A DNA stretch of 64,000 nt, from positions 620,001-684,000 of the forward strand of contig MCGT01000008.1 in NCBI GenBank assembly GCA_002104935.1, given 5' to 3'. The first letter of the stretch is position 1; each line of letters starts with the position of its first letter. The notes beneath the pieces are model-generated. The model had not been told where the DNA came from, ran no database searches, and saw nothing but the letters and a program-made list of their open reading frames with translations. The translations under genes were made by a program, and so were the position numbers. The DNA comes from Hesseltinella vesiculosa (taxonomy: Eukaryota; Mucoromycota; Mucoromycetes; Mucorales; Cunninghamellaceae). This document shows, in pieces, positions 1 to 64,000 of this stretch.

Positions 1-2784
1 GGACGGCTTCATGGGGAGTCGGGACCTCTAGATTGGTAGAGGAGGAAGGTGGGCTGAGCGTATAAGTAGGTGGGAAGAGGTCTTCGCTGGGGCGGGGGCT
101 GGGGTTTCGGCTGGAGATTTTCGTGATCACGGTGTCATGGAGCTGGTCGGCGAGCTCTTCCATAGCGAGGAAGGATTTTCGCCGGTAATCGATAGCTTGT
201 ATCCGCACAGACACGGGTCTCGACCGCTGTTCACGTTCCAAGGCGCAAGTGAAGAGGTCGTCGGGATCGGCCAAGGTGGCCAATGCGCTTTTCATTTTGC
301 GGGTCATGTAGGTCAGCCCTACCTGATAAGACGCATTCATCCAGCCAAAACCTTCACGGGGTACATACTTGAACTCCAAGCCCTGGTTACCATACTCGAC
401 TTCCACTTTATGCGAGAGGGAGACCACATCATACTTTTCAGGAACTACACCATTGAATTCCACAAATGACTTGGTAATCCTATATCATATTGAAAGAGGT
501 GAGACGCTATGGAAGAGGCGGTAGCAATCATCATTCGCAGAAGCAAAAAAAAAAAAAAAAAAAAAAAAAAGCCGCATACATGAAGAGCCAGCGATAGGCC
601 AAACGACTGGCAATGTCGACCATGCCGTAATTGGCAAAGCCTTCCCAAGCCAGGATTTGGTGAGGTGCCCATCCAAAAGGAAAGTCCCACTGTCGATTGG
701 GTCGGTCAACGGATATGGTACCACGTGATTTCTCGGTGCCTGAGTAAGGGCAAAAAAGGGCGGGTCAGCGTCAACGGAAGCTGAACGAGGGTGAGATTAA
801 AGTGTGATCTTACCGCTGACAAGGCCACCTTTGTTTTCAAACTTGAAGAGGGAACGTGTCGCCAAAGCCTCAGCTTGTTCGTTACTAGCACAGCCTGACC
901 AGAGGGCCCAGAAGGCAGTGGCACTTTCATAGGTCGTCTGTTTCTTCTTGACGGTGTCATAGTCATAATACAGGCTGTCGCCGGGGTGCCAGAGGTACTT
1001 ATTGATACGCTGCTTGCGTGCTTCGGCGCGCTCGAGCCACTCGCTGCTGGTTTGCTGATGGCCATCCATGTCGACCAAATGCCCTCCCAGCAGATCATCG
1101 ATGGCATGGGCAATGTCTACTTCGTATTTGTAAAGCAGGGTGTTTAGATCGACAGTGGCGAGGTTGGCGCAGACGCCATCCAGACGGTAAGTGGTGTCGT
1201 GACCAGACTCGCGCACGGCACGGTCATGCAAGAAATAAGCGTCCAGCTCTGGTTCCTTGATGAGACTTTGGGTATATTTGTAGTCAAAGTCGACAATGGA
1301 CAAGCCGGCTTGCTCGGCATACTTGGAGATCAGGTTGTCAAAGTGAGAGGGCTCTGTCTCGGGGGGGATGCCCAAACCATCGGGGCAGTACTTTGACAGC
1401 TGAGTCATGGGATCCAAGCGCGGCGGTGACATCCACACTTGATGGTATTCCTTGATGGCTGACTGCAGCATCCGTCGGAGCCAATCTTCATTGGTTTCAT
1501 TGTCTTGGTCGGCATCCTGCGCTATTTCACTCCCGTCATACTCGCCTTCTTCACATGGAACGGACAGCGAACTGGTCCCTAGGTCTTGATCGTTCAGGTG
1601 CGCATACACGCGGAGCGCCATATCGGTCAGGAAGGGAGGCTGAGAGCGGCACAGGTAGTATGAGCGGTTGGCATTCAATATTTTGCCATAGTGCTTGATT
1701 TCGAAAGCAAAGTGCTCGCACATGTTCTTGGCCAGGTCGATATAGCCGTCTTGCAGTAGGCCCAGGGCAGAAAAATACGAATCCCAGCCATACATTTCGT
1801 TGAATCGACCGCCAGGCACAATGTAAGGCAAGGCTCTCAAGGCCGATGTGGGTGACGGTGACTCGTCAGCGCTCGTCTTAGCTGCGATGGGTTTCATGGC
1901 CAAGGCTAGGATTCCTGGCCGGTTATTGATGTCGCGGACGAATTCGGGGGTGATGACTTTGGGCAGATATTCTACTTGGAGGTGCTGCAGTCGAGGTCGT
2001 TCAGCCTTGGCGGCTTGATAGTATTGAAAGATGGCTTCCTCACCGGCGGGGATATAGATGCGGGGTCGGGAGTCGGTGGTGGCTGTGCGATCCTTGGTAT
2101 CAGCGCAGGTTAGCTCCAAGCCATCGGCGTCCATGCAGCGGGTCAGATTGTGCCAAAAGGTATTGCGGATCATGCGGGAGAGCCGGCGCACTGGGTTCTC
2201 ATTTAGCCGAGCCTCATCCAGCACAATATATTTGCGCCCGTAATCTTCTGCATAAGCTAATTCCTGCAGCAGATTGGATAGCATATAGTTACCTCGGATG
2301 CCGAGTTTGCGGTATCCGCCCGAATCTGCCGTGCCCAGAGCCAGAGTCTTGGGACCAAGATCGTCTACTGTGATTTGGAAATTGTTGTCTGTGTCTTCGC
2401 GGTCCAAAATCAGCTGTTTTGTCTCTGCCACATTAATCAAGAATTTGCGTGCTTTGCTTTGGTCCTCTTTATAGAAAAAAATGAGCTGGATGTCTGGTTT
2501 GCCTCTCAGAAGATCTCTCTTTACCGTGGGAAGCACGCCGAAGTACAGATTCCTCAGTGCGAGAGGAAAATAACTCGGGTTTCTAATAAAAGCAAAGAAC
2601 AGCTAAGAAGATTTTTTTTTTTTTTGTTGAAAATTGCTGTGTCACCCAAAGGGGCACGGGCTTTTTTTTTGAGAGCTCTTACTGTATTCGTCCTTGCTCG
2701 TGCTCTTGGTGCATTGGCACCCTCTGTGTAATAGGTCGATGCACAGCTGTAAACATCATTCCAGCTATTTCGAGACGATGACAT
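1..2784 (-). CDS. NTH1: Neutral trehalase (GH37), C-terminus beyond window
   Basis: Cytosolic alpha,alpha-trehalase splitting trehalose to two glucoses when growth resumes. Five exons are read downward: 2784-2683, 2582-2525, 2466-814, 739-580 and 479 to the edge, giving 817 codons with no stop reached. The start ATG at 2784 gives [13 protein letters not shown]. Residues 49-52 are RRAS, a PKA-type site as in regulated fungal neutral trehalases. An EF-hand-like calcium loop, [12 protein letters not shown], follows. Both trehalase signatures are present: [15 protein letters not shown] in exon 3 and [13 protein letters not shown] in exon 4. Introns are 100, 58, 74 and 100 nt, and the last holds a 28-nt A run (T on the sense strand). 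Family assignment is firm; the extreme C-terminus is missing only because the window ends. Confidence 0.94.
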
Positions 2785-4111
2785 TCTTTAAAATAAGTCA
2801 AAAGGAAAGCGAAAGAAAATCAGCTGTTCCGTTGAAGAAGAAAAAATAGCCTAGGCAAAAACCCATGTCCTTGCCGCCAATCGCAGGCAATGCTCCGTAG
2901 GTGTTTCTTATTTTCATATGATTGGGTTTTTTTCTTTTTTTTTCGTTTTCCGTGGACGTCATCTCAAAACTATCCAAAATGGGCATGAAGGAATGAATGA
3001 AATAAAAAGCGTTGGGGTCATTTGTTATAAGCATGCAAGGGCCACTTTTTTTTTTAGCTGGATTGTTTTCACATGCTTCCATGCTTTTGATTTTGTGTGT
3101 TCATTGCCCGCAGGACCCAAATGTGTAACGTTCTCGAAGACTTTTGTTGGGCAGGGCGATGAAGTTCAATAACGAAGCATATGGTTATCCGTTGGTTTGT
3201 CGTTATTTTACCGATGAAGTCTTTCCCAAGGGTGTACTGAGCAAGGCCTGAAGTGAGAATGAAGCCGAAGATCGGCCTCAGAATATCATCAGGACAACAC
3301 TTCCCCACATCATGGCAATCAAAAAGCGGAGAGTCAACTGTGGTACAATCCACGTGATTTTAAAAAATAGAGTGATGGACAGCTCGTTTCTTGAATAAGA
3401 AGGGTGGCATTGGCTCTGAAAAAAATGCTTGTGACAGTTTGGGTGTGAGCACGGATGGGGTGATGGCTGTCTCGATCCATGTCAAAAGGTCATCCACCTT
3501 TTTAAATAACGTTTTTTCTTTCCATCACTGTGCTTGCCAGTGGTAAAGATCATTTGGAGAAGAGCAGGGTCAGTTGAGAGCACATCTTCTTTTTTTTTAA
3601 GTTGACAGCTCTGCGACACACAAGGTGGAAGAAAAGTGTGATGCTCTGACCGCTGGAGCATTTTTTTAAAGCCTGAAATTCTCATTCTAATAAGTACCTT
3701 CCCTAATAAGATGATCACTTCTCCTCCCCCCAATCCCAAATTAGGAACTTTGCTCAATGAATCCAAATGTTCATTCACCAAAAAAAAAAAAAAAAAAGGA
3801 CATTGTGAATGACTGCACAGGGGAAAACGCTATACTTTTTCCCTGTCGAGGAACCAATGGTGATCGCACTTAAAAAATGAAAGCGACTATTTAAATCACC
3901 TTAACAAAATATAACATCGATGTTGTTTTTTTTTTTCGTCATGGTCACCGAAAACTTTAATTGTTGTTTGGGGGAGGGCTGCGGAGATTAAACATCGAAA
4001 AATGGCAAGAGCCTATAAAAGTTTTCGTTCCTTTCTCTCGCTCTTCTTTCTTTACCTCTTTTTTTATTTGTTTTTTTTTTTTTATTTTCTGCTCACATCT
4101 TACAATCAACA
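2785..4111. other. Intergenic, divergent promoters of trehalase and CRAL-TRIO genes
   Basis: About 1.3 kb between two divergently transcribed genes. It contains only short ORFs without recognisable domains, several A or T runs, and a pyrimidine-rich stretch just before 4112. I see no RNA gene or repeat here. Confidence 0.6.
4014..4020 (+). promoter_or_regulatory. TATA box candidate upstream of CRAL-TRIO gene
   Basis: TATAAAA lies about 92 nt before the ATG at 4112 and is followed by a long C/T-rich tract, the usual arrangement at strongly expressed fungal genes. The call rests on motif and position only. Confidence 0.5.
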
Positions 4112-5679
<1,568 letters not shown>

Positions 5680-5926
5680 AAAATACCAATGTCAGTTTTA
5701 TACTTTTCCACTCCAATACACAGCTGATGTTTTTTGTTCTTTATTCCCCAAGCATTTTTTTTTATTTTTAAAAGGCAATAAAAATTCATCATGACCTCTA
5801 CACAAAGCGGCCAAGATATTGACCTTGTTCACCGTGCACATGTTCTTGGTGATTGAAACAAATTTTATGTCAAAGATTTACAAAAGAAACTAAAAAAATG
5901 AGAAGGGGGATAGAAAAAAAAGTGAT

Positions 5927-8900
5927 CTAGAAACGGGTGGCCAATTTGTGAAGGACCTCCTTGCGCTGGTCGACAGAGAGACTTTCCATGAGCTTGCTAA
6001 AGCCCTCGACAACAGCGTCTTGATCGACAGAGGCCAATTGGACAACATGATCCTTGAGCTTTTCAGACTTGAGCTTGGCAATGCGTTGGTCCAGCAAGAG
6101 ATTCTTGGCGTCGAACCAAGCCACGACAGCCTGGTCGTTTTTGTCAAAGTCGTCTAGGTTGGTATCGGCTTGGAACCATTGTTGCAGCAAAGTCTTGGCT
6201 TGGTCACGCGACTCGTCCATCTTGCGGATGGCATATTCTTCCAATAGGCGGCGACGGACGCGCCAGTAAAAGTAGTGGCGGGCCGTGCGCCATTCCAAGG
6301 TCTTGCGGATAACGCCCTTTGCTTCCATGCGTCCTGAGCGATCATGCAAGTCGGCAAATTGGATGGCGACTTGTTGGTAGACAGGCAGCAAGGCTTGTTC
6401 ACGGGCTTCCACTTGGGCTATGAGTTCGTCAGCTTGTTCCTTTTGGGAGTCATCCAAGGCAGCGAGACGACGCTTCAGATCACTATACACAGGGTCAAGT
6501 CGTTCCATAGTGGCTAGCAATTGAGGACGGCGGTATTTGATTTCCACAATGCCTTCAGGTTCCAGCACACCACCGCGAGCTTGGGTGTCGGCATACATTT
6601 CCATCATGTCTTCGTTGATGGTGCTATGAGATCACATGGAAGAGATCAGCATTCTCCATGCTTACAGCCATAGGCGGTAGGATGATGATTATTTTTTTTT
6701 TTAGGGCATCTTACCTATCGACGACGACCCAGGCGCCACCGCGCAATTCACCGTTGGGCACCACATACACAAAGACAGGTTGTTTGTAGTTGCTAAGGGC
6801 ATCGACAATTTGGGCACCGTATTTGAGCACTTCATTGTACATGTCGCGTTGGCCACCGGAGAAACCACGCCAGTTGGCAAAGATCATCAAGGGCAGTTGT
6901 TCACCCTTGTTGAAGTCATTGATCGCTTGCGCGGTCTTGTAGGCCGAGTTAGGGAACCATACACCGCCAGCTTCCATAACAACTTGTTCTTGGGAATCGG
7001 CATTGGCAGGGTCGGCCGGCACGATGTTTTCGACTGTGCGGGTTTCAACAGCGACCACACCCATGGGGATGCCACCAAGGCGGGCACGGCCAACAACTAC
7101 AGTACGGGCCCAGCCGCTCAAGGTTTCGACAAAGGATCCATGGTCGAAGAAACCAGAGAGCCATTTGCCATTTTCTTGCTTGCCGGCTAGGAAAAAGCGA
7201 GGATCCGAAGGACCCTTGGGTGGCAAATATTCAATCTCACGGTCAATAGGGTCGGCACCAGCACGCATAGGTAAAGGAGCGCCACGGCATTCAGGGACAA
7301 ATGACAGCCATTGCATGATCTTGTTGATACCTACAGAGAGGTGGGGAGGGCGTCAGCTTTTTTTTTTTTTTTTTTTTCCTGGTTTTATGTTTTTTATTAC
7401 CTTCCAAATCGTTTTCAGCGGTCAAGTGAGAAACACCATTCTTGTACATGATTTGGGTGCCACCGAGTTGGAGGTTGGAGGTGTAGACTTCACGACCAAG
7501 AACCTTGTTGAGGGCGGGAGCGCCGGTCAAGATGATGGGCTGGCCTTCGTTTTGAACCGTACGTTGGCCAAGGCGAACAAGGTAGGCACCGATACCCACG
7601 GAACGGCAGGTCACCAAGGTGATGGTGAAGATATCGTCATAGGCACGCGAGGTTGCGCCAGCAATCAAACCCGAACCACGCAAGTTTTCGACACCAAGGC
7701 CGTCCGTATGGCCGATAATATCGGTGATGCGGAAGCGGCGCTCACCCTTGTCTTGGACTTCCTGTACGAGGACGCTTTGGGCATCGCCTTGCTGGATCAG
7801 GGCATCATATTCTTCAGGCAGAAGATAGAGATATTCAAAACCAGAGCCAGGTTGGTCTTCGTCCTTCCAAGCCACATGGAAGCGGCTGATGAGTTCGTCC
7901 GCCAGACCGATACGAGCACCGGAGTTCGCGGACAAGTACACGCGAGGGACACCCAGTTCACGAGCATATTCTGAGGCTTTATAGAACACCAAGTCTTCTT
8001 GGACACCAAAGGAACCAATCTTGAAAGTGATGTCGTTAGCAATGGCAATGACACGGCGACCGCGAGGGTAATCGGGAGTGCGAAGGGTCAGCAGCCAGGC
8101 AACCATGCCGACGGTGTTGGTGCCAGGAGCACGGTCGATGGCTTGCAGTTGATTGTCGTCATCCAGTACTAGTTCCTTAGCTTCGATCACCTGGCTAGGG
8201 ATCTTGACGGCGGCGTCAGCCTTGCAGGCTTGGGCCCACAGGTTGTGAATGGCTTGGCGGAACAGTTCGGGGAAGTCATAGACGTAGGTGGTGCCCATGA
8301 GGTGAGCTTTGTAGCGACGGGGCTGGAGCCATTCCTTGGTGGGGTAGGGCGTCGAAAGAGGCTGCATATGCATGGCGCCAGGGATCTTGCCAACAGACTT
8401 TAAGATCCAGCCGTTCTTGTCGGTCTTGACTTCTTGGTAAACATCGACCTTGAGAATGTAGCCAGATACATTGTCGACCGTGAAACGCAAGGGGATGACA
8501 GGGGCGTCTGGGCGCTTGGACTGGATGTTGAAGCGGATCTCGGCGCCAGTGACACGAAGCTTCCAGAGGCGCTTGCCATGGCGGTCGACGAAGTCTTTGA
8601 GGGCAGTCTCGACCTCATCAGCTTCAATGGCAAAGGTGGGAATGAAGTTGATGAACAGGTGGTTGCAGTCAGAGTTCTTGTAGTCGTGGCTGACGATTTC
8701 CAAGGTGTCGAGAATGTCGGTCAAGAGGCGGTCACTTTCAGAAATGAGGTAGTCGGCAGTGCGCATGGAGCTCTTGACACGGCCGGGACGGACGAGAGCA
8801 CGAATGAAGAAGCGACAGTCCGAGGGGTTTTCCTTGGCAACGGCATAGTAGACGTGCATCTGTCGATTTTCGATGAAGCAGGGCTTGATATCAAAGTTGG

Positions 8901-11900
8901 ACAGACGGGCCAATTCGAGCTGGTAGGCAAGGGCAGGTTCGATGTGGCGGATGGTTTCGTCTTCTTCGTAGCCATTGCGTTCGCGGAAGGTGTAGTAGTC
9001 GGGGGTTTGGTTGTCGCGGCAGACAACCAGAGTGATACGGCGCAGCGCAGCCTTGCGGAAGGCGTCAGAGTGGGCCTGGATCAAGGTGGTCATGTTCTTG
9101 CGCAAGGTGTCATCCTCCATGTCTTGGCCTTGGATGGAAATGTTGAGAATGTTTTCCATGCGCTCCTCAGTCTTGTCAGGTGGTGGTTGTTTCATCAGCA
9201 TGGGAGGCAAGGGTTCTTCTTCAAACGCAGTCATGATGCGCGGCAGCTCGGCTTCGAGCTCTTCCAACGTCTTGAGGGCAACCATGGCACCTGTGCGGAT
9301 GGGTTCTTCTTCCGTCTTGTTGAGCAAAAAGGTCAAGTCGGAGTAAGAAGCAATGCGCTGGTTGTTAAAGCCGCCGCCAGCCGACGATTGCAGCAGGAAT
9401 TTCCAGGCAACGATGTAGGGCTGGTGTTCGAGGTTGTAGGCCACATCCAGGATTTTGTAAGCATGGTAAGAGCGACGGCAGTAGACTTCCAATGCGGCTA
9501 GGGAAACGTAGCTGTCGGGATGGTAGAAGAAGTTGGGTAGGACGTCAAAGACGTTGAATTTGGTGTCAATCAGGTCCTTGAAGGCATCGTAGCTTGGCGT
9601 ACGATACTCTGTACCGCCGCCATAGACGCTTTCGGTGACCGACGACTTCAAGATGTTGTACATCTGAGACTGACGTTCTTCGAGTGAAGGCAGCTGGCAC
9701 AGGATAAGGTATTCACGGGCCTTGAGGGTGACCTTTTGTGTCCCACGGCTATCGATTTCCGATAGATGTTTGAGGATAGGCAAGAAACATCTATCCAGGG
9801 CTTCGGACGAGGTGGCGGGATAGATGATATCCAGCAACATGAGGATCAGGTTATTCTTGATGTTGACTTTGGCGTGGGACAAGATGATGTTGATGACCTT
9901 TTCCAGGTCGTCCTTGTGTTGGTCACGGAGGGCCAGGATGACTTCTTCATCGCGCGATTGGTTACTGTTGAAAAGGACCTCGACATTGTAGTATTGCTCC
10001 ATTAGGTCAACATAGACAGAGTGCTCGTGTTGTTTGAGGCCGTTGCTATAGCTAGCGGCAATGGTCATGATAGGGGCTACAGCGGTCTTGTAAGCATTGA
10101 CTTCGGCTTGGGTCGTCAGGTGGTCACGGGCAAAAGTATCAATAGCTTGTTGGATGTCAACAGCGGGGAAACCTTTGTTTTGTGCATGGGCTTGGTTAAT
10201 CAGATCATGCAGCTGTTGTTCAAGGCGACCAGGGATACGACCAGACAAGACGGACATGCTGGCCGACAGTTCCGAGTAAGGCAGCTCTGGGTTGTTGAGT
10301 ACTTCCGACAGCTCCTTGACGATTGTCTGGATCAAGCCTTGGTTGTCATAGCCTTGGAGCACGTATTCCAGGGTTTGCTTCAGATGAGTGAATCGCTGGT
10401 GGGGCTTATCGCCAGTGAGATGAGGAAGGCCGTATTTGGGGACTTGGCCAGTGAAAGGCAAGGCGTGTTTGACGCGGCTAGGATCATCCAAAGACAAGAT
10501 ACCAATGATATCGCCAGCTTCCAGCGTTGCACCTACTTGTTTGATAAATTGCACATGGCCGTCTTCGGAAGCGACCAAAGGCATGTACATTTTCATGACC
10601 TACAAGAGGAAGACAACAGATGATGAGTCGTCTGTTCATTTTTTTTTTTTTGGGCGGGACCCAGCCCTTGGACGGGCCAGTTCCTCGTTGTGGCTGTATT
10701 TCACTGTTCCCAAGGCTTACCTCGATCTCAGCATAGGCTTGGCCAGTACGGATGTGGTCGCCATTTTCCAAGAGGAGGCTAACGAGCTTGCCAGGAGAGG
10801 GTGAGCGAAGCTGGGTGGGATCGCTTTCCTTTTCAAGGAGACACGTCTTGCCATCGATCATGAGACGGGTTGCTTGGACTTCTTCACGATTGTAAGTGGT
10901 GTGAGAGCGGCCGTTCAAGGAGATGAGCAAGCCTCCGTCGGATAGGTCTCGGACGCCCACTTGGGTTTTGGTGCCGTTTAGGTAGAGAGTATAGATGCCA
11001 GGGGCTGAACGGGTGACAGTGAAGTTGTAGCGGATGTTTTCATAGATAAAGTCGACGGTGAAGACGGTCTTGAGGGATTCTTTGCTGGGGATTTGGCCAC
11101 GCTCGAGCGAGTTTTTGTATTGTTGCCAGCATTCGACAGAGGCAAGATGGGCCTTGGTCACGGCGCCACAGAAGACGGCAAGCATGGTGTCAGGGCGTTC
11201 GGCGGTCAGCTTTTTGGAAATGAGCATATCGAGCCAACCAGTGTTGATGGTGTTGTCAGTAAAGTCAGGGGTTTCGAGGAGACGAATGATGTATTCGACG
11301 GTGGTGCGGAAGTCACCACGGATCGACAGTTCCTTGAGAGCAATGACCATGTTCTTGCGAGCCTGTTGGCGGTTCTCACCATAGGCAAAGATGTGGCCGA
11401 ACTGGGAGTCGGCATACTCATGCATGGCCCCGGAGGAGACAACGGAGAAGTAGCCCCAAACGTTGGTGCTGGATCGGAAGTTGAGTTCTTGCATGACACC
11501 GCCAGAAGGCTTGAAGCCAGCATCTGGGTTTTCGGCTGTGATTCGGACAGCAATGACATGGCCCTTGGGCATGGGGCGGCGTTGGCTTTGGAGGGCAGTG
11601 GGATGTTCCAGGTCAAAGTCGATTTCAGACGCACTGTTAGGCTGCACACCGTAGAGCACACGAATATCACGGATGCGATGCATGGGGATACCCATCGCGA
11701 TTTGGAGTTGGGCAGCAGGCAGGTTGACGCCCGAGACCATTTCGGTGGTGGGGTGTTCGACTTGGAGACGGGGGTTGAGTTCCAAAAAGTAGAATTTCTC
11801 GTCGTGGTGGCTGTAGAGATATTCTACGGTGCCGGCAGACACATAGCCCACGAGTTTGCCCAACCGGACGGCGGCCTTTTCCATTTGTTCAAAGATGTCG

Positions 11901-13006
11901 GGTTTGGCAATGGTGACAGGAGCTTCTTCGATAATCTTTTGATGACGGCGTTGGACCGAACAATCGCGACCAAACAAACTGATGGCGTTGCCATATTGAT
12001 CGGCAAGCAGCTGGACTTCCAAGTGGCGGGCGTTGCCGGCGAGCTTCATGATGAAAATGGGTGAGCCGGGGATTTCACCTTGGACCTGGGCAAAGGCTTG
12101 TTTAAATGTGCTAGGATCTTCGACCTTGCGAATGCCCTTGCCGCCTCCACCTTCAGAGGCCTTGATCATGACAGGGAAGCCGATCTTCTCGGCTGAAGCC
12201 AGGCCAGCTTCAGCGGTCTTGACGCAGGCAGAGTTGTACACGTCGTCGTTGACAAGGACATGGCCATTGTGATCCGTGGTGGTTTCACTGACGCCATCGC
12301 CACTCCAGCCCATTGTGGGCACGTCCGCGCTTTGTGCAACAATGGTTGAGGAAATTTTGTCACCCAACGAACGCATGGCCGACGCAGGAGGACCAATAAA
12401 CACGCATTTGTTCTTGGATTTGGCAAGCATTTCAGGTAAACGTGGGTTTTCGGACGCATGGCCCCTATTCGAGAAAGTTAAAGGAGGTGAGTCTCTTTTC
12501 CAAATGACGCACGCTAAAAAAAAAAAAAAAAAAAAAAAAAACCTACCAACCAGCCCATACAGCGTGAACGCCAGTTCGTTCAGCCACGTCAACAATTAGT
12601 TCAACATTGGCATAGTTGTTGTTGTTGGTGCCGCCAGGCACTTCGATATAGTTGTCAGCCATACGAATGTATTCGGCATTAGCCTTGAGATCTTCAGGCG
12701 TGGCCATGACTGTGAATTCAATAGCCCGTTCGTTTCCAAAGGTTTCGTATGCCCACTTGCGTACTGACCGGATTTCCTTCATGGCAGCCATACCATTGTT
12801 GGCAATCAGCACCTTGGAAATAACTGTATGACCTTGATGCGATTTGACAAATTCACAAACAGGATCTTGAGGAGCAGTGTCTACAGAGTTGCCACCTGAT
12901 ATCATGGCATATTCAAATAATAATAATAATGAGTTTCGTTGTGTTGTAGAGAGGACGTTGAGACTTTACCTAAAAAGTGGCCAGGTAAGCTTTTATGATC
13001 AACCAT
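5927..13006 (-). CDS. ACC1: Acetyl-CoA carboxylase, multifunctional (2213 aa)
   Basis: Carboxylates acetyl-CoA to malonyl-CoA, the committed step of fatty-acid synthesis. Six exons: 13006-12970, 12895-12547, 12464-10721, 10599-7401, 7330-6715 and 6623-5927, summing to 2213 codons plus stop. The first exon is only 37 nt ([13 protein letters not shown]) and joins GGNSVDTAP, the conserved fungal ACC start. Order of domains: biotin carboxylase ([27 protein letters not shown]), biotinyl site VMKM with Lys713 exactly at the exon 3/4 border, the long central region, then carboxyltransferase ([31 protein letters not shown]). Introns are 70-121 nt and several contain T runs of 12-27 nt. Length matches fungal ACCs. 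An ATG in intron 1 (12905) could give a shorter alternative N-terminus but lacks the conserved leader. Confidence 0.97.
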
Positions 13007-14060
13007 GAGACTTCTTTAGAATGATTTGGGATGGTATATAGAGACAAGAAGAGAAGATCAAGTAAAAAAAAAGATGCCGCTTTCTGCTGATGCTAGACAG
13101 GATTCCTTATTTGTTCAAAAAGGAGTAGAAATATGAATAATAACGATGTGTATATCACTAGGCTCTGAATAGGCAAAAACAAGCAATTCAGGGCACTATG
13201 TCAATCAACAAGGAATGCTGAATGCAAAAAGGGTTGGTGGTGAGAGGGAGAAAGAAGAAGAAGAAAAAAAAAGTTGTTGGGTGAAGGTTTTTTTTTTTTT
13301 TTTGTTGAGGGCGGAGAATGACATTTTGACCTATCAAACGTAAACATTGCCCCAAGAATGGCCCTTTTGCTTGATCTTTCCACCGCTTTTTGCATTGATC
13401 GCTTCGACTTTTTTGGGGGTCGATTTGGCCTTGCCCCTTTCAAAAAAAAAAAATGATATACTCATCAAGATTTGGGGAGATAAAAAGAAAAAAGAAAAAA
13501 AAAAGGAGCGAAAACCATCTTTTGCTCCCAAGTTTTCATTTCATTTCATTTCTGTGTTTGATTTGTTGTCATGGAACAGTGACGAGATAGAATGATTCGA
13601 CAGGGTGACGCTAACAATAAAAAATAGGAGAGAGAACGTTTATAGAAAGTACACAAGTCGCTTACTTGATTGACATCCAACGACGACGTCGGCGACGGTG
13701 ATGACGGCGTAAAATGTAGGGTTTGACGGGTTGTCACTTCGGTAAAAGGTGATAGTGGTGGGTAAACTTGTACCCCAAGTTTTGAGCAAAAGACAGGTGC
13801 ATAATGCGTTCGGAAGCTGTGTCACGTCTTTTTTGACAAGTCAACCTCACAAAAAAAAGCCGCACGAATGCCCATTTGCCCCATTCCTTTTCCGCTGTCA
13901 CAACTCTTATTGGCCATCTTTTTTGATGACCGTTTCAATTTAATCATCGCTTTCAAAGAAGTGTAAAGGGAGAGAATAATACAATTGGAGAACAATGAAG
14001 AGGTAGAATCTAATGGACAAAGTAAGAGGGAAATGAAAGCAGCGGGTTTATGTACACACA
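13007..14060. other. Intergenic upstream of ACC1; possible small spliced ORF
   Basis: About 1 kb. A TATATA-like motif (13035-13040) lies about 30 nt before the ACC1 ATG. On the minus strand 13334-13440 reads a basic C-terminus ending GKIKQKGHSWGNVYV, and 13737 reads MTTRQTLHFTPSSP up to a GTAAGC donor-like site near 13663. These could belong to a small spliced gene, but I cannot join them in one frame with confidence and do not recognise the family. Confidence 0.3.
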
Positions 14061-15412
14061 TTAACTATGGAAGCGAGGGTAATTCATTGCAGGCGAGAAG
14101 TCGGACACGCTTTGTTCCGAAAGAGCAGCTGGCAAAGTACTGGACATCCAAGGTTGATCGGAATGGGAGAAGTTGACAGGAACAGGAGGGGGAGGAGGCA
14201 AAGGTTGGTGAAGCATGGATGGAGGAGGAGCGGTAGGTGGCAAAGTCAAGGGAGGAGGAGGTATGGCCATGGTGTCTTCGTTGGAAGCAATCGACATGGG
14301 GCTCTTTTTGGATTGACTGGCATGCTCTTTTTTCTGTTTTCGCCACATCTTTCGCAATTCTTTGAATTCGGAAGGGTGACGTTTAGGGCCCTTTGATTTG
14401 AAGAGAAGAGCGTGAGTTAAAAAAGCGAGAGCGAGGGAGTTCATCTTACATGGTTTTGCATGCAGATATGGGCATTAAGATGGTTGAGAGTTCCATAAGA
14501 CTTTGAGCAGCCGAGGAAGTTGCAATGGTATAATCGATCGACTTCATCATATTTGCGCCGGGGCCGCTTCTTTTGGTTGTTGCCAGGAAGGGAGACAAAG
14601 GAAAAGACTTTTTGAGCAGGTGGCTGATGCGAGTGGTGTTGCGGTGGGACATTGGAGACCACAGTGGGGGTGGGGGTGGAAGGGCCAGCGACGGCCTGGT
14701 GCGGATGAAAGTCAAGTGTGGTTGGAGGCGATGACAGATGCTGATGTTGAGGTTGATAGAGACGAGGTTGTTGGGGTGGAATAAAGCTGGAGGAGTTAGA
14801 ATACACAAGGGAGGCGACAGAGTCATTGGAGGACGGAGGCAGGATGGAAGGATTAGGATTGGGAGGGGTGGTGGGAGGATGCATGGACGGGTGGTGGTGA
14901 CTTGGTAATGTATAGTAGGGATCATTCTGTGCTGGCATGGCGTTCAAGGTAGGTGGCAAGGAAGTGGTAGTAGGTGAGGTGACAGTCGAGCCTGTGCCTG
15001 AACGATAGAACATTGGTACCTTTTGGTTAGGTGGATGGGAAGGGACGGTAGGAGGTTGCTGAGGAGTAGGTGTCATGACATGGCCAGTCGCTGCAGCAGG
15101 ATTGTTGCTGCTGTTGTTGGTGTTGATGGACGTGGTCATTGTTGGATAGACGGCAGGTTTGGGTGCAGCAGACATCATATGCATGGAGTTGTTTTTAGTG
15201 GTATTGATAGGCAACAGCTGGGAAACAGGTGGCAATGAGGTGGTTCCATGATAAACATCGACGGCCGCGGCCACGCCTGGGTGATTGGCCAGTTGATCAG
15301 GATGCGCTGCCGAAATGCCTTGCTGTAAATATCCAGGATAGTACGACCCTTGCTGGAACATGGTGTTCCGAGATTGGTGGTTGGGTGTGACAGGTTGGTT
15401 CTGATTAGACAT
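14061..15412 (-). CDS. C2H2 zinc-finger transcription factor, CON7-like
   Basis: Two exons (15412-14450, 14390-14061; 59-nt GT-AG intron) encode 430 aa. The first ~270 residues are low complexity, rich in Pro, Ser, Thr, Asn and His. A conserved block follows: KVFSFVSLPG, then KKRPRRKYDEVDRLYHC, a C2H2 finger (YHCNFLGCSKSYGTLNHLNAH), and across the intron QNHGPKRHPSEFKELRKMWR. From memory this layout, basic block plus one finger with a GxKRxPxEFKE(I/L)RK tail, matches the Con7 family of morphogenesis regulators in filamentous fungi. The tail after it is again Pro-rich. Nuclear regulator; target genes unknown. The single finger suggests the basic flanks help DNA contact. Confidence 0.85.
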
Positions 15413-16687
15413 TTTATTTTTTTAACAGCAATGGCGATAAGTGAGAGGGAGAAAGTCGGCAATCCACTTTTCTTCTCTGATTTTCTTCTTAATACAGGAG
15501 TTCAGGTTAACGAGAGAAAACAGTGAAATAAAAGAAGGAAGGCTTTGCTGTTTTACAGAAAAAAAAAAAAGAAAAAGGAAAGCAAAAAAAAAAAAAAAAA
15601 AACAAAAAAGGGAAAAGCAAAGAAGGCGTTAGACCCAAAACGAAAAATGAAGCTTTACCAAATTTAGCGAATCGGTGACCCAACCCAATTTAAACCATCC
15701 AATCATCATTCTATAAAGCGATCTTCACCTGCTTTGCTGTTTTCTTCTCCCCCAATTTCCTCCAACTCCGTAGATCAATCTTGTTCCTTTTAATATTAAA
15801 TAATTACACCAGCCAACCACTCAACTCGAGGCACAGAGCTCTCACACAATAAAATCTCTTTTTCCGTCCAAATCCCCATCAACTATGACCAAGTCACGCT
15901 TTTTTGCCATGGAAGAAAAAAGGCTATGGCTCTAAAAAGTTGAATCGCTGAATTCATCTAAGCAACACCTTGAGAATGGGCAAAACGGAAATTATCAGCA
16001 TGGGTGCCAAAATGTAGAAAAAGCAATGTACTACCTCCAAAAAGCTGTCTAGTGTAACCTTCGGGATTGGATGCCTTGGAGGGAAGAAAACAAACGTAGC
16101 CCTCCCGTCTGTGTGTGAAACAAATTGGAGATTGGTTGGCTCATTTTGCTTGGCATTCTTTGCATTTGGTTTTTGTTTACCAATGACTAGAAACAAGCTA
16201 TGCTGTGAGACACTTGTGCAGCAGCATTATAAAAGAGGAAATTTTTGAAAAAAGCAGTAAAGGAGGCTGTCACGCAACGATTATCATTCAACACATGAGA
16301 AAATAAAAACAAGCAGAAAAAAAAAAGGGGGGGTCAAAAGCAGTCATTCGTCATACTTTGGTCATACAGGCAAAAACACAGTACGATCGCCCAGCAGCCC
16401 AGCATGTGTGCTTGTGTCACCATAGAAATGCAATGTGCCTATCAATGAATTCATTTACGAGTGCATACACTGCATAATCTTCTTTTTTTTTTTTTTTGAA
16501 TTTCGAGCAACCAAAAGCAATGGTCAGAAAATACAGCAAAAGTTGGTCATTGCATGTGATACCGTTTTGTCTTCAAAAAATGGGAATCTTTTTCAGCCTC
16601 GATCGAATCCCATGCAGTTTGGACCCTTTTTTTAAATGCTGCTTGGTTCCATTTGGTTAGGTTGGTATACTTTATTTTACAAAATAA
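15413..16687. other. Intergenic, nothing recognised
   Basis: About 1.3 kb including the 5' region of the C2H2 gene, with A runs at 15560-15610. A minus-strand 80-codon ORF at 15954-16196 shows no domain. No RNA gene or repeat was recognised. Confidence 0.5.
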
Positions 16688-17764
16688 TTATGCATCACTG
16701 TCACTATTGCCCTCGTCACTGTCATTTGCGCTGTCAGAGTCCTCTTTGGTTTCTAAACCTTCGATAAAATCAAGACCGCCTTGCTCATCGCTGTCGTTCT
16801 GAGTTTGCTGTCGTTCCTTCTTGGCCCTGAGCTTCTCGAGAATGTTCTTAGCTGTGTTAAACACACCAGCCGTAGGCGCGCCACAAGCAAAACACTTGGA
16901 ATTGGTACGATAATTACTAATGGCACAAGCCTCGCAAAAATAATGACCGCAGCGCGTGACCACCGGATTGGCAAATTCATTGCGACAAATCAAACAGGCA
17001 AAGGGTACTTCATCTTCCGAGTCCGAATCCGAGATTTCATACTGGCTTGGATCAGCCGTTCCCTTCTTTTGTGCTTCTTCCCATTCCTTGTCCAATTCCC
17101 AGCCTGACTTGTAATCACCACGATCGTGCAAAAAAATACACGAGTCACCATACCCGCAAAATCCAGTTTCTAATCAGACATAAAAAAAAACTGTAAGTTC
17201 CCTCACCCTCTTTTTTTTTTTTTCATCTCAAAGGATACCTTTATAATCCTTGCACACGTCAGGTTGGTAATCAAAACGGGCTGTTACTCGAAGGTTGGCT
17301 GGAGCTTTCTGTGGGCCAACTTGCATCTTCTTATTGGAAGGTTCACGAGCCTCAGTGAGCGTAGGCTTGCTCTTCTTCTTTGTGGCCATCCCTGTATCAA
17401 TGGCCTTGTTCATGGCTTCAATGGCGGCCTTGTCTAGCTCATATTCTGTGGTATAACGAGTAGCATCATCTCGACGAATGGTTGTCGATCGATCGGCTTC
17501 GTAGGACACTCCAAGTTGGCTATCATCTTCGTCTTCATCTCCTTGTTTGAAGCGCTTGCGTCGCATGGTGCTGGTTACTAGGGCAGGTTTGATGGATTTG
17601 CGTTCTTTGGTGATCACTTCGGACACCATTTCATCATTGTCATCTTGCGAATGGCTATCATTCTCGTTTGATTTCTGTCGCTTACGGATGTTCTTTGTCG
17701 ATCTCTTTTTGAAAAACGGCACTTTTGCGGGGGTAGATGTTATCAAATCTTCTTTACTTGACAT
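16688..17764 (-). CDS. CWC24: Pre-mRNA splicing factor CWC24 (RNF113 family)
   Basis: Two exons (17764-17239, 17169-16688; 69-nt intron) encode 335 aa. The N-terminus is charged, with DDDNDE- and KRxKR-type stretches. A CCCH finger (residues ~171-190: VCKDY..GFCGYGDSCIFLH) is followed by GDYKSGW and a C3HC4 RING (Cys234-~Cys271: CLICRNEF...CGHYFCEAC...CFACG). This CCCH-plus-RING order is diagnostic of Cwc24/RNF113A, which joins the spliceosome at catalytic activation. The intron splits the CCCH finger. The C-terminal ~50 residues are acidic (Asp/Ser/Glu). The reading frame is open upstream to 17932, but 17764 is the start that gives the expected MSSKEDL-type N-terminus. Confidence 0.93.
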
Positions 17765-18193
17765 GTTGAATAAAAAAAAAAAAATAGAAAAAGAAGTCTC
17801 AGAAAGCTTGCGGCGCTTTTGAAGACGAAAAGCCAATCGGAATTTCCTTGTGCGAAACGGTAAAAGGCGGGTGCAAACAGAGAGAGAGAGGGAATACGAA
17901 AGCATGCATACCATCTGCATCAACTCCACCAAGGGTTATTCGATCGTCAGTGCCATCTCATTCATATGAAATTCACCTGCTAAAAATTTCTTCCAGCTTG
18001 TCTCGGCATTGAACGTACGAAGACTAATGCTGTCTATGACCTCTATGCAGTAAAGTTTTACTTTATGGACATTGTTTATTCAGAAAATAGAAATCATTAT
18101 ATGCTACATGGTATGGTGTAAACGAGAAGATAGAGAAAGAGATGACCTGTACAAACAAAAGGAGAGAGTAAGGAGGAAGAGAGGGTACCGAGG
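17765..18193. other. Intergenic between CWC24 and receptor gene
   Basis: About 430 bp between the CWC24 start and the stop of the next minus-strand gene. It should contain the CWC24 promoter and the receptor 3' end. No other feature is visible. Confidence 0.5.
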
Positions 18194-20062
18194 TTAATAA
18201 TGTTTCGTGGATTCGGTCAGGGCAGCCTGCACCCTGCGCTTGGAAGCCATGACTTGATCTTCTAAAACATCACGATCAAAAGTAGCTGAGGGTCGGGTGG
18301 TGGCGGCATAAGAGCGCAATTCGATGGTGGACGAGGAAATCGGGTTGGAGGAAGAAGAGCTGGACATGGTACAGAAGTACTTCATGACAGAGCCAGAGAA
18401 GAGTCCATGGCATAGTTTGGCCCAGGTGACCGTGCGATAGGGCACAAAAACTTCGTGGATGACACCTGTATTGTCCTCCAGTTCAGCGGTGGGGGTGGTG
18501 AGATGGGTGGTGGATGAGATAGACGGTGGGACGGTGATACTCTCCTGCGGGTGATGGCCGTCGACTGACGGAAGCGTACAATATGACAACTGACGGATAT
18601 TGTAGTTGACTGAGAGCTGTGCAAGGGTGGAAGGAGGGATGCGGATGCGGCGCATGGGCAAGGACTGGCGCGTGCTGGCATCCTTTGTTCGTGACTTGGG
18701 GTCACCATGAATGACAGCGGAATCCCAAACGGGCACGTGAGAAGGTGGTTCAAGTGGCATAATGAAGAGTGTCCTTGATTTGGGGTGACGATATGGTATA
18801 TCTGGGTCATCGTTGTGCATTTCCACCAGTCGATATTCTTCCACATACATTCGCCGCCAGTAGGAGAGGCGGTCATGCACAAAGGCTGTGAAAGCTGGAT
18901 CGGTAAAATACACCATGGCCACACAGAACCCTATCAACAAAACGGTCAGATTGGCTTATAGTGTTGGAAACTAAAAGAACACCTACCTTCCAAGTTAGCA
19001 AAGATGGTATCCAGCATGCTTAGACCAAACGAGGGTTGTTGCTCGTGCAGAGTAATAAAAATCTGAATGACAAAGCCCCAGATATTCATAACCAATGGTA
19101 CTATTCAAATAGAGGGAATGGGATATGAGATACAATTCGAAAAAAAAAAACCGAAGGTTTACTCAAAGGGTAGATGATGCATCGCACCACGACTTTGGAC
19201 AGGATAGCATTTTGTTTTCTTTGAAAGCGATTTTCGCCTTGGTTAGTCGAGGTGCCACCCATGAACATATTGTTATCAATTTGCTGACGAAGCTGGCGTT
19301 GCTCTGATACCAATTTCAGCAATGCTGCCACGGACGAGATCATTGCCAAAAAGTTGATGAAGAAGAGAAAAGCATAGTACCACATCTGTAAAAAAATAAG
19401 AGTAATGAGTCACACGTCACTTTTTTTCCTTTTTTTCTGTTACCCAAGAAAACACGGTGTGCGACCGATCGAGAATAAAATTCATGTACCTGGGTTTTTT
19501 GTCCAGAGAAGAAAAAAAATGAGTGTGCAGGCCACGAGCACCAGGCGATTTCTCCTTACCAGCATGTCTCAAAGCCATTGTCGACCGTTTCAGAAGTAGC
19601 CACAAAGTAGATAGACACAGAGATACAAATTGTGACATAGAGTATAGTTCCAGGGTAATAAAAATATTCCAACAAGTCACGTCGCTTGACATTTAAGACA
19701 AAGATCAGGACCAAGTTGAAGCCAACAATGGCAAGAAATGAAGCGCTAATGAGACGCATACAATTAGCAATGACGCCTCCAGCGCGACAAAAAGATTGTG
19801 GCCCTGGCACAAGAGACATGACAATGTTCATAAGAGCTTGGATGCCATCCGCTGTACATGCAGTGACCACGCATCGCAAGGATATTCGATTGGCTTTCTT
19901 GGAGTCCACGACTAAAATGTACACAAATGTCAACAACACAAAAAAAGCGGAGACGAGAGAGATCATTGATGCCCCTAAAGTCGCCCGCCGTAAGGTTTCA
20001 AACTGGGATCGTTCAAATAAAAAGATGCCATTGGTATAAATCAGGGATAAATTTGGCTCCAT
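18194..20062 (-). CDS. Seven-transmembrane receptor, fungal GPCR-like
   Basis: Five exons (20062-19560, 19489-19444, 19385-19163, 19100-18987, 18930-18194) encode 540 aa. Seven hydrophobic segments are visible: SMISLVSAFFVLLTFVYIL; a short TM2; ASFLAIVGFNLVLIFVLNV; TILYVTICISVSIYFV; YYAFLFFINFLAMISSV; VVVRCIIYPLIPLVMNIWGF; and LDTIFANLEGFCVAMVYF. A TM3 Cys and ECL2 FETCWYM are positioned for the usual disulphide. A ~200-residue Ser/Thr-rich cytoplasmic tail follows. A 46-nt microexon (FILDRSHTVF) is required: joining its neighbours directly creates TGA. The class resembles cAMP-receptor-like/Git3-like fungal GPCRs, an inference from TM6-7 only. An AATCAG acceptor and T run just before the ATG suggest a 5' UTR intron. 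Confidence 0.82.
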
Positions 20063-20259
20063 GAGAAGCTGATTAAAAAAAAAAAAAAAAAAAAAAAGAG
20101 AAGAAAATACTAGGAAAGAAAGTGCGATCAAAAATAGGTGGCAAGGGAAAAATACACTCTGTAGAAATGTGAGTTTAGCATGAAGCGGTGAATGGCAGGG
20201 CTAGTCGGACTTTAAACCATTCAACCAGGAGACAAGCAAAGCAGAAAAAAGGCCACGAA

Positions 20260-20810
20260 CTATTTGTTTAGAAGCCATTTGCTTAAACTGTTTTCGCCAC
20301 TTCTGTGGGTGCCGCCGATGCACACTCCAGAGCATGATTTATTGCTAAGATAAACCGACGAAGGGTCGTTGGTAATCTGGCCACTCGCGCGCAGGACAAG
20401 ACAGGTCGCACACAGACAAGGCAGTTTCACACCGAAGCTGGTGCCACAGTTGGTCTTCGTTTGGTGAGTGACTGCTGTATGGATCATGCGTCTACTACAG
20501 AACGAACGCATCATTGACGTTCTTGCTCTGTTGGCGATGAGGACAAGGAAATGGTGGCGAGGAAACTGCCTTGTCATTTCCCATTCATCCGTAGGTGCCT
20601 TTTGAACGAGCACCGACGCCTGTGCCAACATGGCCGATGACCAGCTCCTGTCTTGATAATTTTGCTGCGCCACACCATTACTTGCATTTGTTGTTCAAAC
20701 ACTGTGCTCATATTGATTATATTTTTAACCCCGAACCATGCGATTGATGCCACTTCATTTAAATTTCTGCGTGTGTGTGTGTACAATCCACAGTTCTGAA
20801 AGGTCAAACG
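20260..20810 (-). pseudogene. Possible decayed TnpB/Fanzor-like zinc-ribbon relic
   Basis: Minus-strand reading shows fragments in shifting frames: an IGHVGTGVG-like string, PCLCATC, and ITNDPSSVYLS. The order resembles the zinc ribbon followed by an Asp-containing third RuvC motif of TnpB-like proteins, but there are several frame changes and stops and the second Cys pair is not convincing. It may instead be unrelated noise. It is listed because it adjoins a repeat-rich region that holds a clear Fanzor. Confidence 0.25.
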
Positions 20811-21784
20811 TTCAACACAGCCTGTTGCATTCTTTTTTCTTTTTTGACATCAACAATATACGTTCCACCTTTGCTCTCATTGACATCCATTCACCATCCT
20901 CAGCCATGATACAGTATCAGAGCCAGAATGGGAAATTCTAACCTGACTACATGTTTTCAAATACCGAAAGCATGGAAAAAGATACCATCCCTAAACAGGA
21001 GTTTGAAATAAAAATTTCGCTCTACAGGCGGATCTGTGCTTTTTCATCAGTGTTTGTGACAAACTTTGTTTCTGGAATACCTGATGCTTCATTTTGCTGC
21101 AATTTGCTATTTTCAGATCCATTTTGCTACTTCCCCTGTTGCCACGGATAATATTAATCCCATCATTCTTGGGCAAACTCGAAGCTTGAACAAGAAAAAG
21201 GTCACATGGTATCGGACACTTGGATGAAACATCACCAAGAAAAAAGATATTTCAAAATGAAGAGAAACTCAATGAATAGAGCAAATGAGTACCATAACGC
21301 ACGTACCTTTTTTCGCAGCTGTTACTTTTTTTTTCCCCTGGCACTTGCTTTTAGTGGATGCTGTGAGATAAAAAAAAATTGAGCAGGGCGACCAGGACGC
21401 TTCCCAAGGATGAGTGCGGATTTGGTGGGCTTCCTAGGCAGTAAAAATGATGGCTATTGATGAGACAGGAGATGGTCACATTAAAAAACTACATAGCAGG
21501 CCAAGACAGACTTAGGTGATACGTTGGCCATCAATTTGGAATTTTCAACATGCAGCCCAAGTTCAAAGTTCAACCTCTAGAGCAATCCAATAACGCAACA
21601 TTGCGATTTGATGAAGTAGCGCCAACAACGTGATTATCATCACACTTGACAAAGTCTTGGCTTGATCAAGAACTTCTGTGAATATGTTGATCCATGTCGC
21701 ACTTGACGAAGGCGACTCCTTGCCTGCATGCACTAGTCAGGAATGGAAGGCACAGTGCGGATGTTGAATTTGACTTCTCTTTGA
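20811..21784. other. Spacer, nothing recognised
   Basis: About 1 kb of AT-rich sequence with only short ORFs. It leads into the fold-back element starting near 21785. Confidence 0.5.
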
Positions 21785-23035
21785 GAAAAAAAAAAAAGGT
21801 GAACGTTGTATAGCACTTTTGAATGATTGCACCGATGCAAAATTTTGCATGAGAGCATTAATACATGAGTGATGTTTGTACTGAAAAAATCACGTCGATT
21901 GGCGAAGATCGCCCAGCCTACTTTAGATCATTTTCATTTTGACACTTCCGATTCCCCAGCTAAAAAAAAGTGAAAATCAGTCATATTGGGCGGGGGACCC
22001 CCAGGCGATCTCGCCAAAAATCGCAGCGCAAAACGGTTCCAAGTCAATTCATCCCAAATTTTGCAGGCGAGCGCAAAATGATGATAAATGACTATGATTA
22101 TAATTACAGCTCTCTCAGACACCAGAGATAAGAGCTAAAAGACTGAAAAGTATGCACTGAAACTGGTGCCGCCGCATCCACTTGATTTACTTTCTGCAAT
22201 TGGTGGTCCGTCCGATGGTTTCACCAGTCGAAGCACCAGGTTTCCACCATCATTTGGCGGGAATCATGTTTTTTTAAGCCTTGAATATATATTTTTAGCC
22301 GGCAAACCATTGCTAAAATACTTTCTAGTGAGCGCGAGAGCCAAATCAAGGGCGCACGAAACCATGCTTAGTGCACGTTAGTCATAAATTATCATTGCAA
22401 TCTGTTGGGTCACAAAAAAAAGGGGGGATGAAGTGATTTAGAATGTGATTATGATTCATTTATAAAGTTGTTTTGGGCTCTTGAGTCGGTTAGGTTGGAG
22501 AGCGCTGGAGCTGCTGAACTTTGGATAGGCTGGAGAGGAGTGGAGATGCTGGGCTTTAGACGTTACCAGGTCACCGCTATCACTTGGCGGTTGCCAGGTT
22601 TTCTTGAGCCGGGAATAAATATTTTGCGGGGCAGTCATACGGACGAACTAGTTAGTCATTTTCAATGGTGCGAGATCATTTCCAGAGCACGCTTGACAGC
22701 ATTCTAGCTCTTCGCTCGACTGGGAGAGATATCATTTTTATCATGGTCAATTCACATCATTTTGAAAGCGTATGCAAAATTTAGGGTGAATTGACTTGGA
22801 CCAATTTTGCACTGCGATATTTGATCAGATCGCCTGGGGATCCCTTAAGTGAAAATCGCCGAATTTTCGCTGGGAATCGGGAGATGTTAAAACCAACGTT
22901 GGCTGGGTAACTTTCACCAATTGGCCCACCATTTTCAGCACTATCAGCATTCATGTATTTGCGTATCCTTACATATTTTCACTTCAACCCAATCACACAA
23001 AAGTCCTGTGCAGCGCTTAATTTTTTTTTTTTCAA
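21785..23035. repeat. Diverged long inverted repeat, same family as 51-58 kb element
   Basis: The segment 21785-~22330 (inverted) and ~22610-23035 (direct) share blocks such as CCAGGCGATCTCG/GATCAGATCGCCTGGGG, GATCATTTTCATTTTGACA and the CCCAGCTAAAAAA run. Both match, with clear divergence, the ~440-bp unit that builds the arms of the 51.4-58.4 kb composite. The centre carries two similar gaatatatatttttagccgg/cgggaataaatattttgcgg strings. No coding capacity was recognised. It looks like an old fold-back transposon copy. Confidence 0.65.
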
Positions 23036-23213
23036 AATGAAAAAATAAAATTCGATGACCGTATTCAGTCTCCACGCAATGATTTGCTTCATTTGTGCGC
23101 CAATGAATCCATTTTGTGCGTCTTGCTTTTTTTATTACAGAGAACCTTTTTCAGCATTCAGCACGTGCAACCCATTCTCCAGTTCATGCAGACTCTTCCT
23201 CGATGCACACAAA

Positions 23214-23714
23214 TCTATTCCTCAGCCTACACAAACCAAAGCTCCAATAGGACACTATTTTTTTTATTGACGAATGTGCGAACCATTAATAAATGAAAGG
23301 GTGACTGGTGACAGACACACAGAATTTAAGAGTTTGTCTTCCTTATTCATGCAGCGATGAAATATTCCTCCAAAGAAAAAAAAATCGCGTCTTGAGCCTC
23401 GTGAGCTAGACAAGAACACAAAGCAGGTGTGGGTCGAACGCAAACGCAATCCAAAAAAAAAAAAAAAAAAAAAAAAAGTGCTTCGAACGCAAGTGGATAG
23501 CAATCGACTATTTTGTGTTCTTGCCTAGCTCACAAGGCTCAAGACGCGCTTTTCTTTGGAGGAATATTTCATCGCTGCGTGAATAAGGAAGACAAACTCT
23601 TAAAGTCTGTGTGTCTGTCACCAGTCACCCTTTCATTTATTAATGGTTCGCACATTCGTTAATAAAAAAAATAGTGTCCTATTGGAACTTTGGTTTGCGT
23701 ACACTGAAGAATAG
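23214..23714. repeat. Fold-back element, ~240-bp arms around a poly-A centre
   Basis: The left arm (ctattcctcagcc...gcgaacc...gagctagacaagaacac) is repeated in reverse complement from ~23478 to 23714. Arms are roughly 90 percent identical by eye, and the centre is a ~25-nt A run at 23453-23477. No ORF with a domain is present. It is a MITE-like palindrome lying just downstream of CWF18. Confidence 0.8.
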
Positions 23715-23786
23715 TCCAAAAGATATTCGTACCCCCATTAACTAATGACAAGGATCTTTCTATCTAGCATTTCACAGATGATTGGA

Positions 23787-24424
23787 TCATTCTTCGTCTT
23801 GATCTTGGTCACGGAGTCGTTGCTCGGATTGCTCTACTTGGGTAACAGCATCAGCAAGGTTGCCACCTTGAGCAAGGCGCTGTCGAATTATGTCTAAAAT
23901 CGCTCGCTGTGTCCTTCGATCCAGCTTTTGCATCTTCTTCTCAACATCCCGTCGCAAGTCCCAGTTAGCTTTTTTAGGCGCCAAGTTGAACAGATCCTAT
24001 AATATGAGAGTATGAACACTTTTGTCCTCATAGTAGACACCCTGGTTCAGACCGAACACATGATTTTCACTTACAACTTCGTCCGTTTCCTTAGCCGCTG
24101 CATCTCGCAACGTCTCAGTGGGTATGTGTTTTGTAGCAGACTCGGCTGTGTGTTTGATATCAGTATAGGAGGCGGGTTGGACATGATCTTTCAATGATTC
24201 ATCCTGAGGTGTATAGCTTCGAAACACAAGACCACTATCATGAGAAAGCGAGAGGCTCCTGGTGAGTGCCATATATCAAAATGTCTTCGTTCTTTTTATT
24301 CTTGACAAAAAGCTTACTTTGATCCATCATCTTCACTGGGTGCTGATCGTGAATCGCTGTTGGGGTTCTTTCGCTTTCGCAGAGCAGCAAGTCTATCCTT
24401 TCGATCTTTAGCGGCTGCTTCCAT
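23787..24424 (-). CDS. CWF18: Spliceosome-associated protein CWF18/CCDC12
   Basis: Three exons (24424-24318, 24258-24075, 23996-23787; introns 59 and 78 nt) encode 166 aa. The N-terminus is MEAAAKDRKDRLAALRKRK, then a charged linker with FRSYTPQDESLKD, and the conserved block EVDLFNLAPKKANWDLRRD followed by RTQRAILDIIRQRL. This is the order found in CCDC12/Cwf18, a small NTC-associated spliceosomal protein. The intron inside EV|DLFNLAP is supported by the conserved junction. The gene lies between a fold-back element and the Fanzor gene and is itself undamaged. Confidence 0.93.
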
Positions 24425-25126
24425 GATTATGAATGCTTATGTACTTTTATGACGAAAATGGAGAAGCCGCAAGCGCCCTAAAAAAAAAACAAACGAATAT
24501 ATAAACAAAGCATTTGAAACTCCGTGGTACGAGCTTTGAGAAGAAAAAAACAGCGCACTATAGAAAATTTGAGAAGAAAAAACAGCGCAACCAATCAAAT
24601 AGCCAGCTGCATATGCGTTACTAAGCGCACTAACATGACCCGCTTGCAGAAAAGAATTTGTCGCATCTTTCTGCAAAGCATGTTATTTTTACCACCTTGG
24701 ATTTATAGACCAAACATGGTAAGGCATAGGGAGAGGCATGCGTGAAATAGACAGGGTGGTATGGATAGTCGCAATTTCTTCAATCTGGAGCATTTTTGTT
24801 TAGCTGAGGATGACTCTGGGGCCTGAATTTTTTTTTTCGTGGTTTGGTTTGCCAGGCAGTGTTAAGTTTTTATTTAAGAAGCACAGTAAAATGAGCAATA
24901 GAGATAGGCAAAGAGTGTTACCTTTATCATTGATGGTACGCTACTTCATTTTATATTTCAAAAAGAAAGGTACGTTGTAAAAAAAGGGCTAAGGATGTGA
25001 TTGGCGGTCATTCTCGCTGGCATTGGCAAAGGTTTGATCATCCGCAACACGCGATTCTTTTTTTTTTGTTTGTTTATCTAGGTTCTTCTATCTTTTTTAT
25101 TTTTGCTCATTTTCTATCTATCCCTG
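24425..25126. other. Spacer between CWF18 and Fanzor start
   Basis: About 700 bp. It includes the CWF18 promoter, a short direct duplication (tgagaagaaaaaaacagcgca twice near 24536-24590) and, before the Fanzor ATG, a T run followed by TTTATCTAG that could be a 5' UTR acceptor. No transposase gene or terminal inverted repeat was recognised. Confidence 0.45.
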
Positions 25127-28100
25127 ATGCAATCGCTTCCTCAAGCCGTCTACGAAACTCTGTGCCACATCCCTGAAGAAGATTTCCGCCGGGCATTGCC
25201 TGATCTGTTGGATCAAGCTTGGATGACCACCGAACAAATCTACACTGTTTGGTCACAAGCAAAAGTCTATCGCAAACGTAAGTCATCCATCACTTCAATC
25301 ATGTCTTTTTCTTTACCCATCTTCGTAGGACGGGAAACTGGGCCCACGCCACAACGACGTGCCCAACAACAGGAACAAAACGATCGCGCCGAGGGGAGAC
25401 GGCAGCGCCAAGAAGATGAGCGAAATCCTGATGCTGTGGGACCGTGTGCCACATGCGGCCAAATGGGACACTGTTCGTCTGCCAGCCGCCTTTGTCCTTT
25501 CCATCGCATGAACAAGAAGGATTGCATCAACGAAATGATGCCAGGTGGTGAGTGCTACACGATAAAAAAAAGCTTTGAAGCGCAACATAGAGTCGACCAG
25601 CGCCTGCAACAAGAACATCCTTTTCCGCCTCCAATTATTTCTCAACCATTTCGCTCTCACCCACCCGTCTGACTTTAAAAGCATCATGATCAGCCAGAAC
25701 GGTCTCCTGTCCATCTCGCAACTCGTCTATCCCCGCAACCCGCGTCGACCAGGGATGACCAACGCTCATGTCCTACGAAGCCTTCCTCCCACCTTCCTGC
25801 CTCACTGGAACCAGTTTGTCCGTGACCACCCGAACATCACCTACAGCCCCAACGACCACCAAGGCATGGGTCCGCTCGACAATGCAGCCCTTCTCATTCC
25901 TGCTGATCACCGCAGCCTTCACTTCCACCACCCGCATAAATTCTATGCAAATACTTTTGGGCCATGCTTGTCAACGCTTGCCACAGCTTACTCCAATTGT
26001 TTGGTGATCGACTTTGAGAAAAAGGTCAAGAAGTATATTCGATTCTCCTTTGCCATCACGGATCTCAGCGTAGGTTTTATAAAAAAAAAAAGAATCAAAA
26101 AAGGGATATGTTCTGACTTTTTTTTTGTCTCTTTCAGATCCCTCACATGACCGGCAGGTGGATGATATCTACACGAGCTTTGCAGAGAGACCTTCCCATC
26201 CTCAATCAGGGGTCACACCTGGATCGGTCACAAGCAATGTCCCTGGTGTGTCTACCGAAGAAGCGGCCATTGCCAGTGTGAAGGCGAAAACACTGGCCTT
26301 GAAACCCCACTACGTTGGCAAATTGACGTCGACAACCCTGTCCCGATACCCCAGCAGTGCCTTGCTTGTCTACATCAACATCAACAAGCACTACGAGCAA
26401 TACAAGTGCCAGCCCAATGCCAACCCTAAAAAATGCCCGAAGCTTACCATCCTTCCTGAGCCTCACTTTGGACGCCGATTCATCCCCATCTTACCCGACA
26501 CGATCAAATATCTAGCCGAATGCGATGCCATTGAAACAAACAACGACAACTCTGATGTACCCAACGCCGCATTCATCCGTGCCTTGCCCATGTTTTTCAA
26601 GGTGTTCCACATGGAGAAGTTCAACTTTGGCGGGCCTGGGTTCGGGAGGCAAGTTTTGCAGACATCAAAAAAAAAAAACACCTTCCAACATTTTTGTTCT
26701 TCTTCTCGCTTAGTGTCCAGGACATGCTTGAGGGAGTACAACTCAACTGTCCATTGTTTGCTTGCCACATTTGGTGCGATGGTGTTTCGTGCTGCTTTGA
26801 ATTTGTTCGCTTGCCAACCATGCATCGCCCAACGATGAAGCTGCCCAGCCTGGACCACTGGGATACCGAACTGGTAGAACGCTTCGATATGGTCGCCGTC
26901 GATCCAGGCCACCGTGCCATCGTCACCGGAAGCTATGGCACACCTTATCCACTTTCTATGCTCCCTGAAACCCGGGATGACGAAGACTCTGCAGGGGAAG
27001 GTGAACCCGATAACGATAATGACGAAGAACAAATGGCTATCGACACCCCATGTCCTATTCGTACTGCTCAGCCTGCACATCAACGTCAGGACTTTGACAA
27101 CGCCACTGGCAGCACTGATATGGAACAAGGAAATCTCTCTATGCCTATGATTGACGATGCCGATCCTACCACCCCGATCCCCCAGTCTCACCATCTGCCT
27201 TACCGAGTCATCAAAGTTTCTGCAAAGGAATACCGCTCGCAATGTGGAACGCAGCGACGAATCCAACAATTGGAACGACGCAAGGTTTCCACAACATACT
27301 CCTTCCGAGGTCAGCAAATACCGTTCCATCAGATGGAAGCCGCCATCCCTTCCCACCAAACCACCAGCCCCACTGAATATGCCACACGAATCCAGTACCT
27401 GCTTGATCGTCTCCCGATCTTTTTCGACTTTTATGGCCTCCAGCACTCCATCGACCGCTTCAATGCTTACAGAGGGCGTCAGCGGGGCGTGGCATACGTT
27501 GCCAGTGTTCTTGCTGGCCTGTCCAAGAAGTATGTCAAGTCCCAGCGCAATGTGCGCGGCCACCGTAAGCGTACCCACCGCAATCGGCGCAAGCGTCAGA
27601 AGAAAGCTCGGAAGAAAAGGGCCATCAGGATCAGCAAGGCCAAGGAGGCGATGCGAAAACACCTTGCTGCAATGGACATGGCAATAACGAAGATCGAAGA
27701 TTTGCTGAAATGCAGTGCTGGTTTGATATTGCATGGGACGGTGGATCTATGGGAAGCAACATTACATACCATGCGCACCCAACGCGACCTGGACCGTGAC
27801 CACCGCATTGATCTGATCAATGAAATGGAAGAAAAGAGGCAAGTCGCCGTGGTATTCAGGAGGTCCAGGTGGGCTTATTTTTCCATTGTAGACCTGCGCC
27901 GCAAATGAAGCCAAGTACACGTCTTCTTCACGGTGTGACAAAGTTTCCCAGCGAAAGAGTTCCATTAATACTCTTTGGTGATGACCTCAAGGGCCGGAAG
28001 GTCGCCGCCCCGCTCAAAAAGCAGCTTCCTAGCTCGTCTTCCCTGGTGTTTGACCAATTGGAAAACCGACAACGTCAGGGCAAGCTTGCTGTTATCTCAC

Positions 28101-28401
28101 TGAATGAGTTCAAAACAAGCAAGGTGGGTGAAAAAAAAAGGCATGGCAACCGCAACGAAGTGGTTCATTCTCTTTCTTTATGCAGCTCTGCTCTGTCTGC
28201 CATGGCCCAACCAAAAACCCAGTCATGAATGGGGGCAAGATTTATGGACTTCTGCGCTGCAGCTCCTGTGCGGCCATCTTTGACCGGGATGTCATGGCAG
28301 CTTGCAACATGATCTCCATTGGTCAACACTTTTCCCAACACAAGCAACGCCCCCTGGCCTTTTGCCCGCGCCGACGCCCCCAAACCTCTCCTATCGTTTA
28401 G
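25127..28401 (+). CDS. Fanzor: eukaryotic TnpB-like RNA-guided nuclease, apparently intact (970 aa)
   Basis: Seven exons: 25127-25277, 25329-25547, 25591-26069, 26158-26648, 26714-27838, 27892-28123, 28186-28401 (2913 nt, one stop). An N-terminal Cys/His cluster (Cys90-His109: CATCGQMGHCSSASRLCPFH) precedes a helical region. RuvC-I is FDMVAVDPGHR with Asp510, followed by an acidic insert (~540-570) and a very basic stretch (~722-760: RKRTHRNRRKRQKKARKKR) that may bind RNA or act as NLS. LNEFKTSK supplies Glu894, the rearranged RuvC-II glutamate described for Fanzors. A four-Cys ribbon (CSVC 901-904, CSSC 924-927) leads into FDRDVMAACNM with Asp934 (RuvC-III). All three catalytic acids are therefore present. 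Two introns (26649-26713, 27839-27891) are GC-AG with perfect AG|GCAAGT donors. Intron 2 is only 43 nt and is the least certain join. Confidence 0.88.
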
Positions 28402-28560
28402 TTTTCATTTTTATTCACCAAAGCAACCCCGCAAAAAGGGTTACCGTCTGCTCTGGCAAGAACGCGTTTAATGCTTTTATCCGGTAATTGGTGTTTTTAG
28501 CCAACACTTAACACAAGTTCTGATTGGTAACGGAGTTTTCTTTTTTTCCATAGTGGGAGC
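28402..28560 (+). other. Candidate guide-RNA (omega-RNA) region 3' of Fanzor
   Basis: In TnpB and Fanzor loci the guide RNA usually overlaps or follows the 3' end of the nuclease gene. Here a small hairpin (aaccc/gggtt, 28425-28442) and a further structured-looking stretch to ~28560 follow the stop. This is position-based inference; no boundary is visible. Confidence 0.25.
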
Positions 28561-28734
28561 TTGATGCCAAATGCTGAACATGAAATCAGTAGGAAAATGC
28601 AATGGTTCCAGCCTCAAATCACTTGGCACTGTCTTGTATAGATACCATGCTTTAATAACAACGTCTCGTCTCCCACATGTTTGTACCTATGCGAAACGTC
28701 GGTGTCATACATATAAGAGTTTTGCCACGGCTTT

Positions 28735-28965
28735 CAAATTTACAGTACCGGTGTTAAGAATCGACAATGCACTCTCCTTCGGCGTCTCTTTTTTTTCCCT
28801 TCCTTCTCTTTACCTTTTCCCTTCTCTGCCCCTTTCTTCTCTTCTTTTCTTTCTTCTTCTTTTTTCCTCGCTCTCTTTCTTTTTCTTTTCTTCGTCCGCA
28901 CGCATACTAAAACCACTCGCTTACAGTGGTAACTCTATTTGTTAATCTCTAATAGTGCACTAACT
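28735..28965 (+). repeat. Dispersed short element with polypyrimidine core (copy 1)
   Basis: Begins ttacagtaccggtgttaagaa, contains ~130 nt of almost pure C/T (28785-28910) and ends with aaaaccact.gcttacagtgg and taatagtgcactaac. The same ends with a purine (opposite strand) core occur in reverse at 50890-51110. It has no coding capacity. Confidence 0.7.
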
Positions 28966-29154
28966 CCCCAATAAAGGTTTTATTATACCGTTTTCTTTTT
29001 TCCTTTTTTTTCAAATCACAGTCATAATTGACTCAGATAAACACCGGTACCAGTGCAGTATTTTTTGTGATGATTGGCGCGCAGGATAAAGATTTTAGCA
29101 GGCAAAATAAATTTGAGTGCACGCAAACGCGCCAACCATCACTAAAAATTCTGT

Positions 29155-29660
29155 ACATATCATATACAAGTGCCCTGCAAAATCCAGTGACGATCAGTGG
29201 AGAATTTATTTTTGGCACACATTTAGGGTTCCCTATGTTTTCGTTCAAAAATGGCCAGGGGACCCTCAGGGATTTTGAAAAATCAAAAAAACATGATAGA
29301 TCGGCTTTGAACTGATGGATCCAACTCATTTTTTGTTTGGATATCAACAATGACATACATGAATGATGCTGAAAAAATCACATCGATTGAGCAAGGTTGC
29401 CCAGCCAAAGTTTGAAGAATCATGAATTCTATTCTCCGCTCCCCCAGCTAAAAAACCGTCAAAAACGACACAAACCAGAAAAAAAGCGTTCTACAGCCAA
29501 AAATGGAGGTGCTGAAGTCAATCCAAAATCGACCACCTCCGATCGCCTTCTAATTTGGCATGGTGGTAGTAGGTGATAAGTGATGCCCATAGTAAAAACC
29601 TTTGCCTTGATGGATCACTCATTGACCAGCTAGAGCCGTTTCCTTTTTTTTTTCTTCGAG
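29155..29660 (+). repeat. Dispersed repeat, copy 1 of inverted pair
   Basis: The block containing gtgccctgcaaaatccagtg, gttcgttcaaaaatggccag-like text, ttgcccagccaaagtttgaa and cgaccacctccgatcgcctt is found almost unchanged in reverse complement at about 42240-42725. Identity is high (above 90 percent by eye). Its internal ttgcccagcc...cccccagctaaaaaa section is distantly related to the arm unit of the 51-58 kb element. Confidence 0.8.
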
Positions 29661-30540
29661 AAAAAAAAAGTTTCTCCGATCAGCTTCACATTTGGCATGG
29701 TGATAGTAGGTGACAAGTGATGATGATGGCTAAAATTTAAGCCTTGATGGATCACTCATTGACGAGCTAGAGCTGCTTACTTTTTTTTTTTTCTCGAAAA
29801 AAAGAGTTCCTCCGATCAGCTTCATGTTTGGCATGGTGAAAGTAGGTGACAAGTGATGATGATGGCTAAAATTTAAGCCTTGATAGGTCACTGGATGGTG
29901 ATCTGGAGAGTAGACAACCAGATGGAATGGCTTCCCTAGGAATCGAACGCATATATGCGGGCTTTCAAAAAAATTGGCAGGTCAATACGAAAAAAAAAAA
30001 AAATCAACAAAAAAAAAAGACATAAACAAGTTGAAAAAAGAGGGTCATACGGGGGAAACCAACATTTCCATAATAAGAATAGCTACCTGATTTAGTAACA
30101 AAAATAATCGTGAGCGATATATTTTTCTTTATATGGGACGTGGATTTTTTGAAAAAATACTTTCCTAGAAAGTATAATTGACACTTTTATGGAAAGTATT
30201 TTTTCAAAAAATCCACGTCCCATATAAAGAAAAATATATCGCTCACGATTATTTTTGTTACTAAATCAGGTAGCTATTCTTATTATGGAAATGTTGGTTT
30301 CCCCCGTATGACCCTCTTTTTTCAACTCGTTATGGCAATTTTTTTTGTTTTTTTTTTCATACTGGCCCGCCAATTTTTATTTTTTTTGCTGATCTAGTGC
30401 TGGTTACTTTTTTTTTGAAAAAAAAAAAAAATCTTCCGATCAGCTTCACATTTGGCATGGTGATAGTAGGCGATAAATGATGATCATAGTAAAAATCTTA
30501 GTCTTGATGGATAACTCAATGACGAGCTAGACACTTTCAG
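29540..30540. repeat. Tandem ~135-bp units, interrupted by a fold-back insertion
   Basis: Four copies of a unit reading tccgatcagcttcacatttg, gcatggtgatagtaggtga and gatggatcactcattgacga occur near 29540, 29675, 29812 and 30430. The last is separated from the third by the palindrome at 29968-30380, suggesting insertion into a pre-existing tandem array. Confidence 0.7.
29968..30380. mobile_element. MITE-like palindrome with near-perfect ~135-bp arms
   Basis: The sequence from 30030 (gttgaaaaaagagggtcata) to ~30165 is repeated as its exact reverse complement from ~30190 to 30325, around a ~25-nt centre. Weaker inverted similarity (attggcaggtcaatacg / catactggcccgccaat) extends the ends to about 29968 and 30380. 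Perfect arms imply recent insertion or ongoing conversion. It encodes nothing. Confidence 0.85.
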
Positions 30541-31470
30541 CAAAAAAGTGTTGGGCGGCTTGGATACATGGCTAAAAGCACGCGAAGTTTTGCCCAAAAA
30601 AAATAAAATGCTTGGCCCACACTTTCAGCAAAAATCCATGGGCGGCATAATGCTTGGCTAAAAACATGCGAAGTTTCGCCCAAAAAAATAAAACGTTTAG
30701 CCCGCACTTTCAGCAAAAAAGTGTTGGGCGGCTTGAATTAGCCTAAAAACATGCGAAGATCCACCAAAAAAAATAAAAACGTTTAGCCTGCACTTTCAGC
30801 AATAAAATACTGGGCGGCTTGGATACAGGCTAAAAACATGCGAAGATTCACCCAAAAAAATAAAACGTTTAGCCCACACTTTCAGCAAAAAAGTGTTGGG
30901 CGGCTTGGATACAGGCTAAAAACATGCGAGGAATCGCCCAAAAAAAAATAAAATGCTTGGCCCACACTTTCAGCAAAAAAATGTTGGGCGGCTTGGTTAC
31001 ATGGCTAAAAAGATGAAAAGTTTTGCCCTAAAAAAATGAAAATACTTGGCCCATACTTTCAGCAAAAAAGTGTTGGGCGGCTTGGATACATGGCTAAAAA
31101 CATGAGAAGTTCCGCCCAAAAAATTAAAACGTTAACCCACACTTTCAGCAAAAAAATGCTGGGCGGCTTAAATTCAGGCTCAAAAACATGCGAAGCTTCG
31201 CCCAAAAAAAATGAAAATACTTGGCCCACACTTTCAGCAAAAAAGTGTTGGGCGGCTTGGATGCATGGCTAAAATCATGCGAAGTTTCGCCCAAAAAAAA
31301 TAAAATGTTTGGCTCACAGTTTCAGCAAAAAATGATGGGCGGCTTTAATTCAGGGTCTAAAAGCATGCGACGTTTTGCCCAAAAAAAATAAAATGTTTGG
31401 CTCACACTTCCAGCAAAAAAATGCTGGGCGGCTTGAATGCATGGCTAAAAATATGCAAAGCTACGCACCT
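30533..31470. repeat. Satellite array, 11 copies of an 85-90 bp unit
   Basis: The motif actttcagcaaaaaagtgtt starts near 30533, 30621, 30706, 30792, 30878, 30965, 31055, 31141, 31230, 31317 and 31405. Each unit continues gggcggctt, catggctaaaaacatgcgaa and tcgcccaaaaaaaataaaa. Units differ by point changes and A-run length. No long ORF runs through the array. Confidence 0.92.
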
Positions 31471-31562
31471 GTTTTGAAATCTTTTGACATTGCTTTTTTT
31501 TTTTTTTTTTTTTAGGGCATAACAACGCTTTTGGTGGGTGTGTTTTAAAATCGTTTGACATT

Positions 31563-31686
<124 letters not shown>

Positions 31687-31867
31687 GGAATACCTAAAAA
31701 AAAAGCGCTGCAAGTTTTTTTTTTCTTTGGCCGGCAAGCGAAAACGGTGGTTTACGATGATAAGGTACAAGTGGATAAGTTTATTACAGAGTTATCTGTT
31801 ACAAAAAAAAGAAAAAAGAAAATATTTTTTTATAGAAATGATAGGGCTTCTTGTCAGAAGACCTAAA

Positions 31868-32266
31868 ATTCTAGTACCCAGGCTTAATCTCAACACCTCG
31901 TAGCAACAAAGGCTACTCAACTGCTTACAATACCCGGTAAATTTGGTATCGTCTGTACCCGATTTGAAGGAGAATTACCATGGCAATTTGCTTGAAGCAC
32001 AGACTGCTAACCACATTTCCGTAATTAACAATCAAGCACCTATGGTTCACTGGACAATAAATGCCCATATTTTTATCCTAAAAGATAAATTCCCCGTAAT
32101 AAAAGCTATGTTTCCAGCATGGATTCCAACTTAGAGGCGTTCAGCTGTTATCCAGCAGATGGTAGCTTCGCGCCATTGACCGTTCGATCAGGCGCAAATA
32201 CTAATTATCTGAATGAAGGGTTCCTCTCGTACTAACTTCAATTACTGTTACATAACCAATTAACAT

Positions 32267-32302
<36 letters not shown>

Positions 32303-32426
32303 TGCCCAGCTCGCGTTCCCTATTAGTGGGTGAACAATCCAACGCTTACTGAATTCTGCTTCAGTATGATAGGAAGAGCCGACATCGAAGAATCAAAAAG
32401 CGACGTCGCTGTGAACGCTTGGCCCC

Positions 32427-32461
<35 letters not shown>

Positions 32462-32788
32462 GCACCTCTAGGCGAAAATCTTTCGCGTCTAAAGGATCGA
32501 TAGGCCACACTTTCATGGTTTGTCTTCACACTGAAAAGCAAAATCAAGGGAGCTTTTGCCCTTTTACTCTACGTGAGATTTCTGTTCTCACTGAGCTCCC
32601 TTAGGACACCTGCGTTATTGTTTAACAGATGTGCCGCCCCAGCCAAACTCCCCACTTGACGGTGTTGGAAACAAAAGTCAACTGCCGAAACAATCTTAAT
32701 GCTAGAACGCCCGGTTTCCCGGAACCTTTCTTCACTTCCTAAGTAGCATGCGACTTTAATTTCGATTGCCCAGCGACATCAATTGTTG
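31868..32788 (-). rRNA. Nuclear large-subunit rRNA, 3' fragment (~0.9 kb)
   Basis: The minus strand reads conserved 25S/28S 3' sequence: GGGGAGTTTGGCTGGGGCGG, TTACCACAGGGATAACTGGC, the sarcin-ricin loop AGTACGAGAGGAACC, GCTACCATCTGCTGGATAAC-like text and TGAGATTAAGCCT near the 3' end. Only the 3' portion is present, and no 18S or 5.8S is in the window. The fragment begins about 18 nt beyond the stop codon of the neighbouring gene at 32806, on the same strand. It is presumably a dispersed rDNA piece rather than a working unit. Confidence 0.93.
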
Positions 32789-32805
32789 GAAGCACTGTAC
32801 TGCAT

Positions 32806-33954
32806 TTAACGCCGAAATTTGCTGTGGCTTCTGACGAACACTGGGATCAAGGCAGCAAAAGCGAGGCCAAAAAGACAGGCAATATTCCGGGGAGTGAATA
32901 TGCTCAGCTTATCAGATGATGACAGTCTGTCCAATGCTGCGCCTGCTTGGATCTGAATAAATGACAAAGGGGCAACACCTACAAAAGTACCCCAAAAAAA
33001 GGTGGTCAACGATATGCCAAGGTGCGGCGCTCCAAGATTCACAACCCAATTGGGTGGTAGAGGAGAAATCCTCAAGACAATCATGTAATTAAACATGTGC
33101 TGTTTGTGGTGTACCAACTTTTATGTTGAAAAGGAGTGTGAGCCGCGCGTATTAATCAACAATTGTATAGCTTTAGATCTTGCCTGTTGGTTCCACTTTT
33201 CGATTCGTTCACCAAACAAATACACTACAGCTTTGGATCCCATTCTACTGGAGATAAGGAACGCCAGCGAGGCACCGATGGCTGAACACTGTCAAATAAT
33301 AGAGGTGAGCTAATGTTGGAAAATCGGAGCGAAGAATCTCAGTTTACCGCACACACTGTTAACAATGTCAACCAAAAATTAAACAGTGCGCCGCCTAGCA
33401 CAGACAACCACATTGACCCAGGAATAGAAAAGGTCTGCAGGCTGGTGGTTTTTTTTTTTTTTTTTTTTTTTTTTGGAACAAAGCGAGTGATGTGAGTCAA
33501 GACCATAATTTTCAACGCCAATGTCACACCAATGCATCCCCAACGATCACTTACTATAGAAAGCTGGTAACAAACGTGACATATACATTGAAAAAATGCT
33601 GGTCAATGTACTGTGAAAGCACCTGATGCAGATGGTAGAGATCTTCCAGGTTTCTTGGTATCTTGACAGCCTCTCGGTCCGCTCTACAAAGACAGAGGGA
33701 GAGGGGATTAAATGGAGTCGATGAAGAAGAGCCAAAAATGGCTATTACGGATCGATGGCGGGGAGATTGTAGCGCAGCAGTATGATTTGTAGAGAGGTAG
33801 CAATTGCAAGCAACGTCAATAGGCTGAGCAAAGAACAAAGGTATGAACGGCTTTTCCATAGCCGAAAAGGGGTACGTTCGTCTTTATGTTGTTGGGGTAT
33901 AGATGAATAGGTAGTTGGCGAAGTACAGGGTAACAATGGAGGAGTAGTGCTCAT
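32806..33954 (-). CDS. TMEM41-like VTT-domain membrane protein (paralogue A)
   Basis: Five exons (33954-33749, 33683-33555, 33441-33348, 33288-33184, 33099-32806) encode 275 aa. The DedA/VTT signature runs YLQTFSIPGSMWLSVLGGAL, then IGASLAFLISS, ERIEKWNQQ and YMIVLRISPLPPNWVVNLGA with FFWGTFVGVAPLSFIQIQAG. This matches TMEM41 proteins, ER scramblases that act in lipid distribution and autophagy in animals; fungal function is inferred. Intron 33100-33183 is GC-AG (CAG|GCAAGA). Intron 33442-33554 contains a 24-nt T run (A on sense). The 3' end is unusual: an rRNA fragment in sense orientation starts within ~20 nt of the stop. Confidence 0.92.
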
Positions 33955-34188
33955 GACTGCAAAGGAAATCAAAGATAAGAGGTAATGTAGCAAAAGAAAA
34001 AAAAGGAAATAAAAAGAATGGTGGTCATGTGGAAACTTGCTTTTTGGCATGTGCCTGGTTTTTTTTTTTACTGCTCTTCCCCGCACCACTGGCATAAACT
34101 TTTTTCTTCGTTCTTTCTTTCATTTCTTTCTTTTTTTTTCGCAGGAGGTGACAAAAGATGTCATACAATACATTGAATGCAAACCGAA

Positions 34189-35411
34189 TTACAGCTCTTG
34201 AATTTTTAATTTATGTTTCTGCTTCTGTTTTATGGCCAGTTCAGCAGCTTGTCGATGTTGCTGAAAGACCTGCTGTTCCATATCGAGTCGTTGATGGCGA
34301 GATTGTATCGCCATGGACATCGCCTGGCGCTCTGGGCGAGACAATGCTTGTGCATACACGAGGAAAAAGTACGCCTTTTTACCGGCCATTATCCATGGTT
34401 TCTTCGCCTTGGTGGTCGGCTGGTGCTTTATCCAATCGAGCAATTGGTACAATTCACCCACGGCGTGTACCACAAAGTCATCCTCGGCCACCAACTGCTC
34501 AGCATCTTTGAGCAACAAAGATACCAATTTTGCCTCGTCTTTGTCCTGGCCCTCCCATTCCTGCAAATGTTGCTGCACATCCAGAATGACTTGGTCTAGT
34601 GTAAGCAACGTCGAGGTCGAGGTCGTAGCAAACAACACGGACATATTTTGCAGTACCTCAAGCAAAAACTCAGGATCATCGGCAAGGTCACCCATGGTCT
34701 TGCGATGCAAATAGGCATAGGTCATGAGCAGGTGGATCACATGGTATCGAAGGGTGGGTGAAGGAGTGGTTTTAAGAAGCTTGGACAGTGGAGGCAGTGG
34801 CTCTGTTGGCTTGGGAGGGATTGAGCTTTCCTGGCCATTGCTCTCTTTGGCGTCTGTGTCCACTTCAAACCACCAGGGCTCAAACGTTGGCATGTCGAGT
34901 GACTGGAAAGGATCTTGGTTGTCTCCTAGCATCGCTTGGAATTGCTGGCGTTCGGCATTCGAGAGCATCCGCCAGAGGGTATCGGGATCGGTTTGGGCGA
35001 TGTCCATATCAGCAAACCGATCCAGTAGATCATCGTCTTGGTCGCCCCGTAGATCCTGTTGATCATTTTCTGATTCAAATTTGCGCAAGATCTGTTTCAT
35101 TTTTTGTTGGTTGATGTCGTCCGAATGCTGCATCTCAGCCAAGACATTGTCCCTGTAAAATGATTCCGTGCAGTCGTTATGCTTTTCATGGCGATAGCAT
35201 GCAAGACTACAATATTTCAAATGGCACTTTGGGCAGATATACTTGAAGGCATGATCCTGGCATCTAAAAGTAAAGAAAAAATGAGCAAGATGAAATCTTT
35301 CTAGCTTATTGTTGCCTGCACGGGATATTACATGAAGCAATTGAGCCATTCATTTTCGTCAGTAACTTCGCCGGCATCTTTCTGCTGGGCAACGTGTATC
35401 AAGGATGTCAT
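34189..35411 (-). CDS. ZNHIT2: HIT zinc-finger protein ZNHIT2
   Basis: Two exons (35411-35332, 35263-34189; 68-nt intron) encode 384 aa. The zinc finger is split by the intron: NCFICQDHAFKYICPKC, then HLKYCSLACYRHEKHNDC, eight Cys/His ligands as in HIT fingers, followed by SFYRDNVLAEM typical of ZNHIT2. The rest is helical and acidic (QDLRGDQDDDLLDRF) with a C-terminal coiled, Gln/Lys-rich end. ZNHIT2 links the R2TP chaperone to assembly of U5 snRNP in animals; the fungal role is inferred by homology. It is divergent from the next VTT-domain gene. Confidence 0.9.
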
Positions 35412-35804
35412 TTGTCGACGCAGGTGCGAACAGCAAAGAAAGGCGACAAATCACTGCAGGGAGAAAAATGGGATGAACTACCAATCAAAAAAGAGCATGG
35501 GCCAGCTTGCTGTTTTCAAACACAACACGTGCCGCACTGCCACACGCATTCCTTGCACCAGAATATAGTAAGCAAGGCGTTAAAATATCGAATGATTCCA
35601 GCCACAAACACATCCCTTAATAACCCTCAAAAAAATGTGCACTACAATACCCCTACACACCAACTTAAGTAAACAGTGTGGGTGAGAATGTCTTTTCCAA
35701 AATATCAACGTTTCATTGGCTCACATTTTTTCAGGATTCCAACAAAAAAAAAGTTCTGCAAGCTGGGGACCTTCTTTCTCCCTTTCCCCCTTATTTTTAT
35801 TTTA
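35412..35804. promoter_or_regulatory. Bidirectional promoter region, ZNHIT2 / TMEM41-like B
   Basis: Only 393 bp separate the two divergent start codons, so both promoters must lie here. A pyrimidine-rich stretch (35770-35800) precedes the plus-strand ATG. No specific site was recognised. Confidence 0.5.
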
Positions 35805-36743
35805 ATGCCGGAACATGACTACGTAGAATTGCAAACCATGGAGATGGGAGACAATCAAGCGGAATTGAAGCCTCCTGTGAAAAGCCTTGGTGCTCATGTA
35901 TACCGGCAAATACTGCCACGGCTCGTTTGCTTTGTGGCCTGTGGACTGGCGATGTTCTATATGATCATGACATTTGCTCATGACTCGTTGGCCATTGATT
36001 TGCCTCGGTCACTGCAAGACCTTCAGGAGCTGACAACCCAATTGGATGTGTTGCGGCGTGCAGGCTGGGAAAAATCTCTTGGTCTGACGTTTGTGTTTGT
36101 GTCCCTGTATCTCTGGCAACAAATGTTTTCGATGCCAGGCACTGTGCTGCTGAATCTTCTGGCTGGTCATCTGTATGGGGTGTTTGTAGGTACGGTATGG
36201 ACCGCATTTCTATGTGCATTAGGCTCTACCATTGCCTACTGGGTGGGATTACTGGTGGGTGAGCCATTGATGCAGCTGGCCTGGTTCCAGCAACGCATTC
36301 GCACCTTACAAGACCAGATGGAACGAGACCGAGGACTGGGGCTCTTTTGGTGGCTGCTGTTTGCCCGCTTATTCCCTTTTTCGCCGTATTGGTAATACCA
36401 AGAAGACGATTAGGAAAAAAGAATGCCGTGCACTGACCTCAGTGCCTCGTCTTTCACGTCCTTTTTTTTTTTTTTTTTTTTTTTTAGGTTGATCAATTTG
36501 GGTTCACCATTTTTAAACGTACCAGTGCAGGCTTTCTTTTGGTCGACCTTTTACGGCGTGATCCCCTATAACCTTGTTTGCACTCAAGCTGGGCAAGTGC
36601 TTGGCGAACTGACGTCGACAGCTGACCTGCTGGCGCCCGCCTTGATGCTCAAATTGTGTCTTGTGTCCTTCCTAACCTTGATACCCATTGCCTGGGGTAA
36701 GACCCTGCAAAACAGACTTAGATCCTACCTCGAGCGACAGTGA
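35805..36743 (+). CDS. TMEM41-like VTT-domain membrane protein (paralogue B)
   Basis: Two exons (35805-36391, 36488-36743; 96-nt intron with a 23-nt T run) encode 280 aa. After a ~45-residue cytoplasmic N-terminus come a membrane segment (VCFVACGLAMFYMIMTF), YLWQQMFSMPGTVLLNLLAG, GSTIAYWVGLLVGE, then ARLFPFSPYWLINLGSPF and FFWSTFYGVIPYNLVCTQAG. The VTT order equals that of paralogue A, but sequence identity is low, so duplication is old or the two belong to different TMEM41/TVP38 subgroups. The frame is open upstream to 35676; 35805 was chosen because the added residues resemble translated UTR. Confidence 0.9.
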
Positions 36744-36779
36744 ATTTTTGGGAATTTGCACGTGCTGTGTGTCGGGAAA

Positions 36780-38110
36780 AAATTATCAATAAATAATTTT
36801 AGCAGGCAATCCAATCGAACGGACGGCCAAATTATTTTCAGGCTGGGTGGGTTCAACCGCACCAACGCCAAGATATCAAAGCGAACCAACGAAGACAGCA
36901 TTGACCAGTTGGTTGCGTCCATGCAGACCCCTTCTACATTAAAACTGGAAAACCTCGTTTGGCATATCAAAGCAGTCCTGGCATCACAAAAACAACTATG
37001 TGAGTTCTATGGCAAGTTGCTGCCCAGCCTCCGTTTCCTGAACTACCGTGGCCGCCAAAAAAATGGATGAGGTCCAAAGTATGGTAGCACAAATCAGCAA
37101 GCCTGGCCCATGAGCATGTCCAAGTGTAAGAGCCTCGTCGATTGGATCCCACGGAAGTCACGATGGGCATCGGCACTGATGATGTAGCAGTAAGCAGGAA
37201 CAGAACAACACCGGCCCCAGCCGCGACAACAACGAATGAGTTGCAAACGGTACGTCAGCCTTTCATGACTCCCCCCACCCTTTGTCTTACCAGAAAGTGG
37301 GATGGCAGTTGCAACAGCGACACAGGCAGGTGCTGAGCGCCCAACATTGTCCTTGCCATTCAAACAGCTTACTCCGTACACATAGCGATTGGTCAGCCCA
37401 GCCATCCCCATCCATGTCGCACCCATGTATATCGATTTCCGTGGCAAACATAGCGGCCAACATCGCTATTGTGATCAGGAGAACTGCTGTGTCCACCAGC
37501 GCCCACCTTAACCAGCCCTTGACTGCAGCCCGTCAAACCCAGCAACTTTCTACCTCCATACAGATAACACGCCCTCCGCCAACAACCTCCTACGTCGGTC
37601 ACCGGCGCGGTCTCAGTCACCAAAAAATAAGTGCTTGGTTTATCGCTGCCATGCTTCGATCCAACGCTCCTTGAAACATGCTAATGATGTTTTTTTTTAG
37701 CCCTTGGCAGCCCCTCCCAAGTGTTCCAACACGCCAAGAAACGGTGACCAATGTGTGATTTGGTAACAGCAGGTTCAGCCGTATAACTTTCCGCCGAGAG
37801 CCATCTGGGCTTCTGGTGTTCCTGGCTGTGGACGAGCGATATCAGGTGTGTGCTCAAAGTGCGGATACCAAGGCTGCCAACCCTTCCTGCTCAACTGGAC
37901 GTCGAAATTGCAGCCAATGAAAATTTACTCAGCTTGCTCATTGGCGTTGAAAGGAGACGTCAACGCAGACAGAAACATCCGAGCATTCGCCCTTTTGTTC
38001 GTCAATGGCGATCCTCCGCCCATCGTCTTGGATAAAAAGGTCCCTCACTACCACTGCCTCGCCAACAAGAGCCGAGGTTGCTCATTGATCCCTGATGTTT
38101 CGTTGAACCC
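36780..38110 (+). pseudogene. Decayed Fanzor-like gene (C-terminal relic)
   Basis: Plus-strand fragments in several frames with stops between them. Near 36990-37060 is LCEFYGKLLPSLRFLNYRGR, resembling the helix before the ribbon. At 37845-37970 VCSKCGYQGC, KIYSACSLAL and DVNADRNI give a first Cys pair, a broken second pair (CxxC lost) and the third RuvC motif. The DxNAxxNI string is highly characteristic of TnpB/Fanzor. The middle (37100-37700) has no coherent frame. It is non-functional by these breaks and lies between the VTT gene and the TMX2-like gene. Confidence 0.6.
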
Positions 38111-38350
38111 CTTCCCACCCTCCATTATGCCGCATAGCAAACGTGTGATCGTTTACAGCTTTCGTATGTGCAAAAAAAGAAATGGAATAGTAGTCTCACT
38201 GCTACAATGATATCCTTTCCTGCGATATTCCTCAATGAGTCTCTGCTGCAGTTTTTTTTCTTTTTTTTTTTTGCTTTCATTTGCAAGTGTTTCCAGCAGG
38301 CTGACTTCTCTTTCTTTCTATTTTCTTTTTTTTTTATTTCTTTCTTTTGA

Positions 38351-39400
38351 ATGACATCACTGACTGAATTAAATCAGCGATTAAATCATCCTTATTACAT
38401 TCTACATAGCCTTTATGGCTTTACTTTGGTTGTTTATAGACTGTTACAGCTATTACAAGGAACTTTGGTACAGGTAAATTTCATGTTCAATGTTTTAAAT
38501 TGACAGTAACAATGAGATGGAATGCTAACCACTGATTTCATTGGTAGAATGGCGACCGAACGGGGCTTTTGATACTAGGAATATGGAGTGTTTGGAAATC
38601 ATTAATGGCATCCACAGCAGAAGAACTGTCGAGTGTTATGATTCTATATGCAAAGGTGCTCACCACTTGGAGTTTATACAGCCATTTTGGATTGTGGTGG
38701 GCAGCTTTGTACCTCTGTGGATGGTTTTTGTAAGTGAAGACCTAGGAGCTCTCCTATGAAAGTGGAGCCACGCTTATCGTATCCATGTTTTAGGTTATCG
38801 TCTGTTGTACCACAGCCTTGGTACCGAGGTCCTTCTCGCGTCGCTGAATTGACAGAATCAGCCTTTCGGTCTAAAGTACAGCAAAAGTCTAGCCAGAACA
38901 AAATCGTTGAGATCGATCCAGCCGAGCCAAAATACTGGGTGGTCATGTTGTACGCTAATTGGTCTATCACCTGCCTGAACTTTGAGGCTGTTCTTGCTCA
39001 CTTATCATTGGACTACACAACGGATCAAGTCAAGTTTGGTAGATCTCCATATTAAAAAATCTCTACGCAAACCCTTACCCTCTATTTTTTTTTAACCAGG
39101 TAAAATCGATGTGGATGTGTTTTCAGACGTTGCTCAGGAATTCGCCGTCAGCCGAGACCCAGCCTCGTTTGATTTACCAACATTAATTTTATTTCAACAT
39201 GGCCTCGAAATCCATCGCTTGCCTGAGCTATCCTTGCAGCAAGACCAGCAAGCTAAAGATACCATCACTCGCTTGGGTTGGAGCAAATCATCTGTAAGTG
39301 TCATTCTCACAATACATGTAGCTCTAGACCTAACTCTTTTTTCTTCTAGTCCACTGTGATTCGTGCTTTCCAGTTAGACAAAATCAGCGGCAAACCATGA
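38351..39400 (+). CDS. TMX2-like ER membrane thioredoxin-fold protein
   Basis: Five exons (38351-38473, 38548-38729, 38794-39038, 39100-39293, 39350-39400) encode 264 aa. N-terminal hydrophobic segments (YGFTLVVYRLLQLLQG, GLWWAALYLCGWF) are followed by QPWYRGPS and a thioredoxin-like domain: YWVVMLYANWSITCLNFEAV, FGKIDVDVFSDVAQEF, LPTLILFQHGLEIHRLPEL. The redox CxxC is replaced by SITC, as in TMX2 (SNDC), so a disulphide oxidoreductase role is unlikely. All introns (56-74 nt) are GT-AG. TMX2 is an ER protein of poorly defined function; identity here is firm at family level. Confidence 0.9.
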
Positions 39401-39544
39401 ATAAAGCACGCTGAAGAAGAGATTTTTGCATGAATGTGTTTTGCTGGGCAGGTTGTGGCTTAACGCTGAGTACATTCAATGGTTTTTTTTTTTTTTTTTC
39501 CTTTTCTTTTCCGAATAGTTTTTTTTTTTTTTTTTTTTTTTGAC

Positions 39545-40281
39545 ATGCGACCATTAACCAACGAAGAAACAGCTACTTTTTTCCAAAAACTAGCAAAATA
39601 GTAAGCTGCTCATAAAGATAAAAGGAGAATGGCCGTTGACCCCCACTAACTCTAGCATCGGAGCCAACATTAAACACTTAATTGATCGACCTGACGAAAC
39701 GTACTGCTTCCGTTTGCACAAAAACAAGGTTTACTACCTGAGGTATACTACTTATGACAACCTATGAACCACAGCATAAAATGATAGGGAAGATTCACTT
39801 TTATTTATTCACTTTTCAGTGAGAGCATGATGCGCTTAGCTGCCAGCGTTGGCCGAGATCAACTTGGCTCCGTGGGCATCTGTTTTGGTAAATTCACAAA
39901 GACTGGCAAGTTTACACTTCACGTTACTTCTTTGGATTATTTGGCTCAGTATGCCAAGGTACAGACAAATGCAAGAGCAGTGCCCAAAAAATGTGACGCT
40001 TACTTATTTTTTTTCGTTAGCACAAAATCTGGATCAAGCCAAATGGTGAAATGCCATTTTTGTATGGCAATAATGTAGTGAAGGCTCATTTGGGCCGTAT
40101 TACTGATGATACCCCTGAGCATACAGGTGTGGTGGTAATGTCCATGAACGATACGCCATTGGGCTTTGGTGTTACTGCCCGGTCCACAGTGGAAATGAAG
40201 AAATTACAGCCTACTGACATCATCACCTTCCACCAAGCCGATGTTGGCGAATACCTTCGATCTGAAGACACGTTATTCTGA
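39545..40281 (+). CDS. NIP7: 60S ribosome biogenesis protein NIP7
   Basis: Four exons (39545-39600, 39656-39742, 39820-39958, 40021-40281; introns 55, 77, 62 nt) encode 180 aa, the length typical of eukaryotic Nip7. The start [19 protein letters not shown] and [20 protein letters not shown] mark the N-terminal domain. [25 protein letters not shown] and [12 protein letters not shown] mark the C-terminal PUA RNA-binding domain. It acts in 27S pre-rRNA processing in the nucleolus. The 39480-39540 T runs just upstream are part of its promoter. It lies 144 bp after the TMX2-like gene on the same strand. Confidence 0.97.
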
Positions 40282-40796
40282 GCACTGTCAGCTTCTCATT
40301 CCACCATTCTTTTTCATCTTTCCACCTATCCTTAGCTTACATGATAATTTGTATGTTCCTGATTTGGAACAAGTAAAACTGTGCATTTTTTTCTTTTCTT
40401 TTTTGGTAGAGTTTGGAGTAAGAAACGAATTGGCTGGAAGTCATTGATGTGAATAAATATTTGAAGTGCATTCTGCATGATTCATCTTGGCCATCACCAA
40501 CGGTACTTGCAAAATTTAGACAGCTCCTGGCCGCATTTGGTGGCCAAAGCAAAGTCGGGTGGCGAAGCGAGCGAAAATTTTCCCTCTTTTTGGCCGAAAG
40601 ATCCGAGTTGGCTGGGGCATCTTCACTGGTCGACTTTTTTTCAACATCGTCATCATTTATTTATAGCATTTACGAAAAATTCACACCTATTTATTTCAAA
40701 AGCGCTTTACAACATTCGCTTGAATGGCGATCGCCTGGTTTCTGACTATATTTTTTTTCAGAAGGAAAAAAATATGGGAATCCGACTGCCGTGAAG

Positions 40797-41751
40797 TCAA
40801 GCACCAAGCTTTGGGCCAAACGTGACAGGCACAGACGGATTGTTGACCATTTTGATAAACACACGGGCAAGGCGGCTTTGCTGCTGGCGGCTGAGATCTT
40901 TGAACTTGTCCAAACGCGAGAGCAACTCCCAACAGTTCTTGTGGTCAGCACAGTCGACAATGACTTCTTCAATTACACCGTCAGTGGCTGCAATATTGTG
41001 GGCTTCCATTTCAGCTATTTTTGTTTTGAAAAGAAAGAATGAGGCCCATTTCATTTGGCAAATCTGAGTATTTTATTATCTCCTTACCTAGGAATCCATA
41101 GACGACTGGTAGGTATAGGTAATACTTGGCAGTTAGATTCTCCATATTCACAAGGGTTGGCCCAAAGGTCACAGTGGAAGTCATGGACGCCACAACATCG
41201 TGTCATGACGCCTGTTCGTACGTAGGAGTTGATGTTTCGGTACCAGTGCCGCAGAGCGTGTCGTAGGCAAATCACACCAATTTCTTCAGTCATTTTTTGG
41301 TTGACTTTTCCTTTAAAAGAGGGAGAGTTGCTTAGTTCCTGTCTACTTTTCCCTCGCAACTTACAGTACACATCACGTCATAAATGTAATCTTGCGAGCC
41401 AAAATGAATAGGTATTGGATCAGAGCCTTCCAGAAGTGTCAGAACATGGTGTTGGATAAAAAGCATTGCTTTTACTGACAGGCCCCTCACATGGTCCACA
41501 ACGAGGTTAATTTCTTGAATGACATTTGCTTTGGCGCGCATTCGCAGCCATCGTGGATGGCCGTAGCATCGTAGTGCCTTCTTCAAGGAACATCGTTGAA
41601 CGAAAGTGGTGTGGTTTGGACCAAGAATGTTGGTCATGTCTTCATCAACATTGGTCTTATGGGCGTGGCATAGGTGACTGGGAGCGTTTCCGTGATGTTC
41701 ACACGTGTCTTTGCTTCCGTCAGGTAGAATGCAGTGAGAGCAGCGAGGCAC
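40797..41751 (-). pseudogene. Fanzor-like N-terminal relic (degenerate)
   Basis: Minus-strand exon-like blocks: 41751-~41367 reads a Cys/His cluster (CSHC...HLCHAHK) then TTFVQRCSLKKALR and a helical stretch ending DYIYDVMCT with a GTAAGT donor; 41312-~41090 continues QKMTEEIGVICLRHAL. A second frame over 41193-41095 (FGPTLVNMENL) joins across 41024-41094 to 41023-40797, ending SVPVTFGPKLGA. The two frames cannot be joined without an indel. The layout (Cys/His cluster, then helices) resembles Fanzor N-termini and the Cys90-His109 region of the intact gene, but no RuvC motif is present. Assignment is tentative. Confidence 0.38.
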
Positions 41752-41879
41752 GTTGGGGTTGGCCCGAGCGGCGTTCAGTTGCCGTTAGCCTGCTCTTCTA
41801 CCTAGTCTGTTTTGCTGTCTCATCTGGACTGAAGCAAAAATAAGAAACAAGGAAAGAAATGGGCAGATGGGGCTGCAAT

Positions 41880-42740
41880 ACACAAATAAATTATCCGCCG
41901 ATCGTCACCTGATTTTGCAGGGCACTTGTATATGATATGTACTGTTCATTGCCAAGGTATCAGATCTCTACTGTAACTTCTGGTGAGATACACGTGCATA
42001 AAAACACGCCTACTGCCTGCAGCCAGCTTAAAAAATTAAATCAATTAAAAGCCCGCATTCATGCGTTCGATTCCCAGGGAAGCCATTCCACCTGGTTGTC
42101 CTACTCTCTAGATCACCATCCAGTGATCCACCAAGGCATAAATTTTAGCCATTATCAGTGCTCATCACCCACTATCACCATGCCAAATGTGAAGCTGATT
42201 GGAGGAACTTTTTTTTTTTTCAAAAAAAAAAGTAAACAGCTCTAGCTCATCAATGAGTGATCCATCAAGGCTAAGATTTTTACTATGGGCATCACTTATC
42301 ACCTACTACCACCATGCCAAATTAGAAGGCGATCGGAGGTGGTCGATTTTGGATTGACTTCAGCACCTCCATTTTTGGCTGTAGAACGCTTTTTTTCTGG
42401 TTTGTGTCGTTTTTGACGGTTTTTTAGCTGGGGGAGCGGAGAATGGAATTCATGATTCTTCAAACTTTGGCTGGGCAACCTTGCTCAATCGATGTGATTT
42501 TTTCAGCATTATTAGTGTATGTCATTGTTGATATCCACGCAAAAAATGAGTTGGTTCTATCAGTTCAAAGCCGATCTATCATGGTTTTTTGATTTTTCAA
42601 AATCCCTGAGGGGTCCCCTGGCCATTTTTGAACGAAAACATAGGGAGCCTAAATGTGCGCCAAAAATAAATTCTCCACTGATCGTCACTGGATTTTGCAG
42701 GGCACTTGTATATGATATGCACTGTTCATGGTCAAGGTAT
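41880..42740 (-). repeat. Dispersed repeat, copy 2 of inverted pair
   Basis: Reverse-complement partner of the 29155-29660 repeat, including ttttagctgggggagcggag, gctgggcaaccttgctcaat and cctgaggggtcccctggcca. The part 42060-42240 also matches the flank at 29890-29950 (gaatcgaacgcatatatgcg / cgcattcatgcgttcgattc). The two copies lie 12 kb apart in opposite orientation and bracket the rDNA fragment, both VTT genes, ZNHIT2, TMX2 and NIP7. Confidence 0.8.
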
Positions 42741-44672
42741 CAGACCTCTACTGTTACTTTCTGATGGGCTACACTAGCATAAAAGCATGCTTCACAGCTA
42801 AAACCCAGCAGAAGGGGAGAGAATGTACCAGTGTATGCCAACGACTCGCTTGTCTAATGCAGGTCAAATGTTGCATAGCAGTAGCAAATGATGTCGGCCA
42901 AAAAGTCAGGTGTTGGATATCAAGATGGAGAGTTAAGAGGAGCACCGGTTCTTGTCCCTTCTTCTCTATTTTTTTTTCTCTTTTGACCCCCGTACCCCCA
43001 GTTACATTTATTTTTCTTTATTTAAATAAACATTTAGCTTCTAATGTATGTATCTTTGTGACGCCTCACTTTATTCACGGCGTTGAAGCTCGCAATATTC
43101 TTGACGACAGATACGATATCAACACGACTGGTCTAAAGTGCTAAGGGGAGACAATGGCTCTAAATTTGACGGTTGAAGGAGACTGGACTCCGCTTGGCGT
43201 GCTGCTCTGTAGTTGATAATGCTGTTCCTTGCTGTGCACCTGCAAACCATGCTCAGGTTTGATCATGGTGATTTTCTGGTGCTTTACTCGTATTTTTTTC
43301 TTTCAACTGGAGATCAGGGTGCATGTAAATGTTCTGAAAGTGGTCCAAGACCCCAAGGCTTTCCCAGATGCCCCTCTCTTCTGCCATTGACCCTAGACTG
43401 GTTATCTCTTGGCACACTGTCAATTACCCATGTTTCAGATGGGCAGGCGTCTGCGCTCAGGTCAGTAATGATGACCTATATTGATGACTTACTACTGCCC
43501 TACTAATGCCACGGTCAGATATGATCTTGGCCAGCTTCTACTTAACTCTTTTATAATTTAGCTTTTTAGGTCCTTCACGTCCACTGCCTGAGCTCTAGCC
43601 TGTTATGATGACTTCCTGCAGCTGTCTTAACCATGTTGCTATACTGATGATCAAGAATGAGCATGGTGGGTTCCCATAGCTCACTTATCCTTTTTTTTTA
43701 TTTTTTTTTGGTTCTTAGCTCCCGCCCTTGTGTCTACGCTCAAGTCGTACTGCCAATCTCTTCGCTGGTTCCTACAAAGGTATGCTCTGACTTAGTCCTG
43801 ATGGTTCCCAAAGCTAAGCTCATTTTGTTATCTTCTTTTTCAGCAGAGAGATGGTAAGATGTTCATGCCAAGATACAAGCGGAGCCCAATCATCACACCA
43901 AGACATTTGCCCTTCCTCAGCACATCAGCAACCAAGAGTCCCTCAGCCATACCTCTATCCCGCCATTCCTTTCGGTGACGTAGGGATAGAGGGACTCTCG
44001 GCTGCTGATGTGCACTCTTTTAATAAAACCCGCATTTTGAATCAAGCCCATGAATCCGAACTCGGAGCTGGTGTCGACAGCTGTTCCATCAAATTCTGTA
44101 CAATTATACTATTTCCTTTTTTTTTCCACAAAGACACGTCAAAAATTACCCAGACAAATCACCGGTATTATATACTTTTTCTGAAACATGAGGAAAGAAT
44201 GTAAAGAAAGGGGACCAAATTTATTCATGCAGCTCTTGGCTGTTTTTGGGTACCACATGGTGATTGGTTATATCATTGTGAACATCTTTGCTGCTTCATT
44301 ACCTCGTGGTTCGTTTGTGAAACAAGCACATCAACAAACTGAATCGGTATCATCAAATATCACATTACTATCAGCGCTCATCATTTTTTTTTAAAAAAAG
44401 ACAAGCTTGAAGTAGTAGTTTTGAATGGTGATCCTATTTTTATTTGAACCGAACAGTTGCGATGTCGACTGCCATCATGTGTAAAGGCCACAAAAGCCAA
44501 CCCCCTCTTTTTTCTTACTGGGGTTGCACAGAGTCAAACTCGATATCATAGTAGTTTATGCCTTTTTTGAACCTTAGCGAGTTATCTTTTTTTGCTGGTT
44601 TTCTTTTTCTTTATTTTTTTTTCCCTTAGATTGATACCCCTTCCATTTCTTTAGTCATATAAGCATGCTAAC
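42741..44672. other. Accessory spacer, no gene recognised
   Basis: Nearly 2 kb of short ORFs with no domain. It contains a C/T-rich tract (42945-42975), a 93-bp hairpin (43918-44011) and the promoter of the following regulator gene. Confidence 0.5.
43918..44011. repeat. Hairpin with ~25-bp arms
   Basis: gcacatcagcaaccaagagt...ccctc is answered by gagggactctcggctgctga...tgtgc, arms of about 25 bp with two or three mismatches and a ~45-nt loop. Possible small fold-back element or structured transcript. Confidence 0.7.
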
Positions 44673-46883
44673 ATGAGCAGCTTCAACTTCGACCATTCAT
44701 TTATACAAAAGATCCCCACTACCCCTCCTTTAACCCCTAAACATGCATCCATAACATCTTCAGCGTACACTTCTTCATGGCTGTTGCCCGACTCTGCCAC
44801 CTCATTTTTTGGCATTCTTCCCATACACTCGCCTGAACAGCAACCGGACGAAGACAAGCCTAATGTCGCATTCCCTTTGGTCCCTCATGTCAAGTTTCAT
44901 AGGAATTCGATTGGGGGATTGACCCTAGACTCCAACTTCACTGATATAGCTAGTTTGCGCAACTATCTCTTATCTTTGGTTTACCCGGCTATGTCTGAAT
45001 GCCCGTCGTCGCCACTGTCGTCCTCTTCCACTCTGACTTCGTCCTCTGCCAGCCTATCTATCCGTAATCGCCGGTTTCGACGCCGTCCGGTCAACCTGTT
45101 TGAACGTTTCTACGAACTAGATCAGCAACGCCCCTCGTCTAGCAATCCATCACCAACCGTTGGCCGCTGTCAAGATTTTGTGCCACTATTTTTTCAACAA
45201 TGGCTCCTGCGTCAGCAGACTGTCCTGGCCTGCATACATACTTATTTTGATTGCTGGGTCCGGTACTTTCCAGTGTTTCCTCGACAGCACATTCTCGCCA
45301 TCCTTGACCAACGGCAAGGCTTGGATGCTGTTCTCGTCAACGCGATCGCTTGCTTTGTTCTCAAACACATGTTTGCCCACCACGCCTATCCACCATCCTT
45401 GGCTCCCATGCGCAATGACCCCACCAAGATTCGCCAGATGGAAGAGTTTTTCTTTTCCGCAGCCAAGCGGGCTGTGGAGCCGCTACTGGATGGTTGTCCA
45501 GCCTCCCGCCATGATATCCTCGGCCTCCTTCTCATGGCCTACAAGGTCGACATGAAGAAGAAGAATGTATACATGACCCTGGCTGTCCACTCTCTCCGTG
45601 CGTTGAAAATCCAACCTGCTTCCTACCATGACCAAGCCTGGCAGGCCGAGCTCGATACCCGGCTCTGGTGGATGGTGTGGATGAATGACTTTGCCGTGTA
45701 TACCAGCGGTGCCGCGTCCCTGTCGTCCAAGCCTTTTTGTCTGCAGCAAGAATACATTTTTAGCCAGCCGGTTAGCGCTTCCACCCCCTTGGTTACCCAA
45801 CCAGAGTCTCCTGGCGAACAAGAGCAAAAAACCAAATGGCAAGTCCCACGCCTTTGGTCCTTTGACTGTGATGGGGCCTCGGAATACGGTGTAATGGTCA
45901 ATCAGCACTGCCTCTCGGTGTGGCGCCTACAGGCACGCATTGTCAATCATCAGGACGATGATGACGAAGTTAGCCTTGTCAGCCTCGACCAAGATCTCAC
46001 CAGCTTCGTTCAGCAGCTGCCTGTGGAATTACAACCCGAAATGCCTATTGAACCATCGTCGCCACTGACTCTGGTGCGTGCCCGTGTCCTGATCGAAGTG
46101 TATGCCACTCGCATCATCCTGCACAAACTCTATATACCTGACGAAGACGACATATTGGCTTCACGATCTATACCTGAACAGCAATGGGCCAGCCTCAATG
46201 TGTGCGTACATGCAGCCATGAGCCTCGTGACCCTATTTAATGACTGTGTCATTCGCCACCCAGAAACTCTGCGCTGTGGATTTGACCGCGACGAGCTGTG
46301 GCGCGCTTCGGACATACTGTCGATGGCGCTAGACTTTTTGGCGCACTACTGTGACACTGCAGTGACCTACCGTATCTTGAGCCCTTGGACGCAACCCCTC
46401 GTTCTCGTCCATACGCTCCAGCAAGCTCTGATCATCATTCAGCACACATATGAATACCAGTGCAACAACACTAACTTTTGCCAGCTGGAGCACTGGCTAC
46501 GGCTACGGATCCAACACCACCAACAACAGCCTTTCCATTTCTCAGCATCGCTCTCCTATCAACGTGTTGCTCAGCAAACCGCCACATCCTCTACTGGTAT
46601 GCTTCCCATCCGCAGTCGGAAAAAGAGAAAGCTTTCACCTGTTCCTCCTCCGCTAACCTCAACCTCTGAATCCTCCACTACTCACTTTTACTCTCCTGCT
46701 ACCCCTCTACCAACCTTCCGTGTACCAAACAACTCGTCTAAGCCAGCTGTCTTTCAGCAACCCGTCCTTGCTACCCCCACACCTACGCCGTCCTCCTCCA
46801 GTAACACCAAGGCACGGTTTCGCTACTTTAGCCCCAAGAAACACGATGGCCTGGTATTCATCGATGAAAACCCTCAGTCTTGA
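44673..46883 (+). CDS. Fungal MHR-domain regulator without visible Zn2Cys6 cluster
   Basis: Intronless ORF of 736 aa. Residues ~170-420 carry the fungal transcription-factor middle homology region: CIHTYFDCWVRYFPVFPRQH, RQMEEFFFSAAKRAV, ILGLLLMAYK, and the diagnostic HSLRALKIQPA...LDTRLWWMVWMNDFAVY. A second helical block (~500-640) follows, then a basic patch (RSRKKRKLSP, possible NLS) and a Pro/Ser/Thr-rich tail ending FDEN-type text. The N-terminus (~1-140) is Ser/Pro-rich with RNRRFRRRPVN but no Cys6 motif. Either the DNA-binding domain is absent, as in some family members, or an upstream exon was missed; I found no in-frame Cys cluster upstream. Confidence 0.87.
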   Translation: MSSFNFDHSFIQKIPTTPPLTPKHASITSSAYTSSWLLPDSATSFFGILPIHSPEQQPDEDKPNVAFPLVPHVKFHRNSIGGLTLDSNFTDIASLRNYLLSLVYPAMSECPSSPLSSSSTLTSSSASLSIRNRRFRRRPVNLFERFYELDQQRPSSSNPSPTVGRCQDFVPLFFQQWLLRQQTVLACIHTYFDCWVRYFPVFPRQHILAILDQRQGLDAVLVNAIACFVLKHMFAHHAYPPSLAPMRNDPTKIRQMEEFFFSAAKRAVEPLLDGCPASRHDILGLLLMAYKVDMKKKNVYMTLAVHSLRALKIQPASYHDQAWQAELDTRLWWMVWMNDFAVYTSGAASLSSKPFCLQQEYIFSQPVSASTPLVTQPESPGEQEQKTKWQVPRLWSFDCDGASEYGVMVNQHCLSVWRLQARIVNHQDDDDEVSLVSLDQDLTSFVQQLPVELQPEMPIEPSSPLTLVRARVLIEVYATRIILHKLYIPDEDDILASRSIPEQQWASLNVCVHAAMSLVTLFNDCVIRHPETLRCGFDRDELWRASDILSMALDFLAHYCDTAVTYRILSPWTQPLVLVHTLQQALIIIQHTYEYQCNNTNFCQLEHWLRLRIQHHQQQPFHFSASLSYQRVAQQTATSSTGMLPIRSRKKRKLSPVPPPLTSTSESSTTHFYSPATPLPTFRVPNNSSKPAVFQQPVLATPTPTPSSSSNTKARFRYFSPKKHDGLVFIDENPQS

Positions 46884-47820
46884 TGCGAAAGTTATAAACT
46901 TGTTCTTCACTTTTAATTCTAAGGTCTTGTGATGATACGGGAAATTAAGCTGTTTTAGCACCGAGAAGAAAACTGCTATGTCACAAGTTAGACTTGTTTT
47001 TGAGTCGTGAATAATTTATTTTTATCTGGCAACCCAATCGGACGATGCCAAGCAGATATGGCTAGACGCGATGACTGAGCAACTTTAGATTGAACTAATG
47101 TCCAAGGCCAATGTGCCAGGTGAAATCGTTCCATCAATTGAGCGACAGGTAGCTTCGGCAAAAATATCAGGAAATTGTTTCCATTTACGCTACAACCCTA
47201 TTAATGAATTCTGGGAAATCGTATACTTTTTTCGACAACAGCAATGACGTTGATATCGAGCGCTGCATTAGAAACTCGCTCAGCCAATTAGGATTAAATT
47301 GCAAATCAAATATCACTTGACTCTAAGCTAAGTAATTACTTTCTATGAATACTCTCATTGATGAATAAATGGATTCAAGCCCGCTTGAAAATGATATTGT
47401 GGTTCGGCCGATTGGTTTGGTTTGCTGGCCAACAAATGATGCCTCGAAACAGCACAAAAAAAAAAGGCACGAATTTGCTTATTTAAACTCAGAGCGGCAC
47501 CAGTGTTTTTTTTTGATTGAAAGCTTGCTTCTTTTATTTTTTTTTCTCTTCCTCCAAAGTTCATTTTCTTAAACTGTAAGTGTATATTGGCCTAATTTAT
47601 AGGGCAGCATCGATCATACGTACGAATGCACGAAAGGGACCCAAAACGAATGAAAAAAACAGAGGCTTGCATAGGATGGATGGATGGATGGATACCAACG
47701 GCGGCAACAAAATGAAAAAAGACGCCATGTCCCATAATGACGACACCTGTTTCCCTTTTAAAATGACCCATCAACGGCATGACTGATGACTCATCCCTGT
47801 TCATGTTTTACTATTGCTAG
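46884..47820. other. Intergenic upstream of EGD2
   Basis: About 940 bp. A string aataatttatttttatctgg-caacccaatcgg (47009-47042) is also found near 36793-36822, hinting at a shared repeat end. A ggat repeat (47676-47691) is present. TTTTACTATTGCTAG immediately before the EGD2 ATG looks like a splice acceptor, so a 5' UTR intron is likely. Confidence 0.5.
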
Positions 47821-48388
47821 ATGTCTGCTCAACAAGAAAAGCCTGCCCAAGAAGTGGAAACCCCTCAATCCCGCGGTGAAAAGAAGGCTCGCAAGGCCAT
47901 CTTGGGCCAAGGCTTGAAGCAAGTACCCGGCATTACGCGTGTCACTTTTACCCGTGCTGGCGGCATTGTGTTTGCCATTGGCAAGCCAGATGTTTACAAG
48001 AGCTTGAACTCAGACACCTACATTGTGTTCGGTGAAATGCAAATGGAAGACATGCGCGCTCGTGCTCAACAAGCTGCTGCCGAACAATTGGCTGCTGAAG
48101 CTGCTGCCACTGAAGCTGCCGGTGAAGGCTCTGCTGCTACCGAAGCTGCTGCTGTCGAAGAAGACGACAACGAAGAAGTTGATGCCACTGGCGTTGAAGA
48201 AAAGGACATTGAACTCGTCGTTTCCCAGGCCAACGTGTCGCGTAACAAGGCTATCAAGGCTCTCAAGAACAACGACAACGACATTGTTAACGCCATCATG
48301 GTAGGAATCTGATGAGCTAGGCTGCGTTCGTTTTTGAAGACGATTACTCACGCACAAATTTTCTTTTTGCTAGGAATTGACCATGTAA
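47821..48388 (+). CDS. EGD2: Nascent polypeptide-associated complex alpha subunit
   Basis: Two exons (47821-48300, 48374-48388) encode 164 aa; the last exon adds only ELTM. The NAC domain spans ~18-85: [57 protein letters not shown]. An Ala/Glu-rich linker (90-125) leads to a C-terminal UBA domain ([20 protein letters not shown]...DIVNAIMELTM). It pairs with NAC-beta on ribosomes near the exit tunnel. Codon use is strongly biased, as expected for an abundant protein. Intron 73 nt, GT-AG. Confidence 0.97.
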
Positions 48389-49040
48389 ATTGGACCCAAT
48401 ACTCGCTTGACGTGATATCTTGATTTCCCCATCACCACTTTTTTTCGTCCTCCTCGCTGTACACTGTTTTTTTAAAAAAAATAAATTCCCATTGTGAAAA
48501 TTGTAGGCTTGTGTATGAATCATCCAATACCATGATGCACAACTGTGGGCAATGAAGTCTTTTCTGACTTTTTTAGAGACCTTCCGCTTTGAAATTTTCA
48601 AGAAGCCGTGTAGCCTGTATGATTCAACAGAGGAACTTCATAGAGGCCCGTTCATACTCCGGTATCAAATGAACCAAGCAATACCATTTGAGTCCAAAAC
48701 ATAGAAACACTTATCTGTACTGTACATATTATTAGGCAAAGGGCATTTTCAGAGGCAAAATAAATTTCACTGCACGCAAGCCGTGTTTGCACGCGAAGCA
48801 ATTCCAGTACACGTGAACCTGATTCTCCACCCACTCAACCTGATGAATCCAGATCTCCAGTGCATACAAACTTTATATCTATTTAATTTTTTTTTCGAAC
48901 ATCGGTTGTGATGTCTTTTGTTGGACTGGCGGCCACTGCAGCGATTTCCTTTTCCCAATTTCTGGGCTTGTGGCATGTGTGATCTCCGCTCTCTTTTTTC
49001 ATGAGATTCCCCTCTGTTTCTTTCTCTTGTTACATCCTCC
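48389..49040. other. Intergenic between EGD2 and ARG2
   Basis: About 650 bp holding the EGD2 3' end and the ARG2 promoter. A short string ggcaaaataaatttcactgc near 48753 resembles ggcaaaataaatttgagtgc near 29099. No gene was recognised. Confidence 0.5.
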
Positions 49041-50759
49041 ATGAACTTAGTAAACAAAATACGTCCTTTACCTGCTGCTTTCCGTTACTCTAAAACATTT
49101 GGTTCGATGCAATGTTTGCGATTCAAGGCAAGTGGCAGTAGACTTGAACACCTACCCCAAAACATCCCATTCGTGACTCACCTACTCTTCATTTTGTAAC
49201 ATGGGGTCAACCACCTATAGCATATACCAGCATCACCACTTTCAACCGCACACCCAACCATCATAGACTCTCTAGAGAAACCCAATGTCCGAGTATGTTT
49301 TAAAGGTTGAGCAATAATATGACAAGGGTAATCTTTGACGATGGCTTTTTTTTTCTGCGTTAAGGACCTGCTAGAAAATGTCATGCATACATCGCCGAGC
49401 AAACGGGAACTACAACAGTTTTTGAAGCGATACGAGCCTCTAAGCATCCCTAACAGAAGTACTGCTTCTTCAGTGCCATCACCCAAGGACTTTGTTAGCG
49501 ATCTACTGACACCTGCATATACCAACCAACTGTCGCTGACAAAAATCGAAGCTCCTTTCCATAAAAAAGAATGGATAGCAGTGGGTGCTACTCTACACAA
49601 GTTGCAAAAACTCGGCCTGACATCCGTAGTCGTGGTTGACAATCCAAGCTGGCACGAACTTGGTCGTGAAAACTGTACAGCCACCATGATGCGTGAATCC
49701 ATGGCCCTTGTCGAGGCCATCCAAAAGGCTGGTGGCCGTGCCCAGTTGATCTATGGGGGTCTCCTGGAAAGTACACAACCAGGAACAAAACATGGTCATC
49801 TCCATGTCAATCTGGACTTTGTGTACGCTGCCCTCAACAACCATCAAATACCCGTTATCTTGCCATTGCATGACAAGCGCCCGATCGCCAGCCAACTGGT
49901 TATGACCAGCCTAGCCGCCAAACTCAGCCGGCTGCCCGACACACGCCTCGTTCCCAACAAGATAGTCATCATTAACCACAAGGGCGGCATCCCGAATCAT
50001 GAGTACAACGGTTCCATTTCCCACAGCCTTATCAATGTCCAGGAAGAATACGACTCCATCATGCAATCCTGGCAGCCCGAGTGGCAGTACCCAAACGCCG
50101 ATCTGACCATGGTACGTGATTGCCTTGCCCTCCTGTCGCCCATCTCGGCATCAGCTGTTATCACACCCGTCTCATCACTCCCCAATGCCCTAATAGCCAA
50201 CCTCGTCACTGACAAGCCCCTGTATTCATCATCGCTACCTCACCACCAACAGCTGCACCGTATCAACACCTCGCGCACCACAATCCTTCGACATGGCATC
50301 AAGATCCAGAAATATCAATCGCTCGATCAGCTGAATCTCCCTCGTCTGACAGCCTTGCTGGAAGCCAGCTTCCAGCGCTCATTGGATAGTCGTGGATTTT
50401 ATGATCGCCTTCACCGAGTGCTCGATAGCGCCATCATTGCTGGCGATTACCAAGGTGTTGTCCTCATGACCCAGGAAGCCCCTAGCATATTCTATTTAGA
50501 CAAATTCGCTATTGCTCCCACAAGCCAGGGGATTGGTCTCACTGATATCCTCTGGCGCCGCATGTGTGACAGCTACCCTGAACTGCTCTGGCGAAGCCGC
50601 AAAGATAACGGCGTCAACAAATGGTACTTTGAACGCTCCCATGGCTATTGGCGCCTGCCCGACTCAAATTGGGTGCTCTTTTGGTATGGTTCTCAAGGTT
50701 ATCGCCATGTGCAACAATATGCCAACATTGCCACCCATATCCCTGCCTCATTTACTTAA
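49041..50759 (+). CDS. ARG2: Mitochondrial N-acetylglutamate synthase
   Basis: Makes N-acetylglutamate from glutamate and acetyl-CoA, the first step of arginine synthesis. Two exons (49041-49127, 49365-50759) encode 493 aa. Exon 1 is a 29-residue basic, amphipathic presequence (MNLVNKIRPLPAAFRYSK), giving a mitochondrial signal. The 237-nt intron is GC-AG with a perfect AAG|GCAAGT donor. The body has an amino-acid-kinase-like domain (WIAVGATLHKLQKLGLTSVV, PVILPLHDKRP) and a C-terminal NAT domain with YLDKFAIAPTSQGIGLTDIL, LLWRSRKDNGVNKWYFERSH. Length is slightly shorter than ascomycete Arg2. Without exon 1 the protein would start at an in-intron ATG (49341) and lack the presequence. Confidence 0.92.
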
Positions 50760-50889
50760 ACATAATCCATGTTCACGGAGCTGAGTCTATTGTGTAGTAC
50801 CGTACCGGTATGGTACCGGTGTTTGTCTGGGTAAACTTATAGCTGGACTTGATAAAAAAAGAAAAAGGAAACAGTATAGAAAAACCTTT

Positions 50890-51110
50890 ATTCGATGTTA
50901 GTGCACTATTTGCGGTAAAAAATATGACTTACCACTATAAGCAAGTGGTTTTTGTTATACGTGCAAAAAAAAGGAAAAGAGGAAGAGAAAAAAGGAGAAA
51001 GAGGCAGGGAAAGAAAAGTAAAAAAAATATATAAGAAAACAAAAAAAGGAGAGGGGCAATGTCAATTCTTAACACCCGGTACGGAACATTGGACTTACAG
51101 TACCCAATGA
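50890..51110 (-). repeat. Dispersed short element with polypurine core (copy 2)
   Basis: Reverse-complement partner of 28735-28965: gttagtgcactatttgcggt at one end, ~85 nt of A/G, then gacaattctt-like text (gtcaattcttaacacccggt) at the other. The cores differ in sequence but keep the one-sided purine/pyrimidine bias. Remaining bases to 51390 show no gene. Confidence 0.68.
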
Positions 51111-51404
51111 AGGAAAAGGAAACAATTTTCGCGTGCACTAGATATTCACTTTCGCGCCCACTTGAAAATTAAATGTCAAGCCGCCCCATTGTTTGGCCCG
51201 CTAAAAAACAACATTCATAGTTCAAAAAAAAAAAAAAAAACCTGGCATCCGCGAAATGATCAAGGAAACTTTTTACACCCTTCAAAGTGATGTCTCACTT
51301 AATTTTTGATCAATTCGCCGTTGGGAAAAGTGCATTTTTGGAATGACAAAATTCAAGGAGCACGAGGAATCTCAACTTTTTGCTAAATGCTGGTATTTCT
51401 TTGG

Positions 51405-52975
51405 GATATGAATAAAATATTTTTGGCTGGTGGACTAATGGGGCGAATGCCAAGCCATTTTCAAGTGCGCGGACAAGTCAATGGAATCAATTTTAGTGCA
51501 TTCTTGCTAGCCTTCTCGCTCTCTCCCCCCACCCGGTGTCTGAGAGAAAAGTCATTTCTCAGCATTTTGTACTGGTGTGAAATTTGGGGTGAATTTATTT
51601 AGAGCAATACTGTATTACACTGTGATTTTGAGGAGTAGTGATTTTTGATCAGATCGCCTGGGGACACCCTAGCGGAAATGGCTGATTTTTCATCTTTTTT
51701 AGCTGGGAATTGGGAGGTGCCAAAACGAAAGTGATCAAATGTTGGCTGAGCAACTTGGACCAATTGCCCTGATATCTTCAGTATCACCATCATTCATGCA
51801 TTCGCACATTCTCTCAAGATTTCACATCGATCTAATCTGTCAAAACTGCTGTGCAACGTTTGCTTTTTTTTTTTCAAGAAATGGTTTTTTTTTTGTTGGA
51901 GGGCCTCATGGCCGGAGTCCTAAAAGTATGATAATTGAACAACATGCCAGAATAACACAGAAAAAACATGGTGTAGCAAACAAGAGCTAAGAAAGAGGAC
52001 AAGCGACACCGGACGGATACTTGTCAACTTGATTAGGCTAGGGATCGGGGACATGCGCGTTTCAAGAAATGAAGAAGCTGGGTGGCCAAATTCTGTCTCC
52101 GCGCAGCACCCTTCAAATCCAGGCCAACACGGAGGACAATTGGAATCGGCAAATGTAGGTGTTCTCTTGTCCAAGTTGGGCTCACTTCGTCAAGTAGAAC
52201 ATGGTCAACGTACTGACAGTATATTTTCATCAAATTGAGACACTGGGTTTTTGGACTGCTTTGGAGAAAGCTGAACATGGCAAGGCCTGGATTCGAAGGG
52301 TGCTGCGCGGAGACAGAATTTGGCCACCCAGCTTCTTCATTTCTTGAAACGCGCATGTCCCCGATCCCTAGCCTAATCAAGTTGACAAGTATCCGTCCGG
52401 TGTCGCTTGTCCTCTTTCTTAGCTCTTGTTTGCTACACCATGTTTTTTCTGTGTTATTCTGGCATGTTGTTCAATTATCATACTTTTAGGACTCCGGCCA
52501 TGAGGCCCTCCAACAAAAAAAAATCATTTCTTGAAAAAAAAAGCAAACGTTGTACAGCAGTTTTGACAGATTAGATCGATGTGAAATCTTGAGAGAATGT
52601 GCGAATGCATGAATGATGGTGATACTGAAGATATCAGGGCAATTGGTCCAAGTTTGCCCAGCCAACATTTGATCACTTTCGTTTTGGCACCTCCCAATTC
52701 CCAGCTAAAAAAAATGAAAAATCAGCCATTTCCGCTAGGGTGTCCCCAGGCGATCTGATCAAAAATCACTACTCCTCAAAATCACAGTGTAATACAGTAT
52801 TGCTCTAAATAAATTCACCCCAAATTTCACACCAGTACAAAATGCTGAGAAATGACTTTTCTCTCAGACACCGGGTGGGGGGAGAGAGCGAGAAGGCTAG
52901 CAAGAATGCACTAAAAATGATTTTACAGTACTTGTCCGCGCACTTGAAAATGTCCACCAGCCAAAAATATTTTTT
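51405..52975. repeat. Palindrome copy 1, ~715-bp arms, ~160-bp spacer
   Basis: Arms 51405-~52124 and ~52283-52975 are almost identical in reverse complement; the same 32-residue ORF start (MIRLGIGDMRVSRNEEAGWP) is read on both strands at 52029-52124 and 52284-52380. The spacer (~52125-52282) is unique. The right arm lacks about 20 bp near its end (gcttggcattcgccccatta) that the left arm keeps. Confidence 0.92.
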
Positions 52976-53269
52976 TTTGCATCTGGGTAAGAATCAAAAA
53001 TGGAAGATGTACAAAAAAAACGCCTCCAGCTGCACAATGGCCATAGAAACTGGAAACAACCAGTAAAGACGGTAAATCTGGGTCATTTTTAATTTGTTTT
53101 CAGGAAATATAGGGGAGGGGATATAGTGAATGAGATACAATGAAGAATGAAGTTGAGCAATACAGTAAAAGGGATTGCATGAGAATCAAGGAGGGCAAAG
53201 ATGTGTGAATAATATAAAATGCATAAAAGGTGACTATTGTTGCAGAATGGACAATTTTTATCTACAGTT

Positions 53270-54795
53270 CCAAACAAGCGATGTAAAAGACGACTGCCTT
53301 CAGGCCCATCGTCCTCATCATCTTTCCCACAGTTCCCAAGTGATGACAAAGACGACTGCCTTCAGGCCCATCGTCCTTCTCATCTTGCCCACAGTTCCAA
53401 ACAAGCGATGTCAAAGACGACTGCCTTCAGGCCCATCATCCTCATCATCTTGCCCACAGTTCCAAACAAGTGATGACAAAGACGACTGCCTTCAGGCCCA
53501 TCGTCCTCATCATCTTTCCCGCAGTTCCCAAGTGATGTCAAAGACGACTGCCTTCAGGCCCATCGTCCTTCTCATCTTGCCCACAGTTCCAAACAAGCGA
53601 TGTAAAAGACGACTGCCTTCAGGCCCATCGTCCTCATCATCATTCCCGCAGTTCCCAAGTGATGACAAAGACGACTGCCTTCAGGCCCATCGTCCTCATC
53701 ATCTTTCCCGCAGTTCCCAAGTGATGACAAAGACGACTGCCTTCAGGCCCATCGTCCTTCTCATCTTGCCCACAGTTCCAAACAAGCGATGTAAAAGACG
53801 ACTGCCTTCAGGCCCATCATCCTCATCATCTTGCCCACAGTTCCAAACAAGTGATGACAAAGACGACTGCCTTCAGGCCCATCGTCCTCATCATCTTTCC
53901 CGCAGTTCCCAAGTGATGTCAAAGACGACTGCCTTCAGGCCCATCGTCCTTCTCATCTTGCCCACAGTTCCAAACAAGTGATGACAAAGACGACTGCCTT
54001 CAGGCCCATCGTCCTCATCATCTTTCCCGCAGTTCCCAAGTGATGTCAAAGACGACTGCCTTCAGGCCCATCGTCCTTCTCATCTTGCCCACAGTTCCAA
54101 ACAAGCGATGTAAAAGACGACTGCCTTCAGGCCCATCGTCCTCATCATCTTTCCCACAGTTCCCAAGTGATGACAAAGACGACTGCCTTCAGGCCCATCG
54201 TCCTCATCATCTTGCCCACAGTTCCAAACAAGTGATGACAAAGACGACTGCCTTCAGGCCCATCGTCCTCATCATCTTGCCCACAGTTCCAAACAAGTGA
54301 TGACAAAGACGACTGCCTTCAGGCCCATCGTCCTCATCATCTTTCCCGCAGTTCCCAAGTGATGACAAAGACGACTGCCTTCAGGCCCATCGTCCTCATC
54401 ATCTTTCCCGCAGTTCCCAAGTGATGTCAAAGACGACTGCCTTCAGGCCCATCGTCCTTCTCATCTTGCCCACAGTTCCAAACAAGCGATGTAAAAGACG
54501 ACTGCCTTCAGGCCCATCGTCCTCATCATCATTCCCGCAGTTCCCAAGTGATGTCAAAGACGACTGCCTTCAGGCCCATCGTCCTCATCATCTAGCCCGC
54601 AGTTCCCAAGTGATGTCAAAGACGACTGCCTTCAGGCCCATCGTCCTTCTCATCTTGCCCACAGTTCCAAACAAGCGATGTCAAAGACGACTGCCTTCAG
54701 GCCCATCGTCCTCTTCATCTTGCCCACACTTCCAAACAAGCGATGTCAAAGACGACTGCCTTCAGGCACATCATCCTCGTTATCTTTTTTACCAA
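53270..54795. repeat. Minisatellite, ~24 copies of 62/65-bp units
   Basis: Every unit contains agacgactgccttcaggccc. Two types alternate irregularly: a 62-bp form with cagttcccaagtgatg and a 65-bp form with cagttccaaacaagcgatg. Both lengths are 2 mod 3, so each unit shifts the frame. All three plus-strand frames are free of stops in most units, giving ORFs up to 268 codons (53175-53981) whose translation cycles through three different peptides. Confidence 0.95.
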
Positions 54796-54916
54796 TAGTT
54801 CCAAACCAAAATGATAGCTAGATGCCAAAACATCCACCTATTTCTAGTTAATAGGAGAGGAAGAGAAAAAAACAAAATAAAATGACCGACCTTTTTTTTT
54901 TCTTCTACCACTCTGT

Positions 54917-56464
54917 ATGACTAAACATTTGCTGATCGAATCCGAAGCCTTGGTGAAGGAGACCATTCTTATATATTTGAACAGCAACGTGGCCGATAAG
55001 TGGTCGACAACTGCTCTCCTAGAGCGGTTGTTTTGTGACTTTTCCGTATCAGATCCTGACTTGGACATGGAAAAATTCTTTGATTGCTACGAGGCGGCCC
55101 TGAACACGTTCGTAATGGATATCAAGAACAACAGCAAGAAAGATGCAGCTTCGATGCGCTTGCATGCATTTGCAACGATCAAGATGGCTCGACCTATCAA
55201 TGTACTTTTCCAGGAACAATTTCTGATGGACATCAAGGAGAGTCAACTGACGCGGCGTCTGGTTGATCGAACCAACCGTGCTGACAACGCATCAACGAGC
55301 AACATAGAACGAGACCCTCTCAAGAGACTGACTAGCGACAAGGAGCGTGTACTTTACTTAATTGAAGAATTTGGTGAAAATGGAATGCTTGATTTTTCGA
55401 AATCTCGACTGCCAAAGCGCTTCAAACATTATATTGACAGAATCAACAAAACATTCAAAATTGACCTTGATATCATTGTCACCAGAGAAGAACGTCGCGT
55501 ATTGGTTGAATTTGCCAAATGCCGTACTCAAGAGGATATTGAACTTTTACTCAGTGGTATGTTTAATGGTAATCAAGTCTCGTCTGGAATCCGATACCTT
55601 CGCATGGCTATCAGTGGTTTGAACGATCTTTGGGAAACTGGCGACCTGGATCAAGCGGAAGGATGGATGCGGGAAAACGTGTACACCCTGTTGTTTGACC
55701 GTTTGTTTTTATTAAACAAACACTTTAAAACGATGCGTGGAGAATGTTATTCTGCAGTCATCAAGGAGTTGCACGACATGGATCCCAAAGTCGCATGACA
55801 GCGTGTCGACTTTATTCTGCGTTCTGTAAACGACAAAAGCGACTACACAAGCACAGAAGAGAAGGCTAGCAACAAGTCAACGACTATTGACATTCAAAAG
55901 GGACGTGTCCTCCAACGAGGAATGCTAGATACTTGGCAGAAACGGCTTCTTCATTCAAGTACTTTGGCCTCTGAGCTGGAAGCAATTACGTGTCAATGGC
56001 GTGGACGGGAGATGCTCGTTTTTGGTACTAAACTGATTGACGATGGAAAGTTCCTTGCTTACAAGAAAGCCTCACTCCTTATACCCTCTGATATCCATCA
56101 TTGTGCAACTGCCAGCCGAGCACTCATGGTCTTGCTATCGATAATGCATAACACAACACTCAACTTTATGCGCATGTCGATTATGTTAAACGCTATAAGC
56201 GAACTGTCGGTCAAAAAACTAGAAATTGAAGATGGTGACAATTATTTGTTTCGTGATGATAGTCTGGAGGGTGAAGACTTGGTGGATTGTTTCTCATGGA
56301 TGCCCAGCATCACTGACAGTGAAATTGAAAAAATTCGTATGGATATCGCCGACGTTCAGGACAAGTATAATCAAGAGCTTGTGAGCGTTTTGGACTGGGA
56401 GACTCTGATCTTGGATGACCTTAACAACAGCCATTGTCCAAAAAAACGAAATATACAACAATAG
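54917..56464 (+). pseudogene. Unknown ~515-codon ORF with one in-frame TGA
   Basis: I do not recognise the family. From ATG 54917 the frame is open for 293 codons to TGA at 55796-55798, then continues in the same frame without further stops to 56464 (222 more codons). The protein is mixed alpha-helical, charged, without signal peptide or membrane segment. Recognisable strings are CQWRGREMLVFGTKLIDDGK and SWMPSITDSEIEKIRMDIAD. The stop context is GCA TGA CAG; a CGA or CAA/TGG-type change is possible, as is readthrough. It is the only long gene inside the composite element. Listed as pseudogene because of the stop, though a single nonsense change in 515 codons implies recent inactivation. Confidence 0.6.
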
Positions 56465-56795
56465 TCACCTTTTACACATTTTACTCTCTGCCCTCCTTGA
56501 TTCTCATACAATCCCTTTTACTGTAGGTAGTTGCCTAACAGACACTCGTCTTCATACTTCACTGTATCTCATTCACTATATCCCCTCCCCTATATTTCCT
56601 GAAAACAATTAAAAATGATCCAGATTTACCGTCTTTGCTGGCTGTTTCCAGTTTCTAAGACCATTGTGCAACTGGAGGCGGTTTTTTTTTTTTTGTACAT
56701 CTTCCATTTTTGATTCTTACCCAGATTCAAATAATAATAATAATAACACTGCAATAATAAGCTTTCAGTTAGCTTTACAGTATTAGTACGCATTT

Positions 56796-58443
56796 GGCGG
56801 CGCCAGAGATATGAATAAAATATTTTTGGCTGGTGGACTAATGGGGCGAATGCCAAGCCATTTTCAAGTGCGCAGGCAAGCACTGTAAAATCATTTTTAG
56901 TGCTTCTTGCTAGCCTTCTCGCTCTTCCCTCCGGTGCCTGAGAGAGTTGCGATTACTCAAAGTCATTTCTCAGTATTTTGTACTGGTGTGAAAATTTGGG
57001 GTGAGTTTATTTAGAGCAATACTGTATTACACTGTGATTTTGAGGAGTAGTGATTTTTGATCAGATCGCCTGGGGACACCCTAGCGGAAATGGCTGATTT
57101 TCATTTTTTTTTAGCTGGGAATTGGGAGGTGCCAAAACGAAAGTGATCAAATGTTGGCTGGGCAAACTTGGACCAATTGCCCTGATATCTTCAGTATCAC
57201 CATCATTCATGCATTCGCACATTCTCTCAAGATTTCACATCGATCTAATCTGTCAAAACTGCTGTACAACGTTTGCTTTTTTTTTCAAGAAATGATTTTT
57301 TTTTTGTTGGAGGGCCTCATGGCCGGAGTCCTAAAAGTATGATAATTGAACAACATGCCAGAATAACACAGAAAAAACATGGTGTAGCAAACAAGAGCTA
57401 AGAAAGAGGACAAGCGACACCGGGCGGATACTTGTCAACTTGATTAGGCTAGGGATCGGGGACATGCGCGTTTCAAGAAATGAAGAAGCTGGGTGGCCAA
57501 ATTCTGTCTCCGCGCAGCACCCTTCAAATCCAGGCCAACACGGAGGACAATTGGAATCGGCAAATGTAGGCGTTCTCTTGTCCAAGTTGGGCTCACTTCG
57601 TCAAGTAGAACATGGTCAACGTACTGACAGTATATTTTCATCAAATTGAGACACTGGGTTTTTGGACTGCTTTGGAGAAAGCTGAACATGGCAAGGCCTG
57701 GATTCGAAGGGTGCTGCGCGGAGACAGAATTTGGCCACCCAGCTTCTTCATTTCTTGAAACGCGCATGTCCCCGATCCCTAGCCTAATCAAGTTGACAAG
57801 TATCCGCCCGGTGTCGCTTGTCCTCTTTCTTAGCTCTTGTTTGCTACACCATGTTTTTTCTGTGTTATTCTGGCATGTTGTTCAATTATCATACTTTTAG
57901 GACTCCGGCCATGAGGCCCTCCAACAAAAAAAAAATCATTTCTTGAAAAAAAAAGCAAACGTTGTACAGCAGTTTTGACAGATTAGATCGATGTGAAATC
58001 TTGAGAGAATGTGCGAATGCATGAATGATGGTGATACTGAAGATATCAGGGCAATTGGTCCAAGTTTGCCCAGCCAACATTTGATCACTTTCGTTTTGGC
58101 ACCTCCCAATTCCCAGCTAAAAAAAAATGAAAATCAGCCATTTCCGCTAGGGTGTCCCCGGGCGATCTGATCAAAAATCACTACTCCTCAAAATCACAGT
58201 GTAATACAGTATTGCTCTAAATAAATTCACCCCAAATTTCACACCAGTACAAAATGCTGAGAAATGACTTTTCTCTCAGACACCGGGTGGGGGGAGAGAG
58301 CGAGAAGGCTAGCAAGAATGCACTAAAATTGATTCCATTGACTTGTCCGCGCACTTGAAAATGGCTTGGCATTCGCCCCATTAGTCCACCAGCCAAAAAT
58401 ATTTTATCCATATCTCAAAGACACACCTGGCGCCGCCAAATGT
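56796..58443. repeat. Palindrome copy 2, near-identical to copy 1
   Basis: Arms ~56796-57535 and ~57694-58443 repeat the copy-1 sequence with a handful of differences and again give the same ORF start on both strands (57440, 57791). Its borders extend farther than copy 1: catttggcggcgccag on the left and ctggcgccgccaaatg on the right, and beyond them agctttcagttagctttaca / tgcaaagctaatcgaaagct. Confidence 0.92.
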
Positions 58444-58627
58444 GTACTAATACTGCAAAGCTAATCGAAAGCTTATTTTTTTTTTTTTGCATCTGGGCAA
58501 GAATTCCTAAACGGAAGTTGTATTTTATTGGACGGTTTCAAGGCTTGCCCATACACCGTGAATTTTCTGAGTCTCCTCGTTTCATTTTCATCCCCTTTTT
58601 CATTTTTATTTTTGAATCCTTTGAGCT

Positions 58628-60472
58628 ATGGAAAAGTATTACCTTGGTTTGGACTTGTCGACACAGCAACTCAAGTGTACAGTAATCAATGATGTCCATG
58701 AGATCGTGTATGAAGATGCAGTCAACTTTGGTCGAGATTTGCCTGAATTCCTAACCGACAATGGCGTGATTGTCCAGGACGAAGAGCGTAATGTCGTCAC
58801 TTCACCTCCTCTGATGTGGACAAAGGCTGTTGATATTTTACTAGCAAGGTTAGTAGCCAATGACATGACCAAGCACATTATTGCTATCGCTGGTGCTGGC
58901 CAGGTAAGAATAACAGTTGAGAGCTGGGAGAAAGAATTTGCTAATGCTTTGCCTTTTTTTGTTGTTGTCCATAGCAACATGGCAGTGTTTACTGGTCTAA
59001 ACAAGGAGCGGATAGTCTGGCCTGTTTGGATACGTCTCGCACATTAGAAGAGCAATTGTCCAATGCATTCGCGCGGCAACAGTCACCCATCTGGCAAGAC
59101 TCAAGCACCACTAAACAATGCCATAGCCTCGAAGAGAGTGTGGGTGGTCCTCTAACTTTGGCGCAATTAACAGGATCCAAAGCCTACGAACGATTCACAG
59201 GCAACCAGATAGCAAAGGTAAAACAGTAGAAGCATCAGGGAGACATAAGTATCCCAGGACAGCGCAGCTTTATGTTTCCCATTGACAGATCTATGAACAA
59301 GAAAAGGAGACCTATGATGCAACATACTGGATAACTTTGGTCAGCTCCTTCATGGCGACGTTGCTGCTGGGCCACCTGGGGGCTATGGATGCAGCTGAAG
59401 GTTCGGGAACCAACATGATGAACCTCACTACACACCAATGGGAACCTCGGCTGTTGACTCAATGTGGTGGGCCAGATCTGGCAAAAAAACTAGGTTTGCA
59501 GCCAAGGGATGACGCACGATCACTTGGCCCTATCAACCAGTACTATGTGCAACGTTACCATTTTCGGCCAGGTATAAATTATCCGATTGGGAGGGAGAAA
59601 AAAACGAAAACCGAACTAGAACCACTCACACCTCTCATGCTGCGGGTAATTGGCTATATCTAGATTGCCAGATTATCCCATTTACCGGTGACAACTCCGC
59701 CACAATGATTTCGATGAACCTTCAACATGGAGATTGTGTGGTCTCGCTGGGCACCTCTGATACTGTACTCATGTCTGTCCGAGCGGCAGAACCCACAAGC
59801 GAATCGCATTTGCTGGTGCATCCAACTGACCCGCACGGCTTCATGGGAATGCTATGCTACAAAAATGGGTCACTTACACGACAGCATTTCCGTGATATTT
59901 ATGCGCAAGGTGACTGGGACACGTTCAATCTGCTGCTCACAACCCCTTCCATCTCGACATCACATTACACTGGCTTCTACTATTGGCAACAAGAAATCAT
60001 CCCGTATGCCAAAGGCATCTATCGGTTCCAAGATGATCAACTCGTCGACGAGTTTACAACTTCCGATGCCAACGACGATGCTGTGGCTGCCATCAATGTA
60101 CGCTGCCTTGTGGAATCACAGTTCCTGTCTATGCGTAGCCGCTTGCAATGCATGACATCCGAGCCTTTGCAACGGCTCATGGTCACCGGTGGCGCCGCCA
60201 TTAACAAGACCCTTGTGCAGATTCTAGCCAATGTCTTTGGCGTCGATGTGTACCGACTTAAAAAAGGAAACAACAGTGCTAGTCTCGGCGGGGCCTTGCT
60301 GGCCAAATATGGCATCCAATCCACTCATGAATCTATTGATGCGATGATCAGAGAACATCAGACCGACGATCCATTCACCCTGTTTGTGACCCCGGACTTT
60401 TCTCGCACTGCCGATTACGCACGACAATTAAACCGTTTCCGTTGGTTAGAAGCCACTGTTGTAGCATTGTAA
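58628..60472 (+). CDS. XKS1: Xylulokinase (FGGY family)
   Basis: Phosphorylates D-xylulose to xylulose 5-phosphate, feeding pentoses into the pentose phosphate pathway. Four exons (58628-58903, 58975-59217, 59289-59571, 59664-60472; introns 71, 71, 92 nt) encode 536 aa. The N-terminal nucleotide-fold motif is YYLGLDLSTQQLKCTVI, followed by GAGQQHGSVYW across intron 1 (the catalytic-loop region), GPLTLAQLTGSKAYERFTGNQI, MNLTTHQWEP, then PFTGDNSATM, VVSLGTSDTVLM and LMVTGGAAINKTLVQILANVFGVDVY. The order and length fit fungal/animal xylulokinases. The gene begins only about 190 bp beyond the composite element and is intact. Confidence 0.95.
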
Positions 60473-60762
60473 TCAGCAAGAATGAAGTAAAAAAATGAGT
60501 TAGAAGCACTCCTTCCCCCCTCGACAAGCGCGGTGGGAATGCTTGTCCTGAAAGTTGCTCACCCCTTCACCGCTTGACAAGCCGAGAAAGCCACTGTGAA
60601 TCCTCTACGCCTTTTTCTTTCAGCTGAGTTTTAATTTGTGGACCTCCTTAATATTCGCTCGCGTCCTCGCCAATTTGATCACCCAGACTTTTTCTATGTC
60701 TCCTTTCTTTTCAGTTATCTCTCTTTTTCACCTTCTTTTATTTATTTATTTTTCCAGTGATA

Positions 60763-61942
<1,180 letters not shown>

Positions 61943-62168
61943 ACTTTTTTTTGCGCACAGTAAACTGGTGCATTCTCCCTGAATAACTCGGATTTTCTAG
62001 CCCGGTTCGCCATTTAGCAATTAACAAAAAAAAAAACTTGTTTGTAGATATTGTTCAAAAGTAGAGTGTTGTAGATGCAAAAAAAAAAAGGAAACAAAAG
62101 CGAATATAAAAATGGGTAAGGGCGAGAGCGAAGAGGCGGGAAAGTATGCAGAGACCAAAACGACCAGC

Positions 62169-63917
62169 TTATTTCAAACTGACCAACTTAACCTGAGAAT
62201 GAGAAGAAAAGTGCATGAAGTTTCCAAAAATGGTAAAAGATGCTTTCGAAAAATGACTTACTTCAAACACAAGGGTAGCATTAGGAGGAATTTGAGGAGG
62301 AGCACCGCGTTTACCATAGGCCAAGGCAGGAGGGATAGTCAACTTGCGTTCACCGCCCAGCTTCATACCGGCAATGCCTTCGTCCCAGCCTTTAATGACT
62401 TCACCACGGCCAAGGAGGAAATTGAAAGGTTTGCCTGAAGTGTTCTTGTCAAACACCTTGCCATTGGTCAAACGGCCAATGTAACGCATGCCAATCTACA
62501 AAGAAGGTGAGCCATCGTTTATTCGATTTTCGTCATTCAACTTACGCGGTTGCCACGCTTAGCGTTGGGGCCATTGTCACCAACCTTGACATCTTCAATG
62601 ATCAAACCGCTTGGCAGCTTGGTCACCTAACTCACCGAGAATAGGATATAGCGATATAGAATAAGTGTCAAGATCATTTTTTGCTTGAGATGATTCTTAC
62701 CTTTTTTTGCTCTTGCTTCTTTTCTTGAGCTTTCTTTTGCTCTTGAGCCTTCTTTTGCTCTTGAGCCTTCTTTTGCTCTTGAGCCTTCTTTTGCTCTTGA
62801 GCCTTCTTTTGCTCCTGAGCCTTCTTTTGCTCTTGAGCCTTCTTCTTTTGCTCTTGAGCCTTGTCTTGCTTTTCATTCACCTTTTGCTTCTTAGAGGCAG
62901 GCTCTCCTTGTTCTTGGGCCGCACGTTTCTTTTCCTTCTTAGTAGGCTTGGCATATTCTTCGTTTTCATCCGAAGCTTCGTTTTCAATGATTTCCTTGAT
63001 ACGGCCTTCAGAGTCCTCTTCATCTTCAGAATCGTCATCCATGTCTTCAGAATCCAATTCACCGTTCAGGTAGGCCACTGAAAGAAAAAGCAATGATTAA
63101 TCCCAGATTCTTTTTTATATCCTAGTGAGTAGATATTACAAACTTTTTCACGATCAATACCAGGAGGTAAGCTATAAATAGAAACAGGAAAGTCAATCCA
63201 GGGACCTATCGACTTGCATAAGGTGGTAGAGGTTGAGATGTTACTTACTCAATCATGGTGTCATCGTCTTCGTCCAAAGATTCACCAGATTCCTCGTCGT
63301 CATCAAGCAAATCTTCTTCATCGGTGTCGATTTCTTCCGAGTCGATATCTTCATCGTCTTCATCATCTTGCTCGTACTCATCTTCGAACAAATAGTTACC
63401 AGTCAGGTGGATTGTGCTGAAAAAAAGTGTAAGCAATCTTTTTTTATGAGTCATTCTTGACTTACTTGTTGCCTTGGATAGAAAAGGCGACTTCCTCACC
63501 CTTGGCAATGATCAAATCCAGCAACTGCTGATCAACCTTGCCAGCAGTCAAGGTGCACAACACGAAATCTCGATCGTCAACCTTGATTCGAAGAGAAGCG
63601 CGGCTGTTCACTTTGCTTTCATCATCGAGACAAGCCTATAACCACGATCGCCCACCCAAAAAAAAGAATACCTTTTAATGAGATCTTGTTGCTTTTGATT
63701 CAGCTCTTTCCTCATTCCATGCATTACCATCGTCACACGGAAAGAGTTTTCTGCGATTTGGCTATACACCTTGCCAGGAACAACCTTCAAACCTATATTT
63801 TTTAAACAAAATCAAGAGATTAGTAAATGGCACGCCTTGGTCTTATTAGAGAATTGTGAAAGCAATGCCAGAACATTTTCCTTGCCACCTCTTACCAAAA
63901 AAGCCTTGGATACTCAT
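62169..63917 (-). CDS. FPR4: Nucleolar FKBP-type peptidyl-prolyl isomerase (FPR3/FPR4-like)
   Basis: Nine exons (63917-63896, 63792-63672, 63615-63466, 63416-63249, 63171-63140, 63077-62701, 62626-62546, 62495-62262, 62192-62169) encode 402 aa. The N-terminal nucleoplasmin-like domain ([13 protein letters not shown]...[30 protein letters not shown]) is followed by two acidic tracts ([20 protein letters not shown]), a KKEKKR basic block and a tandem KKAQEQ region. The FKBP domain is C-terminal: [52 protein letters not shown]. Acidic/basic tracts plus FKBP define the histone-chaperone prolyl isomerases Fpr3/Fpr4. The 56-nt intron 2 and the 32-nt exon 5 are the least obvious joins. Confidence 0.94.
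62705..62865 (-). repeat. 18-bp coding repeat (KKAQEQ) in FPR4-like gene
   Basis: About eight imperfect copies of an 18-bp unit (cttttgctcttgagcctt on the plus strand) encode Lys-Lys-Ala-Gln-Glu-Gln repeats between the acidic and FKBP domains. They are in frame and contain no stop on the coding strand, so unit number can vary without breaking the gene. Confidence 0.9.
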
Positions 63918-64000
63918 GACTGAAATAATAGATTCAACAATGAAAAGAAAAAGGGCTATCTTTTTGCCCACAAAAAAAAAAAAAAACCAATAGCCGTGTG

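Follow-up and report, generated by a model that had tools for sequence, protein, structure and literature searches.

The Fanzor-type gene at 25127-28401 of the window, by which we mean the whole 64,000-nucleotide stretch analysed here (620001-684000 of contig C78 in a 27.05-Mb, 85-contig assembly), most likely belongs to a decayed member of a multicopy Fanzor1-type transposon family without a transposase of its own, for which we propose RNA-guided cutting combined with a mover acting in trans. Fanzor is a eukaryotic cousin of the CRISPR enzymes. A locus that appears intact by gene model alone proves to be broken, with plausible but false splice sites hiding lesions that were revealed only through its sister copies. 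The 11 apparently intact, closely related Fanzor genes in one 27-Mb genome offer a natural setting for studying the role of Fanzor in its element, and a one-sided insertion pattern akin to two published Fanzor1 cases offers a testable connection between Fanzor and insertion.

Copy survey and probable decay of the window gene

The assembly looks fungal and is treated as such: its acetyl-CoA carboxylase fragment scores 907 and 880 bits against 5csk (yeast) and 5i6i (Chaetomium), compared with 775 bits for the entries that come next. A search of the assembly with positions 24600-29000 of the window as the query, whose copy counts are lower bounds, recovered at least 23 near-full-length copies of the Fanzor transposon, including the window copy, and many fragments besides. 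The 22 sister copies are 87-96% identical to the window copy. All 23 were oriented and aligned, and the gene model drawn from this alignment has six exons and five introns, with exons on the plus strand at 25127-25277 (the same in the 22 sisters), 25329-26069, 26138-26648, 26714-27838, 27892-28123, and 28186-28401. Under this family model, 12 of the 23 copies, all of them sisters of the window copy, are open to the normal stop and encode 999-1013 amino acids. Eleven combine the open frame with GT or GC donors, AG acceptors, and the full set of catalytic and zinc residues; the other open copy, L012, has an AT donor and an Asp in place of the catalytic Glu. With 11 of the 23 near-full-length copies looking intact, intactness is not the exception that the earlier note took it to be.

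Across the 11 intact-looking copies, mean dN is 0.032 and mean dS is 0.129 (dN/dS 0.25), and the family gene was under purifying selection. Private changes amount to 71 nonsynonymous and 41 synonymous when pooled over these copies and to 16 and 3 in the window copy, compared with a neutral expectation, calculated from sites alone, of 3.4 to 1. The ratio in the window copy is not significantly off neutral (p 0.34), and its difference from the 11 intact-looking copies is not significant either (p 0.11). Nearest-neighbor distances are as low as 0.69% (L021 versus L022), and some copies are therefore young. Retroposition of spliced mRNA was rejected for the 23 copies, as none of them is intron-less. 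A distinct C-terminal version is common to L016, L017, L026, L027, and L028, which differ in their N-terminal backgrounds; this suggests recombination or gene conversion, and the copies look like mosaics of one another.

The window copy had been described as an intact gene with six introns. We reproduced a stop-free, seven-exon splice of 25127-28401, which gave 978 amino acids here and 970 in the earlier note (residue numbers in that note equal ours minus 8); two of its six introns begin with GC. The reported catalytic residues and ribbon are present, namely VAVDPGHR (515, with Asp518), LNEFKTSK (900, with Glu902), CxxC pairs at 909 and 932 (909-935), and DRDVMAACNM (940, with the RD Asp942). 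The gene structure itself failed in comparison with the sisters. When applied to these 22 copies, the seven-exon model's exons are broken in all of them, which makes the model suspect. Its second intron (25548-25590, 43 nt) aligns with 78 nt that are coding and in frame in the sisters (77 nt in L030, which is itself broken), and exon 2, in which this false intron lies, measures 776 nt in 21 of the 22 sisters and 775 nt in L030. The 78-nt stretch has 11 codon variants among the sisters, six of them synonymous, including every variant present in more than two copies, and it behaves as coding sequence.

Two frameshifting losses account for the discrepancy. The window copy alone lacks 35 nt of coding sequence at 25571/25572 in exon 2, between short direct repeats, and it lacks 1 nt at 26147/26148 in exon 3 that is present in all 22 sisters. 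The family donor of the intron between these exons is at 26070 (GTAGGT or GTAAGT; ATAGGT in L012) and not at 26074. Since the losses add up to 36 nt, the frame is regained past the second lesion, and the seven-exon model gives the appearance of an open frame by bridging the two frameshifts with an extra intron and a donor displaced by 4 nt. Under the family model, the window copy has six premature stops, at codons 165, 167, 216, 243, 254, and 280, before the terminal stop. The six-intron model was rejected on the basis of this alignment, in which intron 2 is coding in 22 sisters and both losses are private to the window copy.

The window copy would still work if the cell bypassed both deletions by splicing out a new 43-nt intron and using a donor shifted 4 nt downstream, yielding the seven-exon protein without a short N-terminal stretch. 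We regard this as highly improbable. It is true that the frame stays open for 978 codons and that the new donor, GTGAGT in the window copy, is a better consensus than the GTGAGC of most sisters. However, two unusual splicing events would have to coincide with the 35- and 1-nt losses private to this copy, the donor at 26074 reads GTTTTA while the normal GTAGGT lies 4 nt upstream, and what would be spliced out is coding sequence in the sisters. A conserved motif also carries a private Gly-to-Asp change (GDD, compared with GDG in the 12 open sisters and in family B, described below). The window copy is very probably a pseudogene. A Fanzor-type gene with its catalytic residues does occur here, as had been proposed, but with a broken frame the locus loses its standing as a candidate for an active enzyme; the candidate would be the family.

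Placement as a predicted Fanzor1-type protein

Fanzor proteins have been characterized by a fingerprint that consists of the DPG motif and a Glu located six residues ahead of the zinc ribbon (PMC10711439). The RuvC-I motif reads VAVDPG in the window copy and in all 12 open copies, and a Glu stands six residues before the first CxxC (EFKTSKLC) in the window copy and in 11 of the 12 open copies, with Asp in L012. Asp518 is encoded in exon 4 (codon 26901-26903), Glu902 in exon 5 (28106-28108), and the RD Asp942 (28288-28290) together with the zinc ribbon in exon 6. The spacings depart from a published Fanzor search pattern, which has 120-160 residues from DPG to Glu and 12-18 between the CxxC pairs (PMC10711439), compared with about 380 residues from Asp to Glu and CxxC pairs 19 apart here. 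These published spacings constitute a search pattern and not a definition, and large insertions would explain the spacing of about 380. The long motif given for Fanzor and TnpB, D-X(125,275)-[TS][TS]XX-C4-X(5,50)-RD (PMC3627910), fits in its order and in its TS, C4, and RD parts, with an Asp-to-TS spacing of 386 against a maximum of 275.

In the seven-exon product, Pfam detects only the TNB (zinc-ribbon) domain, PF07282 (TnpB/Fanzor/Cas12f1 zinc ribbon), at residues 884-949 (36.3 bits against a cut-off of 26.3, E 6.2e-9). Matches to NCBIfam (IS607_TnpB, 0.0043; guided_TnpB, 0.0081; IS200_TnpB, 0.028) and PHROGs (phrog_506, 1.1e-5) are confined to the C-terminus as well, and lie below the curated cut-offs where such are given. 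Sequence comparison with solved structures did not reach any Fanzor1; hits with E < 0.1 were confined to TnpB-type proteins and covered the C-terminus, the best at 0.0012. No protein homologue was found at E 0.001 among 4330 candidates, a set assumed to be poor in eukaryotes.

The same genome contains a second Fanzor-like family with a DPG motif, family B (L001-L008, L036-L038, and L049). Aligned with hhalign, from profiles that are shallow and in which each family-B row consists of two open frames joined without a splice model, the Fanzor family and family B match over 415 columns (probability 96.3, E 1.8e-9), with DPG, GDG, the Glu or its neighbor, the zinc ribbon, and RD in register. The family-B frame gave no match to solved structures. 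Copies of family B have near-identical C-terminal scores on at least four contigs, and some contain a low-complexity insert of about 200 amino acids. A MULE-domain match (C1:1370485) lies 2.8 kb from one copy (C1:1367676), which may therefore sit in a MULE.

We predict that the gene, which is the sole long gene found in the 4-kb element, encodes a Fanzor1-type nuclease. Fanzor1 differs from Fanzor2 in being carried by a eukaryotic transposon and not by an IS607 element with a serine recombinase. It further encodes an N-terminal Cys/His cluster, PCATCGQMGHCSSASRLCPFHR (25442-25507), that shows few changes across the 12 open copies and is possibly a zinc knuckle. Two additions that the earlier note had called unusual, an acidic insert of 79 amino acids (residues 538-616; 26961-27197) and an Arg/Lys-rich block of 37 (residues 726-762; 27525-27635), do exist in the window copy. 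They are shared by all 12 open copies, with the insert 75-79 amino acids long, and are therefore features of the family.

Most Fz1 proteins have 600-700 amino acids (PMC11423790), compared with 999-1013 in the open copies here. SpuFz1 of Spizellomyces punctatus is likewise a fungal Fanzor1 with a D-E-D site (D383, E541, and D606; PMC10432273), and it is too divergent from the open copies for a direct sequence match. PpFz1 of Parasitella parasitica, another fungal Fanzor1, has a RuvC insertion of about 100 amino acids (FRI) that is comparable in size to the 79-amino-acid acidic insert; FRI is folded and binds cyclophilin (PMC11423790), whereas the insert here is acidic. In the literature on Fanzor in fungi, transposons, and Helitrons, with partial coverage of the journals, no title or abstract opening describes this family.

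Element ends and the right-end region

The element is about 4.0 kb long and runs on the plus strand from CACTATAG at 24556 to CCATAGTG at 28555, ends that are common to the 22 other near-full-length copies. Its termini motif is CACTATGGAAAA. The left terminal inverted repeat is CACTATRGAAAA (24556-24567) and the right one is TTTTCCATAGTG (28544-28555), and L015 and L016 have a perfect 14-bp terminal inverted repeat, TCCACTATGGAAAA. All 23 copies retain the right end, whose last 8 bases are exactly CCATAGTG in 19; in 22 copies GA comes directly after it, compared with a GA frequency of 5.7% in the right flanks. Nine copies have a complete left terminus, among them the window copy with one changed letter. 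In the others the left end is shortened, in some at microhomology (TATG in L010, TATGG in L021), and that of L024 has filler resembling its flank. Ahead of the left terminus of the window copy are about 20 bp of filler (24535-24555) that resemble positions 24568-24588 of the element and form a direct repeat with them.

Duplications of 10-12 bp starting with GA are found in L010, L011, L014, and L024, that is, in four of the 14 shortened-left copies and in none of the nine complete-left copies, a difference that is not significant (Fisher p 0.13). L020, L022, and L023 have 4-bp duplications, which could be due to chance. At the window copy, GAGCTT (28557-28562) has a partner about 20 bp to the left of 24556 and is a possible 6-bp target duplication, short enough for chance. 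Empty sites were sought with the joined flanks of all 23 copies (for 13 of them, among the best 40 of 59 candidates), and a match across the junction was found only for L013 among the candidates scored. A paralogous empty site (C2, L051) shows that this insertion replaced about 36-45 bp of target, and the loss of the right part is borne out by a second paralogue (C50, L052).

The excess of right ends extends to fragments. A right-end query found at least 40 loci (40 of 42 candidates scored), 17 of them beyond the full copies, and a left-end query found 28. Four of the 17 extra right-end loci, including one on C26, also have a left end; right-only loci number 13 (14 with C85:260219) and left-only loci 2 (two-sided p 0.007 or 0.004). 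The 14-bp right terminus occurs with at most one mismatch at 55 sites, compared with 19 for a reversed control. The listed sites were compared with the known copies by eye, and C85:260219 alone was looked at further; an autonomous partner could be among the others. The C85 locus is a lone right end of about 67 bp (L039 2222-2288) situated about 110 bp upstream of the apparent start codon of a CDC48-type gene (CDC48_N 1.7e-11, AAA 1.6e-28). In the window, the start codon of a cwf18 splicing-factor gene (PF08315, 2.8e-18) has the element about 130 bp upstream of it (24424 versus 24556). Judging from the two sites looked at, insertion may favor the vicinity of promoters.

Downstream of the stop, 154 nt (28402-28555) are conserved and form a possible source of a guide RNA. 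Their pi is 0.040, compared with 0.077 for the last exon and 0.137 for the last intron, and the region is recognisable in old fragments. This conservation fits a guide RNA and would fit equally well if transposition requires the ends. Conservation of the left 540 bp is like that of the right end (pi 0.033), and right-end conservation therefore need not mean a guide RNA. Folding was not better than that of shuffled sequences (z 0.87 for 28402-28556 and 1.23 for 28330-28556), RNAalifold on 18 right-end sequences gave three pairs with no compensatory change, and Rfam found rRNA alone over the window.

Carrier and proposed mechanism

Mucorales elements with Fanzor1 were described in 2013 (MCi-2, MCi-4, MCi-5, ROr-4, and PBl-3), and resemble the family here in that they are multicopy, encode a fungal Fanzor1, and mostly have no complete transposase of their own (PMC3627910). 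MCi-2 has 11 copies, duplications of 11-12 bp with a fixed start, and "fuzzy" 5' ends. It differs in that it has no recognisable TIRs, whereas the best copies here have them, and in that its duplications follow ATAATTNNNN(N) whereas those here start with GA (PMC3627910). CRe-1, CRe-2, and CRe-3, the Fanzor1-bearing Helitron2 elements of Chlamydomonas, share with this family intact 3' ends, frequent 5' truncation, a multi-exon Fanzor1, duplications (7-19 bp) mainly in truncated copies, and extra sequence at left junctions (PMC3627910). They come from an alga, have ends common to verified Helitrons, and insert after TTTT (PMC3627910), whereas the family here has a target starting with GA and, in two copies, a symmetric TIR, and its ends are tied to no Helitron. 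The end pattern here is similar to that of the CRe elements and, in part, to that of MCi-2.

RNA-guided DNA cutting has been modeled on SpuFz1, GtFz1, and PpFz1 (PMC10432273, PMC11423790). By analogy with other Fanzors, the protein of intact members would bind an RNA transcribed from the right end of the element, with the guide portion of this RNA coming from the right flank as in those three proteins. The complex might then cut DNA that matches the guide, for instance a donor site left empty or an empty allele, and repair after the cut would restore or copy the element. Another protein would move the element in a one-sided process with the right end fixed and the left variable.

What kind of carrier this protein would move can be stated only tentatively. 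It is possible that the element is Helitron2-like and moves in trans by rolling-circle replication that begins at the right end and often stops early, which would leave left ends ragged and produce duplications; a published proposal for the CRe elements of Chlamydomonas is of this kind. Such replication is consistent with a right end in all 23 copies and a complete left terminus in nine, the filler and microhomology at left ends, the excess of right-only over left-only loci (13 to 2), the match to the description of CRe-1/2/3 (PMC3627910), and the confinement of the 10-12-bp duplications to shortened-left copies, although the last (4/14 versus 0/9, p 0.13) is not significant. The genome, however, has a single partial Helitron_like_N match, around which 9.9 kb contain no long Rep/Hel frame, and both the symmetric 14-bp TIR of L015 and L016, which departs from the published asymmetric arrangement, and the loss of target at L013 count against it. 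The perfect repeat in these two copies would instead suit an ordinary cut-and-paste transposon, for example a MULE-like one with TIRs and duplications of about 10 bp, in which gap repair or recombination among copies damaged the left ends afterwards; this too is a possibility that we hold with reserve. The 10-12-bp duplications in four of 23 copies, the 21 MULE-domain matches in the genome, the recombination suggested by the mosaic copies, and published fungal Fanzor1 elements with MuDR-like ends (PMC3627910) agree with it. Yet later damage should strike both ends alike, which contrasts with the retention of the right end in all 23 copies and of a complete left terminus in nine, L013 replaced about 36-45 bp of its target, and no MULE gene is tied to these termini. 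Among the matches to Helitron_like_N (1), MULE (21), and Transposase_21 (7) in the genome, none is tied to the element termini.

The one-sided signature is also seen in the CRe elements and MCi-2, whose termini differ, and Fanzor itself may therefore cause it. We consider this unlikely. In this reading, Fanzor would initiate insertion by cutting or nicking a GA site, the right end that would template the guide would be joined to the target first, and microhomology repair would close the left end. If true, Fanzor would be part of the insertion machinery and not merely a keeper of copy number.

Some further features of the genome and window are recorded here. The seven Transposase_21 matches are at C85:533881, C42:1886, C39:9070, C46:131037, C65:786, C5:656828, and C34:1239439; six lie less than 10 kb from a contig end, and the elements are perhaps subtelomeric. 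Within the window, Rfam identified a partial eukaryotic LSU rRNA at 31866-32832 on the minus strand, outside any visible rDNA array, which is possibly an rDNA fragment or pseudogene. Tandem arrays occupy 30531-31460 (86-bp unit, 10.6 copies) and 53275-54787 (127-bp unit, 11.9 copies).
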